Assembly (NCBI RefSeq): GCF_030291135.1
Contig: NZ_CP127409.1
Coordinates: forward strand, 2,976,001 to 3,040,000
Length of the DNA: 64,000 nt
Origin: Rhodanobacter thiooxydans
GTDB lineage: Bacteria; Pseudomonadota; Gammaproteobacteria; Xanthomonadales; Rhodanobacteraceae
Direction: 5' to 3'
This document shows, in pieces, positions 1-64,000 of this stretch. Position 1 is the stretch's first letter; each line of letters begins with the position of its first letter. Made by a program: the position numbers and the translations under genes. The notes beneath the pieces were generated by a model. It was not told the DNA's origin, did no database searches, and was given only the letters and a program-made list of their open reading frames with translations.

Positions 1-2526
1 GAAGGACCACGATCCGCTGGCGCGCAGCATGGTGTCGTTATGGGTATCGCGGCTGTTGCCGGCGGGCGTCTGCTGCTCGATCGACAACACCACGTTCTGC
101 GTGACCAGCGGCTTCCAGTGCAGTCCCACGCCGAGCATCGGCGAATGCACCGGCCACACCGAGCCGGCGGCACCGCTGCCGGCGAAGACGCGCGCGTAGG
201 CCGCCAGCGTATTGGCGTCGCCGCCGGTGAGATGCGGGTCGAAGCGGTATTGCGCCTCGAGCTGCAGGTAGCTGCGATAGGAGACGCCCGGCGCCGCCGC
301 GTTGGCCGCCGAGGACACGGTGTCGCCCAGGGTCATGTCCGCGTTGAAGCGCCACTTGCGGCCGAGATCCTCGTGCAGGCGACGCAGGCTGTAGCGCTGC
401 TGCTCCGTGTCTTCCCGCTCCGTGCCGTCGTTCCCGGCGTCGCTGGCAACGGCGGGACCGAGCTGGTCGATCGCCTGCGCCGCATAGGCCTGCGCCTGTG
501 CGTCGTCGCCCAGCTGCTGGTGCACGTACAGCAACTGCCGGGTCAATCCGGGATCGTCGGGATTGGCCCGGTGCGCGCGCTCGAACTGCGCCACCGCTTC
601 GTCCGGCGCACCCGCCTGCAGATAGGCGTAGCCCAACGAGGCGGCCAGCCGGCTGTCGTCGGGTGCCAGCGCACTGGCACGTTGCAGCGAAAGCAGCGCC
701 TGCTGCGCTTCGCCCGCCCGGCTTTGCAGGGCCGCCAGGCGCGCGTAGTAACGCGGATCGGCGTGCATCGCCACGGCATTTTCCAGATCGACCCGGGCCA
801 GCGCCGGGTCGCCCGGCTCGTCGGCCTGCGCGCGCAGCCACCAGTAGTTGTGGTCCTGCCGGCCGCCCCGCACCGCATACGTATCCAGCCAGGAACGCGC
901 GACGGCCGGGTCGTCGACGGTGAGCGCGGTGGTCGCGGCGGCCAGCAGATCGGCCGGCTGCATGTGCGCCGCCGGCACCGAACGCCAGGCTTGCAGGGCC
1001 GTGGCATAGTCCTGCGCGCTGTAGGCCTGATAAGCCAGCGCGCGGGTGATGTCGCTGCCTGGCTGGCGTCGGCGGGCCTCGGCGTAGGCGTACTCGGCGA
1101 GGCCGGGCCGGTCGTTGCCGTAGCAATCGCCGAGTTGCCGCCACAGTCCGGCCGGGTAGTCCGGCGAGAGGTCGGCCATCACCTGGCGGATCCCGTCGCA
1201 GTCGCGCAGGGCGCCCAGGATCGGAACCTGCGCCACGCGCAGCGGCACGCTTTCCAGCGGCTGCCGCAGGCGCGTGCGATCGTCCGGCGAAAACAGCGTC
1301 GGCTGCTCGCTGGCCAGCACCGCCAGGCGGGACAGCAGAGCTGCCCGGCCCGGATTACCGGCGAACGGATATGCACCCAGCAACAAATGCTTCGCCTCGC
1401 CGCGTGCACCGGCCTCGATCAGGCGATAGCTGAGCGGATCGAGCAGGCGGTAGCCCTCCGGCTGCGCGATCAGTGCTTCGGCCTGTTGCCCGGCCTCGGC
1501 ATGGCGGCCTTGCTGCAGAGCCAGGCTGAAACGCTCTTCGTGGAGGCTTCCGCCGGGCAATCGCGACAGCATGCGTTGCGCCGTCGTGCTGTCGCCGCGC
1601 GCCATCGCCAGCGGCACCGAAAGCCGCGCCTGCAGCACCGCGTTGGCGGGGTGGCGCGTGGCATAGCGAAACAGCAACCCCGGCCGGTCTCGCGCCACCG
1701 ACGCGAGCAGGTCCAGCCACTGTCGCTCATCCTTTTCGCTGGTGAATGCGGGCTGGCGGGCGGCCATGTAGGCGGCCAGCCGCTTGCGGTCGCCGCGCTG
1801 GTCGAGGGCCGCGGCCATGGCCAGATCCTGCGCCGGCGCATCCAGCCCGCCGCGCGCTTGCAGCTGGCGCGCCGCATCCAGCTCGCCGAGCTGAAGCAGC
1901 AGGTTGAACCACTGGCCGCGCTCGTCGGCACTGAGCTTGTCGCTCGTCTCGAGTTCGGCCAGCTGCGCGACAGCGCGCTGACGATCACCGAGGTAGATCG
2001 CGCGCTGCACCAGTGCATGGCGCAAGGCGCGGCCTTCGGGGCTGCGCGCGAAATCCCGGGCATCGAGCTCCGCCTGCGCCCTGGCAAGATCGCCCACCTG
2101 CAGGTCGTCGAAGCCACGCTGGGCGCGGCATGTCGGCCGGTTGTCGCGAGCGCAGTCGACCGCCGCTGCCGTGGCAACAGGTGCGGCGACACGCAGCCGC
2201 GGGTCATCCGGCGTATAGCGGCGTTGTTCGTCCAGCACCTGGCTCGCCTGCACCGCATGACCGAAATGCCGGTAGGCCCCGGCCAGGTCCAGTGCCGTGT
2301 CGATATCCTGCGGCGCCAGCGTCCGCGCACGCTCGAACTCCGCCACCGCGGTGCGCTCGTCGCCGCTACGCATGGCCGCGTAGCCGGCCTGTCGATGCGG
2401 GTACACCAGGAACTGCCGGTAGCGGCTGCCGCCGGCGGCCGGCTCCTGTCCCGCCGCGTGGAGTGGCCACGCCGGCGCCAGCGCGAACAGCGCCAGCGCG
2501 CAGTGGATGGGCCATGGCCGTTTCAT
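1..2526 (-). CDS. nfrA: NfrA-like outer-membrane polysaccharide export/phage N4 adsorption protein A (C-terminus outside window)
   Basis: 842 codons are visible; the C-terminus lies beyond the left edge. The protein starts MKRPWPIHCALALFALAPAW, a Sec signal peptide, followed by several hundred residues of TPR-like helical repeats (for example AALQSRAGEAQQALLSLQRA). From about residue 710 it enters the NfrA C-terminal region (RRLHEDLGRKWRFNADMTLG), which reads as the start of an outer-membrane beta-barrel. In E. coli NfrA is the outer-membrane partner of the synthase NfrB and is needed for phage N4 adsorption. The start ATG overlaps the nfrB stop as ATGA, so the two are translationally coupled. 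The order wecB-nfrB-nfrA suggests synthesis followed by export of an amino-sugar polymer. Assignment rests on domain order plus the NfrB neighbour. Confidence 0.85.
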   Translation of the reverse strand, partial: MKRPWPIHCALALFALAPAWPLHAAGQEPAAGGSRYRQFLVYPHRQAGYAAMRSGDERTAVAEFERARTLAPQDIDTALDLAGAYRHFGHAVQASQVLDEQRRYTPDDPRLRVAAPVATAAAVDCARDNRPTCRAQRGFDDLQVGDLARAQAELDARDFARSPEGRALRHALVQRAIYLGDRQRAVAQLAELETSDKLSADERGQWFNLLLQLGELDAARQLQARGGLDAPAQDLAMAAALDQRGDRKRLAAYMAARQPAFTSEKDERQWLDLLASVARDRPGLLFRYATRHPANAVLQARLSVPLAMARGDSTTAQRMLSRLPGGSLHEERFSLALQQGRHAEAGQQAEALIAQPEGYRLLDPLSYRLIEAGARGEAKHLLLGAYPFAGNPGRAALLSRLAVLASEQPTLFSPDDRTRLRQPLESVPLRVAQVPILGALRDCDGIRQVMADLSPDYPAGLWRQLGDCYGNDRPGLAEYAYAEARRRQPGSDITRALAYQAYSAQDYATALQAWRSVPAAHMQPADLLAAATTALTVDDPAVARSWLDTYAVRGGRQDHNYWWLRAQADEPGDPALARVDLENAVAMHADPRYYARLAALQSRAGEAQQALLSLQRASALAPDDSRLAASLGYAYLQAGAPDEAVAQFERAHRANPDDPGLTRQLLYVHQQLGDDAQAQAYAAQAIDQLGPAVASDAGNDGTEREDTEQQRYSLRRLHEDLGRKWRFNADMTLGDTVSSAANAAAPGVSYRSYLQLEAQYRFDPHLTGGDANTLAAYARVFAGSGAAGSVWPVHSPMLGVGLHWKPLVTQNVVLSIEQQTPAGNSRDTHNDTMLRASGSWSF

Positions 2527-4760
2527 GCTGCCTCCTCCGCTGGCGCCAGCGAGCGCACCGGCATGGCGGCCTCCAGGTCGAGCAGCAGGTCGATGTCCGG
2601 CTGCAATGTCGCCTGGAGGGCCAGCATGCGATCCAGCGTTTCCTGATTGATCACGCCCTGTTCGACCAGGAACTTCCCCAGCGGCTGCGGGCTGCGCGCG
2701 TGGCTGAGCAGCAGCGACCTGAACGCCACCGCATCCAGGTGCCCCTGTGCCACCAGGATTTCGCCCAGCATGACCTGGCGCGACACGTAGCTGTCCCATA
2801 ACGATGTCACGCGGTCGCCACGGATCCGCCCGCTGCGCGTCGCGTCGTCGAGCAGACGGTACGGGTCGCGCTCGTGGCGGCACGCGTGCGCGTACCGGCA
2901 ACGCAGCCCGACCGCGACCTGGCCCTTGTGCGCAATCACGTAACGCACCGGCCGGTCGAGCTGGCGTGCGATCGCCGCCAGCGACACCGGGTCGATGTAG
3001 GACTCGCTGGCGAGAACCAGCGTGCGGCCTTCGTGGCGCAACGGCAACACGGCGTAGTGCAATGCCAGGCACGCTGGCAGCACATCCAGCAATGCGCGCG
3101 ACAACCCGGCGAAGTCCACCGATTCGCAACCGACGCCAATCTGCTCGGCGATCGAGCAGGCCAGTTGTGCGGCGGTGATCCGGGATTCGTGGACCATCGA
3201 GCTGCCCAGTTGCAGGCCGTCGATGCGGTGCAGTTCCGCCTCGCGCAATTCCTGCGCCGAGACCACGCCGTTCGCGACCAGTATCTCGCCGAGCGAGCGT
3301 TTGGCACGGTTCTCGCCGCCGATGCTGGGGAAGTCGTGGGTGGTCTTGTCCCAGGCCACGCGCCGCGGGTCGCCACACTTGATGATCTGCCGGATCGCGC
3401 GCCAGTTGGCCAGGAAATTGATCAGGTTGCCCCACAGCAGTCGCGGTATCGACAACAGCCCCTGCTTCACGCCGTAATAGCCGGACACGAAGATGATCCG
3501 CTGCAGCATGCGGTTGCCCATCAACGCGATGTTCGCCGTGAGAACGAGATCGAACCACGGCTGCCCCTCGAAGATCGACACGAAGCGCGGCGCCTCGGTC
3601 CACACCTGCTGCAGCAGCCAGAGCATGACCAGCTGCAGCAGGATCAGCATCGCGGCGAAACTGACGAAGTTGCTGATCGCGCCCTTGCGGTCGCGCCACA
3701 GGAAATAATTGAGCACCCAGCCGTGCCCCCAGCCGTGGGTGCGGTAGCCCTGGTAGACGATGCCGATGATCCAGCGCGACTTCTGCCGCACCGCCGTCGC
3801 CAGGCGGTCGGGAAAATATTCGCGCACGCAGATCACGTTGGACTCGCGCCAGCTCTGGCCAAGAAGGCTCTCGCCGGCGTCATGCCGCTGGTAGCGCAGC
3901 ACCGGGAAGCGCACGAAGATCTCCTCCATGCCCTTGGCCTTCAGGCGCAGGCCGATGTCGTAATCCTCGGTCAGGCTCTGCACGTCGAACGCGATGCCAT
4001 TGCCCGCCTCGATCAGCGTGAGCACGGCGCGCCGACTGAAGCAGGTGCCGACGCCGGCGCTGGGCACCTGCCCGGCCAGCGCCTCGCGCATGGGCACGTC
4101 CTTGCCGTGCAGCTCGGCGAACTCGTCCAGGTAATGCAGGCTGGTGAAGTTGTTCCACTGCCGCGCAAACGGGTAGACCGGCAGCTGGATCAGGTCCTTG
4201 CGGTCGACCAGGTAGTTGAACAGCCGCAGCTCGTGCGCGCACACGACGTCCTCGGCATCGTGCAGGATGAAGCCCTCGAACGTCATGCGGGCGCGCCGTT
4301 CGAACTGCAGGATGGCGTCCAGCACGTTGTTGAGGCAGTCGGCCTTGCTGGTCGGCCCCGGCCGCGCGCACACCACCTTGTGCACGTTGGGAAAGCGCGC
4401 ACACACCTCGTCGACATCGCGCTGGGTATCGGGATCGTTCGGATAGGTGCCGACGAAGATGTGGTAGTTCTCGTAGTCCAGCGTGGTCGCCGCCAGCTCG
4501 GCCATGTGGCCGATCACGCCGGTTTCATTCCAGGCCGGCACCATGATCGCCAGCGGTTTTTCCGCCGGACGGTACAGCTCGTGATAGTTGGTGTGCTCGT
4601 GCCGCTGGTAGACCACCATTGACTTCCACAACCGACGCAGCCAGTAGGCGATGTCGATGAACAGGTCGTCCAGGCCGCTGACCAGCATCAGCAGGGCGAT
4701 CGCGATGACGGCCACGCTCAGGCCGTAGAGATAGGTCGAGAATGCATCCAGCCACCACAT
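2523..4760 (-). CDS. nfrB: NfrB-like c-di-GMP-responsive GT2 glycosyltransferase (phage N4 adsorption protein B)
   Basis: 745 aa inner-membrane processive glycosyltransferase. An N-terminal membrane helix (about 10-30) is followed by a GT2 domain with IMVPAWNETGVIG, an acidic HDAEDVV motif near residue 168, TEDYD near 265 and QKSRW near 326, the D,D,TED,QxxRW pattern of cellulose-synthase-like enzymes. Further membrane segments lie about 350-450. The C-terminal 250 residues contain three MshEN-like motifs: RSLGEILVANGVVSAQEL (about 487), VMLGEILVAQGHLDAVAF (about 662) and PLGKFLVEQGVINQETL (about 692). MshEN domains bind c-di-GMP, and E. coli NfrB is controlled this way. GGAGG lies six to seven bases before the ATG. 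It follows wecB by 15 bp and overlaps nfrA by 4 bp. Confidence 0.93.
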   Translation of the reverse strand: MWWLDAFSTYLYGLSVAVIAIALLMLVSGLDDLFIDIAYWLRRLWKSMVVYQRHEHTNYHELYRPAEKPLAIMVPAWNETGVIGHMAELAATTLDYENYHIFVGTYPNDPDTQRDVDEVCARFPNVHKVVCARPGPTSKADCLNNVLDAILQFERRARMTFEGFILHDAEDVVCAHELRLFNYLVDRKDLIQLPVYPFARQWNNFTSLHYLDEFAELHGKDVPMREALAGQVPSAGVGTCFSRRAVLTLIEAGNGIAFDVQSLTEDYDIGLRLKAKGMEEIFVRFPVLRYQRHDAGESLLGQSWRESNVICVREYFPDRLATAVRQKSRWIIGIVYQGYRTHGWGHGWVLNYFLWRDRKGAISNFVSFAAMLILLQLVMLWLLQQVWTEAPRFVSIFEGQPWFDLVLTANIALMGNRMLQRIIFVSGYYGVKQGLLSIPRLLWGNLINFLANWRAIRQIIKCGDPRRVAWDKTTHDFPSIGGENRAKRSLGEILVANGVVSAQELREAELHRIDGLQLGSSMVHESRITAAQLACSIAEQIGVGCESVDFAGLSRALLDVLPACLALHYAVLPLRHEGRTLVLASESYIDPVSLAAIARQLDRPVRYVIAHKGQVAVGLRCRYAHACRHERDPYRLLDDATRSGRIRGDRVTSLWDSYVSRQVMLGEILVAQGHLDAVAFRSLLLSHARSPQPLGKFLVEQGVINQETLDRMLALQATLQPDIDLLLDLEAAMPVRSLAPAEEAA

Positions 4761-4775
4761 GCCGCACCTCCATTG

Positions 4776-5888
4776 CTAGACCGCGGTGCGCAGGTGTTCG
4801 CCGCACGCCAGCGCGTTCTGCAGCACATCGACGATCCGGATGCTGGCCTGGCCATCACCGAATGGATTGCCTGCGCGCGCCATCGACTGGTACGCGGCCG
4901 GGTCGGACCAAAGCGCCTCGATCTGCCTCGTGATGGACTCGCGCTTTGTACCGGCCAGCCGGGCACAGCCAGTCTCGACCGCTTCCGGCCGCTCGGTTTC
5001 GGTACGCAGCACCAGCAGCGGCACGCCGAAGGTGGGCGCCTCTTCCTGCAGGCCGCCGGAGTCGGTCAGCACCAGCCAGGAGTCGACCAGCGCCTGCTGC
5101 ATGTCCAGGTAGTCGAACGGCAGGCTCAGGTGCACGTTGGCCAGCCCGCCGAGGATGGCGTGCACGGGCTGGCCCACCACCGGGTTGAGGTGCACCGGGA
5201 ACAGCACCTGCAGCTCCGGGTGGCGATTCGCGACATCGGCGATCGCATGGCAGATCTCGCGCAGGTCGCTGCCCCAGTTCTCGCGGCGATGGGCGGTGAC
5301 CAGCAGGTGGCCGCGCCCCTCCACCCGGCGCTGTATCCGGTGGTGCCGCACCACCCAGTGCTGCGCGTCGATCACGGTATTGCCGGTGACGAAGACATGC
5401 TCGTGCGGGATCGCCTCTGCGCGCAGCGCCTGCGCCGCACGCTCGGTCGGTGCGAAATGGAACCGGGTGATCCGGCTGACCATCTGGCGCAGGCCTTCCT
5501 CGGGGAACGGCCGCTCCAGGTCATAGGTGCGCAGGCCCGCCTCGACGTGCGCGACCGGAACGCGGTGGTGGAAGCCGCACAGCGCGCCGAGGAAGGTGCT
5601 CTCGGTATCGCCCTGCACCACCACCAGCGACCAGGACCCGTCCGACATCACGCTGTCGAGCAGGCCGCGGCAGCGCACGCTGAACTCGTGCAGCCCGTCG
5701 CCGACACGATCGAGCGAAATGTCGGGAACGATGCCGAAGCAGGCAAGCATCTGACGCGCCATCTCGTCGTGCTGCCCGGTATGCAACCAGTGCGGCCGCA
5801 CCCAGTCGCTGGCGCGCATGCAGTGATACAGCGGTGCCAGCTTGATGATCTCCGGGCGTGTGCCACAGACAATCAGTGCATCCTGCAT
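4776..5888 (-). CDS. wecB: UDP-N-acetylglucosamine 2-epimerase (non-hydrolysing)
   Basis: 370 aa, the normal length for WecB. It interconverts UDP-GlcNAc and UDP-ManNAc in the cytoplasm. Signature stretches are VCGTRPEIIKLAPL at the N-terminus, GDTESTFLGAL, HVEAGLRTYDLERPFPEE, VTAHRRENWG and LTDSGGLQEEAPTFGVP with the following RTETERPE. GGGGGAGA lies seven bases before the ATG. It is the first gene of a three-gene operon with nfrB (15 bp gap) and nfrA (4 bp overlap), so its UDP-ManNAc product is the likely donor or precursor for NfrB. This matches E. coli work in which NfrB/NfrA activity needs WecB, although there wecB sits in a different operon. Symbol chosen by family; a second wecB elsewhere in the genome is possible. 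Confidence 0.95.
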   Translation of the reverse strand: MQDALIVCGTRPEIIKLAPLYHCMRASDWVRPHWLHTGQHDEMARQMLACFGIVPDISLDRVGDGLHEFSVRCRGLLDSVMSDGSWSLVVVQGDTESTFLGALCGFHHRVPVAHVEAGLRTYDLERPFPEEGLRQMVSRITRFHFAPTERAAQALRAEAIPHEHVFVTGNTVIDAQHWVVRHHRIQRRVEGRGHLLVTAHRRENWGSDLREICHAIADVANRHPELQVLFPVHLNPVVGQPVHAILGGLANVHLSLPFDYLDMQQALVDSWLVLTDSGGLQEEAPTFGVPLLVLRTETERPEAVETGCARLAGTKRESITRQIEALWSDPAAYQSMARAGNPFGDGQASIRIVDVLQNALACGEHLRTAV

Positions 5889-6070
5889 GTGCTTTCTCCC
5901 CCACAGGACGGCAACACGGTCCTGCTACGCGGGCATCCTGCCCATGTCCCCACTATCGCGAAAAGCCGACCGCAAGCGCCTCAATGGGCGGGGGGAGTGC
6001 CTGCGATCGAGCCCGTATCGGCGGTCACGAGTACCGCCTTGTTGTTCAATATTGCGAACTGCAAGTTAAA

Positions 6071-6090
6071 TCAACGAAAATTTTCGATGA
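6071..6090. promoter_or_regulatory. Near-perfect 20-bp palindrome in the wecB/DUF2334 divergent region (operator candidate)
   Basis: The sequence around CGAAAATTTTCG is a perfect 12-bp palindrome at 6075-6086. Symmetry continues through TCA at 6071-6073 and TGA at 6088-6090 with a single mismatched pair (6074/6087), giving 9 of 10 matching half-site positions. It lies in an AT-rich patch between the divergent wecB operon (start 5888) and the DUF2334 gene (start 6295), where a shared regulator would bind. Which protein binds is unknown; the binding role is inferred from symmetry and position. Confidence 0.45.
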
Positions 6091-6108
6091 ATTCTCCTTG
6101 TTGTGTCC

Positions 6109-6132
6109 TTGACATGATGTGTGATTTATAAT
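6109..6132 (+). promoter_or_regulatory. Possible promoter of the DUF2334 gene
   Basis: A consensus -10 hexamer TATAAT lies at 6127-6132 in an AT-rich stretch. A consensus TTGACA lies at 6109-6114, but the spacer is only 12 bp, too short for a normal sigma-70 pair. The -10 may therefore work with a weaker -35 further upstream or with an activator. A transcript starting here would have a leader of about 155 nt. Confidence 0.35.
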
Positions 6133-6138
6133 AGCCAA

Positions 6139-6207
6139 GCCAGCCAAGCTGGCGATCGGCTGCAAGCAAGCTTGCCAACGGAGGGCAAGGCGTCCCTTTC
6201 ACGGGAC
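6139..6207 (+). other. Structured 5' leader with three stem-loops upstream of the DUF2334 gene
   Basis: Three simple hairpins can be drawn in the putative leader: GCCAGC/GCTGGC with a CAA loop (6139-6153), CTTGCC/GGCAAG with a 7-nt loop (6171-6189), and GTCCC/GGGAC with a 6-nt loop (6192-6207). No known riboswitch consensus is recognisable; in particular the GEMM c-di-GMP aptamer core is absent. Short stems also occur by chance in GC-rich DNA, so function is uncertain. Confidence 0.35.
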
Positions 6208-6294
6208 AGGGGCCTGGGCATTCGGGATGTGTATTGCACTTCCAGCAGCGCGCTGACTGCGCGCCTGCCCAACCACCGCGTGAGAGGAACTCCC

Positions 6295-8058
6295 ATGACC
6301 AAGTCAACGCTTGTCGGGCTGTCGACTTTCAAGTCCGTCATCATCAGTGCGGCACTGCTGTTCGCTGCGGCATCCAGTCCGATGACCGTCGCCACGCCGG
6401 CGACGGCCGTGCGCACCACCGGCGACCGCATGCTTCCCGCGCCACCGCCCCCCCCGCGCGCGGCGCTGCCGGAGAAGAAGTCGACCGTCGTCTCCCCGAC
6501 GACGACCCGTCTGCTGGCACCGGCACTGCTGCAGGCGGTGAACCAGTACGCCGGCGCGCCCGGCGCGAACCCGAACCAGAACACGCTGGTGTTGTACGAC
6601 AGCTCCGGCCAGTGGGGCTGGCTGGGTGAAGCCTACGGCGTGATGGCCGGAAACCTGGTCACCCACGGCAGCAAGTACACCCTGCATCCGGCGGCGGCTT
6701 ACGTCGCGGGCGAGCTCGGCGGCTATACCGGCCTGGTCTACGTCGGCTCGACCTACGACGAGCCGCTGCCGACCGCATTGCTGGACGACGTGCTGGCGAC
6801 CAGCAAACCGGTGCTGTGGATGAACGACAACATCTGGCAACTGGCCGCCCGTGCAAGCAACTTCGCCGGGCAGTACGGCTTCACGCCGATGTTCTTCGAC
6901 TTCAGCAATGCGCTGGCGGTGACCTACAAGGGGGTCGCGCTGCAGCGCAATGCGCTGGCGGTGCCCACTGGCCTGCTGCAGACGGCGATCAACGACCCCA
7001 CCAGGGCGCAGGTACTCGCCACGGCCAGCAACGACGTCGGCGGCACCATCAACTGGGCCACCCGCGGCGCCAACCTGACCTACATTGGCGAGATTCCCTT
7101 CAGCTACACGGGGCCGAACGACCGCTACCTCGCGGCCGTCGACCTGATCGGCAAGGTGTCCAACCCGTCCATGCCGTCGCGCAAGCGCGCGCTGGTGCGC
7201 ATCGAGGACGTCAGCGCGGACGCCGACCCGACCGAATTGCGCGCGATCGCCGACTATCTGTACAAAAAGCACGTGCCTTTCAGCGTGGCGGTGATCCCGT
7301 TCTACAAGGATCCGAACGGGGTATACAACAACGGCGTGCCGGTCAGCACACACCTCTACCAGGCCAGCGGCGTGGTCCAGGCACTGCGCTACATGCAGTC
7401 GAGGGGCGGCACACTGCTGATGCACGGATATACGCACCAGTACTCGAATGTCGACAATCCCTACAGTGGCGTAACCGCTGACGATTTCGAGTTCTACCGC
7501 GCGCACATCAGCACCAACAACTACGTCATCTACGACACGCCGGTGGCCGAAGACTCCGCACTGTGGGCGCAGGGGCGCATCGCAAGCAGCCAGCAGGAAT
7601 TCGCCAAGGCGGGTTTCACCGTGCCGAACATCTTCGAGCCGCCGCACTACGCGGCCTCGGCGATCGACTACCAGGTATTCCAGCCCGCGTTCACCGCACG
7701 CTACGACCGCGGCCTGTATGCGGCCGGCTGGTGCCCGAACGGGGCCTGCGGAACCGGCACCCCGGACTACACCCGGATCTACGGCGAGTTCTATCCCTAC
7801 CTGGTGCGCGACATCTACGGCTCGGTGGTGATCCCGGAGCAGCTCGGCAACGTCGAACTGACCGAGTTCAACCACAACCCGCCGCGCTACCCGGCCGACA
7901 TCCTCTACAGCGCCAACTGCAACACCGTGATCCAGGATGGCGTGCAGAGCTTCTTCTTCCACCCGTACCTGAGCATCAGCTACCTGAAGCAGATCGTCGA
8001 AGGCCTACAGGCGATGGGCTACACCTTCGTGCCCGCGAACACCGTCAAGCAGGGCTGA
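6295..8058 (+). CDS. Secreted DUF2334 polysaccharide-deacetylase-like protein
   Basis: 587 aa from the ATG at 6295, which has AGAGGAAC seven bases upstream; the frame is open further upstream but without a ribosome site. The N-terminus is a signal peptide (STFKSVIISAALLFAAASS) followed by a proline-rich linker. The C-terminal half, about 295-587, carries the DUF2334 signature related to NodB deacetylases: RIEDVSADADP (about 301), HGYTH (about 377-381, candidate metal ligands), EPPHYAAS (about 448) and FFFHPYLS (about 551). The middle region (95-290) looks like a Rossmann-type domain of unknown role. Divergent from wecB-nfrB-nfrA, it probably modifies the polymer made there, perhaps by removing N-acetyl groups outside the cytoplasm. 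The activity is inferred, not shown. Confidence 0.85.
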   Translation: MTKSTLVGLSTFKSVIISAALLFAAASSPMTVATPATAVRTTGDRMLPAPPPPPRAALPEKKSTVVSPTTTRLLAPALLQAVNQYAGAPGANPNQNTLVLYDSSGQWGWLGEAYGVMAGNLVTHGSKYTLHPAAAYVAGELGGYTGLVYVGSTYDEPLPTALLDDVLATSKPVLWMNDNIWQLAARASNFAGQYGFTPMFFDFSNALAVTYKGVALQRNALAVPTGLLQTAINDPTRAQVLATASNDVGGTINWATRGANLTYIGEIPFSYTGPNDRYLAAVDLIGKVSNPSMPSRKRALVRIEDVSADADPTELRAIADYLYKKHVPFSVAVIPFYKDPNGVYNNGVPVSTHLYQASGVVQALRYMQSRGGTLLMHGYTHQYSNVDNPYSGVTADDFEFYRAHISTNNYVIYDTPVAEDSALWAQGRIASSQQEFAKAGFTVPNIFEPPHYAASAIDYQVFQPAFTARYDRGLYAAGWCPNGACGTGTPDYTRIYGEFYPYLVRDIYGSVVIPEQLGNVELTEFNHNPPRYPADILYSANCNTVIQDGVQSFFFHPYLSISYLKQIVEGLQAMGYTFVPANTVKQG

Positions 8059-8424
8059 CGACGCAGGACTGCTGGGCCGCCGATGGAACGGCGGCCCAGC
8101 GGCGGGGCGTGTCTCGAACACACCCCCGCATCGCAACCAGGGGCGTGCCACCGGCACAATATCGCGCACCCCGAAGCCGGCTATCCCGGCCAGTCGCTAC
8201 CGGCGATGCACCGCATGGATGCGGCAATTTGCCCTGCCGATCACGCCAGGATGCGGGCGCGGGCGCAGCCACTCGCGTATCCTAGGCGCCTGTCGCCGCG
8301 CCCATCCCGGCGCTCGCAAGGCACCGTGGCCACGGCCGCCCTCCCCGCGAGTCCCCATCTCCGGCCAGCCGGATGGCATGGCGTGCGACTTCCCCGACGG
8401 CGCAACAAGGCGAGACGACCGACC
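8059..8424. other. Intergenic region between the DUF2334 gene and fpr, with a strong hairpin
   Basis: 366 bp. An 11-bp perfect stem (8071-8081 with 8090-8100, loop GATGGAAC) follows the DUF2334 stop by 12 nt and probably acts as a 3'-end or terminator structure, although there is no T-run. No gene-like frame with a ribosome site was found in the rest. The fpr promoter presumably lies in the last 150 bp, but no clear hexamers stand out. Confidence 0.5.
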
Positions 8425-9201
8425 ATGGTGGCAATGGCAACCGAGCACGTGATCGACGTGCAGCACTGGAACGACAACCTGTTCTCCTTCCGCACCACGC
8501 GCGACCCGGGTTTCCGCTTCGACAGCGGCCAGTTCGTGATGATCGGGCTGGAAACGGACGGCCGTCCGCTGCTGCGCGCGTACTCGATCGCCAGCGCCAG
8601 CTGGGAGGAACACCTGGAGTTCTTCTCGATCAAGGTGTCGAACGGTCCGCTCACCTCGCGTCTGCAGCACCTGCAGCCCGGCGACCCGCTGATCGTCACG
8701 CGCAAGCCCACCGGCACGCTGGTGCTGACCGACCTCAAGCCCGGCAGGCACCTGTACCTGCTCGGCACCGGCACCGGGCTGGCGCCTTTCATGAGCATCA
8801 TCCGCGACCCGGACACCTACCAGCGCTTCGACCGGATCGTGCTGGCCCACGGCGTGCGTCGGGTCGAAGACCTCGCCTACGCGCACTACCTGGAGCACGA
8901 GCTGCCGCAGCATGAGTACCTGGGCGAACTCGTGCGCGAGAAGCTGATCTACTACCCCACGGTGACGCGCGAGCCGTTCCGCAACCGCGGCCGCATCACC
9001 GACGCCATCGCCGACGGCGTGATGAGCCAGGCCACCGGCCTGCCGCCACTGAACGCGGCCACCGACCGCGTGATGCTGTGCGGCAGTCCGGCGATGCTGG
9101 ACGACCTCAGCGCCCTGCTCGACGGCCGCGGCTTCCAGGTTTCGCCGCGCACGCGCGAGCCGGGCGACTACGTGGTCGAGCGGGCCTTCGTGGAGAAGTA
9201 G
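8425..9201 (+). CDS. fpr: Ferredoxin/flavodoxin-NADP(+) reductase
   Basis: 258 aa, close to E. coli Fpr (248 aa). It moves electrons between NADPH and ferredoxin or flavodoxin in the cytoplasm. The FAD-binding motif RAYSIASASWEE (RxYS type) lies near residue 53, the NADP-binding GTGTGLAPFMSIIRD near 114, and CGSPAML near 214, followed by the C-terminal YVVERAFVEK typical of bacterial subclass FNRs. The ATG at 8425 was chosen because the fold begins there; the frame continues upstream as GC-rich read-through. A second in-frame ATG lies three codons later. Monocistronic; convergent with the kinase-like gene that follows. Confidence 0.93.
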   Translation: MVAMATEHVIDVQHWNDNLFSFRTTRDPGFRFDSGQFVMIGLETDGRPLLRAYSIASASWEEHLEFFSIKVSNGPLTSRLQHLQPGDPLIVTRKPTGTLVLTDLKPGRHLYLLGTGTGLAPFMSIIRDPDTYQRFDRIVLAHGVRRVEDLAYAHYLEHELPQHEYLGELVREKLIYYPTVTREPFRNRGRITDAIADGVMSQATGLPPLNAATDRVMLCGSPAMLDDLSALLDGRGFQVSPRTREPGDYVVERAFVEK

Positions 9202-9214
9202 GCGCCAGCCGCGC

Positions 9215-9910
9215 TCAGCCGCGCATGCGTCCCCTGCCCTCGTTGTCCCAGTAGCCGAAGACCCGCCGCGCCACCAACTTGTACAGCCGCTTGCCGCTGG
9301 CGCGCCACAGCCGCGAAGGCAGCGCCGGCGTGGCCAGCATCGTGCGCTGACGCGCGCTCAGCGCTGACTCGCAATACGTGCGCTTGTGCTTGAGCAGATG
9401 GCGCAGGTCCTCGCGTGCCAGCAGGCGGAACAGGCGGCCGCGACGACCGCGGGTCCAGGCGATCTGGAAATCCACCAGCGCGGGACGGCCGTCCACACAC
9501 ACCAGCCAGTTCGGTTCCTTGGCCAGGTCGTTGTGCACGATGCCGCGCTGATGCAGCCGTGCCAGCAGGCGCAATGCGTCGCGGTAGTAGTCGCGGTCGC
9601 GTGGCCGCGCCTGCTGCATCGGAATGCCGGCGATGTAGCTGCGCAGCAATTCGCGCCCGTCCCAGCCCAGCAGTACCGGCACGCCATCGATCCCCGCCAG
9701 CCGCTGCAACGCACGGGCTTCGCGTGCCGCCGCGCGGTGGGCCGCCAGCCATGCCCACCAGCGCGCGGCGCGGACGTCACGGCGAATCACCCGCACGCCA
9801 GCGCGTTCGATGATCTCGATGCGGCCGAGCTCGTCGGCCTTGAGCAGGAGAGGAGGGGCTGCGTCCACGGAAATTCCGGCAGGCACGGGCGGCACGCGGT
9901 TGCATGTCAT
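9215..9910 (-). CDS. Protein-kinase-fold protein (RIO/LPS-kinase-like)
   Basis: 231 aa. The kinase catalytic loop is visible as HNDLAKEPNWL (HxDLxKxxN type, about residues 131-141) followed by VDFQIAW, which replaces DFG as the metal-binding segment. The N-lobe is short and lacks an obvious glycine loop, as in lipopolysaccharide kinases (WaaP/KdkA) and RIO-type kinases. The C-terminus is rich in Arg/Lys. The substrate cannot be told from sequence; small kinases of this shape in Gram-negatives often phosphorylate lipid A core sugars or other small molecules. Convergent with fpr, and its start (9910) is 70 bp from the divergent DUF456 gene. Confidence 0.7.
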   Translation of the reverse strand: MTCNRVPPVPAGISVDAAPPLLLKADELGRIEIIERAGVRVIRRDVRAARWWAWLAAHRAAAREARALQRLAGIDGVPVLLGWDGRELLRSYIAGIPMQQARPRDRDYYRDALRLLARLHQRGIVHNDLAKEPNWLVCVDGRPALVDFQIAWTRGRRGRLFRLLAREDLRHLLKHKRTYCESALSARQRTMLATPALPSRLWRASGKRLYKLVARRVFGYWDNEGRGRMRG

Positions 9911-9980
9911 AGTGCCTCAATCGATCATGGGTTGTGCGACCGGCATGCCCGTCGCGTGTCCCAATGATGGAACCTGCCCG

Positions 9981-10463
9981 ATGGATATTGCGCTGTACGT
10001 ACTCGCCGCCCTGCTGATCGCCGGTGGCCTGGCTGGCGCCGTGCTGCCGGCGCTGCCCGGCATCCCGATGCTGTTCGGCGGCATCTGGCTGGCCGCGGCG
10101 GTGGACGGCTACCGGCATTTGGGCCTGTGGTGGCTGTTGATCATCGGCGCGCTGGGCACGCTCGGGGTAATCGTCGACTTCGTCGCCAGCACGCTGGGTG
10201 CGAAGCGCGTCGGTGCCAGCAAGATGGCCCTGTGGGGTGCGTCGCTGGGCACCCTGCTGGGCATGTTCTTCGGCATCCCCGGCCTGCTGTTCGGGCCGTT
10301 CCTGGGTGCGCTGGCCGGCGAGCTCGCCTCCGGCACCAGCGTGCTGCGCTCGACCCACGTCGGCATCGGCACCTGGCTGGGCCTGCTGTTTGGCACCCTG
10401 GTGAAACTGGTGCTCTCGTTCGTGATGGTCGGGCTGTTCGGGCTGGCGATGCTGTTCGGCTGA
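9981..10463 (+). CDS. DUF456 family membrane protein
   Basis: 160 aa, strongly hydrophobic with four or five membrane helices and glycine-rich turns (LPGIPMLFGGIW, FFGIPGLLFGPFLGALAGEL). The repeated G-x-x-x-G packing is the hallmark of DUF456, a widespread bacterial inner-membrane family with no agreed function. The ATG at 9981 is preferred because the first helix (DIALYVLAALLIAGGLAGAV) begins at once; an upstream ATG at 9954 would add a polar tail. It lies 63 bp before the DUF885 peptidase gene. Confidence 0.85.
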   Translation: MDIALYVLAALLIAGGLAGAVLPALPGIPMLFGGIWLAAAVDGYRHLGLWWLLIIGALGTLGVIVDFVASTLGAKRVGASKMALWGASLGTLLGMFFGIPGLLFGPFLGALAGELASGTSVLRSTHVGIGTWLGLLFGTLVKLVLSFVMVGLFGLAMLFG

Positions 10464-10526
10464 GCTTCCGGCACATGCCTTCGGCACGCGCAGCGTCCTA
10501 GGCTGGACTTCCCCAGGGAGAACACC

Positions 10527-12299
10527 ATGCCCAGACGCCTCGCCTTCGCCTTCGCCGCCGTGCTGACCACGACCGCTTCGCTGCACGCCCAGACCGCACC
10601 GCCAGCCTGGATCGCCCGCAGCAACGCCGACTCGCAGATCCTGCTCGAGCAGATCGCCCGCTTCAGCCCGGAGTTCGCCTCGCAGGTGGGCGTGTCCGGC
10701 TACGACGACAAGGTCGCCGACCTCCGCCCCGGCGCGGACGAGCGCTCGCGGGCCGCGCTGGTCGTGGCGAAGGCGAAACTGCAGGGCTTGCTGGCCACGG
10801 AGCAGGACGCCAACGTGCGGCAGGACCTGCAGATCCTGATCAAGGCCGCCAGTGAACAGATCGAGGGTATCGACCTCAACCGTCAGTACCTGCTGCCGTA
10901 CACCGACGTGGGCCAGCTGGTCTTCAGCGGCGAGTTCAGCCTGCTGAAGGACGACGTCGCCGCGGCGCGCCGCCGCTCGGCGTTGCAGCGCTTGCAGTGC
11001 TACGTGGGCAAAACGCCCGGCTGCACGCCGATCGCCGAGCTGGCGAAGGCGCAGACCGTCGCCCGGCTCGGCGACAAGGCACTGCTCGGTCCGTACAAGG
11101 GCGAAGTCGAGCAGAAACTCGCGAACAGCCAGCGCTATGTCGACGGCATCCGCCAGTTGTTCGCCAAGTACAAGCTGGACGATGCCGAGGGCAAGGCTGC
11201 ACTGGACGCGCTGGACACGCAGCTGAAGGCGTACGACGGCTGGGTGCGTGGCACCGTTCTGCCACGCGCGCGCAGCGACTTCCGTCTGCCCGAACCGCTG
11301 TACGCATACAACCTGCGCCAGGTCGGCATCGACATCCCGCCACAGCAACTGATGGAGCAGGCGCAGCTGGAGTTCGTCGAGCTGCGCGGCATGATGCAGG
11401 TACTGGCGCCGGTGGTGGCGAAGGCCGAAGGCATCGATGCCACCGACTACCGCGACGTGCTGAAGGCGCTGAAGAAACAGCAGCTGGGCCGGGACCAGGT
11501 GGAGCCGTGGTACCACGAGGTGCTCGGCCACATCGAGGACACCATCCGCCGCGAACGCATCGTCACCCTGCCGCAGCGCAAGATGCAGATTCGTCTGGCC
11601 TCGGAGGCCGAGGCGGCGCAGATCCCGGCGCCGCACATGGACCCGCCGCCGTTCATCAACAACCACGGCGAGCAGGGCACCTTCGTGCTGACCATGGGCA
11701 ACCCGGGCAAGAACGGCGACGCGACCCAGGCCTACGACGACTTCACTTTCAAGGCCGCCGCATGGACGCTCACCGCGCACGAGGGCCGGCCGGGTCACGA
11801 GCTGCAGTTCGCGGCGATGGCCGAACGCGGCGTATCGCTGGCGCGCAGCCTGTTCGCGTTCAACAGCGTCAACGTGGAAGGCTGGGCGCTGTATGCCGAG
11901 GCCGAGATGCTGCCGTACGAGCCGCCGGCCGGCCAGTTCGCCGCGCTGCAGGCACGGTTGATGCGTGCGGCTCGCGCCTGGCTCGACCCGATGCTCAACC
12001 TGGGCCTGATCACGCCCGCGCGTGCACATCAGGTGCTGGTCCACGAAGTGGGCCTGTCCGAGGCGATGGCGCAGCAGGAGATCAACCGCTACACGTTCGA
12101 CTCGCCCGGTCAGGCCAACGCCTATTTCTACGGCTACCTGCGCCTGCAACAGCTGCGCCTGCAGACCGAGCTGGCGCTGGGTCCGAAGTTCGACCGGCTG
12201 GCGTTCAACGATTTCGTGATCGGCCAGGGCCTGCTGCCGCCGGAACAGCTGGCCGAAGCCGTGCGCACGCAGTTCGTGCCGGCGCAACGGAAACGCTGA
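10527..12299 (+). CDS. DUF885 family secreted metallo-hydrolase
   Basis: 590 aa with a signal peptide (LAFAFAAVLTTTASLHAQ). DUF885 proteins are predicted zinc carboxypeptidase-like hydrolases. The motif HEGRPGHELQF near residue 418 (HExxxGHxLQ) supplies the likely zinc ligands and catalytic Glu, and NVEGWALYAEAEMLPYE near 450 carries a further conserved Glu. GGGAGA lies before the ATG. Likely periplasmic; substrate unknown, probably peptides. Convergent with the TfoX-like gene, with only 3 bp between the two stops. Confidence 0.88.
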   Translation: MPRRLAFAFAAVLTTTASLHAQTAPPAWIARSNADSQILLEQIARFSPEFASQVGVSGYDDKVADLRPGADERSRAALVVAKAKLQGLLATEQDANVRQDLQILIKAASEQIEGIDLNRQYLLPYTDVGQLVFSGEFSLLKDDVAAARRRSALQRLQCYVGKTPGCTPIAELAKAQTVARLGDKALLGPYKGEVEQKLANSQRYVDGIRQLFAKYKLDDAEGKAALDALDTQLKAYDGWVRGTVLPRARSDFRLPEPLYAYNLRQVGIDIPPQQLMEQAQLEFVELRGMMQVLAPVVAKAEGIDATDYRDVLKALKKQQLGRDQVEPWYHEVLGHIEDTIRRERIVTLPQRKMQIRLASEAEAAQIPAPHMDPPPFINNHGEQGTFVLTMGNPGKNGDATQAYDDFTFKAAAWTLTAHEGRPGHELQFAAMAERGVSLARSLFAFNSVNVEGWALYAEAEMLPYEPPAGQFAALQARLMRAARAWLDPMLNLGLITPARAHQVLVHEVGLSEAMAQQEINRYTFDSPGQANAYFYGYLRLQQLRLQTELALGPKFDRLAFNDFVIGQGLLPPEQLAEAVRTQFVPAQRKR

Positions 12300-12302
12300 G
12301 CG

Positions 12303-12635
12303 TCAGCGCCGCGCGCTCTTCGCCAGCCAGCCGGCAAGCTGCACGGTGTCGCGACTGAGCGCAGCGGGCAGCACGATGTAGTGCCGGCTCGGCGCCGCGC
12401 CGGGTTTCGCGATCAGCCGCGCGGTGCCTTCCAGCCGCAGCAGCGCTGGCTGGTCGGCGGGTGCCAGTTTCAGCGCCAGCCCGCCTGGTGTCAGCCATGC
12501 GCACGGCTTCTCGGCGAGATACGCCATCAGCCCGCCGAACATCGGCTTGAAGCGCAGTTCGTGCGGTCGGCCCAGGTGGGTGGCCGCATCCTCCAGTTCG
12601 CGGCGCAGCAGCGCGAGGCTCGCCGGCGTGCTCAT
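12303..12635 (-). CDS. TfoX N-terminal-domain protein
   Basis: 110 aa. It consists of the TfoX/Sxy N-terminal domain only, with the conserved RFKPMFGGLMAYLAEKPCAW core. The full competence regulator Sxy/TfoX is about 200 aa with a second, C-terminal domain that is absent here, so this is probably a stand-alone family member rather than the competence master regulator. Its ATG overlaps the stop of the upstream trhA-like gene (ATGA), so the two are translationally coupled. Confidence 0.82.
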   Translation of the reverse strand: MSTPASLALLRRELEDAATHLGRPHELRFKPMFGGLMAYLAEKPCAWLTPGGLALKLAPADQPALLRLEGTARLIAKPGAAPSRHYIVLPAALSRDTVQLAGWLAKSARR

Positions 12636-13300
12636 GCCGGCGCGTCGGGAATCACGTACAGCAGCACGGCGAGGAAATGCAGCACGCTGCCGGCCAGCAC
12701 GAACACGTGCCACAACGCATGGTGGTACGGCAGTCGCCGCCACAGGTAGAACGGCACGCCCAGCGTGTAGGCCAGCCCGCCCGCGAGCAGCAGTGCGGTG
12801 CCGCCAGTCTGCAGGTGCTGGCTGAGCGGCTCGAACGCGATCATGCCGATCCAGCCCATGCCCACGTACAGCAGCACCGCCAGCTTGTGATAACGCTTGA
12901 GCAGGCCCAGCTCCAGCGCGGTGCCGGCCAGCGCCAGCGTCCACACGGCCACGAACAGGCTCCAGCCCCATGCCCCGGGCAGGGCGACCAGGGTAAACGG
13001 CGTGTAGGTGCCGGCGATCAGCACGTAGATCGCGATGTGGTCGAGCGCGCGCAACGTCGGTTTGGCGGCCGCCACGGGAATCGAGTGGTACAGCGTGGAA
13101 GCGGTGTACAGCAGCACCAGCGAGGTGCCGAACACCGCGCAGGCCACCACGGTCAGCGCATTGCCATGCAGGGCCGCGAACGCGACCAGCGTCGCCAGCC
13201 CGGCGATGCTGAGCACGATGCCGAGGCCGTGGATGATGCTGCTGGCAAGCTCGTCGCCGAAGCTGTAGCGCGGGATAACCGCACCGGATGTGACAGACAT
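12632..13300 (-). CDS. Hemolysin III/TrhA family integral membrane protein
   Basis: 222 aa with seven predicted membrane helices. Conserved family elements are SIIHGLG near the N-terminus, STLYHS after helix 2 and HALWHVFVLAGS near the C-terminus; the histidines match the proposed metal site of the CREST superfamily (YqfA/TrhA/adiponectin receptors). AGGAGT lies six bases before the ATG at 13300, which fixes the start. The members' role is debated: hemolysin III in Bacillus, membrane-energetics regulation for TrhA. First gene of a two-gene operon with the TfoX-like gene. Confidence 0.9.
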   Translation of the reverse strand: MSVTSGAVIPRYSFGDELASSIIHGLGIVLSIAGLATLVAFAALHGNALTVVACAVFGTSLVLLYTASTLYHSIPVAAAKPTLRALDHIAIYVLIAGTYTPFTLVALPGAWGWSLFVAVWTLALAGTALELGLLKRYHKLAVLLYVGMGWIGMIAFEPLSQHLQTGGTALLLAGGLAYTLGVPFYLWRRLPYHHALWHVFVLAGSVLHFLAVLLYVIPDAPA

Positions 13301-13398
13301 GCGGGACTCCTGGGGAATGCGAGGTGCGAGGGCATACCTTAACCGGGGTGTCCGCGCCCGACTATCGTGGCGCATGGTCGCCCCGGCACCCTGTCACG

Positions 13399-13836
13399 TC
13401 ATTCGATGATGAACGCGCCGAACGCCACGCCCAGGTTCCAGCCCTCGCCCTTGCCGCTGAGCGCCAGCGAGACGTTGCCCTTGGTCAGCACCTGCGCCGC
13501 CGCCGACTTCTCGGCGCCGGCATGCGCTTCGGCATTCGCGTAATGGCCCAGCACGTCGCGCACGTTGCTGGCGCCGCTGAACTTGCCCACGCCGTCGGTG
13601 ATCTTCGTCTTGCCGAAGGTCAGCCCGCCACCCTTGGCACGCAACTTCACCTGCAGGCTCTGGCCGTTGCTGCAATGAACCGTGCCGCTGCCGCTGGCGG
13701 TCTTGTAGAACACCGACCAGCCGGACAACTGGAAACTCATCTTGCAGGAAATGTCGTCAGCCCGCACCGGCGCGCCAGGCAGCAGGCCGGCACAGGCCAG
13801 CCCCGCCACGGCCGTCCACTTGATCAGGTTCATCAT
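13399..13836 (-). CDS. Exported hypothetical protein, YSC84/EipA-like glycine-rich domain possible
   Basis: 145 aa. A signal peptide (LIKWTAVAGLACAGLLPGAPVRA) precedes a periplasmic domain with two cysteines (ISCKMS and GTVHCS) that could form a disulphide. Alternating hydrophobic/Gly segments (GSGTVHC, GKGEGWNLGVAFGAFIIE) suggest a small beta-rich domain. GAGGAA lies before the first of two adjacent ATGs. No family is recognised with certainty. Its promoter must lie in the 375-bp gap shared with the tonB-like gene. Confidence 0.7.
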   Translation of the reverse strand: MMNLIKWTAVAGLACAGLLPGAPVRADDISCKMSFQLSGWSVFYKTASGSGTVHCSNGQSLQVKLRAKGGGLTFGKTKITDGVGKFSGASNVRDVLGHYANAEAHAGAEKSAAAQVLTKGNVSLALSGKGEGWNLGVAFGAFIIE

Positions 13837-14211
13837 CGTTCCTCATCGCATGCCGGCTGCTTGCCGGAGGTCGATTGTTGCAGGACTGCCGCGTTCGCGG
13901 TGAACACTGTCGTGAAAACCGCCTTCACGAAGAATCCACACCGGATCGCTGCCGCGGCAGCGCACGATCCATTGGCGGGTGTGACCCCTACCACCCGCGT
14001 TCCACATTCCGCCCCGCCTCCCCGCGGGGCTTTTTTTGCCCGTCGCGACCGCGCTGCCACGATCCCGCATTTGGCCATCCAGCCGTCCGCTTGCGCAAGC
14101 GTATTCCATGGGCATACGCTGCAGACGCGGCGACACGATCCCCCTGCTCACGCAGCGTGGCTGCCGCGACACCCCTACCAAAACCAGCCACACCGAAGTC
14201 AGGAGGTCGCC
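13837..14211. other. Intergenic region with an unassigned plus-strand terminator
   Basis: 375 bp between two divergent genes. Apart from the terminator at 14011-14037 it holds no convincing frame. The half before the terminator (13850-14010) is where a small plus-strand transcript would have to be encoded; a weak TTGCAG / 17 bp / TGAACA pair occurs near 13878-13906. The half after it should hold the promoter of the tonB-like gene. Confidence 0.5.
14011..14037 (+). terminator. Rho-independent terminator, orphan
   Basis: Perfect 7-bp stem GCCCCGC/GCGGGGC with a 6-nt loop followed by seven T residues. It works only on the plus strand, yet no plus-strand gene ends within 1.7 kb upstream. It therefore ends either a small RNA or long read-through antisense transcription. 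Confidence 0.85.
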
Positions 14212-14877
14212 ATGTCGTCCGCAAGCCTGGCCGTAGCTCATCGTACCCACCCCGACCGCACACGCATCGCCGCCATCAGCGCCGCGATCGCACTCAACCT
14301 GGCCGTGATCGTGATCGCCACGCGGCCGACCGGCCCGACGCTTTTCCACGTGATCGAACAGATCAGTCCGGCACCCACGATCCGCCTCGTCGAGCCGGAA
14401 CCGCCCCTGCCTCCGCCGCCACCGGTCGAGATGACCCCCTTGCCGCACCCGCCCGCCGTGCCGGTCGCGCACACGCCGCCGTTGCCGGCCAACCCGCCGG
14501 CGGTCGTGCCCAGTACCGAAGGCAACGTCGCCGCGCCGCCGGTCGCCACGCCGACCCTGCTGCCGAGCGCCACGGCGCCAGGGCCGGCACTGACGGCGCC
14601 GGTCGAGGCCAGCCTGGCTTACCGCTCGGCCCCGCTGCGCTTCCCCACCCGCGCCCTGCAGCAGCGCATGCAGGGCACGGTGCTGCTGCGCGTGCTGGTG
14701 GACGAAACCGGCAAGCCGGTGCAGGTGGTGGTGGAACGCGGCAGTGGCTACCTGCTGCTCGACCGCAGCGCCGCCGAGCAGGTGCTGGCCGGCTGGCAGT
14801 TCCAGCCGGCGCTGGTGAACGGGCGGGCGGTGCGGGCCTGGGCACGGGTGCCGGTAACGTTCGACCTGCGCGACTAG
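14212..14877 (+). CDS. TonB-family energy transducer
   Basis: 221 aa with the standard TonB order: a short cytoplasmic tail, one membrane anchor (about 24-42, IAAISAAIALNLAVIVIA), a proline-rich periplasmic spacer (about 65-130, PPLPPPPPVEMTPLPHPP) and a C-terminal TonB domain with QGTVLLRVLVDETGKPVQV and AGWQFQPALVNGRAV. A perfect AGGAGGT ribosome site fixes the ATG at 14212. TonB couples the proton-motive force to outer-membrane receptors such as the one at 58.1 kb, but no exbB/exbD is adjacent, so this is one of several TonB-like proteins such genomes carry. A strong terminator follows. Confidence 0.9.
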   Translation: MSSASLAVAHRTHPDRTRIAAISAAIALNLAVIVIATRPTGPTLFHVIEQISPAPTIRLVEPEPPLPPPPPVEMTPLPHPPAVPVAHTPPLPANPPAVVPSTEGNVAAPPVATPTLLPSATAPGPALTAPVEASLAYRSAPLRFPTRALQQRMQGTVLLRVLVDETGKPVQVVVERGSGYLLLDRSAAEQVLAGWQFQPALVNGRAVRAWARVPVTFDLRD

Positions 14878-14890
14878 CACTTTCGCAGCG

Positions 14891-14929
14891 GGCGTCCGGT
14901 CGGCGGATGCGCCGGCCGGACGCCTTTTT
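14891..14929 (+). terminator. Rho-independent terminator of the tonB-like gene
   Basis: Long GC stem (GGCGTCCGG with CCGGACGCC, continuing as CGGCG with CGCCG after one mismatch), loop GATG, then five T residues, 13 bp after the tonB-like stop. Confidence 0.9.
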
Positions 14930-15028
14930 GCGCGCCCGCGCCAGTGCCTGCAGCGATGCCGCCGGCTTACGTGGCTTTAACGATATGCATGCTCCACTGG
15001 CGCCCATTCACCCTGCCAGGTTCCACGC

Positions 15029-15595
15029 ATGGGCAAGCACCCGCCTCTCCTGAAAACCCTGCGCGCGATCGCGCTGGAACACGCCGCCGTCGAACACCCC
15101 GACCTCGCCACGATGGCGCGCGATCTGGGCCGCGTGGTGCATCAGGATGCCTCGGTGCTGGCCCGGCTGCGCCAGCGCCAGCGCGGCTTCGAACGCTGGC
15201 TGCTGGCCGAGCGCGGCAAGCCGCCGGTCAGCGTGCTGCTGCTGGCCTGGCCGCCGAACCACGCCACGCCGGTGCACGACCATGCCGGTCCGTGGAGCCT
15301 GCAACTGACCCTGGTCGGCGCGCTGGAAGTGCAGTCCTACCGCCGCGACACCGACTCCGGCGAACTGGGCCTGCACGGCCGCAACTGGCTCGGCCCGGGC
15401 GACAGCGCCTGGTTCGAGGGCGACCGCGGGCTGGCGCACCGCTGCCGCAACCTGTCTCGGCACGACACGGCGCTGTCGCTGCACGTCTGCGGCGGCGAGC
15501 TGCCCGGATACTTCGCCCGGGAGCAGGCCGAGTCTGCCGGGCACCGGGTCGCGCCGCCACGACGCAGCGCCATCGCCGGTCGCCTGCCCGGCTGA
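15029..15595 (+). CDS. Cysteine dioxygenase-type cupin protein
   Basis: 188 aa, matching type I cysteine dioxygenases. The cupin iron site is visible as HATPVHDHAG near residues 77-84 (HxH) plus a third His in LSLHVCGG near 151. Such enzymes oxidise cysteine or a related thiol (for example 3-mercaptopropionate) to the sulfinic acid with O2. Without the Arg that separates cysteine from mercaptopropionate users being clear, the substrate stays open. It is followed after 31 bp by a flavoprotein gene in the same direction, presumably one operon. Confidence 0.85.
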   Translation: MGKHPPLLKTLRAIALEHAAVEHPDLATMARDLGRVVHQDASVLARLRQRQRGFERWLLAERGKPPVSVLLLAWPPNHATPVHDHAGPWSLQLTLVGALEVQSYRRDTDSGELGLHGRNWLGPGDSAWFEGDRGLAHRCRNLSRHDTALSLHVCGGELPGYFAREQAESAGHRVAPPRRSAIAGRLPG

Positions 15596-15626
15596 TCCAC
15601 CCGCCACCACACGCACGGGGAGTTCC

Positions 15627-16994
15627 ATGTTTCGACGGGTCGCCATCATCGGCGGCGGTGCCGCGGCCGCCACGCTGCTCAGCGAACTGCTGGAGCACAC
15701 CTCGCCGCAGCCGCTGCAACTGGACTGGTTCACCGGCGGCGGCACGCCGGCGCGCGGGGTGGCCTACGGCACCGCTTCGGAACGCCACCTGCTGAACGTG
15801 CGCGCGGCCTCGATGAGCATGTTCGCCGGCAAGCCGCGCGGCTTCCTGGATTTCGTGCAGCGCGACGACCCCACCATCGCCGGCACCGATTTCCTGCCGC
15901 GCCGCCGCTACGGCGACTACCTGGAGGCGGAAGTGGCGCGCGCGCTGCAGCAGGGCAAGGCGCGCGGGCACCACGTCAACATCCTGCCATTCGCGGTCGA
16001 CGCGCTGGTGCCCGAGTCGGGTGGCGTCACCGTGATCCACGGCGAGGAAAGCCACCCGGCCGACGCTGCCGTGCTGGCGCTGGGCGCGCTGCCGCCGCAG
16101 CCGCTGGCCGGGGTCGGCGCCGCAGCGCTCGCCAGCGGCCGTTACGTGGTCGACCCGTGGCGCCTGCTCGCCGACACCGGTGCACTGCAACCGCCGCCAC
16201 GCAAGGTGGTGCTGATCGGGCTGGGGCTGACCGCGGTCGACGTGTTGCTGGAACTGTCCGCGCAATGGCCGCAAGCCGAGTTCGTCGCGATCTCCCGCCA
16301 CGGCCGCTTTCCCGAGGCGCACCTGCACGCCGCCGCCGCGCCCGCCGACGACGGTGTCGCGCTGGTCGAGGCGATGCACGACGCACCGGAGATCCGCCGC
16401 TGGATGCGCCTGTTGCGCGAGGCAATCGCGCAGGAAGGCAGCGAATGGCGCGCCGTCGTCGACGGCCTGCGCCCGCACCTGCCTGGCCTGTGGGCCGAGC
16501 TGTCGCCGGAGCAGCGTGCGCGCTTCATGCGCCATGCGCGCTGGGCGTGGGAACGCGTGCGCCATCGCATGCCACCGCAGGTGTGCGAGACGATCGCCGC
16601 GCTGGAAAGCGATGGCCGGCTACAGCGCCGGTACGGTCGCGTGCAGGCGGTGGACGCTGCCGGCAATGCGCTGCAACTGAGCGTGAGCCACGCCGGCGCG
16701 ACCCGTCTGCTGGATGCCGACCTGGTGATCCAGACCGTCGGCCTGGAGACCGACCTGCGCCGCTGCAACCACCGGCTGGTCAGCCAGCTGCTCACCAACG
16801 CGCACGTCATCGCCGATCCGCTCGGCCTCGGCGTGCAGGCCGACAGCGACGGCCGCCTGCGCCACGGCGAGCAGTACTGGCCGAACCTGTTCGCCATCGG
16901 CAGCCTGCTGCGCGGCACGCTGTGGGAATCCACCGCGATGCCGGAAATCCGCCAGCAGGCTCGCCACCTGGCCAACCAGCTGCTGGGCGACTGA
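15627..16994 (+). CDS. FAD/NAD(P)-binding protein, often linked to cysteine dioxygenase
   Basis: 455 aa. The N-terminal dinucleotide site RVAIIGGGAAAATLLSELL (GxGxxA type) marks a Rossmann FAD domain; GVAYGTASERHLLNVRAASMSMF and FLPRRRYGDYLEAEV are typical of the NAD_binding_9/HpyO family. A second nucleotide site (VVLIGLGLTAVDVLLEL) lies near residue 197. GGGGAG sits before the ATG. The family is found beside cysteine dioxygenase genes and in N-hydroxylation and amine-oxidation pathways; the actual reaction is unknown. Likely cotranscribed with the dioxygenase-like gene and perhaps the cls gene 19 bp downstream. Confidence 0.8.
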   Translation: MFRRVAIIGGGAAAATLLSELLEHTSPQPLQLDWFTGGGTPARGVAYGTASERHLLNVRAASMSMFAGKPRGFLDFVQRDDPTIAGTDFLPRRRYGDYLEAEVARALQQGKARGHHVNILPFAVDALVPESGGVTVIHGEESHPADAAVLALGALPPQPLAGVGAAALASGRYVVDPWRLLADTGALQPPPRKVVLIGLGLTAVDVLLELSAQWPQAEFVAISRHGRFPEAHLHAAAAPADDGVALVEAMHDAPEIRRWMRLLREAIAQEGSEWRAVVDGLRPHLPGLWAELSPEQRARFMRHARWAWERVRHRMPPQVCETIAALESDGRLQRRYGRVQAVDAAGNALQLSVSHAGATRLLDADLVIQTVGLETDLRRCNHRLVSQLLTNAHVIADPLGLGVQADSDGRLRHGEQYWPNLFAIGSLLRGTLWESTAMPEIRQQARHLANQLLGD

Positions 16995-17013
16995 GCGGCC
17001 CGCCGCGCCCGCG

Positions 17014-18408
17014 ATGAACGCCAGCGCACTCACCGCCTGCATCGCCCTGCTGCACCTGCTGGGCCTGTTCGCGGCGATGCACGCGGTGATGCACGCGCGT
17101 ACGCCGCAGGGTGCGATCGGCTGGACGCTCGGCCTGCTGTTGCTGCCGTACGTGACGCTGTTGCCGTACCTGTACCTCGGTTCCAGCCGCTTCCTCGGCT
17201 ATCGTGCCGGACACCATGCGCCACTCGCGCACGCGCTGCCCGCGACCATGGACACCGCGCCGCCAGTCGACCCGGGCTGCGAACGCTACGCCGCGATCAG
17301 CGCGCTGCAGGGCCGGCCGTTCCGAGGCGGCCACCGACTGCGCCTGCTGATCGACGGCGATGCCGCCTTCGACGCCATGCTGGCGGCGATGGCCGCGGCC
17401 GAGCACAGCCTGCTGGTGCAGTTCTTCATCATCCACGACGATGCGCTGGGCCGGCGCCTGCAGCAGGTGCTGCTGGAACGTGCCGCGGCCGGCGTGCGCG
17501 TGTGCGTGCTGTTCGACGGCATCGGCAGCCACGCGCTGCCGCGGCGCTACGTCGAGACCCTGCGCGCGGGCGGCGTGGCGATCCACCGCTTCGCAACCCA
17601 CCGCTGGCGCAACCGCTTCCAGCTGAACTTCCGCAACCACCGCAAGATCGTGGTGGTGGACGGCGTGCGCGGCTTCGTCGGCGGGCTCAACGTGGGCGAC
17701 GAGTACCTGGGCCTGAAACCGCCGCTGGCACCATGGCGCGATACCCAGCTGGAGCTGCGCGGACCGGCGGTGGCCGACCTGCAGCGGCTGTTCGCCGAGG
17801 ACTGGCAATGGATCACCGGCGCGTCGCCGCCGTTGACACCGGCACCGCCCGCCGAGGGCGACGCCAGCGCGCTGGTGGTGGCCAGCGGCCCGGCCGACCC
17901 GCAGGAAACCGGCTCGCTGTTCTTCGCCGCCGCGATCAACGCGGCGCGCCAGCGCGTGTGGCTGAGCACGCCGTACTTCGTGCCCGACCACGCGGTGCGC
18001 GCGGCGCTGCAGCTGGCGGTGCTGCGCGGCGTGGACGTGCGCGTGCTGATCCCGTCGCGGCCGGACCACCGCACCGTGTTCCTTGCCTCCACCCTGCACG
18101 CCTACACGGCGGTGCGCGCCGGCATCCGGGTATTCCGCTACCAGCCCGGCTTCCTGCACCAGAAGGCGCTGCTGATCGACCGCGACACCGCCGCGATCGG
18201 CAGCCTGAACCTGGACAGCCGCTCGTTCCGACTCAACTTCGAAGTCGCCGCCCTGGCCGTCGACTCCGCCTTCGCCGCCGAGGTGGCGGCGATGCTGAGC
18301 GAGGACTTCAGCCGCGCCCGCGCCATCGACGAACGCGAGTACCGCGAGGCGCCCTACCTGCGCCGGGTGGCGATGCACGTGGCACGCTTGTTCGACCCGC
18401 TGCTTTAG
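17014..18408 (+). CDS. cls: Cardiolipin synthase (phospholipase D family)
   Basis: 464 aa. Two N-terminal membrane helices (about 5-25 and 30-52, including QGAIGWTLGLLLLPYVTLLP) are followed by two PLD domains with HKD motifs: NHRKIVVVDGVRGFVGGLN near residue 208 and HQKALLIDRDTAAIGSLN near 381. The protein joins two phospholipids to make cardiolipin in the inner membrane. The organisation matches ClsA-type enzymes. It starts 19 bp after the flavoprotein gene without a strong ribosome site, so coupling is possible. Convergent with the small membrane-protein gene at 18426. Confidence 0.93.
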   Translation: MNASALTACIALLHLLGLFAAMHAVMHARTPQGAIGWTLGLLLLPYVTLLPYLYLGSSRFLGYRAGHHAPLAHALPATMDTAPPVDPGCERYAAISALQGRPFRGGHRLRLLIDGDAAFDAMLAAMAAAEHSLLVQFFIIHDDALGRRLQQVLLERAAAGVRVCVLFDGIGSHALPRRYVETLRAGGVAIHRFATHRWRNRFQLNFRNHRKIVVVDGVRGFVGGLNVGDEYLGLKPPLAPWRDTQLELRGPAVADLQRLFAEDWQWITGASPPLTPAPPAEGDASALVVASGPADPQETGSLFFAAAINAARQRVWLSTPYFVPDHAVRAALQLAVLRGVDVRVLIPSRPDHRTVFLASTLHAYTAVRAGIRVFRYQPGFLHQKALLIDRDTAAIGSLNLDSRSFRLNFEVAALAVDSAFAAEVAAMLSEDFSRARAIDEREYREAPYLRRVAMHVARLFDPLL

Positions 18409-18425
18409 GCGAGAGCGGAACGACG

Positions 18426-18812
18426 CTACCTGCGTCCGCCGAAGCGGCGGCGCCAATCACCGCTGCACAACGCCCAGCCCACGTAGATGCCGACGGCCAC
18501 GCCGAGCAATTCGCACAGCGCGCGCAGACCGATGTGGTCCGGGTCGTGCACTTCGGCGAGCTTCACCTTGAGCAGCTGCAGCGACTGCAGTCGGCCGTAG
18601 TTGAAATAGAACAGGTTCCACAGGTCGCCGCTGGCGGTCAGCGCCGTCGCCAGCAGGAACGACCAGCCGATCTGCGGGCCCCAGCCCCAGCCGTTGCGCC
18701 GGCCCAGCCAGTGGAAAACGAAAAACAGCAGCAGCGCTGCCGTCGCGGCGATCAGGCCGGCCTGGAGCCCGCCGACGATCCCGTAACCCATCCATGACTG
18801 GTCGTACTGCAT
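18426..18812 (-). CDS. Small hypothetical membrane protein
   Basis: 128 aa with three hydrophobic segments (GLIAATAALLLFFVFHWLG, IGWSFLLATALTASGDLWN, LLGVAVGIYVGWALC). AGGGG lies seven bases before the ATG at 18812. No family is recognised. The C-terminus is Arg-rich (DWRRRFGGRR) and so probably cytoplasmic. Divergent from pncA. Confidence 0.65.
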   Translation of the reverse strand: MQYDQSWMGYGIVGGLQAGLIAATAALLLFFVFHWLGRRNGWGWGPQIGWSFLLATALTASGDLWNLFYFNYGRLQSLQLLKVKLAEVHDPDHIGLRALCELLGVAVGIYVGWALCSGDWRRRFGGRR

Positions 18813-18918
18813 CGCGCGCCCCTGAACCGTGTTGCCGCTACGGCGCACATTATGGGTCATGGCGGCGGATCACAGCGCGCACGCTAGACTTGGCGGGTCT
18901 TCGCCGCACTTCCATGCC

Positions 18919-19569
18919 ATGAGCCAGCCTCTCTCACCCCATGCCGCGCTGATCGTGGTCGACGTGCAACCGGATTTCATGCCCGGCGGCACGCTGGCCT
19001 GCCACGAGGGTGACGCGATCGTGCCGGGCATCGACGCATTGCTGCGCGCGCGCCGCTTCCGCCACGTGGTCGCCACCCAGGACTGGCACCCGCGCGGGCA
19101 CGTCTCGTTCGCCAGCGCGCACCCCGGCCACGCGCCGTTCGAGCAGATCGCGCTGTACGACCAGCCGCAGACGCTGTGGCCGGAGCATTGCGTGCAAGGC
19201 ACGCCCGGCGCCGTGCTGCATCCAGGCATCGACTGGTCGGCGCTGGATGCGGTGATCCGCAAAGGCAGCGACCCCGGCGTGGATTCCTACAGCGGCTTCC
19301 GCGAAAACCACGGCCCGCACGGCGCGCGCCCCAGCACCGGGCTGGCCGGCTGGCTACACGAGCGCGGCGTGGACGAAGTGGTGGTGTGCGGGCTGGCGCG
19401 CGACGTGTGCGTGCTGTGGACCGCGCAAGACGCGGTGGCGCTGGGCTTTCGCGCCAGCGTGCTGTGGGAGCTCAGCCGCCCGGTCACGCCGGCCAGTGAT
19501 GCGACCACCCGCGCCGCGCTGCAGGCGCAGGGCATCGGCATCGTCGGGCGCACCGCGTTCGCCGGGTAA
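18919..19569 (+). CDS. pncA: Nicotinamidase
   Basis: 216 aa. It hydrolyses nicotinamide to nicotinate for NAD salvage in the cytoplasm. The isochorismatase-fold triad is visible: Asp in VVDVQPDF near residue 13, Lys in VIRKGSD near 115 and Cys in LARDVCVLW near 164. The metal site is TQDWHPRGHVSF near 54-61. The ATG at 18919 (MSQPLS) was chosen because the fold begins there; an earlier ATG at 18914 is out of frame, and the in-frame extension upstream lacks a ribosome site. Confidence 0.95.
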   Translation: MSQPLSPHAALIVVDVQPDFMPGGTLACHEGDAIVPGIDALLRARRFRHVVATQDWHPRGHVSFASAHPGHAPFEQIALYDQPQTLWPEHCVQGTPGAVLHPGIDWSALDAVIRKGSDPGVDSYSGFRENHGPHGARPSTGLAGWLHERGVDEVVVCGLARDVCVLWTAQDAVALGFRASVLWELSRPVTPASDATTRAALQAQGIGIVGRTAFAG

Positions 19570-19584
19570 CGTGAAGTCCCGGCT

Positions 19585-19609
19585 CCCTCCCCTGCGACGC
19601 AGGAGAGGG
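19585..19609. repeat. REP-like hairpin after pncA
   Basis: CCCTCCCCTGC and GCAGGAGAGGG pair over 11 positions with one mismatch around a GAC loop, followed by GGCTGGGGTGGGG. This matches the style of dispersed intergenic repeats common in Xanthomonadales genomes. Only one copy is in this window, so its repeat nature is from memory of the group. The remainder of the gap (19610-19701) holds nothing recognisable. Confidence 0.45.
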
Positions 19610-19701
19610 CTGGGGTGGGGTGCTCTTGATCTTTGCCGCCCGCGTGACGCCCCTCACCTGAAGGACGCTCTGCGGTCGGCAACCTCCCGGAGGAGCCTGC
19701 G

Positions 19702-19890
19702 TCAGGCCTCGTTCTCGCCGCTGGCGCGCACCTGCGGCTCGCCGTCGTCGTCGATCTCCACCGTCAGCGTGATCGGCCGGCAGCACACCTGGCAGTCCTC
19801 GATGTACTGCTGGCTGGGGATCGAGGCGTCGACCAGGATTTCGATCGGTTCGCCGCAATACGGGCAGTCGATGGTGTGTGGCGTAAGCAC
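19702..19890 (-). CDS. CPXCG-motif cysteine-rich protein
   Basis: 62 aa from a GTG start at 19890. The small zinc-ribbon-like family has CPYCGEPIEILVD near the N-terminus and CQVCCRPI about 25 residues later, giving CxxC...CxxC. The acidic C-terminus (EIDDDGEPQVRASGENEA) is typical. Function unknown. The GTG is the only start that gives the usual family length of about 60-65; the ribosome site is weak. The reading frame stays open upstream, so a longer start cannot be ruled out. Confidence 0.75.
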   Translation of the reverse strand: MLTPHTIDCPYCGEPIEILVDASIPSQQYIEDCQVCCRPITLTVEIDDDGEPQVRASGENEA

Positions 19891-19973
19891 AGGGGCGTCT
19901 CGACAGACGGGCGCACAAGTACAGCACAGCACAGCACCGGCGACGATGCGACGACGAGAACCTGCACAGGCTC

Positions 19974-20429
19974 TTACCCCTTGTGCGGCGACCAGGCCTG
20001 CGGCAGACCGATCCAGAACAGCGCGTCGCGCTTGCAGCGCGAGGCCAGTTTCAACAGCTCGTTGTCCTTGCTGACCAGCCAGCGCGCACCCGACGCCTGC
20101 GCCAGTTCCAGGAATTTCTGGTCGTCCGGGTCGGCGCAGCGCGGCAGCGGCACATCGAGCGACGCGGTGGCCCGTTCGTCCGGCAGGCAGCGCACCAGTG
20201 CATCGAACGCGGCCTCGATCGCCGGCCGCGTGGCGTCGCTGACCGGCAGCTGCGGGTAGTGCAGCACGCGCAACCATTCCTCGCGGCAATCGGCACGCGT
20301 CACCGCTTCGATCGTGCCGCGCTGCATCGCCACGTGCAACGCGGCGGACTGCGCGTCGCGGAACAGGAAGATGTCCAGGCACACGTTGGTGTCCAGCACG
20401 ATGCGCGGTGGCGAGGGGTCGACAGTCAT
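19974..20429 (-). CDS. PIN-domain ribonuclease-like protein
   Basis: 151 aa of the PIN_3 type (putative toxin component family). Acidic residues of the active site are visible: LDTNVCLDIFLF near residue 12, REEW near 48, CADPDDQKFLELA near 107 and VSKDNELL near 128. Such proteins cut RNA when freed from an antitoxin, but no antitoxin-like gene is adjacent; the neighbours are a CPXCG protein and a divergent 84-aa protein. It may be a solitary PIN protein rather than a functional toxin-antitoxin pair. Confidence 0.8.
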   Translation of the reverse strand: MTVDPSPPRIVLDTNVCLDIFLFRDAQSAALHVAMQRGTIEAVTRADCREEWLRVLHYPQLPVSDATRPAIEAAFDALVRCLPDERATASLDVPLPRCADPDDQKFLELAQASGARWLVSKDNELLKLASRCKRDALFWIGLPQAWSPHKG

Positions 20430-20494
20430 CGCGCCATGATGCGTCAAGCGGGCCACGCGATACACTGCACACTTTCCGAGCGGAACCGTCGTCC

Positions 20495-20749
20495 ATGGCC
20501 GAGCGCGAGTTCAACGATTACCTTGCCCGCTCCGGTGCCACGCTGGAAGGCTCGCGCTACGCCGCGTGGCTGGCGATCACCCCGCGCCGCCACGGCTTCC
20601 CGGTGTACTACGCGATCTGCGAAAACCGCAGCTTCCGCGACAAGGACATCGCCGAAGCTGCCGCCGCCAAGGCGCTGGCCGACATAACGGGGCTGGAAGC
20701 GGACGGCACACCGATCTTCCCCGAGGGCTACACCGGTTTCGACGACTAG
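20495..20749 (+). CDS. Small hypothetical protein (84 aa)
   Basis: 84 aa, MAEREFNDYLARSGATLEGS onward. No signal peptide, membrane segment or metal motif. CEGNxSF-like ICENRSFRDKDIAEAAAAKA suggests a short helical protein. The codon pattern (third-position G/C) matches the neighbours, which supports a real gene. It is divergent from the PIN gene (65 bp), and its stop overlaps that of the convergent HAD gene by 3 bp. Confidence 0.6.
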   Translation: MAEREFNDYLARSGATLEGSRYAAWLAITPRRHGFPVYYAICENRSFRDKDIAEAAAAKALADITGLEADGTPIFPEGYTGFDD

Positions 20750-21459
20750 GCCGCCAGCTCGCGCAAGCGTTCCACCGCCACCGGGATCGCCGCCGGCGCA
20801 TCCACCGTGAGCATGCGCGGCTCGTCGGCAGCCAGGCCGTTCTCCAGTTCGTGCGCCCAGGTCACGTGGTACGGCAGGTGCACGCCCCAGCCGCCCAGGC
20901 GCAGCACCGGCTCGATGTCCGAGCGCAGCGAGTTGCCGACCATCGCGAACTGCGCCGGCTGCAGATCGAATTCGCCGAGCACGCGGCGGTAGGTGGCGGC
21001 GTTCTTTTCCGAGACGATCTCGATGCGGCGGAACAGGTCGGCCAGGCCGGACTCGACCACCTTCTTTTCCTGGTGGAACAGGTCGCCCTTGGTGATCAGC
21101 ACCACCTCGTACCGCTGCGCCACCGCCTCGACCGCCTCGCGGATGCCGGGCAGCAGCTCCACCGGATGCTGCAGCACGGACTTGCCCAGCTCGACCAGGC
21201 GATGGATGTCGGCCGCCGTGATGCGGCCATCGCTGACCGCAATCGCGGTTTCCACCATCGACAGCGCCATGCCCTTGGCGCCGTAGCCGAACAGCTTGAG
21301 GTTGCGCTGTTCGGTGGCCAGCATGCTGTCATGCACGTGCTGGTCGCCCAAGTCGACGTAGCGCGCCATGATCGCGGCGAACGCCTCGCCGGCCTGGCGG
21401 TAGTAGCCCTCGCTGTGCCACAGCGTGTCATCGCCGTCGAAACCGATCAGTTGCAGCAT
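20746..21459 (-). CDS. HAD-family hydrolase
   Basis: 237 aa. HAD motif I is FDGDDTLWHSE (DxDxT) near residue 8, motif II VLITKGD near 120, motif III Lys in SEKNAATY near 149 and motif IV MVGNSLRSDIEP near 170. A helical cap lies between motifs I and II (C1 type). It is a phosphatase of small cytoplasmic substrates; the substrate is not evident. Monocistronic, stop-to-stop overlap with the small gene at 20495. Confidence 0.88.
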   Translation of the reverse strand: MLQLIGFDGDDTLWHSEGYYRQAGEAFAAIMARYVDLGDQHVHDSMLATEQRNLKLFGYGAKGMALSMVETAIAVSDGRITAADIHRLVELGKSVLQHPVELLPGIREAVEAVAQRYEVVLITKGDLFHQEKKVVESGLADLFRRIEIVSEKNAATYRRVLGEFDLQPAQFAMVGNSLRSDIEPVLRLGGWGVHLPYHVTWAHELENGLAADEPRMLTVDAPAAIPVAVERLRELAA

Positions 21460-21483
21460 GCTTGACTCCCTCCGGCTCGCCTT

Positions 21484-22152
21484 TCAGCGTGCCGCTCCAA
21501 CCGCCGAGCCCGTCGCCGAGCCACCATCGCCAGTAATCGCCATCAGGCCGTAGGAAAACGGCATGCTGAAAGTCGTAGCCACTGGTCGGCCATCAATCCA
21601 CTCCGGCTTCGCCTGCAGAGCCTGCATTGCCTCCCGCGCCGCCCGTTCAAAGACCGCCATCGAATGCCCGGGACCCCCAGCGAGTTTGCCTGAAACCTTG
21701 ATGTCACTAACCCGCACATTCGTGACTGAACCGTCCGGCTGGGCGGTCGCCTCGATCCGCATGCTCGCCTCGGTACGTGCGCGCATCATGTCGGCCGGAT
21801 ATTTCAGCGCCTTCGTGAAGGCCAGGCTGGGGCCGTTGGATAAAGGGACGACACGTACGCCGTACTTGTCCGGTCCCTGCTGCAGAATTTCGAACTTGAT
21901 CCGCTCGTAGGTACGCGCCGTGACCGCGACCCCGTCTTTCATTACCGGCTTGAACTGCCAATGTGCCACCGCCTGCTGGATCGAGCCGGCAAACATGGCA
22001 GGCAGATCATCCGGTGGCGTGGCCCGGGCAACATGGCCTTGCGTGTCGATATCCAGTGCCACATCGGCGCGATAGCTGCGCACCACCTGTTGCGCGGCAA
22101 CCGCGTCGATGCAGAGCAGGAACAGAAGCATGCTTGCGATGGCAATTTTCAC
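21484..22152 (-). CDS. Exported protein with two TonB-C-like halves
   Basis: 222 aa from a GTG at 22152 with AGGGGGA upstream. After a signal peptide (ASMLLFLLCIDAVAAQ) there are two segments that look like degenerate TonB C-terminal domains: AVAHWQFKPVMKDGVAV (about 62-78) and ALQAKPEWIDGRPV (about 180-193), each preceded by a beta-strand pair (VALDIDTQGHVARA; QPDGSVTNVRVSD). There is no membrane anchor and no proline-rich spacer, so it cannot transduce energy like TonB. Probably a soluble periplasmic protein of unknown role. Confidence 0.65.
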   Translation of the reverse strand: MKIAIASMLLFLLCIDAVAAQQVVRSYRADVALDIDTQGHVARATPPDDLPAMFAGSIQQAVAHWQFKPVMKDGVAVTARTYERIKFEILQQGPDKYGVRVVPLSNGPSLAFTKALKYPADMMRARTEASMRIEATAQPDGSVTNVRVSDIKVSGKLAGGPGHSMAVFERAAREAMQALQAKPEWIDGRPVATTFSMPFSYGLMAITGDGGSATGSAVGAAR

Positions 22153-22218
22153 GGAGTCCCCCTGTCATGTGCCGCATCGGATCGGCGCTGGCAACCAGCA
22201 AGCACCCACCAGTCACGC

Positions 22219-22740
22219 TCAGCCGAAGTCGCTGCCCAGGCGCAGGTTGATGTGCAACGCGGTGGCCAGTTCGCGCATCGGCTCGTTGTCGCGGCTCAGC
22301 GTGATCCAGCCGGCGTACGAGTCGTCCTCGGTTTCCCACGTCCACAAGGTATAGCCGGATTCGGCCAGGCGATCGTAGGCGATGCCGAGCAGGCTGCCGG
22401 CATCGGCATCGTCGAAATAGTCGTCGTCGTCTGGATCGCCGGCCCAGTCGATCGACAGGTTCCAGCGCGCGCTGAGTTCGTCCAGCGCCTGCACCAGCGA
22501 GCGCAGGTCATCCTCGGCGACCATGAAGCCGGAGCGCCAGTCGATCACCCGCGCGACCAGCGCCACCGGTTCGGCGTCGCCGTCTTCGGCGAGCGCCTCG
22601 CGATATTCGCCGAACTGCTGCAGCGCGGTCTCCTCGTCGCCGGGGTTGATCAGCAGCAGCAGCTGCCACACCCGGGCTTCAACCGAGTCGTCCTCGTCGT
22701 CGACATCGCGGTCGTCGTCGAAATCGTCGTCGTCGCGCAT
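22219..22740 (-). CDS. Acidic cytoplasmic protein, DUF6630-like
   Basis: 173 aa. The N-terminus is extremely acidic (DDDDFDDDRDVDDEDDS), followed by WQLLLLINPGDEETA and a second acidic patch (DPDDDDYFDDADAG). The INPGDEE segment and the WxW motif TLWTWETEDDSYAGWI resemble DUF6630, a family without known function; this match is from memory. Only 2 bp separate it from the YciI-like gene upstream, so the two form an operon. Confidence 0.65.
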   Translation of the reverse strand: MRDDDDFDDDRDVDDEDDSVEARVWQLLLLINPGDEETALQQFGEYREALAEDGDAEPVALVARVIDWRSGFMVAEDDLRSLVQALDELSARWNLSIDWAGDPDDDDYFDDADAGSLLGIAYDRLAESGYTLWTWETEDDSYAGWITLSRDNEPMRELATALHINLRLGSDFG

Positions 22741-22742
22741 GC

Positions 22743-23117
22743 TCACGCGCCCACCCGCTGCCGCACCCGGTCCATGTCGCGCACCGGGCGCACCTCGATC
22801 GCGCCGGTGCGCGCCCACGGGAAGGTCGAGGCGATGCGCAGTGCCTCGTCCATGTCGGCAGCCTCGATCAGGTTGAAGCCACCCAGGTACTCCTTGGTCT
22901 CGGCGAACGGACCGTCGACCACGCTGCTGCGCTGGCCGCGCACGCGCAGGGTGCGCGCCGTGGCCGGGTGTTCCAGCTGCTGCGAGCCGAGCAGGCAGCC
23001 GTTGGCCTGCAAGTCGTCGGCGTGATGGAGGCAGCCGCGCATCAGGTTGTCGAATTCGCCTTCCGGCAACGCCTCCAGCAAGGCGTCGTCGCAGTAGATC
23101 ATCACGAGAAATTTCAT
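22743..23117 (-). CDS. YciI-family protein
   Basis: 124 aa with the YciI/DGPF signature: MKFLVMIYCDD at the start and VVDGPFAETKEYLGGFNLIEAADMDEAL near residues 66-94. Family members are small dimeric alpha/beta proteins, often next to ECF sigma-factor genes, with proposed enzymatic His-Asp pairs; function is generally unknown. It leads a two-gene operon with the acidic protein and is divergent from trmO (58 bp between starts). Confidence 0.85.
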   Translation of the reverse strand: MKFLVMIYCDDALLEALPEGEFDNLMRGCLHHADDLQANGCLLGSQQLEHPATARTLRVRGQRSSVVDGPFAETKEYLGGFNLIEAADMDEALRIASTFPWARTGAIEVRPVRDMDRVRQRVGA

Positions 23118-23175
23118 GGCGTCCTCGGCGGGGAACGGTTCACGGAACCGTGGGGAAGCAGTGCGAACGTGGATA

Positions 23176-23757
23176 ATGCCGCACATGACCACCGTGCACG
23201 ATACCCCCGGCGCATTCTGCTGCCATCCGATCGCGTTCGTGCGCTCGCCGTATGCGCAGCGCATCGACGCGCCGCACCAGCCCACCGTGGTGGCCGGCAC
23301 CGAGACGGGGGCGGCGGCCGAGGCGGTGATCGAGTTCGTGGCGGATTTCCCCGCGGCGGCCTGGCGCGACCTGGCCGGTTTCGAGCGGATCTGGCTGCTG
23401 TTTGCCTTCCACCGCAGCGAGGGCTGGAAGGCCGAGGTGCGCCCGCCGCGCGGCGGCGGCAAGCGCAGCGTGCTGGCGACGCGCTCGCCGCACCGACCGA
23501 ATCCGATCGGGCTGTCGGCGGTGGAGCTGGTCGCGGTCGAAGACGGCGCGTTGCGCGTACGCGGGGTGGACTTGCTCGACGGCACGCCGATCCTCGACAT
23601 CAAGCCGTACGTGCCGTACGCGGACGCGTTTCCCACCGCGCGCGCCGGCTGGATCGATGCGATCGACGCGACGCAGGGCCGGCACTCCGCGCCCGGGCCG
23701 CGCAAGCCGCGTTCGGCGCGGCCAGGCGGCACTGACGACGACGTCAACCCGTCATGA
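23176..23757 (+). CDS. trmO: tRNA (N6-threonylcarbamoyladenosine(37)-N6)-methyltransferase
   Basis: 193 aa. TrmO (TsaA/YaeB family) methylates t6A37 of tRNA-Thr using SAM. Family elements are CCHPIAFVRSPY near the start, FERIWLLFAFHRSEGW in the middle, SVLATRSPHRPNPIGLSAVELV and GVDLLDGTPILDIKPYVPYADAF towards the C-terminus. E. coli TrmO has about 235 aa; the extra C-terminal domain is missing here, as in many short homologues. A second in-frame ATG at 23185 is an equally likely start. The last 6 bp overlap the convergent HMA-like gene. Confidence 0.9.
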   Translation: MPHMTTVHDTPGAFCCHPIAFVRSPYAQRIDAPHQPTVVAGTETGAAAEAVIEFVADFPAAAWRDLAGFERIWLLFAFHRSEGWKAEVRPPRGGGKRSVLATRSPHRPNPIGLSAVELVAVEDGALRVRGVDLLDGTPILDIKPYVPYADAFPTARAGWIDAIDATQGRHSAPGPRKPRSARPGGTDDDVNPS

Positions 23758-23997
23758 GCAGCTACCGCAGCAGGTGCTGCCGCCGCTGACGTGGATCTGC
23801 CGCGGCTCGGACACGCGGGCGGCCTCGTAACCCGCCTCGTGCAGGGCGGTGATGACCTGGCCGGAGGTCAGCTGTGCCGCCACGTCGATCTGTCCCGCGA
23901 CGGGATCGCCGGTGACTTTCGCGGTGGCGTCATGGGCCCGCAGGATGGCGGCGATGGCGCCGGTGTCACCGGCAAAATCCTTCACTTGGAACAGCAT
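23752..23997 (-). CDS. Small HMA-like protein with C-terminal Cys cluster
   Basis: 81 aa. The fold pattern (FQVKDF... AAILRAHDATAKVTG... IDVAAQLTSGQVITALHEAGYEAARV) is the beta-alpha-beta-beta-alpha-beta layout of heavy-metal-associated domains, but the usual N-terminal CxxC is replaced. Instead the C-terminus ends in GGSTCCGSCS, a compact CCxxC group that could bind copper or another soft metal. An FNR-type palindrome lies about 70 bp upstream of its start. It might be a metal carrier expressed at low oxygen. Confidence 0.65.
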   Translation of the reverse strand: MLFQVKDFAGDTGAIAAILRAHDATAKVTGDPVAGQIDVAAQLTSGQVITALHEAGYEAARVSEPRQIHVSGGSTCCGSCS

Positions 23998-24066
23998 CGG
24001 TACGATCTCCAGGGTTGAGGGCGGCACATCCGCCGGGCGCGATGGTGACCGGCGACCCGCCCGGGC

Positions 24067-24086
24067 GCCCTGACCGGGATCAGGGC
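24067..24086. promoter_or_regulatory. FNR/ANR-like palindrome upstream of the HMA-like gene
   Basis: The 14-mer CTGACCGGGATCAG at 24070-24083 resembles the FNR/ANR box TTGATnnnnATCAA (7 of 10 specific positions) and sits inside a 20-bp palindrome with 7-bp arms GCCCTGA/TCAGGGC. It lies 70-90 bp before the minus-strand start at 23997, a normal activator distance. Alternative reading: simply a hairpin. Confidence 0.35.
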
Positions 24087-24187
24087 AATCCCGCTCGGTG
24101 AGACTCACGCTGGGCACACTGCCCCGGCCGCTGCGGACCTCCGCCGCCGGCGCCCGATGCACTGGCAGTGGATCGGTTCAACCCTTG

Positions 24188-24223
24188 GCCGCGTCCGGCA
24201 CTCCCGCCGGTGCGGCTTTTTTT
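24188..24223 (+). terminator. Rho-independent terminator, plus strand, no obvious gene
   Basis: Outer stem GCCGC/GCGGC, inner stem CCGGC/GCCGG, loop ACTCCC, then seven T residues. It works on the plus strand only. The nearest plus-strand gene, trmO, ends 430 bp upstream across the antisense HMA-like gene, so it may end a trmO read-through transcript or a small RNA from 24.0-24.19 kb. Confidence 0.8.
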
Positions 24224-24227
24224 CGCC

Positions 24228-25910
24228 TCAGGGCTGCGCCGGCACGGGAGCCGTGACGGCTGCCGGCAGCCACGGCGACACGCGCGGGCGTTCCAGTCCG
24301 GCGAGCAGCGGCGGATCGCGCTGGTAGACGTCGGGGCGGAAGCCGACCCGGCCGTCCTCGCGCAGGTCCACCGTCCAGTACGCCAGTAGCAGTGTGACCG
24401 GCTCGCGCAGCATCACGGTCTGCGTCTTCAGCGTGTCGATCGCGCGGTCGATCCCGGCCCGGTCCCAGCGCGCAGGGTCGTCCAGCAGCAGTTCGGCCAG
24501 CTCGCGCGGGCGCTCCACCCGGATGCAGCCGGAGCTGTTCGCGCGCTGCTCGTTGGCGAACAGTTCCTGGTGCGGCGTGTCGTGCAGGTACACCGCGTAG
24601 TCGTTGGGGAAGCGGATCACCAGCCGCCCCAGCGAATTGCCCGGGCCGGCGTCCTGGCGCAGCACGATGCCGCGCGGATGGGCCCAGTCCACGCTGGCCG
24701 GCGCCAGCTCGCGGCCCTGGCCATCCAGCACGCGGATGCGGTTGGCGGCGAGGTAGCCCGGGCTCCTGCGCAGCTTCGGCAGGATGTCGTTCTTCAGGAT
24801 GGTCGGCGGCACCGTCCAGGTCGGGTTGAGCGTGAGGTAGGTGATCTTCGACTTGAACACCGGCGTGCTGCGATACGGCTTGCCCACCTGCACGCGCGAA
24901 CGCCACACCGGTTTGCCATCCTTGTAGTAGGCCACCTGGTAGCCGGCGATGTCGACCACCACGAACCTGCCCTGCAACTCATGCAGCAGCCAGCGCGCGC
25001 GCTCCAGGTTCGCGCGCAACTGGTCGATCCGTGCCGCGACTGGCACGTTCAGCGCGGCCAGGGTGGCCTTGCCCAGATGGCCATCGGGTGCCAGGTATTG
25101 TTCGCGCTGGAACTGCTCCAGCGCGGCCTCCAGCGCCGGGTCGTACAGGTCGTCCACGCCCTCGCCCACCGGATAGCCGGCCAGGCGCAGCCGCTGGCGC
25201 AGCGCCGGCACGCGCGGATCGCGGCTGCCCGGCTTCAGCGTGGGGCCGTCGGCCAGCGTCGACCAGCCGCCCTGCGCCGCCACCTCGCGCAGCTTCGCCA
25301 GCGCCATGCGCAGCTGGCCGTACAACGGGTTCTGCGGCCGTGCCCGCGCGAACAGCTCGCCAAGCGTGCCTTGCGCCAGCGCATCGTGCACCGCCTTGAG
25401 GCCCTGCGCCTGGTCGAGCTGGCGCGGGTCGTAGTTCCAGTGCGTGTCCAGCGTGGCCGGATCGACCTTGCCGCGATACAGGTGCAGCAGCGCAGCGAGG
25501 CAGGCATCGGTGGCCAGCAGGTCGAACTGCGCGCGCTGCTGCGGCGTGGCCCGTGGATCGCTCAGCACGCTGCGCCGACGCTGCAACTCGCTCAGCGCAT
25601 AGTCTTCCGGATCGAGGCCGTCGCCAGCCACGTTGCCCAGCGCGGAAAGCAGCTGGTCGAGATCGCCCGGGCGCGTCCATGCCGGCGCGAACCGGCTCTG
25701 CTCGTAGAACACTGCCGCCGCGTCGCCGGGCGTCCGGGCGGCATCGGCATCGACATGCACGCCGCGCCACTGCTCGACCCGCTCGCGAATCTGTTCGGCC
25801 ACCGGGCTCAGCGGTTGCTCCAGCGCAGGCTGTTGTGCATGCACCGCCGTTCCCGACAGCAAGCCCAGCATGGCGATGCCCTGAATGACACGGAAAAATC
25901 TGGGCGGCAC
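24228..25910 (-). CDS. L,D-transpeptidase (YcbB/LdtD type)
   Basis: 560 aa from a GTG at 25910 (AGGA seven bases upstream). A signal peptide (GIAMLGLLSGTAVHAQ) is followed by the helical scaffold domain (about 60-190), a peptidoglycan-binding domain (LRQRLRLAGYPVGEGVDDLY, about 240-290) and a YkuD domain. The catalytic motif is HDTPHQELF then SSGCIRVE near residue 460, with Cys as nucleophile. This order equals E. coli LdtD (YcbB), which makes 3-3 crosslinks in the periplasm and can give beta-lactam tolerance. It is divergent from a second L,D-transpeptidase gene, 134 bp between starts. Confidence 0.92.
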   Translation of the reverse strand: MPPRFFRVIQGIAMLGLLSGTAVHAQQPALEQPLSPVAEQIRERVEQWRGVHVDADAARTPGDAAAVFYEQSRFAPAWTRPGDLDQLLSALGNVAGDGLDPEDYALSELQRRRSVLSDPRATPQQRAQFDLLATDACLAALLHLYRGKVDPATLDTHWNYDPRQLDQAQGLKAVHDALAQGTLGELFARARPQNPLYGQLRMALAKLREVAAQGGWSTLADGPTLKPGSRDPRVPALRQRLRLAGYPVGEGVDDLYDPALEAALEQFQREQYLAPDGHLGKATLAALNVPVAARIDQLRANLERARWLLHELQGRFVVVDIAGYQVAYYKDGKPVWRSRVQVGKPYRSTPVFKSKITYLTLNPTWTVPPTILKNDILPKLRRSPGYLAANRIRVLDGQGRELAPASVDWAHPRGIVLRQDAGPGNSLGRLVIRFPNDYAVYLHDTPHQELFANEQRANSSGCIRVERPRELAELLLDDPARWDRAGIDRAIDTLKTQTVMLREPVTLLLAYWTVDLREDGRVGFRPDVYQRDPPLLAGLERPRVSPWLPAAVTAPVPAQP

Positions 25911-26044
25911 GACACGATCCTGCGCAAGGGAGTCCCGCCTGTCATAGCACAGTCGCCTGCCCGTCGCGCCCGACGGGTTCTTAACAAGGGGCTGCTAGGA
26001 TCGACGACCGCACCGCCCGAGCCCGCCCCCGCCAAGCCGTTCCG

Positions 26045-26746
26045 ATGAGCCGATTCCTGCGCCACGCTGCCACCCTGACGCTGTTCCTCGCCGGCTGTTT
26101 CGTCGCGGCACACGCCACGGAACCCTCGCTGCAGGATGCGCTCAGCCGGCTCGCGCCGAACGCGAATCCCAAGGTGATCGGCCTGGCGCTCGCCGCTACC
26201 GAATGCGCCGCCGCGCAGGGCCAGCCTCCGTCCGACCGGCTGGCGGTGATCGACTATTCGAAACCCTCCACCGAGCCGCGGCTGTGGGTGTTCGACCTGG
26301 CCAGACGCAAGCTGCTGTACCACGAGCTGGTGGCGCACGGGCGCAACACCGGTGAGAACCTGGCGACGGCATTCTCGAACCGGCCGGAGAGCCTGCAGTC
26401 CAGCCTGGGCCTGTTCCGCACGCTGGGCACCTACGCCGGCCACAACGGTTACTCGCTGCGCATGGAAGGCCTCGAACCGGGCACCAACGACCATGCGCTG
26501 GCGCGCGCACTGGTGATCCACGGCGCGGCCTACGTCAACCCCGCACTCGCCCGCCAGCAGGGCCGCATCGGTCGCAGCTACGGCTGCCCGGCCGTGCGCA
26601 CCGCGATTGCGCGGCCGCTGATCGACGCCCTCAAGGGCGGCCAGTACGTGTTCTCCTACTACCCCGATGCACGCTGGCTGAGCGCTTCGCCGTACCTCAA
26701 GTGCAGCAGCGGACGCGCCATGACCGCGAGCCTCGCCGCGCCCTGA
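26045..26746 (+). CDS. Murein L,D-transpeptidase catalytic domain protein (YkuD_2), possible lipoprotein
   Basis: 233 aa. The YkuD_2-type core has WVFDLARRKLLYHELVAHGRNTG near residue 82, HGAAYVNP near 159 and RSYGCPAV near 178-184, giving the His and the catalytic Cys of L,D-transpeptidases. The N-terminus TLFLAGCFVAAHA contains a lipobox (LAG-Cys18), so it may be lipid-anchored; a normal signal-peptidase-I site at AHA also fits. It is the divergent partner of the YcbB-type gene and convergent with treA. Confidence 0.88.
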   Translation: MSRFLRHAATLTLFLAGCFVAAHATEPSLQDALSRLAPNANPKVIGLALAATECAAAQGQPPSDRLAVIDYSKPSTEPRLWVFDLARRKLLYHELVAHGRNTGENLATAFSNRPESLQSSLGLFRTLGTYAGHNGYSLRMEGLEPGTNDHALARALVIHGAAYVNPALARQQGRIGRSYGCPAVRTAIARPLIDALKGGQYVFSYYPDARWLSASPYLKCSSGRAMTASLAAP

Positions 26747-26768
26747 ATCCGCGTCCGGCGCATGCCCC

Positions 26769-28418
26769 TCACGGATTCCCGGAGGGCTCCCGCAGCAGCG
26801 CCTGCATCTTCAGATAAACACCGTTGCTCCAGCCAAAGCCGATCACGTTGGCGGTGTAGCCGGCGCTGATCTTCACGTCGGCGTTGCCGCTGACCATGTT
26901 GTATTTCTCGCGGATGGTGCCGTCGTGGGCGAGGCTGCGATCGATGGTGGCGGTGAATTCGCGCGCGATGCGGCGGGCGTCGTCGTGGAAGCCGTAGGCG
27001 TCCAGCCCGGCCGTCGCCAGCCAGTTGGTCGGCGCCCAGCCGAACGGCGCATCCCATTGCGCGCCGCTGGCGTGGTCGCTGGTCTGCAGGCCGCCCTTGC
27101 GCTCGAAGATGCCGAGCTTGCCGCGCAGCGACGCGGCCTGCGCCGGCGAGGCCGCACCGGCCCACAGCGGATAGAAGGTGGCGACGAAGTGATAGCCGGA
27201 CGGCTTGCCGCGCACGAAGTCGTAGTCCATGTACATGCCCTGGTCGGCACGCCACAGGTACTTGTCGATTGCCGCACGTCGCGCGTCGGCGGCGCCGGCC
27301 CAGCGCTTGGCGTCCGCATTGTTGCCGAGCTGCACGGCGAAATCGTGCAGGTCGCGCTCGTAGCGGTACAGCAGGCTGTTCAGATCCACCGGCGCGTAGT
27401 GGTGGGTGGAGCCGCCGAACGGACCCATGCGGAAGCTGGTGTCGAAACCCGACTCGCGCATCGCGCGATCGCCGAGATAGTAGTCAGCGCTAAGGCGATA
27501 ACCTTGCGACCAGGCGCCGGCGCAGACCTTCGAGGCCTCGACGTCGCAGCTGGCGGTCTTGAGCCGTACGACTTCCGCCGCGTCCGGATGTTCGGCGGCC
27601 CTGACCAGGTAGCCGGGATCCTCCGACGGGTGCGCGAGCAGCCAGTCGATCACGCCGCGCAGGTAGCGGCTGTCGCGCATCTCCAGCACCGGCGCCGCGC
27701 CGCCGTAGTCGTAGTAGCGCGCCAAGCCAGTGGCGCCGGCCCGGTGTTCCTTGCGCGTCCAGGTGGAGTAGTCGCGCACGGCGAGCGGATACGCGTGTTC
27801 CAGCCACGCTTGCGCTTCGGCCTTGCTCTTGAAACTGTCCGGGTCATCCAGCACGGCACGGATCATTAAACTCAGGAACGGCGGCTGCGAACGGGTCAGG
27901 TAATAGCTGCGGTTCGCGTTGAGCACCGCGCCGTAGTACTGCACCTCGAACAGCGCGTTGTCGACCATGTCGCGCGCCAGCGCCTCGCGGTGGTCGGCGA
28001 CCAGGCCGAGCACGATGAAGTAGCTGTCCCAGCCGTACATCTCGTTGAAGAAGCCGCCTGGCACCACGTATGGATGCGGCAGGTAGAGCAGGCCCTGCCG
28101 CGGCAGCGAAGTCGGCGCGATGTCGCCAAGCTGGCCGATCGCTCGGGGCAGCACGTGCACGTCGACGTTGCAGCGCTTCTTCACCGCGGCCAGGTCCGGC
28201 GGCGATGGCAGGTCCGCGGGCAGGTACAGCACCGGCTGCGTGCCCACCTTGGGATCACGCAGGGCCGAGCAGTCGTCCATCGAACGCGTCAGCGTGGTCC
28301 ATGCGTGGTCGATGTAGGCGCGGGTCTTCTGCGCATCGGGCTGGAGGGCCGCCGCAGCGGTGGCGAACATGACCCACAGTCCGCACAGCGCACACCGAAG
28401 GAATGACTTCATGATCAT
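26769..28418 (-). CDS. treA: Periplasmic trehalase (GH37)
   Basis: 549 aa, similar to E. coli TreA (565 aa). It hydrolyses trehalose to two glucose in the periplasm. The signal peptide (FLRCALCGLWVMFATAAAA) precedes the GH37 fold with the signature PGGFFNEMYGWDSYF near residue 145, ASGAQWDAPFGWAPTNW near 450 and the C-terminal KYNMVSGNADVKISAGYT segment. Start: ATG at 28418 (MIMKSF), or 28412; neither has a strong ribosome site. It lies 105 bp after the J-domain gene and probably has its own promoter there. Confidence 0.93.
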   Translation of the reverse strand: MIMKSFLRCALCGLWVMFATAAAALQPDAQKTRAYIDHAWTTLTRSMDDCSALRDPKVGTQPVLYLPADLPSPPDLAAVKKRCNVDVHVLPRAIGQLGDIAPTSLPRQGLLYLPHPYVVPGGFFNEMYGWDSYFIVLGLVADHREALARDMVDNALFEVQYYGAVLNANRSYYLTRSQPPFLSLMIRAVLDDPDSFKSKAEAQAWLEHAYPLAVRDYSTWTRKEHRAGATGLARYYDYGGAAPVLEMRDSRYLRGVIDWLLAHPSEDPGYLVRAAEHPDAAEVVRLKTASCDVEASKVCAGAWSQGYRLSADYYLGDRAMRESGFDTSFRMGPFGGSTHHYAPVDLNSLLYRYERDLHDFAVQLGNNADAKRWAGAADARRAAIDKYLWRADQGMYMDYDFVRGKPSGYHFVATFYPLWAGAASPAQAASLRGKLGIFERKGGLQTSDHASGAQWDAPFGWAPTNWLATAGLDAYGFHDDARRIAREFTATIDRSLAHDGTIREKYNMVSGNADVKISAGYTANVIGFGWSNGVYLKMQALLREPSGNP

Positions 28419-28523
28419 CAACCGATGCCGTGGGCACATGCGTGACAGCGTGTAACCATCGTCCCGCCGGCGCAACCCCGCGATTGCGCGGAGCACGTGT
28501 TCCGCACCGCCAACGGCTGCCGG

Positions 28524-28925
28524 CTATCCGCGCCGCAGCCGGCTCGCGATGTCGTAGGCGGCATTGATCTCCCGGGAACGCTGCTCGGCCAGTTGGCGGA
28601 GATCTTCGCCGAGCCGGGCCACCTTGTCCGGGTGGTACTGGCTGATCTGCTGCCGGTAGGCACGCTCTATGTCGTCCAGGCTGGCGGATTCGGCAACACC
28701 AAGCACCTGGTACCACGCGGGTGGCGGCGCGGGCGGCGGCGCATCGCTCCATGCCGGGCCGTAGTCGCGCCAGTGGCCGTTCGCGCGGCCCTGCCGGTCC
28801 TGTCCATCGGGCGGCCGGGGCGACGACCGGTCCTGCTCGCCGGTACCCGGCGAAAGCAGGTGACTGACCAGCCGGTAGCCGAAGAACAGTCCGGCCAGAA
28901 TGACGACGACCTGGGTGAGGGTCAT
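28524..28925 (-). CDS. Membrane-anchored J-domain protein
   Basis: 133 aa. One N-terminal membrane helix (TQVVVILAGLFFGYRLVSHL) is followed by a polar/proline-rich linker and a C-terminal J domain, AWYQVLGVAESASLDDIERA to SREINAAYDIASRLR, with the HPD tripeptide (SQYHPDKVARLG) needed to stimulate DnaK. With the J domain at the C-terminus and an N-terminal anchor it resembles DjlA-like or DnaJ-like membrane co-chaperones but is much smaller. Its ATG overlaps the stop of the preceding membrane-protein gene by 4 bp, so the two are coupled. Confidence 0.88.
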   Translation of the reverse strand: MTLTQVVVILAGLFFGYRLVSHLLSPGTGEQDRSSPRPPDGQDRQGRANGHWRDYGPAWSDAPPPAPPPAWYQVLGVAESASLDDIERAYRQQISQYHPDKVARLGEDLRQLAEQRSREINAAYDIASRLRRG

Positions 28926-29632
28926 GGCGTGTTGTCCTCGAAGTGCGTCAGGCAGGCCTGCAACGAATCGCTGGCGGCACTGCCCGGCTCCACGAAATCC
29001 AGGCTGGTGCGAATCCGCCCGCGCAGCAGATCAAGCAGCGTTGCCTGCTGCGCAGGCGACAACATCGACGCGGCGGCGCGACGCAGGTCGGGAACGGCTT
29101 GCTGTCGCAGGCTGATCTTCCTGACGATGTTCAACGCGAACGGCGCGCACAGCAGCGCGTCGAAGGCCAGCGCCAGCACCGCCCGCGGCGAAAGGTTCAG
29201 TGCCTTCCGGCAGCGATACACCTGGGCCAGCATCGCCACGATCACCAGGTAGGTCAGCAGCAGCCAGCCCAGCAGCACCGCATGCGAACCGAACCAGAGC
29301 GCGCATGGCAAACCCGCGAAGAACAGGCCCAGCAGCAGCCACGTCCACGGCGCCAGGGTCGCCAGCGTGAACCGGACGCGCTGCCATCGCACCCGCTGCA
29401 ACGGCGATGCCGTGCCGGACCAGGCCAGCCGCAGCAGCACCCGATGCGGGCAGCACGGGTTCGGCAGAAACAGGTGCCGGCCGCCAAGCTCCAGTGACGA
29501 ACCACCGGAGACGACGAAACCACGCCGCCGCGCCTCCAGCACCACCTCATCGTGGAACAGCAGCAGGGCGGCGTCGTACAGGTACAGGCCAAGCACGCCG
29601 CCCATCAGCAACCACGGTTCGGTCAACGCCAT
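28922..29632 (-). CDS. Hypothetical membrane protein in a J-domain operon
   Basis: 236 aa. A first helix (LMGGVLGLYLYDAALLLF), then a short soluble part with HLFLPNPCCPHR, and two more helices (APWTWLLLGLFFAGLPCALWF; LLGWLLLTYLVIVAMLAQV). The C-terminal 90 residues are soluble and helical. No family recognised. It sits between the DUF2167 gene (3 bp gap) and the J-domain gene (4 bp overlap); this tight packing suggests that the three products work together at the inner membrane. Confidence 0.7.
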   Translation of the reverse strand: MALTEPWLLMGGVLGLYLYDAALLLFHDEVVLEARRRGFVVSGGSSLELGGRHLFLPNPCCPHRVLLRLAWSGTASPLQRVRWQRVRFTLATLAPWTWLLLGLFFAGLPCALWFGSHAVLLGWLLLTYLVIVAMLAQVYRCRKALNLSPRAVLALAFDALLCAPFALNIVRKISLRQQAVPDLRRAAASMLSPAQQATLLDLLRGRIRTSLDFVEPGSAASDSLQACLTHFEDNTP

Positions 29633-29635
29633 CCC

Positions 29636-30484
29636 TCAGCGCTTCTTCACGAAGAACGACTTGAACCTGGCGCCCACGGCCGCAAGGCCAACCAGCAGGA
29701 ACTTCCAGGTTGCCGCCAGGAAGCCGCCGATCACGGCGAACAAGCCTTTCTTCGCGGCAACCGCCGCGGCTCCCCCGGTGATGAGCGCCGCCAGACCATA
29801 GGCCGCGACGTGATCGCCGGGCTGGTACTCGCCATAGGTTTCGCCAGGCGAGAACTGGAAGCCCGGCACCGTCTCCTTGAAGCTGCCGATGGAGTGGCCG
29901 AGCTTGTCCGGAGCCGTGGCGACCACCACCTGCATCACGCCATAGCGGCCCAGCAGGCGGGTGTTGTAGTTCACCACCTGCTGCTGCGTGCTGACGTCCT
30001 CGGCCAGGATCGACCAGGCCAGCGACTTGAGCTGGGTGTCGTATTCGGGCTTCGCACTCCAGCCAAGTACCCGCAGCTCGTCCCAACCGTGCGAGCGCCG
30101 CTCCTTGTTGCTTTGCTCGGTGCCCTTGCGGATGGAGTCGAGGATGTCATCGGGATCGATCTGCTCGTTGTCCTTGATGTAGCCGGTATCCGCGTACGTG
30201 AAATACGCCACCCAGTCGCCTCTATCGTCCACCAGCGCGTACTCGTCCTCATCGTTCGAGGGATTCTGCATCAGCAGGTTCAACGCCTTGGTGCCCTTGT
30301 TGTCCAGGAACGCGTAACCCTTCGGCACCTGCAACGAGGCGTGCGTGCCCAGCGAAACGGTAGTCGGCCCCCGCTGCCAGGGCAGCGCCTCGATCGGGTT
30401 GGTTTGCGGGTCGGTTTGTGCGGTGACGGGCGCGCACAGGCATGCCACAAGCAGTGCCGCAAGCACTGGAAACAATCGCTTCAT
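29636..30484 (-). CDS. DUF2167 family membrane protein
   Basis: 282 aa from the ATG at 30484, with AGGGGAAAAGG just upstream. A signal peptide (LFPVLAALLVACLCAPVTA) precedes a long periplasmic domain typical of DUF2167 (LPWQRGPTTVSLGTHASLQVP, VPKGYAFLD, PGFQFSPGETYGEYQPGDHVAAYGLAALI), and the C-terminus has two helices ending in the basic tail KSFFVKKR. The family is widespread in proteobacteria and lacks a known role; it is annotated as an uncharacterised membrane-anchored protein. First gene of the three-gene operon with the J-domain protein. Confidence 0.88.
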   Translation of the reverse strand: MKRLFPVLAALLVACLCAPVTAQTDPQTNPIEALPWQRGPTTVSLGTHASLQVPKGYAFLDNKGTKALNLLMQNPSNDEDEYALVDDRGDWVAYFTYADTGYIKDNEQIDPDDILDSIRKGTEQSNKERRSHGWDELRVLGWSAKPEYDTQLKSLAWSILAEDVSTQQQVVNYNTRLLGRYGVMQVVVATAPDKLGHSIGSFKETVPGFQFSPGETYGEYQPGDHVAAYGLAALITGGAAAVAAKKGLFAVIGGFLAATWKFLLVGLAAVGARFKSFFVKKR

Positions 30485-30702
30485 CCTTTTCCCCTGTTGA
30501 TCCGTGAATATCCCCATGCATGGCGTGCAGCCCCCGCTGCGTCGGCGACAGCACGCTCCGTGGAGCGTGTAGCGGACTCGCCATGCCTGCGCACTTTGAC
30601 GCCGGGCCGGCCATATATCAACCACCCAACTGCGAGCTCAACACACCATTCGCCTGCGCGCCTGGTCCGCCTATTCGATCAGTGAATACCGCGACTCGGC
30701 CA

Positions 30703-31119
30703 TCACGCGCCGTCGCGCGTTTCCCGCAGGCGCAGGATGAACGCGAGCACCGGCACAGCCACCGCCGCCAGCGCCCACGGCAGCCAGGGGTGATCGCGCA
30801 GCAGCCAGATCGACGCACCCATCGACAGCACGATCAGCGCCACCGCACTGAACTTGGCCCGCCGCGGCACCGTGCGCTCACGCTCCCAGCGCACGATCGC
30901 CGGCCCCAGTCGCGGCCGCGCCAGCAACCAGCGATGCCAACGCGGCGACGCGCGCGACCAGCAGGCGGCGGTCAGCAGCAGGAACGGCACGGTCGGCAGC
31001 AGCGGCAGCACGATGCCGACCAGGGCAAGCGCCAGCGACAGTGCGCCGGTCACGATCAGCAACCAGCGCACGACGTGGGCTCGGCGTGGCTCCGGAGCGG
31101 CGGGATGGGATATGGACAA
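30703..31119 (-). CDS. YbaN family (DUF454) inner-membrane protein
   Basis: Up to 138 aa from a TTG at 31119; a GTG at about 31071 would give roughly 121 aa, nearer to E. coli YbaN (125 aa). Family hallmark: GIVLPLLPTVPFLLLTAACWSRASPRWHRWLL near residues 35-70, with helices before and after. Function unknown. There is no good ribosome site for either start. It lies downstream of the dcp terminator and so has its own promoter. Confidence 0.85.
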   Translation of the reverse strand: MSISHPAAPEPRRAHVVRWLLIVTGALSLALALVGIVLPLLPTVPFLLLTAACWSRASPRWHRWLLARPRLGPAIVRWERERTVPRRAKFSAVALIVLSMGASIWLLRDHPWLPWALAAVAVPVLAFILRLRETRDGA

Positions 31120-31182
31120 GAAGCGGGCTCGCGCAGGGGTATGAGCTTGACTCTAGCGCATACCCACATTCCGGCATCCCAG

Positions 31183-31212
31183 AAAAAAGCCGCCCGGATC
31201 GCTCCGGGCGGC
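31183..31212 (-). terminator. Rho-independent terminator of dcp
   Basis: Stem GCCGCCCGGA/TCCGGGCGGC (10 bp) with loop of 4, and six A residues on the plus strand that become the U-run of the minus-strand transcript, 25 bp after the dcp stop. A weaker plus-strand T-rich tail (TTGGTTTT) might make it partly bidirectional. Confidence 0.92.
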
Positions 31213-31237
31213 TTGGTTTTCCACCGACGGATCCGGC

Positions 31238-33430
31238 TCAGTCGACCGCGGCGTCCAGCCCGCGCCGCTTCAGCAGCGGCTCGATTTTCGGCTCCTGCCC
31301 GGTGAAGTCGTGGAACAGCTGCAGCGCGTCCTTGCTGCCGCCACGCGACAGCAGGGCGGCGCGGAAGCGGTCGCCGTTGGCGCGGGTGAGGCCACCGTTC
31401 GCCTTGATCCACTCCACCGTGTTCGCGTCCAGCACCTCCGACCAGATATAGGCGTAGTAGCCGGCCGCGTAGCCACCCATGATGTGGCTGAAGTACGGCG
31501 TGCGGTAGCGCGGCGGCACCGGCGCGTAGTCGGTGCCGTTCACCTTCAGCGCGGCGGCCTCGAACGCCACCACGCCGCCGGCCTCGGGGATCTTGTCGGC
31601 GCCGAGCTGGTGCCAGCTCTGGTCGAGCATCGCCGAGCCGAGGTACTCGGTGGTGGCGAAGCCCTGGTTGAACTTGGATGTGGCCAGCACCTTGTCCAGC
31701 AGCGCCTTCGGCATCGGCGCGCCGGTCTGGTAGTGCTTGGCGTAGTTCGCCAGCACGCTGGGCCAGTCGGACCACATCTCGTTGACCTGCGAGGGGAACT
31801 CCACGAAGTCGCGCGGCACGCTGGTGCCGCTGAAGTACGGGTACTGCACGTTCGAGAACATGCCGTGCAGCGCATGGCCGAACTCGTGGAACATGGTGGT
31901 CACCTCGTCCCAGGTCAGCAGGGTCGGGCCGCTGGCCGGCTTGGTGATGTTGAGGTGGTTGGCCACCACCGGCAGGTTGCCGGTGAGCCCGGACTGCTGC
32001 ACGTAGGCGTTCATCCATGCGCCACCGCGCTTGGACGGCCGCGCGTACATGTCGGCCAGGAAGATCGCCAGCTGGCTGCCGTCGGCGTTGTACACGTCGT
32101 ACACCAGCACGTCGGGGTTGTAGACCGGCAGGTCGGTGCGCTGCTTGAAGCTGAGCCCGTAGAGCTGGCCGGCGGCGTAGAACACGCCGTTCTCCAGCAC
32201 GTTCTTCATCTCGAAGTACGGCTTCAACTGGCTCTCGTCGAAGTCGTACTTCTCGGCGCGCACCTTCTCGGTGTAGTAGGCCCAGTCCCACGGCTGCAGC
32301 GCGAAGGTCGCCTCGCCCTTCGCCGCCTGCTCCTTGTCGATCATCGCCTGCAGCGCCGCGCCTTCGCGCTTCGCGTTGGCCACGGCCGGCGGCGCCAGCC
32401 TGGTCAGCATCGCATTGACCGCTTCGGGCGTCTTCGCCGTCTCGTCGGCCAGCACGTAGGCGGCGTAGGTGGGATAGCCGAGCATGGTCGCCTTCTCCGC
32501 GCGCAGCTTCAGCACCTGCGACACGATCGCGGTGTTGTCGTACTGGTTGCCGCGGCTGCCGCGGGCGATCGACGCCTCATGCAGGCTCTGGCGCAGCGCG
32601 CGGTTCTGCAATTGCGCTTCCGGTGGTTGCCCGGTGGTGTTGAGCAGGGCAATCACGTACTTGCCGTCCAGGCCCTTCGCCTTTGCGGCGGCCGCGGCGG
32701 CGCCGATCTGCTCGTCGCTGAGGCCGGCCAGCTCTTCCTTCGTGTCGACCGCCACGGCGGAATCGTTCACTTCGGCCAGCACGTTCTGGCTGAACGTCGT
32801 GCCCAGCTTCGCCAGCTTGCCGTTGATCTCCTTCAGGTGCGCCTTGTCGGCGTCGGACAGCTTGGCGCCGGCGCGCACGAAGTCGGTGTGGTAGCGCTCG
32901 ATCAGGCGCACGCCTTCGGCGTCCAGGCCCAGGCTGTCGCGCGTGTCGTACAGCTTCTGGATGCGCGCGAACAGCTGCGGGTCCAGCGAGATCGCGTCGC
33001 GATGCGCGGCCAGCTTCGGCGCGTACTCGGCCTGCAGCGCCTTGCGCGCGTCGTTGGTGTCCACGCCGACCAGGCTGAAGAACACGGTCGAGGTGCGGGA
33101 AAGGATCTGCCCGGACTTCTCCAGCGCGACGATGGTGTTGTCGAACGTGGGCGCCTCGGCGTTGCCGGCGATCGCCTGGACTTCCCCGAGATGCTCGGCC
33201 ATGCCGCGGTCGAAGGCGGGCGCGAAATCGCTGTCCCTGATCTTGTCGAACGGCGGGTAGTGCAGCGGCAGCGGGCTTTCACGGAAGAACGGATTGCCGG
33301 CGTCGGCGGCCACCGTATCGGTGTGCGCCTGCGAGGTGGCGGATTCGCTCTTGTCGCTGCCGGTATCGGTGCAGGCGGCCATGGAACCGGACAGGGCAAT
33401 GGCCAGGGCCAGCGCGATGGGATGCTTCAT
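31238..33430 (-). CDS. dcp: M3-family peptidyl-dipeptidase
   Basis: 730 aa. It releases dipeptides from C-termini. The zinc motif is TTMFHEFGHALHGMF near residue 512 (HExxH) with the third ligand Glu about 28 residues later in SGTSVPRDFVEFPSQ. The N-terminus MKHPIALALAIALSGSMAAC has a signal peptide whose AAC may be a lipobox, so this form is exported, unlike cytoplasmic E. coli Dcp. The ATG at 33430 is used because the signal peptide starts there. A strong terminator follows; monocistronic. Confidence 0.93.
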   Translation of the reverse strand: MKHPIALALAIALSGSMAACTDTGSDKSESATSQAHTDTVAADAGNPFFRESPLPLHYPPFDKIRDSDFAPAFDRGMAEHLGEVQAIAGNAEAPTFDNTIVALEKSGQILSRTSTVFFSLVGVDTNDARKALQAEYAPKLAAHRDAISLDPQLFARIQKLYDTRDSLGLDAEGVRLIERYHTDFVRAGAKLSDADKAHLKEINGKLAKLGTTFSQNVLAEVNDSAVAVDTKEELAGLSDEQIGAAAAAAKAKGLDGKYVIALLNTTGQPPEAQLQNRALRQSLHEASIARGSRGNQYDNTAIVSQVLKLRAEKATMLGYPTYAAYVLADETAKTPEAVNAMLTRLAPPAVANAKREGAALQAMIDKEQAAKGEATFALQPWDWAYYTEKVRAEKYDFDESQLKPYFEMKNVLENGVFYAAGQLYGLSFKQRTDLPVYNPDVLVYDVYNADGSQLAIFLADMYARPSKRGGAWMNAYVQQSGLTGNLPVVANHLNITKPASGPTLLTWDEVTTMFHEFGHALHGMFSNVQYPYFSGTSVPRDFVEFPSQVNEMWSDWPSVLANYAKHYQTGAPMPKALLDKVLATSKFNQGFATTEYLGSAMLDQSWHQLGADKIPEAGGVVAFEAAALKVNGTDYAPVPPRYRTPYFSHIMGGYAAGYYAYIWSEVLDANTVEWIKANGGLTRANGDRFRAALLSRGGSKDALQLFHDFTGQEPKIEPLLKRRGLDAAVD

Positions 33431-33568
33431 CGGTACGGATCTCGTCGTGGGGTAAACCCCGATCCTACCCAATGCCTGCCGCTTTCATGCATGACTAAAG
33501 CCATGGTGTGCGACGCTTCGCCGCGGCCATCCACCTGTGCCGGATGGCGCGCCCGCGCGTGTGGACCT

Positions 33569-33727
33569 TCAGCCTGCCAGGGCAGCCGGAACCACCACCG
33601 CTGCATGATCCGCGCCGGCCAGCTGCACCGGGTGCAACGTGGCCGTCAGCATCGCGCCCATGACCAGCGCGCAAACGGCGAAACAGACGACGAACAAGCC
33701 GGCCAGAATCTGTGATTCGAATTTCAT
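33569..33727 (-). CDS. Small membrane protein (52 aa)
   Basis: 52 aa, MKFESQILAGLFVVCFAVCA then a second hydrophobic stretch. GGAGG lies eight bases before the ATG at 33727, a strong ribosome site, and the codon use fits the genome. One long or two short membrane helices are predicted. No family is recognised. The 194-bp gap upstream holds nothing else visible. Confidence 0.6.
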   Translation of the reverse strand: MKFESQILAGLFVVCFAVCALVMGAMLTATLHPVQLAGADHAAVVVPAALAG

Positions 33728-33921
33728 GACGTGCCTCCGCTGATGGGTGAGGTTCCCTGTGATGTACGGAGTGCAATCGCCATGCCAACCCGTTGTGGGA
33801 CGCGCGAAGCCTTGTCCCGCCTGCATCCACCGGCAATGCGCACGATGCCGGCGGGTTGTCCGCGGACAGCCGCCGCGCCGTGGCCGGACAGGCGGACAAT
33901 CGCAACGCCGCCGCGCGCCGG

Positions 33922-34425
33922 TCAGCCCGCTGCGCGCGATTCGCCGGTGGTGCGCCGCAACTTGCGGTACTCGACCACGGTGAGCGCGATGACCACCAGG
34001 TCGAACAGGGTCAGCGCCACGAAACCGAACGAAGGACCAGCCACCACCATGTGGTAGATCTGGTACGCGGCAAACGCCGCGGTCAGCCAGATCAGACCCG
34101 GGTAGGCCCACAGCCTGCCGCGCAGGATCTCCACGATCACCACCAGTTTCGCCACGCCGTGGGACAGCAGGTAGACCGCCGCGAACAGCACCGAGCCCTG
34201 GTCGAACTGTGCGGCCCAGTGCAGCACGTGCGTCGCGATGAAGTCAGTGGGATCCTGGTGCAACTCCGGCGCGACCAGCGCGCCAACCCATGCCTGCAAC
34301 CGCAGCGGACCGAGCAGCAGCAGCCAGAGTCCGCCGACGACCTCGCTGATGCCGTCGAGTCCCTTCAAGCCGAGCCCGATCGCGAAGGCCTTGTCGGACA
34401 GGGTTTGAACGCGCAAGTCGATCAT
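33922..34425 (-). CDS. DUF2127 family membrane protein
   Basis: 167 aa from the ATG at 34425 (GGAAGAG seven bases upstream; a GTG two codons earlier is too near it). The DUF2127 pattern is clear: KAFAIGLGLKGLDGISEVVGGLWLL at the N-terminus, FAAVYLLSHGVAKLVVIVEILRGRLW in the middle and YQIYHMV near the third helix. Four membrane helices are expected. Function unknown. Stands alone between a 52-aa membrane protein and the alpha/beta hydrolase gene. Confidence 0.88.
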   Translation of the reverse strand: MIDLRVQTLSDKAFAIGLGLKGLDGISEVVGGLWLLLLGPLRLQAWVGALVAPELHQDPTDFIATHVLHWAAQFDQGSVLFAAVYLLSHGVAKLVVIVEILRGRLWAYPGLIWLTAAFAAYQIYHMVVAGPSFGFVALTLFDLVVIALTVVEYRKLRRTTGESRAAG

Positions 34426-34510
34426 CGACACACTCTTCCGCGGTAGACCCGGAAACTAGTGGCCGCCGGTCCGGAGCCTGCTCCGTGGTTGGGGACCGGT
34501 GGCAACCTGC

Positions 34511-35212
34511 CTACGCCGACAACCATGTTCGCATGGCCTGGGTGACCGCCGCGGGCTGCTCCATCGGACTCATGTGGCCGCTGTCCTCGACCACCACCAG
34601 CTGCGCCTGCGGCATCAGCGCAACCATCGCCTCGTGCAGCGCCAGCGGCGTGAGCACGTCCAGCCGGCCGCACAACACCATGACCGGACACGTCAGGCTG
34701 CGCAACACCGCCTCGCCGTCCTCGCGCCGCATCACGTTCTGCCGGATGAACACGTCGCGGCCCTGGCGCAAAGTCATCGCGTTGATCCGCTGCGCCAGCG
34801 CCGCATCGTGCAGCCGCGCTGGCGCCACGAAGCTCGGCAGTAGTTGTTCGGTCATGCCGCGGAACTCGCCGGGCAGGCTAACCGATTTGTTGGCCGCCCG
34901 CCGCTGCGCGATGCGCTCGGGCGTATCGGCGTGGAACGAAGTGTCGAGCAGCGCCAGCCGCTCGATGCGCTGCGGCGCCTGCCGCGCGATTTCCTGGGCA
35001 ACATAGCCACCGAACGAAAAGCCGGCCAGCGCAAAGCGCGGCGGCGCGGTCGCCAGCAGCTGCCGTGCCAGTCCGGCGATGCTGTCGCCATGGCCCAGGT
35101 CGGCGACCCGGCACTCGGCCACGTCGGCCAGGCCCGTCAGCTGGTCGCGCCACAGCTCTTCGTCGCACAGGAATCCGGGAAGCAGCAGCAACGGCGGCCG
35201 AGGGTCAGTCAC
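34511..35212 (-). CDS. Alpha/beta-fold hydrolase
   Basis: 233 aa from a GTG at 35212; longer ATG starts at 35245 and 35257 would overlap the terC gene by more than 40 bp. The fold begins with PLLLLPGFLCDEELWRDQL. The nucleophile elbow is AGFSFGGYVAQE (Ser near residue 77), the acid lies in CGRLDVLTP near 188, and the His in EDSGHMSPMEQP near 215, a complete Ser-Asp-His triad. The substrate cannot be named; esterase or C-C hydrolase activity is possible. Overlaps the terC stop by 8 bp, so it is probably cotranscribed under the riboswitch. Confidence 0.82.
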   Translation of the reverse strand: MTDPRPPLLLLPGFLCDEELWRDQLTGLADVAECRVADLGHGDSIAGLARQLLATAPPRFALAGFSFGGYVAQEIARQAPQRIERLALLDTSFHADTPERIAQRRAANKSVSLPGEFRGMTEQLLPSFVAPARLHDAALAQRINAMTLRQGRDVFIRQNVMRREDGEAVLRSLTCPVMVLCGRLDVLTPLALHEAMVALMPQAQLVVVEDSGHMSPMEQPAAVTQAMRTWLSA

Positions 35213-36074
35213 GGTGTTGCCCGGAGATCGGAAAGGAAGCGGCATTATCGACCACATCGCACGCCGTGCCCTGCGCCGGCGCAGGCGAGGACACGCCGCA
35301 CGCCTGCGCAGCCTGGTCGGCGCCGTCCGCGTACCTTTCGTGCAACGCCACCGGCGCGACCTGTCCGTTCGCGCGCCGGCGGATCCACAGGTTGATCAGC
35401 TCCACGAACACCGAGAAGGCCATCGCAGCATAGATGTAGCCCTTCGGGATGTGCTGGCCGAAACCATCCGCCACCAGCACCAGGCCGATCATGATCAGGA
35501 AGCTCAGCGCGAGCACCTTGACCGTGGGGTGGCGCTCGACGAACTCGCCGATCGGCCGCGCGAACGCCAGCATGAAGCCGATCGAGGCGAGGATCGCGGT
35601 GACCATGATCCAGCGCTCGTCGACCATGCCGACGGCGGTGATGATGGAATCGAGCGAGAACACGATGTCGAGCAGCATGATCTGCGTGACCACGCTGCCG
35701 AACGTCGCCACCGCTGCACCCAGCGTCACCTGCTCGGTGGCGCCCTCCAGCTTCTGGTGGATCTCGTGCGTGGCCTTGCCGATCAGGAACAGGCCGCCGC
35801 CGACCAGGATCAGGTCGCGCCACGAGAACGCATGCCCGAACAGCGAGAACAGCGGTGCGGTCAGCCCGACGATCCATGCGATCGCGAGCAGCAGGCCCAG
35901 GCGCGTGACGGCCGCCAGGACGATGCCGGTGCGGCGTGCCGCGTTCCGCTGCGCCGGTGGCAACTTGCCCGCCAGGATCGAGATGAAAATGATGTTGTCG
36001 ATGCCGAGCACCAGTTCGAGCGCCGTCAGCGTGGCAAGGGCGATCCAGGTTTCGGGGTTGGCCAGCAGTTCCAT
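35205..36074 (-). CDS. TerC-family integral membrane protein (putative Mn2+ exporter)
   Basis: 289 aa. Seven to eight membrane helices with TerC/Alx family motifs: ALELVLGIDNIIFISILAGKLP near residue 18 and LLDIVFSLDSIITAVGMV near 133, each carrying the conserved Asp residues, and HEIHQKLEG between. The C-terminal 50 residues are polar and not conserved. Alx and related TerC proteins export manganese. A yybP-ykoY (Mn) riboswitch upstream supports that role here. The ATG at 36074 follows GAAGAG at the usual spacing. Forms an operon with the alpha/beta hydrolase (8 bp overlap). Confidence 0.9.
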   Translation of the reverse strand: MELLANPETWIALATLTALELVLGIDNIIFISILAGKLPPAQRNAARRTGIVLAAVTRLGLLLAIAWIVGLTAPLFSLFGHAFSWRDLILVGGGLFLIGKATHEIHQKLEGATEQVTLGAAVATFGSVVTQIMLLDIVFSLDSIITAVGMVDERWIMVTAILASIGFMLAFARPIGEFVERHPTVKVLALSFLIMIGLVLVADGFGQHIPKGYIYAAMAFSVFVELINLWIRRRANGQVAPVALHERYADGADQAAQACGVSSPAPAQGTACDVVDNAASFPISGQHRD

Positions 36075-36229
36075 GGGAAGTCTCTTCGCGGGATGGGGAT
36101 TCGGCGCCGGTAGCAGGAGCCAGCCGGCGGACAGGACGGAGCCGTCGCGTGTCACGGTTGTGGATGGACGTCCATGGGCATGCTGCGACTCCGGCAAGGC
36201 TCGAAAGGCCACGGCTGGAAAGGCATCTG

Positions 36230-36359
36230 TGATGGACGCACCTTCGCCGTGGAGCGGCGAAGGTCTTGCTCGCAAACCAGCAGATGGCTTGCTGCTGCAC
36301 CGGAGCCCAGGCTCGTCATGACGGCGACAGCGATTGGGAGCTACTCCCCTTCGGCGACG
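36230..36359 (-). ncRNA. yybP-ykoY manganese riboswitch upstream of terC
   Basis: On the minus strand the leader begins with AAGGGGAGTAGCTCCC (36336-36351), the conserved 5' element of the yybP-ykoY aptamer, then CCGTCATGACG, and near the 3' side GCGAGCAAGACCTTCGCC, containing the GCAAGACC core that builds the metal site, followed by a 9-bp stem CCTTCGCCG/CGGCGAAGG (36241-36263). These elements come in the right order and just upstream of a TerC gene, the classic target. It senses Mn2+ and turns expression on. Exact ends are approximate. Confidence 0.85.
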
Positions 36360-36386
36360 ATGCTAGCACACGCTCACGTCGTGCAA
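36360..36386 (-). promoter_or_regulatory. Extended -10 promoter of the riboswitch-terC transcript
   Basis: TGCTAGCAT on the minus strand (36368-36360) is an extended -10 (TGnTAGCAT). TTGCAC at 36386-36381 is a plausible -35 with a 15-bp spacer. Transcription would start a few bases before the aptamer core. Confidence 0.5.
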
Positions 36387-36468
36387 TGCGGTCCGCGCCG
36401 GCCGCACTGGCATGTCCGCAAGCACCCGTTCGACAACGGCTGCCGCGTCATTCGAGGGTGGCGGGAAA

Positions 36469-36990
36469 TCAGCCTGCGTCGATGGCCGCCAGTGGCGTGT
36501 CGCCCGCGGCGACATCGAGCGCCTGCAGCGAGACCGTCTTGCTGCCGCCGTGCAGTGACTGCCGGCCGACTTCGCGAAAGCCCAGCCTGGCGTGGAAACG
36601 CGCGGACGCCGGATTGGGCGGCTCGATATCGAACTCGCAGGTGAGCAGCGGCACCGTCTCGCGTACCGCCAGCGCGTACAACTCGCGATAGAGCCGGCCG
36701 CCGGCACCACGCGCCTGCGCGTCGTCGGCCACCACGATGCGATCCACGTACAGGAAGCGCGGATGGCGCTGCGTGAACCAGCGGTAGTTCGGGCTGTCGT
36801 AGTCCGCCCCCTCGCGCAGCGCGAGCAGGAACGCCTCGACCCGCCCGGCCGATTCGATCACCCGATGCAGCGCCGCCTGCGCATGCAACTGCGCCAGCCG
36901 CGCGTGGTCGAGTGGACTCAGCACCGCCACGAACGCCTCGTTGAGGGCGAGGATGGCGGGGAAGTCGGCGGGGGTGGCGTCGCGGATCAT
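36469..36990 (-). CDS. GNAT-family N-acetyltransferase
   Basis: 173 aa. The acetyl-CoA site is VDRIVVADDAQARGAGGRLYREL near residues 82-104 (R/QxxGxG/A type), with the C-terminal beta-bulge PASARFHARLGFREVGRQ. The N-terminus (MIRDATPADFPAILALNEAF) is typical of the family. Substrate unknown. The start lies 30 bp after the M14 peptidase stop, so the two may be one transcript; the terC promoter begins about 80 bp past its stop. Confidence 0.9.
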   Translation of the reverse strand: MIRDATPADFPAILALNEAFVAVLSPLDHARLAQLHAQAALHRVIESAGRVEAFLLALREGADYDSPNYRWFTQRHPRFLYVDRIVVADDAQARGAGGRLYRELYALAVRETVPLLTCEFDIEPPNPASARFHARLGFREVGRQSLHGGSKTVSLQALDVAAGDTPLAAIDAG

Positions 36991-37020
36991 CGGGGAATGG
37001 TCGAAGCGGCGTGCGGAAGC

Positions 37021-37941
37021 CTAGCCGTGTGCCAGCGCGTAGTCGATCGCCGCGCACACCGCCGCTGCCTGCGCGGCGTTGCATTGTTCGGGCGTGGCGC
37101 GCGGGCTGTCGGGATAGACCTCGGTGGTGGTGCGGTACGGCGCGTCGGTGATGCCGGCGCACAGGCCCAGTGGGCGGTAGTCGTATTCGATCACGCCATG
37201 CGCCACCACCGGCGAGCCGATGATGGTGCCGTCCGGATCGGCCGGCGCGATGTGGGTGACCTTGGCCACCGCGGCGATCACCGCCTGCTGGAACGCCGGC
37301 TGCGGATTGGCGCTGTCCGCGCAGAGATAGAAACCATCGGGAATGGTGCCCGGCTCGTACGGCTTGCCGTCGCGCGCGGCCAGCGCCGGGCGGAACTCGC
37401 TCTCGTCGCTGTCGGTGGTTTCGTGCAGGTCGATGTGCACCCGCACGCGCTCGCGCCACGGCGCGACCAGCCGCATCAGCGCCGCCGACTCCTGCGCCGG
37501 GCTGTGCTCGCGGAACGAGCGGTTCGGGTCGAGCGCATCCGGGTTCCAGCGGTGGATGCGCTCATAGCCCCACGGGCTCACGCACGGCACCACCAGCAGG
37601 TTGGCCCGCCCCGCGTAGTCCGCCGCATGCCGCTCGATGAATTGCAGCGCCCCGTGCACACCGCTGGTTTCGTAGCCGTGCACACCGCCGGTCACCAGCG
37701 CCACGGGGAGCTCGTCGCGCCAGCCGCGGCTCCTGATCGCGAACAGCGGGTAGCTGCCGGAGGCATAGTCCAGCCGGCCATACTCCGCCACGTCGAAGCG
37801 TGCGCGCAGGGTTTCGATCACGCCCAGCACGTCCGCTGCGTAGCTGCGCCTGACACTCTGCCGCGATTGCCAGGCCGCCACTTCCGCTTCGCCCCAGGGA
37901 CGTCCGGGGGTGCCGATGGGATAGAAGGCCGGGGTAGTCAT
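37021..37941 (-). CDS. M14-family metallocarboxypeptidase
   Basis: 306 aa. Zinc ligands of the M14 fold: His and Glu in TGGVHGYETSG near residues 88-94 and His in VHIDLHETTD near 171. The Arg/Asn substrate site may be DPNRSFREH near 139-146. The family includes carboxypeptidases and deacylases such as aspartoacylase-like proteins. No signal peptide is present, so it is cytoplasmic and perhaps acts on small peptides or cell-wall fragments. Probably the first gene of a unit with GNAT. Confidence 0.87.
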   Translation of the reverse strand: MTTPAFYPIGTPGRPWGEAEVAAWQSRQSVRRSYAADVLGVIETLRARFDVAEYGRLDYASGSYPLFAIRSRGWRDELPVALVTGGVHGYETSGVHGALQFIERHAADYAGRANLLVVPCVSPWGYERIHRWNPDALDPNRSFREHSPAQESAALMRLVAPWRERVRVHIDLHETTDSDESEFRPALAARDGKPYEPGTIPDGFYLCADSANPQPAFQQAVIAAVAKVTHIAPADPDGTIIGSPVVAHGVIEYDYRPLGLCAGITDAPYRTTTEVYPDSPRATPEQCNAAQAAAVCAAIDYALAHG

Positions 37942-38120
37942 CGTGGCGCTCGCTTCGCTGTGCTATCGGGAGAAGCGGAACACTGTAGCACCGGGCTGCA
38001 ACGTTGACGGCGGCGACGCCGTCCCGATCACCCGTTCGCCGCCGCGATGCACGCCATCGAAGCGGGGATGGCGACGAGCTCCAGCTCACCTGCCCGGCGC
38101 AGACACTGCCCGCGCCGGCG

Positions 38121-39542
38121 TCAAGGCTGCCGCTGGTCCGGCGACTCCAGGATTTCCGTCAGCGGCCTGCCCTGGACCGTGCCGAGGGAAACGTGCAGCA
38201 GATGCGCGATCGTCGGCGCAACGTCGAGATTGCGAAATGCCGGGATTTCGCCCCTGGCCCGGATACCGAAGCCTGCGGCGATGAAAATGCCCTGCATCAG
38301 CGGGTCCGAGTTGGGGTAGCCGTGGGCGCCGATTTCCCGGGTCGGCGTCACGAAGTCGCCCGTATCGCCCTCCTTGAAGGCGTAGCCGTCTGCGGCGTAG
38401 AGCAGCAGGTCGGGCGCCTGGTCGCTCTGCGCCGGCACCGGCCAGCCCTGCTTCGCCGCCTCGGCGGGAGTCAGTACCGCGCGGATGCCGGGCCGGCCTG
38501 CGAAGAGCGATTTCAATTTGCCGGTCGAGGCCTCCGTGGCGTGCTGCTGGAAGACCAGGGCGAAACCATCATCCGGCACGCAGAAACTGGGCTGAGCCGC
38601 GGAGGCACCCTGCAGCCCGGCCTGTCTGAGCAGGACATTGGGATGCACCAGCTGGCGAACGCTCTGCTGGCCGTGGTCGGAGACGATGATGAAGGTCGTG
38701 CGATCGAGCTCACCGGCGGCACGTACCGCGTCGACGACGTCCTTCACGCGATCATCCAGAAAGGCGATGGTGTTGCGCCCCGAGTCATTGCCGAAGCCCG
38801 TGTCGTGCTCGATGTTGTCCAGCGCCAGCAGATGCAGCAACAGCAGGTCGGGGTGATGCTTGCGGATGATGTCGATCGCCGCACGGGTGTAGAGGCGATC
38901 GCGCCACGCCTGGGACGAGTCGCCGAAATGCACGAGCTGATCACGGGTGACGACGCCCTGCCGCACGAGCTCCTGCTCGATGGCGCCGTCGGGATCGGGG
39001 TGTTCGGCGAACTGCCAGTCGATGTTCCGCGCGCCTTCGATGGCGACCCAGTCCACCTGCGCCGTCGTGAGGCCCGCCCGATGCACGGCGTCGTAAACGG
39101 TGGGCACGGCGACCAGCCGGGACTTCGGTGCCCCCATGTCGATCCGGGGCGGCGTGGCGGTGCGCTGGTTGACGATGAGCCCGTTGACCAGCACGTGATG
39201 CCGGCTCGCGTCGACCCCGGTGACCATGGCGGTGTGGTTTGGCCAGGTGACGGTGGGGTTGATCGGCTGCATGGAAACCGCATAGGCGCCACGCTGCATC
39301 AAGGCATGGAGCGTCGGCGCGGGCAGCCGCGGCTCATGCAGGCTGGCCGCGCCGAAGGCGTCCAGGCTGATGACCACGACCTTCGGGCCCGGCGTGGCCG
39401 GCGCCGCCTGGACGCAAGGCGACAGCGAGGCGCTGCCCGCAAGGAGCATCGCCGCGGCGACGACGCTTCTAAGCAAACCGGAGGCTGGGCACATCATGCG
39501 ATCCCGTCGATGGAGAAAAGGCGTCTGTCGGAACACTGGCAT
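38121..39542 (-). CDS. Exported AlkP-superfamily type I phosphodiesterase/nucleotide pyrophosphatase
   Basis: 473 aa. The PF01663 fold shows VVVISLDAFGAASLHEPRLP (metal Asp) near residue 52, NPTVTWPNHTAMVTG with the nucleophile Thr near 99, DWVAIEGARN, and VSDHGQQS near 287. A signal peptide (LRSVVAAAMLLAGSASL) lies after a short N-extension. The first ATG overlaps the GH30 stop as TGATG and has AAGGTGG upstream, which supports this start; MMCPAS at 39497 is the alternative. Animal ENPP relatives cleave nucleotides or sphingomyelin-type lipids. The coupling to a glucosylceramidase-like gene makes a lipid substrate conceivable. Confidence 0.87.
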   Translation of the reverse strand: MPVFRQTPFLHRRDRMMCPASGLLRSVVAAAMLLAGSASLSPCVQAAPATPGPKVVVISLDAFGAASLHEPRLPAPTLHALMQRGAYAVSMQPINPTVTWPNHTAMVTGVDASRHHVLVNGLIVNQRTATPPRIDMGAPKSRLVAVPTVYDAVHRAGLTTAQVDWVAIEGARNIDWQFAEHPDPDGAIEQELVRQGVVTRDQLVHFGDSSQAWRDRLYTRAAIDIIRKHHPDLLLLHLLALDNIEHDTGFGNDSGRNTIAFLDDRVKDVVDAVRAAGELDRTTFIIVSDHGQQSVRQLVHPNVLLRQAGLQGASAAQPSFCVPDDGFALVFQQHATEASTGKLKSLFAGRPGIRAVLTPAEAAKQGWPVPAQSDQAPDLLLYAADGYAFKEGDTGDFVTPTREIGAHGYPNSDPLMQGIFIAAGFGIRARGEIPAFRNLDVAPTIAHLLHVSLGTVQGRPLTEILESPDQRQP

Positions 39543-41194
39543 CAGTCAACCACCTTGCGCTCGCCGCCCGTCGCGCTGGTGGCCGCGGCGGCAGGCGCCT
39601 TTCCGGCCGGCGCTGAATCTGCCGGCATGGAATCTGCCGGCGCTGAATTCATCGGCGCCGAATCCGCCGGCGCCGGGCCCGTCGCATCCGCCGGCCGGCT
39701 GGACTGGCCCGGATGCCATTCGAAAGTCGCCACGCTCTGCGGCGGCAACGTGTACTCGAAGTGGGTCTGACCCTGCGCGACCGAGACGCGGCGCGCCTCC
39801 GCATTGCTGTTGACCATCACCAGCACCACCGATCCGCCGGAGGCGTTCTGGAACGCCACGTTGTCGAGGCCCTTGTCGGTATCGCTGGATCTCACCCGCA
39901 CGGCACCGGGCAGGACGAAGCGACTGAAGTGGGCGAATGCATAGTACTCATCGTTGCGGCTCACCGCGCCGGTGCGCGAGTCGATCGTGACCACGCCCTT
40001 GCAGGCATCGCACCCGCCGAAATGCGGACCGTGTTGCTCGTCCAGTGCAAGGTTCCAGTACACGATACCGCGCGCCCACTGCCGCAGCCCTACCAGCAGC
40101 AGGTCGCGCGTGAACCACAGCAGCTCGCCGTTCTTGCTGGACTCCCAGTCGCCGCCAGAACACTCGGTGATGTAGGTGTCCTTCTTCGGAAACGCGCGAT
40201 GCACCTGGCCCTGCGCATACGGGCTGCCGCTGTAGCAGTGCCAGGCGATGCCGTCGACATAGCGCGCAGCAGCGGGGTCGGCCAGCACGTCCAGCGGCTG
40301 GTCCGGCTGGTCCCAGTTGTGGTCCCAGCCCAAAATGAGCGTCTTCGGCTTGCGCGTCGCCAGCGCCGGGCCGAGATACTGCGCGATGATGCGCACCCGC
40401 GCGGCCGCGGGCAATTCCATGCCCGGGTAGGTCAGCGGCACGAAGGCCGGCTCATTCTGCAGGGTCAGCGCGAAGATGGGGATGCCGTAGCCGCGATAGG
40501 CGTCGACGTACTTGACCAGGTAGTCCGCGTAGGCGCTTTCGAATTGCTCCAGCAGGCCGCCGCCGACCAGGTTCGCGCTGGTCTTCATCCACGCCGGCGC
40601 GCTCCACGGCGAGGCGATGATGCGCAGCTGCGGGTTGATCGCCAGCACCTCGCGCACGGTCGGTATCACCTCCGACAGGTTTGCGGCGACATTGAAGTGC
40701 AGCAGCTGCGGATCGGTGTCGCCGGCGGGCAGGTCGTCCAGGGTGTACGGCTGCAGCGAGAAATCCGAGGCGCCGATGGTCAGCCGTGTCATGTTGAAGT
40801 TGAGCCCGGGCGGCGGGCCGAACAACTCGCGCAGCAATGCAGCGCGCTGCGGCGCATCCAGCCGGTTCTGCAGCAGCCACGCCGAGGCGTCGGTCAGCGC
40901 CGCGCCGAAGCCGACGATGGACTGGTACTTGTGGTCGATGTCGACGACCACGTCGGCGGGCGACGAGCCGCCGGCGCCCGCCTCGATATCGGGCTGCCGC
41001 GCCAGGCGCAGCCGGCGATCCGCCGTGCTCAGCCACAGCCTGACCGCGGACTCCGGCGGTGGCGGCGCCAGGATGACACCGCCTTCCACCGCGAAGTGCA
41101 CGCGCGGCGGCGCCAACGCCCACAGGGCCAGCACGGTGATCAACGCGAGGGACGCAACAGCCAGCCAGCCGGGAACGCCTTTGCGCTCATCCAT
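39542..41194 (-). CDS. GH30-family glycosidase (glucosylceramidase-like)
   Basis: 550 aa. An N-terminal anchor or signal (WLAVASLALITVLALWALAPP) is followed by the GH30 (beta/alpha)8 domain: SIVGFGAALTDASAWLLQ, RLTIGASDFSLQPYTLDDLP, acid/base Glu in TLQNEP near residue 247 and nucleophile Glu in YITECSGGDWE near 342, then a beta-sandwich. The match is to subfamily 1-like glucosylceramidases; beta-1,6-glucanase activity cannot be excluded. The last 60 residues are a Pro/Ala/Ser tail with five pentapeptide repeats. Starts at 41221 and 41212 are alternatives. Translationally coupled to the phosphodiesterase gene. Confidence 0.88.
   Translation of the reverse strand: MDERKGVPGWLAVASLALITVLALWALAPPRVHFAVEGGVILAPPPPESAVRLWLSTADRRLRLARQPDIEAGAGGSSPADVVVDIDHKYQSIVGFGAALTDASAWLLQNRLDAPQRAALLRELFGPPPGLNFNMTRLTIGASDFSLQPYTLDDLPAGDTDPQLLHFNVAANLSEVIPTVREVLAINPQLRIIASPWSAPAWMKTSANLVGGGLLEQFESAYADYLVKYVDAYRGYGIPIFALTLQNEPAFVPLTYPGMELPAAARVRIIAQYLGPALATRKPKTLILGWDHNWDQPDQPLDVLADPAAARYVDGIAWHCYSGSPYAQGQVHRAFPKKDTYITECSGGDWESSKNGELLWFTRDLLLVGLRQWARGIVYWNLALDEQHGPHFGGCDACKGVVTIDSRTGAVSRNDEYYAFAHFSRFVLPGAVRVRSSDTDKGLDNVAFQNASGGSVVLVMVNSNAEARRVSVAQGQTHFEYTLPPQSVATFEWHPGQSSRPADATGPAPADSAPMNSAPADSMPADSAPAGKAPAAAATSATGGERKVVD
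39606..39680. repeat. 15-bp minisatellite in the GH30 C-terminus
   Basis: Five degenerate 15-bp units in a row (39606, 39621, 39636, 39651, 39666), consensus GCCGGCGCTGAATCT, encoding on the minus strand pentapeptides such as ADSAP, MNSAP and ADSMP. Every unit keeps the frame, so copy-number change would only lengthen the Ala/Ser/Pro tail. Confidence 0.85.
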
Positions 41195-41538
41195 GGTGCA
41201 CGCCAATCCCATCGTCCACATTGCGGTTCACTGGCGACAACCTCACGATCACGAAGCCCCTGGCGTGCGCATCACAGATCGGCAAAGAGTGCAGCGAAAC
41301 CGGGGTTCGCGTCGACCCGCACGAAGCGCGGCCCCGGTCTGCACGGCGCACCTCCCGCAGGCGCGCCAGCCAAGCTGCCCGGCAAGGCCGGACCGGGGAG
41401 TCATCCTGACACCGTTGCATCCTTCCTGCCGCCGGCCGGGCGGCCATGCTGCCGGAAAGAAGAACCCGATCGCACTTTCGCGCGTCAAAGCCGTCGCCGC
41501 CGCGGCTTCGGCCCGACATGCGGGCGGCGCCGCGGCGC
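41195..41538. other. Intergenic region, TPMT gene to GH30 gene
   Basis: About 340 bp between the TPMT stop and the GH30 start, both on the minus strand. It should hold the GH30 promoter and any TPMT terminator, but no clear hexamers, U-run hairpin or repeat stands out. No coding frame with a ribosome site is seen. Confidence 0.5.
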
Positions 41539-42195
41539 CTATCGCTTCGCCAGCCGGTACGCCACCGTCTGCAGCGCGCTCACCCCTTCGGCGGCGAAGC
41601 CCGGCTGCTGCGCCAGGATATCGCGCCGCTCCAGCGTCGCCACCGTCCAGTCGCGGCCATACAGCTCGCGCACTTCGGCTTCCGGCACCGGGAACGGCGG
41701 CCCCTGCTTCTCGTGCGGCGGATACTCCAGCGTGACCAGCAGGCCACGGCAGCCGGCCGGCAGCCGCGCGTGCAGCTCGCGCACGTAGCGATGGCGCAAG
41801 TCCGGCGGCAGGGCGATCAGCGCGGCGCGGTCGTAAACCGCCGCGCAATCGGCAAGCGCCGCGGCATCCAGCTCGAACACGTCGCCGCAGATCAGCTCGA
41901 TCGCACCGGCCACATGGTGGACGCCGTAGCGCGAGGCGTGCACCTGTGGCGTCAGGCCGTGCTCGTCGAAGAACTGCGCCACCGCCAGCGGCGACAACTC
42001 CACCCCCAGCACGCGATGCCCCTGCTCCGCCAGCCACCGCAGGTCCAGCGACTTGCCGGCCAGCGGCACGAACACCCGGCTGCCCGGCGCCAGCGCCAGC
42101 GTCGGCCAATGCCGCAGCAGCAGCGGCGTCGGAGCTTGCTGGTGAAAACCGGTACGGCCTTCGCGCCAGCGCTGTAACCAGAACTCGGACTCCAT
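41539..42195 (-). CDS. tpm: Thiopurine S-methyltransferase
   Basis: 218 aa, the normal length of bacterial TPMT. It uses SAM to methylate thiopurines and, in bacteria, selenium or tellurium species. Family signatures: EFWLQRWREGRTGFHQQ at the N-terminus, VFVPLAGKSLDLRWLAEQGHRVLGVELS (SAM site) near residues 41-69, VYDRAALIALPPDLRHRY near 126 and GPPFPVPEAEVRELY near 170. AGGAGA precedes the ATG at 42195. Monocistronic by position. Confidence 0.95.
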   Translation of the reverse strand: MESEFWLQRWREGRTGFHQQAPTPLLLRHWPTLALAPGSRVFVPLAGKSLDLRWLAEQGHRVLGVELSPLAVAQFFDEHGLTPQVHASRYGVHHVAGAIELICGDVFELDAAALADCAAVYDRAALIALPPDLRHRYVRELHARLPAGCRGLLVTLEYPPHEKQGPPFPVPEAEVRELYGRDWTVATLERRDILAQQPGFAAEGVSALQTVAYRLAKR

Positions 42196-42329
42196 GGGGT
42201 CTCCTGTCGACAAATGGATGGCCAGGCTGGCATCGTGCAAGCCGGCCAGCGAAGAAGCAAAAAATTCACGCCTGCCCGGGCCAGCCCGCGCGGAGCGGCA
42301 AGCGCCCGCGGTGGCGGCCAGGCGGCGGC

Positions 42330-42872
42330 CTAAAGATGGTCCGCGCCCCGACGCAGCCAGTTATCGATCAGGGATTTCTCGTAGCGCAACGAATCCTGGT
42401 CGGCCGGGGAGCTGCTGCTGAGGAAGGCGGCGTTGCGCAGCTTGCGCTGGCCCTGGCGCAGCACCTTGCCGTCGGCGCCGTACAAGGTGAAGTTGAGGTC
42501 GATGCGCGGCGGATAGACGTCCCTGATGATGCGCACGTCGTTGAAGTCGGGGCCGCGCCAGGGCTCGTAGGCGCCGGCCCGGACCACGTCGGTCACCTCG
42601 ATCTCCAGCCGCTGGCCCGGTGCCAGGATGCGCGAGGCGCGCTGGACGATATGCGCCTTGAGCGGCGCCAGGTAAGCGTCGGGATTGACCAGGTGCACCC
42701 CGCGGCTGCGCATCGCCTCAGTGAAGTGCTGCGGGTCCTTGTAGCGCACGCTCACGTTGTCCGTCGTGGTCGCGGCCTGCGCGGCCATGGCCGCGAGGAC
42801 AAGGCCGGCAAGGCACAGCAGGCGCAGCAGGCGCAGCAGGCGCAGCAGGCGCAGCAGCAGGGAAGATTTCAT
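42330..42872 (-). CDS. DUF3016 family exported protein
   Basis: 180 aa. The N-terminus is a signal peptide with a striking repetition, LLLRLLRLLRLLRLL, then LAGLVLAAMAAQAA. The mature part has the DUF3016 pattern: VSVRYKDPQHFTEAM, PGQRLEIEVTDVVRAGAYEPW and DVRIIRDVYPPRIDLNFTLY. Function unknown, periplasmic. The ATG at 42872 was chosen at the start of the signal peptide. The repeated part comes from a 9-bp tandem repeat in the DNA. Confidence 0.87.
   Translation of the reverse strand: MKSSLLLRLLRLLRLLRLLCLAGLVLAAMAAQAATTTDNVSVRYKDPQHFTEAMRSRGVHLVNPDAYLAPLKAHIVQRASRILAPGQRLEIEVTDVVRAGAYEPWRGPDFNDVRIIRDVYPPRIDLNFTLYGADGKVLRQGQRKLRNAAFLSSSSPADQDSLRYEKSLIDNWLRRGADHL
42812..42856. repeat. 9-bp tandem repeat in the DUF3016 signal peptide
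   Basis: Four perfect copies of GGCGCAGCA (42821-42856) preceded by one variant GGCACAGCA (42812-42820). On the minus strand each unit adds Leu-Leu-Arg or its cyclic equivalent to the signal peptide. Slippage would change the length in steps of three residues without breaking the frame. Confidence 0.9.
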
Positions 42873-43526
42873 GACGGCTCTCCCGGAACGGGTCGAACGG
42901 CCGCAGCGGGCGGGTGGTGCAGCCGTGGCGCAGCGGGCATCAGTATACGTCCGGGCAAACGCGGGGCGGCGAACGCTGTTTCGAGCCATTACCCGCCCGG
43001 CTTCCGCGGTCGCAGGGCGACGCCGGCGGGAAAGAGGGATTGGACCCCAAACCGCCGTGCTACTCAAAACCGGGGGAACGTCGGGTCGCTCACGACCACG
43101 GTGCCTGCGGCGGCGTACCCGGAAGTCGCGAAGTCATGCATGAGACTCATCTGCACTCCTGAACGCGGTGATCCAGTCGGGGCTACGCCATCCTACTGAC
43201 ATGGCTCACCCTTTTCGAGGAATGCGATGCCTCCACGCGATCTGTCCGCCGCGATGAGCCGCACTTTCCGGTAGTCGGGGAATTCCGCGACACCTCATAT
43301 GCCCGCAGACCCCGGATCCCGTGCAAGAACGGGGACACAAGAATGGGGCCAAGTCCACTTCCGAGATCCCGAAATTGTCCCTGACACCTTTTTGCTCCTA
43401 GGCGAAAGTACACAAGCCACGCGCTAGGCGTGTTGCCATGACGTCACCGTTCTTCAGGTGGCGTAAGGTGATTAACGTGCTCGACCGTTTGCACACCGCC
43501 TACCTCGACCCACCAGGAGAATCGCC
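42873..43526. other. Long intergenic region with remnants of a dispersed element
   Basis: 654 bp without a convincing gene; short frames on both strands lack ribosome sites and typical codon use. The right half (about 43,170-43,395) has mixed base composition and phrases such as GGGGACACAAGAATGGGG and GTCCCTGACACC that look like pieces of a dispersed element. The 22-bp repeat copy at 43371 belongs to it. The last 100 bp should hold the DUF1259 promoter. Confidence 0.5.
43371..43392 (+). repeat. 22-bp direct repeat, copy A
   Basis: Begins GAAATTGTCCCTGACACC and ends TTTT; identical over 22 bp to copy B at 44687-44708. From memory, similar phrases occur near REP-associated tyrosine transposases, but no transposase gene is present here. 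Confidence 0.85.
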
Positions 43527-44453
43527 ATGAATGCACGCGTTTTCCGCCCCTGCCTGCGCCCGCTTTGCCTCGCGCTGATCGCGCTCAGCCTGACCGCAGT
43601 CGCCTTGCCCTCCGCTGCCACAGCCCTGGATCCCGCCACGATCGGCAAGGCCGCCGGGGTCGACGCCAAGGCGCAGCCCGATGGTGCCGTCAAGATCGGC
43701 TGGAGTCGCTCGGACGTGCCGGTCACCGTCGACGGCATGCGTCTGTCGCCGGCCGCTGGGCTCGGCTCCTGGGCATCCTTCACCGCGATGGGCGATCAGG
43801 CCATGGTCATGGGGGACACCGTCGTCTTCCAGGACGAGGTCGATGCCGCCATGGACGCCGCGTTCGCACACGGCCTGAGCGTCACCGGGTTGCACAACCA
43901 TTTCTTCTACGACCAGCCGAAGGTGTACTTCATGCACCTCGGTGGCGAGGGTTCATCGACGCAGCTGGCCGCTGGCGTCAAAGCGGTGTGGGATGCGGTG
44001 AAGGCGGTACGCGCAACCCATCCTCAGCCCGCGCAAGGGTTCGGCGGCGCCACGCCGTCGCCGGGCAAATTGAGTGCGGCATCGATCGCCACGATCATTG
44101 GGCACCCTGCGCCGGTCACCGATGGCGTGGCCAAGGTCACCGTCGCACGAGAGGGGCAGATGCACAGCCAGGCCATTGGCGCATCCATGGGGTTGACCTC
44201 CTGGGTCGCGTTCAGCGGTAGCGATGAGCTGGCGTCCATCGATGGCGATTTCATCATGCGAGCCGACGAGGTGCGCCCGGTGCTGCAGGCGCTGCGCAAG
44301 GCCGGCATCCACATCGTGGCCCTGCACAATCACATGATGGGTGAGAACCCGAACTACTACTTCACCCATTTCTGGGGCAAGGGCAAGGTCGCCAACCTTG
44401 CGCACGGGTTCCGCGCGGCGCTCGATGCCCAGGCCGCCAGCGCGAAGCACTGA
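43527..44453 (+). CDS. Exported DUF1259 protein (LppY/LpqO-like)
   Basis: 308 aa. A signal peptide (LCLALIALSLTAVALPSAATA) is followed by two similar halves, each a DUF1259 unit: GDTVVFQDEVDAAMDAA with TGLHNHFFYDQPKVYFMH in the first (about 95-138), and GDFIMRADEVRPVLQAL with VALHNHMMGENPNYYFTH in the second (about 240-290). The two LHNH motifs are likely metal-binding. Function unknown; related mycobacterial proteins are called LppY/LpqO. AGGAGA precedes the ATG. It is flanked by direct repeats A and B about 1.3 kb apart. Confidence 0.88.
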   Translation: MNARVFRPCLRPLCLALIALSLTAVALPSAATALDPATIGKAAGVDAKAQPDGAVKIGWSRSDVPVTVDGMRLSPAAGLGSWASFTAMGDQAMVMGDTVVFQDEVDAAMDAAFAHGLSVTGLHNHFFYDQPKVYFMHLGGEGSSTQLAAGVKAVWDAVKAVRATHPQPAQGFGGATPSPGKLSAASIATIIGHPAPVTDGVAKVTVAREGQMHSQAIGASMGLTSWVAFSGSDELASIDGDFIMRADEVRPVLQALRKAGIHIVALHNHMMGENPNYYFTHFWGKGKVANLAHGFRAALDAQAASAKH

Positions 44454-44473
44454 CATCACGCCAGGGGAGCACC

Positions 44474-44770
44474 ATGCGGAGTGCGTCGCCCCAGCCTGCG
44501 ATCGTGGCCGCCCTGATGGTGGCCATCCCGGCAACGTGGGCGTACACGCAGAACACCCTCGTCAGATCGACCGAAACCGGGGCGGTGCAAGTTAAGCAGA
44601 AGATCGAAGCACGACGGATTCAGGAACCTAACGATTTAACTTCCTTCGTCCCGGTTTCGCGATTACCCCTCCGTACGGTCTCCGCGGAAATTGTCCCTGA
44701 CACCTTTTCCATGACACCTTTTCCAGACACCTTTTCCAGGTTCGTGGCGACTTCGACGATTGACGACTAG
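44474..44770 (+). pseudogene. Damaged small exported ORF downstream of the DUF1259 gene
   Basis: 98 codons. The start is convincing: GGGGAG before the ATG and a signal-like N-terminus (PQPAIVAALMVAIPATWAY), 20 bp after the DUF1259 stop, as in an operon. From about codon 40 the sequence loses the codon bias of the neighbours and runs into the repeat tract (44687-44738), whose three copies are translated as low-information sequence to the stop. It looks like the 5' end of a secreted-protein gene whose rest was replaced by a repeat element. Confidence 0.5.
44687..44738 (+). repeat. 22-bp direct repeat copy B followed by a 13-bp tandem triplication
   Basis: 44687-44708 equals copy A. GACACCTTTTCCA then occurs three times (44699-44711, 44713-44725, 44726-44738), so the end of the repeat has been multiplied. 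This pattern fits slippage or repeated end-processing of a mobile sequence. Confidence 0.85.
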
Positions 44771-44809
44771 GCGCGCATAGTTCCAATCTGGAAAAAAGAG
44801 GAGCCAGTC

Positions 44810-45223
44810 ATGCGATGCTGGAAATGCGAAAAGATCGTTCCGAATGACGACGTATGTTTGGGGTGCGGAGCTAGTGCAAGCGATGCTCCACCACGAAGAC
44901 CAGTAATTACGTCAGAGCAAGATGACTGGGAGGCAGTATTAGGGCCCAAGAAAGAGCTCCGATACGTAGAACCTGAAGACGAAGAGGTCCCTGGTGATGC
45001 CGACGAAATGCCTATTATTGCGGAACGCCTGGCGCTCACTTGTCCGCAGTGCCGTTCACCGCAGCTGACGGCAAATAAACGGGGAGTCAGTCTGAAAAAT
45101 GCCGTCATTGGTGGCGCGGTTTTAGGACCTGCAGGCCTTCTTGGCGGCCTCGTTGGCTCAAGCAGAGTAAATATAACGTGCCTTCAGTGTGGCCATAGCT
45201 GGGCAGCCGGGCAAAGACGCTAA
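44810..45223 (+). CDS. Zinc-ribbon protein with glycine-rich hydrophobic segment
   Basis: 137 aa. The N-terminal MRCWKCEK with VCLGCGA (CxxC...CxxC) and C-terminal LTCPQCRSPQ with ITCLQCGHSW (CxxC...CxxC) give two zinc-ribbon halves. Between the last two lies a glycine-rich hydrophobic stretch (VIGGAVLGPAGLLGGLVGSS) that could insert in a membrane. GAGGAG is a good ribosome site. The gene is visibly richer in A/T than its neighbours and uses rarer codons, which suggests recent transfer. Function unknown. A terminator follows within 55 bp. Confidence 0.75.
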   Translation: MRCWKCEKIVPNDDVCLGCGASASDAPPRRPVITSEQDDWEAVLGPKKELRYVEPEDEEVPGDADEMPIIAERLALTCPQCRSPQLTANKRGVSLKNAVIGGAVLGPAGLLGGLVGSSRVNITCLQCGHSWAAGQRR

Positions 45224-45252
45224 CCTGTGTATTTATGCCAAGTGTCGCCACC

Positions 45253-45278
45253 ACGCCACCCACTACAGTGGCGTTTTT
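45253..45278 (+). terminator. Rho-independent terminator of the zinc-ribbon gene
   Basis: Stem ACGCCAC/GTGGCGT, 8-nt loop, then five T residues, 30 bp after the stop codon. Confidence 0.85.
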
Positions 45279-45320
45279 CGTGGAGTCACGCTATGAACTC
45301 CGCGGTGACCCGAACCCCAG

Positions 45321-45349
45321 AAACACAAATCCCGGCGCGGGGCCGGGAT
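45321..45349 (-). terminator. Probable terminator for nrdJb on the minus strand
   Basis: Stem ATCCCGGC/GCCGGGAT with loop CCCGC, then TTGTGTTT on the minus strand. It lies about 90 bp past the nrdJb stop, directly after the tRNA-like remnant. Confidence 0.65.
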
Positions 45350-45371
45350 CGTATAAAGCCTTGAAACAGTC

Positions 45372-45407
45372 GGCGGAGAGTGTGAGATTGGAACCCACGG
45401 TACGCTT
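45372..45407 (-). pseudogene. Degenerate tRNA-Ser 3' fragment
   Basis: Read on the minus strand, GTACCGTGGGTTCCAATC followed by TCACACTCTCCGCC resembles the T-arm and acceptor end of Xanthomonadales tRNA-Ser, with GTGGG/CTCAC as T-stem. The T-loop TTCCAAT departs from TTCRANY, and the fragment ends in CCGA rather than CCA. Further upstream only a CTCGAAA anticodon-loop-like string (about 45,422-45,430) is left and no 5' half. Such 3' fragments are left by integration into tRNA genes. Confidence 0.5.
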
Positions 45408-45439
45408 ACGCGCATGTTTGATTTCGAGTCAGGCACCCC

Positions 45440-46177
45440 TCACCCGCACTTCGAATACCCGCAATTCAAACAAGTCTGGCAGTTGTCCATCAGCACCAGC
45501 GCCTTGGTATTGCACTTGTCGCACATCATCGAGCCGGGCGGAAAGGTCAGCGTCTCGGCGCCAGTCGACTCGGCAATCACACCTACATCAGTGTTTTTTT
45601 TTGAACCCAGCGCCTCGTAGGCGGCACGCTTGTCGGCGATCAGCTGCCGCGTCGCCGCATCCATCTCCGGATCGTGGATCAGCCCGATGTTCTTCATGTG
45701 TTGCTCGATCACGCCGCCGATCTCGGCGACGATGCTGGACATGTACACACCGCCAGCCTTGAAGTAGCCGCCGCGCGGGTCGAACACGGCTTTCAGCTCT
45801 TCGACCACGAAGGTGACGTCGCCGCCCTTGCGGAACACGGCGGAGAGGATGCGGGTGAGCGCCACGATCCACTGGAAGTGGTCCATGTTCTTCGAGTTGA
45901 TGAAGATCTCGAACGGGCGGCGCTGTTCGTACTTGGTGCCGGCGTTGAGCACGATGTCGTTGATGGTGACGTACAACGCGTGCTCGAACAGCGGCGACTT
46001 GATCTTGAAGGTGGAGCCGACCAGGGTCTCGGGGCGTTCCACGCTTTCGTGCATCTGGATCACTTCGGCCGTCGGCGCCTCTTTCGGCGCAGCGGCGGTG
46101 ACCGGGGTGGCGGCAACCTTGTCTTCGGGTTTGACCACGTTGTAGCCGGTGATCTTCTTTTCGATCTTGATCGCCAT
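45440..46177 (-). CDS. nrdJb: NrdJb: C-terminal TSCPD-domain component of a split B12-dependent ribonucleotide reductase
   Basis: 245 aa. It matches the separate C-terminal subunit of Pseudomonas-type class II reductases: after a variable N-part, PETLVGSTFKIKSPLFEHALYVTIND and RPFEIFINSKNMDHFQWIVALTRILSAVFR form the TSCPD domain, and the end MCDKCNTKALVLMDNCQTCLNCGYSKCG holds two CxxC pairs that re-reduce the active site. A longer start at 46219 is possible. In P. aeruginosa nrdJa and nrdJb are adjacent; here a histone-like gene and a terminator stand between them, so nrdJb needs its own promoter in the short gap. Confidence 0.88.
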   Translation of the reverse strand: MAIKIEKKITGYNVVKPEDKVAATPVTAAAPKEAPTAEVIQMHESVERPETLVGSTFKIKSPLFEHALYVTINDIVLNAGTKYEQRRPFEIFINSKNMDHFQWIVALTRILSAVFRKGGDVTFVVEELKAVFDPRGGYFKAGGVYMSSIVAEIGGVIEQHMKNIGLIHDPEMDAATRQLIADKRAAYEALGSKKNTDVGVIAESTGAETLTFPPGSMMCDKCNTKALVLMDNCQTCLNCGYSKCG

Positions 46178-46230
46178 GGTGTTCGCTTCTTTGTCGAGTG
46201 TTGGTGCCGGGGTAGACACGGCGTGATGCG

Positions 46231-46265
46231 AAAAACATGCGGCCCGGCGCGTGGCCGGGCCGCAT
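46231..46265 (-). terminator. Rho-independent terminator of the histone-like gene
   Basis: Perfect 12-bp stem ATGCGGCCCGGC/GCCGGGCCGCAT, 5-nt loop, and five A residues on the plus strand (U-run of the minus transcript), 10 bp past the stop. It separates the histone-like gene from nrdJb. Confidence 0.9.
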
Positions 46266-46275
46266 GCGGTGTTGC

Positions 46276-46956
46276 TTACTTCCGTTTTGCGGCGGCCTTC
46301 CTGGCGGCAGGCTTGCGCGCTGCCGACTTGCCGGCCACCTTCTTGCTGGCAGTGGACCTCTTGGCCGTCTTGGCGACGGCTTTCTTGCTGGCGGACTTCT
46401 TCGCTGCCGCCTTTTTCGGTGCGGCCTTCTTGCCGGCCGTCTTCTTGCTGCTGACCTTCCTTGCGACCTTGGTGGTTTTCTTCTTCGCCACCTTGGCGAC
46501 TTTCTTCGCGGCCTTCTTCACCGCCTTCTTCGCGGCGCCGGCCTTTTTCGCGACTTTCTTGACGGCCTTTTTCACGGCCTTCTTCGCGGCGGTCTTCTTC
46601 ACCGCTGCTTTCTTCGCCACCTTCTTCACCGCCTTCTTCACGGCTTTCTTGGCGGCAGCCTTTTTCGGCGCGGCCTTTTTCGCCGCAGCCTTCTTCGGCG
46701 CTGCCTTCTTCTTGGCCGCAGCCTTCTTCGGTGCAGCCTTCTTCTTGGCCGCGGCCTTCTTCGGCGCAGCCTTCTTGGCAACAGCTTTCTTCGGGGCGGC
46801 CTTCTTCTTCGCTGCCGGCTTCTTCCTTGCCGGCGCGGGTGCGGCAACCGGCGCAGCCGGCGGCACGTCCGGCAGTACCGGCAGGACGACGGCAGGCGCC
46901 TCGGCGGTGGCCGGCGCGGCGTTGTTGTTCATTTCAACTTCGTTTTCGATGGACAT
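46276..46956 (-). CDS. Histone H1-like Lys/Ala-rich DNA-binding protein
   Basis: 226 aa. After an acidic/proline-rich start ([23 protein letters not shown]) the remaining 170 residues are almost only Lys, Ala, Pro, Val in [10 protein letters not shown] and [10 protein letters not shown] repeats, as in the C-terminal tail of eukaryotic H1, Bordetella BpH1 and Pseudomonas AlgP. It would coat DNA in the nucleoid. AGGGGAA lies upstream of the ATG. The repeats make it prone to length change. It lies between nrdJa and nrdJb, 60 bp after nrdJa. Confidence 0.9.
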
Positions 46957-47015
46957 GCTGGTGTTCCCCTCCCGATGGACCGCTTGAGTAGTCGCACGCC
47001 GGAGCGTGCAACGGT

Positions 47016-49214
47016 TCAGAACTTGCCGTAGTAGCCTTCCTTCAAGGCATCGAAGAGGTTGGCGGCGGAGTGCATCTCGCCGTCGTATTCCACCTGCTCA
47101 TTGCCTTTCAGTTCGACAACGCTACCGTCTTCCAGCTCGAAGCGGTAGAGGGTGCTTTCAAGGTCCGCTTCCTTGACCAGCACACCCTGGAACGCGGCGG
47201 GGTTGAAACGGAAGGTGGTGCATCCCTTCAGGCCCTGCTTGTAGGCGTAGAAGTAGATGTCCTTGAAGTCCTCGTAGGGGTAATCGGTGGGCACGTTCGC
47301 GGTCTTGGAGATCGACGAGTCGATCCACTTCTGCGAGGCGGCCTGGATGTCCACGTGCTGCTTCGGACTGATGTCGTCGGCGGCCACAAAGTAGTCCGGC
47401 AGCTTGTTGGCGGCCTCGTCGGTGAACGCCTTGGCATCGGCATTGATCAAGGCGCGGTAAGCGAGCAGCTCGAAGCTGAGCACTTCGACCTTTTCCTTGG
47501 ACTTCTTGCCCTCGCGGATCACGTTGCGCGAATAGCTGTGGGCGAAGCTGGGCTCGATGCCGTTGCTGGCGTTGTTGGCCAGGCTCAGGCTGATCGTGCC
47601 GGTGGGTGCGATCGAGCTGTGGTGGGTGAAGCGTGCGCCGGTCTCGGCCAGCTCGGCCACCAGATTCGGCGCCACCGTGGCGATGCGCTGCATGTAGCGG
47701 CTGTACCTGGCGTGCAGCACGCGGCCAGGAATGCTGTCGCCGACCTTGTAGCCATCACTGACCATTTCCGGGCGCTTGCGCAGCATGTCGCCGGTGACGG
47801 TGTAGTCGCGCAGCAGGATCGGCGCGGCGCCCTTTTCCTTGGCCAGGTCCAGTGCGACTTCCCAGCCGGCCACCGCCATCTCGCGCGAGACATCCTCGGT
47901 GAAGCTCACCGCGTCGGCCGAGCCGTAGCGCATCTTCAGCATGGTCACGGTGGAACCCAGGCCGAGGAAGCCCATGCCGTGGCGGCGCTTGCCCATGATC
48001 TCGTTGCGCTGCTGTTCCAGCGGCAGGCCGTTGATCTCGACCACGTTGTCGAGCATGCGGGTGAACACCTTGACCACCTCGCGGTACTCGTCCCAGTCGA
48101 AGCGCGCCTTCGGGCCGAACGGATCGCGCACGAAGGTGGTCAGGTTGATCGAGCCGAGCAGGCACGAGCCGTACGGCGGCAGGGGCTGTTCGCCGCAGGG
48201 GTTGGTGGCGCGGATGTGCTCGCACCACCAGTTGTTGTTCATCTCGTTGACCTTGTCGATCAGGATGAAACCGGGCTCGGCGTAGTCGTACGTCGAGACC
48301 ATGATCATGTCCCACAGGTGCCGCGCGCGGATGTGGCCGTAGATCTTGCAGGCGACCAGGCCGTCTTCGCGGTCGACGTAGTTTTCGTGGGTGGGCCACT
48401 CGCGCCAGACCACCTGGGCCGGATCGTTGACGTCGATCTCGTCCTTTTCCTTGACGTGCACCGGGAACACCAGCGGCCAGTCCTGGTCGTGCTCGACCGC
48501 GTCCATGAAGCCGTCGGTGATCAGCAGGCTCAGGTTGAACTGGCGCAGCCGGCCGTCCTCGCGCTTGGCGCGGATGAATTCCTTGGCGTCCGGATGGCTG
48601 ATGTCGAACGTGCCCATCTGCGCGCCGCGGCGGCCGCCGGCGCTGGACACGGTGAAGCACATCTTGTCGTAGATATCCATGAACGACAGCGGGCCGCTGG
48701 TGTACGCGCCGGCGCCGGACACGTACGCGCCGCGCGGGCGCAGCGTGGAGAACTCGTAGCCGATGCCGCAGCCGGCCTTCAGGGTGAGGCCGGCCTCGTG
48801 CACCTTCTCCAGGATGTCGTCCATCGAATCGCGAATGGTGCCGGAGACGGTGCAGTTGATGGTGGAGGTGGCCGGCTTGTGCGCCAGCGCGCCGGCGTTG
48901 GAGGTGATGCGACCGGCGGGGATCGCACCGCGGCGCAGCGCCCACAGGAAACGCTCGTACCAGTGGCCGCGCAGCTCGTCGCTGGCCTCGACGTCGGACA
49001 ACGCACGCGCCACGCGCTGGTAGGTCTCGTCGATGGTGGCGTCCACCGGCTCGCCGGACTTCGCCTTCAGACGGTATTTCTTGTCCCAGATGTCGTACGA
49101 CGCCGGTTGCAGCGGGATTTCCACGGCGGCGTCACGGTTGGTGGCTGGGTTCATGCTCGAACCTGGGTTCGCGCTGGGGGCTGAATTTGTGGCTGGCGCA
49201 CGCACTGTGCTCAT
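47016..49214 (-). CDS. nrdJa: NrdJa: adenosylcobalamin-dependent ribonucleoside-diphosphate reductase
   Basis: 732 aa. Class II reductase making dNTP precursors without oxygen. Visible motifs: [15 protein letters not shown] (active-site Cys), [15 protein letters not shown], the finger-loop [20 protein letters not shown] near residues 334-353 with the catalytic Cys and Glu, and [21 protein letters not shown] near 555. The C-terminal TSCPD/CxxC part is not in this protein but is encoded by nrdJb. AGGAAG lies six bases before the ATG. Two NrdR-like boxes 170-220 bp upstream suggest repression when dNTPs are plentiful. Confidence 0.95.
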
Positions 49215-49387
49215 CGGCTTCCTGACCTCTCGCTGCGACCTTGCGGCCGGCGTTGTTTTTTATTCGATACGGCAATGTTGTTCACGACTGTGTCGATGGC
49301 ACTTGATGGGCCGTCGAGGATTGCCCTCAGCCCATGCACCATCTGATTCCCGACGACAACGACTCCCCCTCAAGAGTACGACGGTCG

Positions 49388-49403
49388 ACACCAGTACTTG
49401 TCT
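49388..49403. promoter_or_regulatory. NrdR-box-like site 1
   Basis: ACACCAGTACTTGTCT resembles the NrdR consensus acaCwAtATaTwGtgt, with the ACAC and TTGT halves kept. Exactly 32 bp (about three helical turns) from site 2, the spacing typical for NrdR pairs. Confidence 0.45.
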
Positions 49404-49419
49404 CGACACTGGTTTGTGA

Positions 49420-49435
49420 ACACAAGATGTTGTGG
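49420..49435. promoter_or_regulatory. NrdR-box-like site 2
   Basis: ACACAAGATGTTGTGG matches the NrdR consensus well (ACACAA and TTGTG halves). It lies 206 bp upstream of the nrdJa start and 132 bp upstream of the divergent degQ-like start; the reductase is the expected target. The rest of the 352-bp gap (49215-49566) shows no other element. Confidence 0.6.
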
Positions 49436-49566
49436 TCGATATCAGGTAGGCAAGTTAACCCCCACATCGCTGGTTGTAAAGTCCCATGACGGCATTCGGC
49501 CGAATGGAACCGTGACGCCGCGCGCCGGTCGAACCAACGCCGCTTTCACCGCCTGAGGAGGATTCC

Positions 49567-50973
49567 ATGTTGCAGCTGCCTTCGCGCCTTGTGCCCCGGC
49601 TGACCAGCCTGCTGGCGGTGGTGGTCGTCGCCTTCGGCAGCGTACCGAGCGGCGGCCGTGCAGCCACCTTGCCGGCCTCGGTCGGCGGGCAGCCGCTGCC
49701 GTCGCTGGCGCCGATGCTGACGCGGGTGACGCCGGCGGTGGTGAACATCTCCACCACCACGCGGGTGCCGGTGCGCGATGCGTATTTCGACGACCCGATG
49801 GTGCGCCAGTTCTTCGGCCTGCCGGCGACGCCGCGCGAGCGGGTCGAGCAGAGCCTGGGCTCGGGCGTGATCGTGGACGCGGCGAAGGGCTACGTGCTGA
49901 CCAACAACCACGTGGTCGGCGGCGCCGACGACATCAGCGTGACGTTGCAGGACGGGCGCACGTTCAAGGGCAAGCTGATCGGCACCGACCCGGCCACCGA
50001 CGTGGCGGTGGTGCAGATCCCGGCACAGGACCTCAAGGCGCTGCCGCTGGCCGATTCCTCCGCGCTGCAGGTGGGCGACTACGTGGTGGCAGTGGGCGAC
50101 CCGTTCGGGCTGGGCCAGACGGTCACCGCCGGCATCGTCTCGGCGCTGGGCCGCTCGGGGCTGGGCCAGAACTCATCGGGTTCGGGCGGCTATCAGAACT
50201 TCATCCAGACCGACGCCTCGATCAACCCCGGCAACTCCGGCGGCGCGCTGGTCAACCTGCGCGGCGAACTGGTCGGCATCAACACCATGATCTTCTCGCC
50301 CTCCGGCGGCAACGTGGGCATCGGCTTCGCCATTCCCAGCAACCTCACCAGCGAAGTGATGGCGCAGCTGCTGGCGCACGGCAAGGTGCAGCGTGGCAGC
50401 CTGGGCGCGCAGACCCAGGCGATCACCCCGCGCATCGCCCAGTTGCTGAGCCTGAAGGACAGCAACGGCGTGGTGGTCACCGGCGTGGCCGACGGCTCGG
50501 CCGCCGCGCACGCCGGCCTGCAGCCGGGCGACGTGCTGACCACGCTGAACGGCAAGCCGCTGCGCAGCGTGCAGGAACTGAACAACGCCGAGGGCCTGCT
50601 GCCGCTGGGCAGCACGCTGCGGCTGGGCGTGCTGCGCGAGGGCAAGCTGCGCGAGGTCAGCGCCACGCTCACCGCGGAGAAGCTGGCCAGCGTCGACGGC
50701 GGCCAGCTCGACCCGCGCCTGGCCGGCGTGCGTTTCAGCGAACTCAGCCAGAACCAGCGCAACCAGGGCTGGTATGGCGCGGCAGTCAGCGCGGTGCAGC
50801 CGGGCAGCCGCGCCGCACGCGCCGGACTGAGCACCGACGACGTGGTGATCGGCGTGGGCAACCAGCGCATCACCAGCCTGCACATGCTGCGTGGACTGGC
50901 CGGCGTGAAGCCGCGCCAGCTGGTGCTGGTGGTCGCCGACGACGACGGCACGCGCTACGTGGTGGTCAACTGA
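49567..50973 (+). CDS. degQ: DegQ/DegP-type periplasmic serine protease
   Basis: 468 aa. A signal peptide (LVPRLTSLLAVVVVAFGS) is followed by a trypsin-like HtrA domain: His in VLTNNHVVGG near residue 115, Asp in DPATDVAVVQIP near 145 and Ser in NPGNSGGALVN near 225; then two PDZ domains (about 280-360 and 385-465; PGDVLTTLNGKPL and STDDVVIGVGNQRI). The Q-linker loop is short, as in DegQ rather than DegP. It degrades misfolded envelope proteins. GAGGAGGA precedes the ATG. Monocistronic. Confidence 0.93.
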   Translation: MLQLPSRLVPRLTSLLAVVVVAFGSVPSGGRAATLPASVGGQPLPSLAPMLTRVTPAVVNISTTTRVPVRDAYFDDPMVRQFFGLPATPRERVEQSLGSGVIVDAAKGYVLTNNHVVGGADDISVTLQDGRTFKGKLIGTDPATDVAVVQIPAQDLKALPLADSSALQVGDYVVAVGDPFGLGQTVTAGIVSALGRSGLGQNSSGSGGYQNFIQTDASINPGNSGGALVNLRGELVGINTMIFSPSGGNVGIGFAIPSNLTSEVMAQLLAHGKVQRGSLGAQTQAITPRIAQLLSLKDSNGVVVTGVADGSAAAHAGLQPGDVLTTLNGKPLRSVQELNNAEGLLPLGSTLRLGVLREGKLREVSATLTAEKLASVDGGQLDPRLAGVRFSELSQNQRNQGWYGAAVSAVQPGSRAARAGLSTDDVVIGVGNQRITSLHMLRGLAGVKPRQLVLVVADDDGTRYVVVN

Positions 50974-51125
50974 TCCGCCCGCGCAAACCAGTCAGGCGAA
51001 AGCGTGGCCGGGATCGCCCCCTGGCCGTGTCCCGGCGCACAGCTTGAGCGTCTGCTTTCGCGCAAACCCATGAAAGTGCTTGATGTTCTGCATTCAGGCC
51101 GATGAAATATCCTCATCGCTTCATC

Positions 51126-51154
51126 TTGCGTGCGCCTGCGAGGCACCATACTTG
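51126..51154 (+). promoter_or_regulatory. Weak promoter candidate of the PBP-LysM gene
   Basis: TTGCGT at 51126-51131, a 17-bp spacer and TACTTG at 51149-51154, about 45 bp upstream of the chosen start. No pho-box-like repeat is seen nearby, although the protein is related to phosphate-binding proteins. Confidence 0.3.
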
Positions 51155-51199
51155 CGCGTTCCCATCCACACCCAACTCATGCCGGGGCTCCCCATCACC

Positions 51200-52537
51200 A
51201 TGTCCGTCCGTCTTGCCCGCCTGTTGTCCGTCGCCCTGATCGGGGCCTGCCTTGCCACTCCCGCGTTCGCCCGCAGCAAACCCAAGGCGCACGCCAGCGC
51301 CCCCGCCAAGAGCAGCCTGATCTGGCGCGGCGATGTCGCCACCGCGAACGGCGTGGTCAATGAAGTGGCGAAGGCATGGGAGAAGAGCGGCCACGGCCGG
51401 ATCGAGTTGCAGCCGTTCAACACCGCCTCGGGCATCGACGCGGTCGCCAGCGGCACCGCCGACCTGGCCGGCAGCGCACGCCCCAGCGACAACAGCGCGC
51501 AGAACGCGAACCTCACCTTCACCCCTGTGGCCTGGGACGGGCTGGTGATCATCACCCAGTCGTCCAACCCGGTCCGCAACCTCACCCTGAAGCAGGTGCA
51601 CGACATCTACTACGGCCGCATCCACAACTGGAGCGAGGTCGGCGGCAACAACGCGCCGATCGACGTCTACGCGGTGGCCAGCCCCGGCGACGGCGTGGAA
51701 TACAGCCTGCGCAGCCTGCTGTTCGGCCGCGGCAACCAGCCGGTGGCGGCGCCGCGGCTGTACGTCAACACGCGCAAGCTGGAAGAAGGCATCGCGCTGA
51801 ACCCGAACGGCCTGGGCGTGGCGATGCTCTCCGGCATCAGCGGCAACCCGCAGCTCAAGGCAATCCCGATCAACGGCAAGTCGGCCACCGCCGCCAACAT
51901 CGCCGATGGCAGCTACCCGCTGTTCACCCCGCTGTACCTGGTGACCAACCCGCGCAGCCCGAAGGCCGCCCAGGCGCAGGCCTTCATCGACTTCCTGCAG
52001 ACCGAGCCGGCCAAGGCCGCCATGCGCAGGCACGCGGCGCTGCCGTACCAGGACGGCAGCGCACTGGCGTCGATGGACGACGCGCGCCGCAGCCGCATCC
52101 TCGCTGAAGTCGGCGCGCGCCCGGTGCGGGGCACGCCGGTGTCGGCACCGGGCGCCACCTACGCGGCACGCGCCGCGATCGCGCCGACCTCGCCCGACAC
52201 GCTGGCGGCGCGGCAGGCGCTGGAGCAACGTCGCGCCGACGCCAGGGATACTGCCCGCCTGAGCAAGGTCCAGGGCAGCGTGAGCGACGTCACCACCACC
52301 GACGTGGCCCATGCGGACGGCAGCGCCATCACGGTTGGCCGGAACACCGGCAAGGACTTCGGCAAGGTCCGCGCGGACGCCAGCCAGGCTGCGACCAGCT
52401 ACAAGGTGGCCAAGGGCGACACGCTGTCGACGATCGCCAAGCGGCATTCGGTCGAGGTGGCCCAGCTGCGCGAGTGGAACCACCTGAAGAACGACCAGAT
52501 CAAGCTGGGCCAGGTGCTGCACATCCGCAACCGCTGA
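51200..52537 (+). CDS. Phosphate-binding-protein-like domain fused to LysM
   Basis: 445 aa. A signal peptide (RLARLLSVALIGACLATPAFA) precedes a PstS-like domain (about 35-290): LIWRGDVATANGVVNEVAKAW, GTADLAGSARPSDNS and LKQVHDIYYGRIHNWSEVGG, with PLYLVTNPRSPKAAQAQAF near the end. After a polar linker comes a C-terminal LysM domain, SYKVAKGDTLSTIAKRHSVE to NDQIKLGQVLHI (about 395-440). LysM binds peptidoglycan, so the solute-binding domain would be held at the wall. No Pst transporter genes are adjacent. An ATG seven codons earlier (51179) is an alternative. Confidence 0.85.
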   Translation: MSVRLARLLSVALIGACLATPAFARSKPKAHASAPAKSSLIWRGDVATANGVVNEVAKAWEKSGHGRIELQPFNTASGIDAVASGTADLAGSARPSDNSAQNANLTFTPVAWDGLVIITQSSNPVRNLTLKQVHDIYYGRIHNWSEVGGNNAPIDVYAVASPGDGVEYSLRSLLFGRGNQPVAAPRLYVNTRKLEEGIALNPNGLGVAMLSGISGNPQLKAIPINGKSATAANIADGSYPLFTPLYLVTNPRSPKAAQAQAFIDFLQTEPAKAAMRRHAALPYQDGSALASMDDARRSRILAEVGARPVRGTPVSAPGATYAARAAIAPTSPDTLAARQALEQRRADARDTARLSKVQGSVSDVTTTDVAHADGSAITVGRNTGKDFGKVRADASQAATSYKVAKGDTLSTIAKRHSVEVAQLREWNHLKNDQIKLGQVLHIRNR

Positions 52538-52540
52538 GTC

Positions 52541-53251
52541 ATGCGTGCGGGCGTGCCGATCCTCGCGCTGACGCTGGATCTCGACGACACCTTGTGGCCG
52601 GTGCTGCCGGCGCTCGAACGCGCCGACCAGGCGGTGGACGCCTGGCTGCGGCAACACCACCCCGACGTCGCCCGCGCGTGGCCGATCGCGGCCATGCGCG
52701 AACTGCGCCTGCAGGTGGCCGCCGAGCGGCTGGACCTGGCGCACGACTTCACCCGCCAGCGCCAGCTCACCCTGCAGCAGGCTTTCGCCGCCTGCGGCGT
52801 CGACGATGCGCCGATCGCGGCGCTGTGGGAAATCTACTTCGCCGCACGCAACCGCGTGGAGCTGTATCCGGACAGCCTGCCCGCGCTGGAACGGATCACC
52901 GCGCGCTGGCCGCTGGCCAGCCTGACCAACGGCAACGCCGACCTGCAGCGCATCGGCATCCACGCGCACTTCGCCCACCACGTCTGCGCGCGCGACAGCG
53001 GCGTGGCGAAGCCCGACCCGCGCATCTTCCTGACCGCCGCCGCACGGCTGGGCGTGGCGCCCGGGCAGATCCTGCACGTCGGCGACGATCCGGCGATGGA
53101 CATGGCCGGCGCCCGCGACGCCGGCCTGCGCACCGCCTGGATCAACCGCGACGGCCTGCCCTGGCCGGCCGAACTGGGCCCGCCGCCCGAGCTGGACCTG
53201 CGCGACATGACCGCGCTGGCCGACTGGCTCGACGCGCATGGCGCCCGCTGA
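52541..53251 (+). CDS. HAD-superfamily phosphatase (YjjG-like)
   Basis: 236 aa. HAD motif I TLDLDDTLWPV (DxDxT) near residue 12, motif II SLTNGNAD near 126, Lys in GVAKPDPRIF near 152 and motif IV HVGDDPAMDMAGAR near 181. It belongs to the HAD-IA group with a helical cap and resembles 5'-nucleotidase YjjG or sugar phosphatases. Starts 3 bp after the PBP-LysM stop, so the two are probably cotranscribed. Confidence 0.9.
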   Translation: MRAGVPILALTLDLDDTLWPVLPALERADQAVDAWLRQHHPDVARAWPIAAMRELRLQVAAERLDLAHDFTRQRQLTLQQAFAACGVDDAPIAALWEIYFAARNRVELYPDSLPALERITARWPLASLTNGNADLQRIGIHAHFAHHVCARDSGVAKPDPRIFLTAAARLGVAPGQILHVGDDPAMDMAGARDAGLRTAWINRDGLPWPAELGPPPELDLRDMTALADWLDAHGAR

Positions 53252-53351
53252 CCAAAGGACCATAGGCAAGCTGCGCGCGATGCGCGCATCATTGGCGGCT
53301 CATCGCCCATGACGCGGCACACCGTGCCGCCGCAAGCCCGAAGGATCCCGC

Positions 53352-54731
<1,380 letters not shown>

Positions 54732-54810
54732 GCCGGCAGCATGACTTCTGGCGATGTCGCACCGGGGTGAAAGATTGCATCCTGCGGGTTCCCCCGACCG
54801 GATGCCTGCC

Positions 54811-56553
54811 ATGCCTCTTCGCCCGCACCTGCTCGCCGCCTGCGTGGCGTTCGGCCTCGCCGCCTGCACCGGCGTTCCCGTCGCCAAAACCGCGACCGCC
54901 ACCCAGCCGGCACTCACTGCGCAGACGCTGAACTCGGGCGGCGTGATGCCGGCCGAGCAGGCGCGCGTGCACTTCGACCACGCCGAGCTGCATTTCGCGG
55001 TCGACCCGGCCGCGCAGAGCATCGACGCCAGCGCGACGCTGAGCTTCACCGCGAAGTCCGCCACCGACACGCTGCTGCTGGACCTGGACCGCAACCTGCC
55101 GATCAGCGCGATCGAGCTGGGCGGCCGGCCGCTCGCCGTCAGCGCGTGGAGCAACCCGGACGGCCGCCTGCGCATCCAGCTGCCCGCGCCGCTCGCCGCC
55201 GGCGGCAAGGTGCGCGTGACGATCCGCTACGGCGGCAAGCCGCACGTGGCGAAGAAGGCGCCGTGGGACGGCGGCTTCGTGTGGAGCCACCCCGCCGACG
55301 GCCAGCCTTGGGTGGCCAGCGCGGTCGAGGGTGAGGGCTGCGACCTGTTCTGGCCGTGCATCGACCAGCCGCAGGGCGAGCCCGACCTGGTCGATACCTG
55401 GATCACCGTGCCGAAGACGCTGGCCGCGCCCGGCAACGGCGTGCTGGTCGGCATCACCGACGCGGGCGACAGGCACACGTACCACTGGCGCGCCAGGCAC
55501 CCGAATACCTACGCAATCTCGATCAACATCGGCCCGTTCGACGAACTCAAGGCGTACTACAAAAGCCGCTACGGCAACACCATCCCGATGCAGTTCTGGT
55601 ACCTGCGCGGGCACGAGGCGCAGGCCAAGGTGCTGTTCGCCGGGTTCCCGCGCATGCTGGATTTCTTCGAGCAGCAGATCGGCCCGTACCCGTTCGGCGA
55701 CGAGAAGATGGGCGTGGTGGAGACCCCGCACCTGGGCATGGAGCACCAGACCATCAACGCCTATGGCAACCGCTACCGCCTGAATGGCTACGGCTACGAC
55801 AGCCTGCTGCAGCACGAATTCGCCCACGAGTGGTTCGGCAACCAGCTGACCAACGCCAACTGGGACGACATGTGGCTGCATGAAAGCTTCGGCACCTACA
55901 TGCAGCCGCTGTACAGCCAGTACCTCAACGGCGACATGGACTATTCCAGCTGGCTGCACGAGCTGCGCCTGAAGCTGCGCAACCGCCACCCGATCGTCTC
56001 CGGCAGCAGCCGCACCGAGGAACAGGTCTACGACGAGACGGCCGGCCCGGGCCAGGACATCTACAACAAGGGCGCGCTGATGCTGCACACGCTGCGCCAG
56101 CTGATCGGCGACCGCGACTTCTTCGACAGCATCCGCCGGCTGGTGTATGGCCGCCCCGACCCGCAACCGGGCAACTTCAAGCCGCGCTACGCCAGTACCA
56201 ACGACTACGTGGCGATCGTCGACCAGGTAACCGGACGCAAGCTCGACTGGTTCTTCAACGTCTACCTGCGCGACGCCGCGCTGCCGCGGCTGGACGAGCA
56301 GCACGTGGGCGACACGCTGAAACTGCGCTGGGTCACCGAACACGGCAAACCGTTCCCGATGCCGGTCGAGGTGCAGGTGGGCGACGCCGTGCACACCCTG
56401 CCGATGAGCGACGGCAGCGGCCAGCTGCGGGTGCCGGCCGGCAGCCTGCTGATCGTCGACCCGCGCTCGAAGCTGCTGCGCGAGATGCCGCACGTCGAGG
56501 CCTACCAGCAATGGCTGAAAAAGCAGCGAGCTGCGCCGCGCGCGGCGAAATAA
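54811..56553 (+). CDS. M1-family metallo-aminopeptidase, probable lipoprotein
   Basis: 580 aa. The N-terminus LLAACVAFGLAACTGVPVA has a lipobox (LAAC), so the enzyme is probably membrane-anchored in the periplasm. Zinc site: QHEFAHEWFGNQ near residue 335 with the third ligand in LHESFGTYM near 357. The exopeptidase motif GAMEN appears as LGMEHQTINAY near 310, with His in place of Asn. The catalytic Tyr may be in YNKGALMLH near 420. A second in-frame ATG at 54802 is possible. Confidence 0.92.
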   Translation: MPLRPHLLAACVAFGLAACTGVPVAKTATATQPALTAQTLNSGGVMPAEQARVHFDHAELHFAVDPAAQSIDASATLSFTAKSATDTLLLDLDRNLPISAIELGGRPLAVSAWSNPDGRLRIQLPAPLAAGGKVRVTIRYGGKPHVAKKAPWDGGFVWSHPADGQPWVASAVEGEGCDLFWPCIDQPQGEPDLVDTWITVPKTLAAPGNGVLVGITDAGDRHTYHWRARHPNTYAISINIGPFDELKAYYKSRYGNTIPMQFWYLRGHEAQAKVLFAGFPRMLDFFEQQIGPYPFGDEKMGVVETPHLGMEHQTINAYGNRYRLNGYGYDSLLQHEFAHEWFGNQLTNANWDDMWLHESFGTYMQPLYSQYLNGDMDYSSWLHELRLKLRNRHPIVSGSSRTEEQVYDETAGPGQDIYNKGALMLHTLRQLIGDRDFFDSIRRLVYGRPDPQPGNFKPRYASTNDYVAIVDQVTGRKLDWFFNVYLRDAALPRLDEQHVGDTLKLRWVTEHGKPFPMPVEVQVGDAVHTLPMSDGSGQLRVPAGSLLIVDPRSKLLREMPHVEAYQQWLKKQRAAPRAAK

Positions 56554-56612
56554 TCCGACCGCAAGGCCACGCGTCCCTATAATCGGCGCACGTCCCGCCA
56601 CGGATCCCGCCG

Positions 56613-57929
56613 ATGCAGCCGCCCCTTGCCGTTTCCGCCGCGTGCCGCGAGCAGGCGCTGGCCGCCTGGCAGCGCGGCGATGCGGTGACCGCCGAGCAGG
56701 CCTTCCGACGGCTGCTGGAAGTCCTGCCGGACGACGCCGAAGCACTGCAGTTCGTGGCCACCTGCGAACTGGGTCGGGGCGATGCCGAGCATGCAATCGC
56801 CCTGCTGACCGCGGCGCACCGCGCCCAACCAGAGGACGCCGCCGTGCTGCACCGCCTCGGCGAGGTGCAGATGCTGGCCGGCGCACACCAGGCCGCCGCC
56901 GACAGCCTGCACCAGGGCCTGCAGCTCGCACCCGGCATGTTCGTGGCGCGCCTGCGCCTGGGCGTGGCGCTCGAACAGCTGGGGCGCCGGCACGAGGCCA
57001 TGCTGGCCTACCTCGGCGCATTCGACGCCGCGCAGGCGCAGGGCCGCTGGCTCAGCGACGACACCACCGCGCCGGGCCTGCGCGAGGCGGTGAAGCATGC
57101 CGCGCGCTTCGTCGCCGCCGGCCGACGCGAACTGTTCGACGCGGTCATCGAGCCGCTGCGCCAACGCTACGGCCGCTCCGAGCTGGCCCGCGTCGACCAG
57201 TGCCTGGCGATCTACCTGCACGAGCGGGCGGCAGACCTGCCGGACCCGCGCCAGCGCCCCACCTTCCTGTATTTCCCCGGCATTCCCAGCCGCACCTTTT
57301 ATCCGCGCGAGCGCTTTCCGGAGCACGCGCGGCTGGAGGCGGCCGCCGGGTTGATCGGCGAGGAGCTGCGCGGCGTGCTCGCCCAGGACGAGCTGGTGCC
57401 GTTCCTGGGCACCAATGCCAGCGGGGAACTGCTCGATTCGTCCGGCACGCAGGGGCCGGCCTGGGATGCGTTCTTCTTCTACCGGCACGGCCAGCGCCAC
57501 GACCTGCACTGCGCCCGCTGCCCGCGTACCAGCGCGATGCTGGACTCGCTGCCGCTGGTGCGAGTGCGCGAGCACGCGCCGGAAACGCTGTTTTCGGTGC
57601 TGCGTCCAGGCACGCACATCCTGCCGCACCGCGGTGTCACCAACACGCGCCTGGTCACCCACCTGCCGCTGATCGTGCCGCCGGACTGCGCCCTGCGCGT
57701 GGGCGGCGAAACCCACGTGTGGGAGCAAGGCCGCTGCGTCACCTTCGACGACACCTTCGAGCACGAAGCGTGGAACCGCAGCACGCAGACTCGCGTGGTG
57801 CTGATCCTGGACAGCTGGAACCCCGACCTCAGCGAGGCCGAACGGGCGGCGGTGACCGACCTGGTCGCCGCCATCGGCGACTTCAACCGCGAAAGCGGGA
57901 CGACGCCTGCCGCGCCACCCCAGTCCTGA
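56613..57929 (+). CDS. TPR-containing aspartyl/asparaginyl beta-hydroxylase-like protein
   Basis: 438 aa. Residues 10-145 form three or four TPR units (AWQRGDAVTAEQAFRRLLEV, ALEQLGRRHEAMLAYLGAF). The C-terminal half is an Asp_Arg_Hydrox domain: FLYFPGIPSRTFYPRERFPEH, then PHRGVTNTRLVTHLPL (iron ligand His near 339), FDDTFEHEAWN (iron ligand His near 383) and the 2-oxoglutarate-binding Arg in TRVVLILDSW. It hydroxylates Asp/Asn or similar residues in a partner protein using Fe(II), O2 and 2-oxoglutarate. No signal peptide, so cytoplasmic. It lies upstream of a TonB-dependent receptor and a TPR-sulfotransferase. Confidence 0.9.
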   Translation: MQPPLAVSAACREQALAAWQRGDAVTAEQAFRRLLEVLPDDAEALQFVATCELGRGDAEHAIALLTAAHRAQPEDAAVLHRLGEVQMLAGAHQAAADSLHQGLQLAPGMFVARLRLGVALEQLGRRHEAMLAYLGAFDAAQAQGRWLSDDTTAPGLREAVKHAARFVAAGRRELFDAVIEPLRQRYGRSELARVDQCLAIYLHERAADLPDPRQRPTFLYFPGIPSRTFYPRERFPEHARLEAAAGLIGEELRGVLAQDELVPFLGTNASGELLDSSGTQGPAWDAFFFYRHGQRHDLHCARCPRTSAMLDSLPLVRVREHAPETLFSVLRPGTHILPHRGVTNTRLVTHLPLIVPPDCALRVGGETHVWEQGRCVTFDDTFEHEAWNRSTQTRVVLILDSWNPDLSEAERAAVTDLVAAIGDFNRESGTTPAAPPQS

Positions 57930-57940
57930 GCGCTCGCGGA

Positions 57941-57969
57941 TTGACCGCCGACTGCACAGACGGTAGTGG
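57941..57969 (+). promoter_or_regulatory. Promoter candidate of the TonB-dependent receptor gene
   Basis: TTGACC at 57941-57946, 17-bp spacer and TAGTGG at 57964-57969. The -35 is good and the -10 poor. It would give a leader of about 140 nt before the ATG at 58116. Confidence 0.35.
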
Positions 57970-58115
57970 TGCGCGGGGCCATTACTGGGAGTAGTCTCTT
58001 GCCGGCTGGGCGCCGCGGGCGGTTGTCGTGGCGTGTTCCAGCGTGTACCGGGAGAGGCACGGCAGGTTCGAAGGCTGGGAACGCAGCACATAACAACATC
58101 CAACGGGGAGACCAC

Positions 58116-60989
<2,874 letters not shown>

Positions 60990-61015
60990 TCGCCTGAGCA
61001 AGCCGCAGCAAACGG

Positions 61016-61041
61016 GAGGGCCGCGAACATTCGCGGCCCTC
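61016..61041 (+). terminator. Hairpin after the receptor gene, probable terminator
   Basis: Perfect 11-bp stem GAGGGCCGCGA/TCGCGGCCCTC, loop ACAT, followed by TTGCAT. With few T residues it may end only part of transcription, leaving read-through into the sulfotransferase gene 40 bp further. Confidence 0.65.
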
Positions 61042-61080
61042 TTGCATAATGGGTCACGCAAGACCATCGACGGAGTAGGC

Positions 61081-62943
61081 ATGCCCACCGCGAGCACGGA
61101 CCTGGCCGGCGTCATGGCTGGCGCCTGGAACGCCGGCGAACCGGAGCGGGTGATCGCCCTGGCCGGGCAGGCCACGCCGTCGCAGGAAAGCGACGAAGGC
61201 GTGCTGCTGCTGCTCGGCCTGGCGCAACAAGCCACCGCGCGCCTGACGCAGGCCGCCGCCACGTTCCGGCGGCTGGCGCAGCAGCGGCCGGACGTCTCGG
61301 CGTACTGGAACAACCTGGCCGTAGTCAGCCGCCAGGCGGGCGACCTGGCCGGCGCCGAGCAGGCCCTGCGCACCGCACTGGCGCTGGCGCCCGATGATGC
61401 CGAAGTGCACTACAACCTGGGCCTGCTGTATACGCAGCAGCAGCGCTGGGTGGACGCCCGGCAGGCCCTGCTGGACGCGGTGGAACTGAGCCCGGCATTC
61501 ATCGAGGCCCGGCTGCAGGCGGCCTACGCCTGCCATGTCTGTGGTGACAACACCCAGCAGGAAGCCATGCTGCACGGCGCCGGCGACTGGCCCGCGCAAC
61601 CGGCCGAACAGGCCCTGCTGCTGTCCGCCATGCTGTCGGCACAAGCCCAGCCGGATGCGGCACTGCACGTACTGGCACAGGCGCAACTGCCCGCCGGGCC
61701 GGAGGCTGCGGCGATGCGCCTGCGCATCGCCGCGCAGCGCGTACTGCTGCACGAAAGGAACAACCGCGTCGATGCGGCGCGCGACGAGCTGCGGCAACTG
61801 CCGCTGGACGCGCTCGATGCGCTGCCGGCACAGGCGCAGCAGGCGCGCGCCGATGGCTGGCGCGCGCACGCCGCATTGGCGATGCGCGCGGGCGCCCCGG
61901 CCGATGCGGCGGCGCTGTACCAGCGTGCGCTCGGCGCCGATGTCGATACCGAGAGCCGCGCCAGCGCCGCCTTCGGCCTGGCCGCCGCCCGCGATCGGCA
62001 AGGCCTTTACGCGGAGGCGTGGCAGGCCCTGCAGCAGGCGCATGCGCTGCAGCTCGACATTGCCCGCCACGTGGTGCCAGAACTTCTGGCGGCCGACAGC
62101 CAGCCGCTGCAGCTCGGCGGCGATGCAACCAACCAGTACGCCCCGCTCGATTGGCCGTCGCTGTCCTCGCCCGACAGCCGACACGGCCCGGTCTTCGTGG
62201 TCGGCTTCCCCCGTTCCGGCACCACCTTGCTGGAACAGATGCTCGACGCCCATCCGGATTTCCAGTCCATGGACGAGCGCGCCTACATCCATGAGCTGAT
62301 CGAAGGCATGGAGCTGGCGGGCCAGCGCTACCCGGCAGACCTGGCCACGCTGAGCCAGCAGGACGCCGACCAGCTGCGCAGCCTCTATTGGCGCCGGGTC
62401 GCCGGCGTGCTGCCGGAACTCGACGAACGCCGCCTGGTGGACAAGAATCCACTCAACATGCTGTGCCTGCCGATGATCATGCGGCTGTTCCCGCACGCGC
62501 GCATCATCTTGTGCCTGCGCCACCCCTGCGATGTGCTGCTCAGCTGCAGCATGCAGCCGTTCCGCTCACCGGCCTTCATGGTGCTGTGTTCGTCGCTGCC
62601 ACGCCTGGCACAGGGCTACGTGCACGCTTTCGAGCAGTGGTCGCGCGACGTCGAGGCGTTTGCGCCGCAGGTGCTGGAGTGGCGCTACGAATCGGTGGTC
62701 GGCCGGTTCGACGAACAGGTCGCGCGCCTGGGGCAGTTCCTCGAAACCGCCGACGCGTCGCCGATGGCACGCTTCGCCGAACACGCACGGCACAAGCGTT
62801 TCATCAGCACGCCCAGCTACGCGCAGGTTACCGAAGGCATCCACCGCAAGGCGGTCGGCCGGTGGCAGAATTACCGCGAGCAGTTCGAACCCGTGCTACC
62901 CGTGCTGCAGCCGTGGATCGATCGCCTCGGCTACACTGTGTAG
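61081..62943 (+). CDS. TPR-repeat sulfotransferase
   Basis: 620 aa. The N-terminal 350 residues are TPR repeats (SAYWNNLAVVSRQAGDLAGA, VHYNLGLLYTQQQRWVDA). The C-terminal domain is a PF13469 sulfotransferase: PAPS 5'-phosphosulfate loop VVGFPRSGTTLLEQML near residue 374, RRLVDKNPLNMLCLPMI, and the 3'-phosphate-binding IILCLRHPCDVLLSC near 475. Homologous catalytic domains in tyrosylprotein sulfotransferases sulfate Tyr on proteins. No signal peptide, so it works in the cytoplasm, before export of its target. The start at 61081 is the first ATG where the TPR region begins. It ends at a strong bidirectional terminator. Confidence 0.9.
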   Translation: MPTASTDLAGVMAGAWNAGEPERVIALAGQATPSQESDEGVLLLLGLAQQATARLTQAAATFRRLAQQRPDVSAYWNNLAVVSRQAGDLAGAEQALRTALALAPDDAEVHYNLGLLYTQQQRWVDARQALLDAVELSPAFIEARLQAAYACHVCGDNTQQEAMLHGAGDWPAQPAEQALLLSAMLSAQAQPDAALHVLAQAQLPAGPEAAAMRLRIAAQRVLLHERNNRVDAARDELRQLPLDALDALPAQAQQARADGWRAHAALAMRAGAPADAAALYQRALGADVDTESRASAAFGLAAARDRQGLYAEAWQALQQAHALQLDIARHVVPELLAADSQPLQLGGDATNQYAPLDWPSLSSPDSRHGPVFVVGFPRSGTTLLEQMLDAHPDFQSMDERAYIHELIEGMELAGQRYPADLATLSQQDADQLRSLYWRRVAGVLPELDERRLVDKNPLNMLCLPMIMRLFPHARIILCLRHPCDVLLSCSMQPFRSPAFMVLCSSLPRLAQGYVHAFEQWSRDVEAFAPQVLEWRYESVVGRFDEQVARLGQFLETADASPMARFAEHARHKRFISTPSYAQVTEGIHRKAVGRWQNYREQFEPVLPVLQPWIDRLGYTV

Positions 62944-62947
62944 CCTG

Positions 62948-62998
62948 CCCGCAGAACAAAAAAGGCAGCGCCATGCGCTGCCTTTTTTGTTCTGCGGG
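62948..62998. terminator. Bidirectional terminator with a perfect 24-bp inverted repeat
   Basis: Arms 62948-62971 and 62975-62998 are exact inverted copies with a CAT loop. The GC core GGCAGCGC/GCGCTGCC is flanked by six A and six T, giving a U-run for both strands. It lies between the convergent sulfotransferase and prc genes. Confidence 0.95.
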
Positions 62999-63008
62999 AA
63001 CCGGTTGC

Positions 63009-64000
63009 TCAGTGCGTGCCGCTGCTCGTTGCCGACACCGGCGTTGAAGTGCCGGCGACGGTGTTGGGCGAGAACTTGCCGCCGTAGGGCAGCACCTCGC
63101 TGGCCAGCTTCGGATCGGCCTTGATCATGCCGATCGCGTCGAACAGGATGTGCGCGGTCTCGTTGAGCTGCACGTCCTTGGCCTTCTTCGCGTCCTTCTC
63201 CTGCTTCAGCTCGCTCTTCAGGCTGCGCTCGTTCGCGTTGAGGCCGTCGTCGAGGCTGCTCGCCTCGTCGGCGAGCGAGGCGTCGGTGCCGTCGATGGCC
63301 TTGTGCCGCGCGCGGAAATCGGCCTGGATCGCCTCCATCTGTTTGCGCTCGACTTCGCGCGTGGCGAAGTTCAGCGAGACCGAGGTCTTCGCGCGCATGG
63401 TGCGGTACTGCGCCAGTTCGTCCAGCATCAGCTTCCACGCCGGCGAATGCGCCACGCGCTCGGTGTGCAGCTGCTGCAGCTGCGGCAGGTAGGCGTTGAG
63501 GTTCGCCACCACCTGGTAGTTGGCCGGCGCGATCTGGGTCCACTTCAGCGCGTTTTCGTAGGTCGACTCGCCGAAGTCCTTGTCATCGCCATTCTTGGGG
63601 AACTCGATGTCCGGCGTCACGCCCTTGAGCTGGGTGGAGCCGCCGTTGATGCGGAAGAATTCCTGGATGGTCATCTTCAGCTCGCCCAGCTGCGGCTTCT
63701 CGCTGTCGCTCTGCGAGAAGCGGTCGAGGTCGACCAGGTTCTGCACGGTGCCCTTGCCGAAGGTCGGCTCGCCGATCACCAGGCCGCGGTGATAGTCCTG
63801 GATTGCCGCCGAGAAAATCTCCGACGCCGACGCCGTGCCGCGGTTGACCAGCACCGCCAGCGGCCCGCTCCAGGCCATGCCGGGGTCGTCGTCGCCCTGC
63901 ACCTCGACCTGGCCCTTGGAGTCGCGCACCTGCACCACCGGACCCTTGTCGATGAACAGGCCGGTCAGCGAATTGGCCTCGGCCAGCGAGCCGCCACCGT
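63009..64000 (-). CDS. prc: Tail-specific protease, C-terminal part (N-terminus outside window)
   Basis: About 330 codons visible; the gene continues past the right edge. The S41 serine protease core has PLAVLVNRGTASASEIFSAA with the catalytic Ser, and IGEPTFGKGTVQNLVDL with the catalytic Lys, followed by LKMTIQEFFRINGGSTQLKG and GVTPDIEFP. The remaining C-terminal 200 residues are a helical, highly charged tail (DUF3340-like; LKSELKQEKDAKKAKDV) as in E. coli Prc. Prc degrades periplasmic proteins with nonpolar C-termini, including the PBP3 precursor and the murein hydrolase MepS. Confidence 0.92.
   Translation of the reverse strand, partial: GGGSLAEANSLTGLFIDKGPVVQVRDSKGQVEVQGDDDPGMAWSGPLAVLVNRGTASASEIFSAAIQDYHRGLVIGEPTFGKGTVQNLVDLDRFSQSDSEKPQLGELKMTIQEFFRINGGSTQLKGVTPDIEFPKNGDDKDFGESTYENALKWTQIAPANYQVVANLNAYLPQLQQLHTERVAHSPAWKLMLDELAQYRTMRAKTSVSLNFATREVERKQMEAIQADFRARHKAIDGTDASLADEASSLDDGLNANERSLKSELKQEKDAKKAKDVQLNETAHILFDAIGMIKADPKLASEVLPYGGKFSPNTVAGTSTPVSATSSGTH

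Follow-up and report, generated by a model that had tools for sequence, protein, structure and literature searches.

The window analysed here is a stretch of 64,000 nucleotides of DNA from the soil bacterium Rhodanobacter thiooxydans (G000:C1:2976001-3040000), part of a 3.5-Mb genome in a single contig. Among the genomes of the named collection, Rhodanobacter sp. Soil772 is the closest to it (NfrB 89% identity). At its left end lies a unit of six genes, consisting of a wecB-nfrB-nfrA-ybcH operon, a divergent DUF2334 gene and a convergent gene for a GH-A-like secreted protein. The gene nfrA is cut by the window start and runs 386 bases further left (full protein 970 aa); the remainder of the unit was read from L083, a stretch that covers the left of the window (window coordinate = L083 position - 14000). 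The features are as follows.

6295..8058, + strand: DUF2334 gene, 587 aa, predicted exported NodB-fold polysaccharide deacetylase (PF10096 E=8e-56, AlphaFold model)
7180..8049, + strand: NodB/CE4-like catalytic domain of the DUF2334 protein (homologue alignment)
7204-7209, 7423-7425, 7435-7437 and 7960-7962, + strand: DUF2334 residues E303-D304, H376, H380 and H555, respectively (residue 1 at window position 6298)
5889..6294, no strand: intergenic region separating the divergent wecB and DUF2334 genes (sequence)
4776..5888, - strand: wecB, non-hydrolysing UDP-GlcNAc 2-epimerase (TIGR00236, PDB 1vgv)
2523..4760, - strand: nfrB, GT2 synthase with a C-terminal MshEN c-di-GMP-binding region (GT2 and MshEN domains)
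2901..3305, - strand: MshEN region of NfrB, predicted to bind c-di-GMP (PF05157 E=6e-8, alignment to E. coli L490/G491)
1..2526, - strand: 5' part of nfrA, TPR and outer-membrane barrel exporter (NfrA_C and TPR domains)
L083:12706-13617 (window -1294 to -383), - strand: ybcH (DUF4434), left of the window
L083:11653-12627, + strand: secreted GH-A-like gene, 324 aa, convergent, left of the window

The spacing of about 15 bp between wecB and nfrB, together with overlaps of 4 bp at both nfrB/nfrA and nfrA/ybcH, indicates that these four genes form an operon. The likely start of the DUF2334 gene is the ATG at 6295, preceded by a GAGAGGAA site, and its stop is at 8058. A promoter scan of the region between it and wecB gave a single weak promoter-like match, which is at most a lead. 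The block is not a product of chance, since the family E-values reach 1e-117 and the arrangement is repeated in 16 related loci. A preliminary description of this DNA had recognised wecB-nfrB-nfrA with a divergent DUF2334 gene, and the TIGR00236, GT2/MshEN, NfrA_C/TPR and PF10096 matches bear this out. Its description of these four genes was right but incomplete, since ybcH/DUF4434 and the GH-A-like gene also belong to the unit.

Aligned over its full length, NfrB shares 62% identity with its E. coli counterpart, and the GT2 motifs DxD, TED and QxxRW are all present. In E. coli, D169, D267 and W330 are required for glycosyl transfer, and L490 and G491 for c-di-GMP binding (PMC8669469). Equivalents of all these residues are kept here, while the position of the second Leu, L537, is occupied by Ile. 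The score against the NCBIfam equivalog NF008411 was 1132.8 bits, narrowly under the cut-off of 1170; in view of this small shortfall and the full-length identity, we regard NfrB as a diverged orthologue and not as a different kind of protein. The genes for NfrA (TPR, NfrA_C) and YbcH are adjacent, as the Nfr (NGR) system requires. WecB scored 392 bits against TIGR00236 (cut-off 210) and matched PDB 1vgv with E=1e-95. The conserved NfrB residues and the WecB match support the proposal of a synthase and exporter putatively gated by c-di-GMP and equipped with their own UDP-GlcNAc 2-epimerase. The 25 GGDEF domains that the genome holds also speak for such a system.

The unit thus resembles the E. 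coli Nfr/NGR system in its synthase, exporter and periplasmic protein, in the order nfrB-nfrA-ybcH and in the conserved glycosyltransferase and c-di-GMP residues. It differs in that wecB heads the operon and in the added DUF2334 and GH-A-like secreted proteins; the nfr loci of E. coli have no DUF2334. An epimerase-led nfr operon is an arrangement already known: wecB is reported to adjoin nfrB wherever the genome has no other WecB gene, and Pseudomonas soli is one example of such linkage (PMC8669469; Junkermeier & Hengge 2021). In three Enterobacteriaceae loci (L020, L036 and L057) nfrB is likewise immediately preceded by a wecB gene; it has 37-41% identity and seems to have arisen separately from the Rhodanobacteraceae type.

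A genome search returned WecB as a single hit, so it is the sole copy. Both nucleotide-sugar dehydrogenases of the genome were scored; they resemble UDP-glucose and TviB-type UDP-GlcNAc enzymes, and neither exceeded the cut-off for a UDP-ManNAc dehydrogenase. For these two reasons NfrB is the likely, and the simplest, consumer of UDP-ManNAc. We consider it quite unlikely that the polymer is not based on ManNAc, with NfrB taking UDP-GlcNAc or another donor and WecB serving another pathway. This reading draws on the genetic nature of the ManNAc assignment in E. coli and on the literature searched, in which no isolated polymer was found reported for any Nfr system, but it has to contend with the dehydrogenase scores and with a sole epimerase gene that shares the operon of nfrB.

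The DUF2334 protein had been proposed to be related to polysaccharide deacetylases. Its AlphaFold model (pLDDT 77, pTM 0.78; confidence higher in the greater part of the catalytic domain, residues 385-413 excepted) matched CE4/NodB deacetylases in the PDB with E-values from 2e-7 to 1e-3, namely 7ax7 (the best, E=2e-7), 3rxz, BA0150, ArnD, PdaC and chitin deacetylases. The fold claim rests on this model, since the DUF2334 profile, run against PDB sequences, gave just a weak partial match to a CE4 domain. In an alignment of 22 homologues, D304, H376 and H380, at the metal-ligand positions of CE4 motifs 1 and 2, are invariant, and the invariant triad and the modelled NodB fold together support the predicted relationship. 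The catalytic-base Asp of motif 1 is Glu303 in all 22 homologues, and we therefore class the protein as NodB-fold and not as CE4. The motif-5 His, H555 in the window protein, is present in 19 of the 22; in the Dyella proteins of L007, L009 and L081 it is replaced by Asp. The N terminus appears signal-like by eye, and two Burkholderiales-type homologues have a lipobox-like stretch; on these grounds the protein is predicted to act outside the cytoplasm.

Since all homologues have Glu at the base position and three Dyella proteins have lost the motif-5 His, the chemistry or the substrate may differ from that of CE4 enzymes. The same two features, along with fold matches that take in ArnD, which is a deformylase, and a pseudoenzyme of CE4 type, would fit a protein that acts on the Nfr polymer in another way, shaping or escorting the chain as an O-deacetylase, a deformylase-like enzyme or a glycan-binding pseudoenzyme. 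We regard this as unlikely: the metal triad is fully invariant over distant lineages, unlike in a decaying pseudoenzyme, and the precursor of the polymer is an N-acetylated sugar. The best reading, by analogy to PgaB/PelA and PssB, is that DUF2334 would be an exported de-N-acetylase of the Nfr polymer.

The preliminary description had named beforehand a lack of conserved linkage in relatives as grounds for rejecting the idea; this check was made, and the idea withstood it. Of 234 Rhodanobacteraceae genomes, 19 encode an NfrB with 70% identity or more, and full-length DUF2334 (E<=1.1e-50) was found in exactly these same 19 and in no other; weaker matches in other Rhodanobacteraceae belong to a different subfamily (E>=3e-30). 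Within Rhodanobacter itself the nfr-DUF2334 unit is present in just 4 of 45 genomes. A naive Fisher test of the co-occurrence gives p=2e-28, a value that overstates the case, given the relatedness of the genomes and the ability of the genes to travel together.

Recurrence across lineages is better evidence than this test. In 8 Burkholderiales-type loci (Comamonadaceae such as Comamonas and Diaphorobacter, and others) DUF2334 is flanked by nfrA and a ybcH-like gene, and in Microbulbifer (L080) it is divergent within the nfr cluster. A class-wide sample of 369 genomes added cases in distant gammaproteobacteria: two copies in the NfrB-like cluster of G436, further ones in those of G396 and G385, and one on the nfrA-ybcH contig of G364. 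The gene order of such clusters differs between lineages. When the presence of DUF2334 is mapped onto a tree of 81 NfrB proteins, 5 changes are required, 4 of which are forced by supported branches; as several distant members sit on long branches, the separate cases that can be relied on most are Rhodanobacteraceae, Burkholderiales and Microbulbifer. Among the loci compared, DUF2334 was absent from those of Enterobacterales (E. coli included), Chitinibacteraceae and Polynucleobacter and from one Lysobacter locus. Being missing from most nfr loci, including that of E. coli, DUF2334 is not needed for the Nfr polymer as such; other DUF2334 subfamilies are found without nfr.

Tandem DUF2334 copies were seen inside nfr clusters at L056:15459-20825 (triplicate, in one of the Burkholderiales-type loci), L006:4581-8295 and L096:8061-12835 (duplicated or triplicated). 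L092:1305-5277 (G269) holds another DUF2334 gene belonging to the nfr-type subfamily, on a short contig with no nfr genes in view.

Searches of Pfam, NCBIfam and PDB sequences found nothing credible for the secreted GH-A-like protein, which hence falls into no known GH family by sequence. Its model is an eight-stranded barrel that matches GH5/GH10 enzymes in the PDB and the C-terminal domain of PgaB. Two glutamates are invariant, E136 (WEIANEINGEW, after strand 4) and E257 (GFGEIG, strand 7), so that the modelled protein would have the clan GH-A layout: a (beta/alpha)8 barrel with the Glu of an NE pair after strand 4 and a Glu at strand 7. The protein occurs in exactly the 19 Rhodanobacteraceae genomes with NfrB and DUF2334, in three of them on a contig other than that of nfr. 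Homologues (43-45%) were present in two DUF2334-positive Comamonas genomes and absent from three other DUF2334-positive genomes; none was found in the five DUF2334-negative nfr genomes tested. As the protein is kept even where it is not adjacent, function is favoured over mere hitch-hiking.

YbcH, a DUF4434 protein, was called a putative scaffold in the E. coli work (PMC8669469). In an alignment of 26 homologues (A2), E147, D149 and E247 are invariant, and the protein weakly matched a TIM-barrel glycosidase-like structure, which suggests that YbcH may be more than a scaffold. By way of YbcH, a glycosidase-like barrel may be found in all Nfr systems.

The unit is flanked by a dusA-like gene on one side and a gene for an FNR-type reductase on the other. 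In 13 Rhodanobacter genomes without nfr these two are divergent neighbours with 0.2-2.2 kb between them; in G000 they are 11.3 kb apart with the six-gene unit in between, and other Rhodanobacter genomes have up to 57 kb of different DNA at this site. The unit is therefore a discrete insertion at a variable site. More generally, the interval between the two genes (G000:C1:2973085-2984382 and its relatives) is an insertion hotspot in Rhodanobacter, ranging from 0.2 kb to 57 kb.

Because the unit lies in such a hotspot, part of the co-occurrence of DUF2334 and nfr reflects joint transfer. DUF2334 might then modify another envelope glycan and merely be carried along with nfr in a mobile block, in keeping with a site that is empty or filled otherwise in relatives. 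We find this very unlikely, as the linkage recurs with differing gene orders in Burkholderiales, Microbulbifer and distant nfr-like clusters, while three genomes keep the GH-like partner on a separate contig. That the linkage is a local accident was ruled out by the co-occurrence in 19 of 234 genomes, the recurrent loci, the NfrB tree and the co-retention of the GH-like protein.

The link between DUF2334 and nfr is real and, as far as we could find, undescribed. No host deacetylase tied to nfr was found in the open-licence literature, and the account of nfr clusters in PMC8669469 mentions neither a deacetylase nor a hydrolase, while reporting an alginate-type acetyltransferase cluster in Simplicispira. 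The preliminary reading is supported in part. The linkage of wecB and nfrB was known, and the Gram-positive Listeria is already known to have a ManNAc polymer that is regulated by c-di-GMP and has a deacetylase of CE4 type (Pss/PssB).

Taken together, we favour, as probable, a c-di-GMP-gated Nfr exopolysaccharide system with DUF2334 as its dedicated exported polymer de-N-acetylase. For R. thiooxydans we infer substrate, reaction, polymer composition and c-di-GMP control as follows. WecB would convert UDP-GlcNAc to UDP-ManNAc, which NfrB would polymerise across the inner membrane once its MshEN region binds c-di-GMP. The chain would leave by way of NfrA in the outer membrane, and YbcH, as a TIM-barrel glycosidase-like DUF4434 protein, would work in the periplasm. 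Once exported, the DUF2334 protein, with its predicted NodB fold and Asp-His-His metal site, would strip N-acetyl groups from part of the chain, making the polymer partly cationic and retaining it at the surface, and the secreted GH-A-like enzyme would probably trim or release it.

The PgaABCD system for PNAG combines a c-di-GMP-dependent synthase, a TPR-barrel exporter, an extracytoplasmic NodB deacetylase and a TIM-barrel glycosidase-like part. The parts of the Nfr-DUF2334 unit, as judged here from genes and models, appear to parallel these. PNAG differs in having another synthase, in PgaB, where deacetylase and hydrolase are one protein and not separate proteins, and in its GlcNAc as opposed to the predicted ManNAc. 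Listeria Pss is alike in being a c-di-GMP-dependent ManNAc polymer whose surface form needs the CE4-type deacetylase PssB, but it belongs to a Gram-positive and has no outer-membrane exporter and no NfrB/MshEN. Agd3 (CE18) and PelA are likewise NodB-fold exopolysaccharide deacetylases with extra domains, though their substrates are GalNAc polymers; in the PDB sequence search the DUF2334 profile gave no match to their solved structures. As a set, synthase, exporter, putative NodB deacetylase and predicted barrel glycosidase would parallel PNAG, Pel and, for a ManNAc polymer, Listeria Pss/PssB.

As a phage receptor under c-di-GMP control, the Nfr polymer is conserved across many bacteria. A shared predicted deacetylase in several lineages, joined in some by a secreted glycosidase, implies that this polymer is probably an N-acetylated amino sugar. 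The DUF2334 and GH-like proteins offer tailored enzymes for probing it, and DUF2334, a family of unknown function, gains a testable role. The finding also bears on N4-type phages, which carry glycan deacetylase tailspikes: WecB-dependent phages shown to use the Nfr polymer have such tailspikes (PMC8669472). A viral structure library yielded a few deacetylase-like proteins of other viruses and no N4-type link. That host deacetylation affects phages with deacetylase tailspikes is speculation on our part. Tentatively, and with more doubt than confidence, we propose that a distinct, repeatedly assembled Nfr lineage produces a cationic poly-mannosamine stripped of some of its N-acetyl groups, possibly the first such polymer in Gram-negatives, by means of a new NodB family with a Glu base, and that the altered acetyl groups could deny the polymer to phages whose deacetylase tailspikes act on it.
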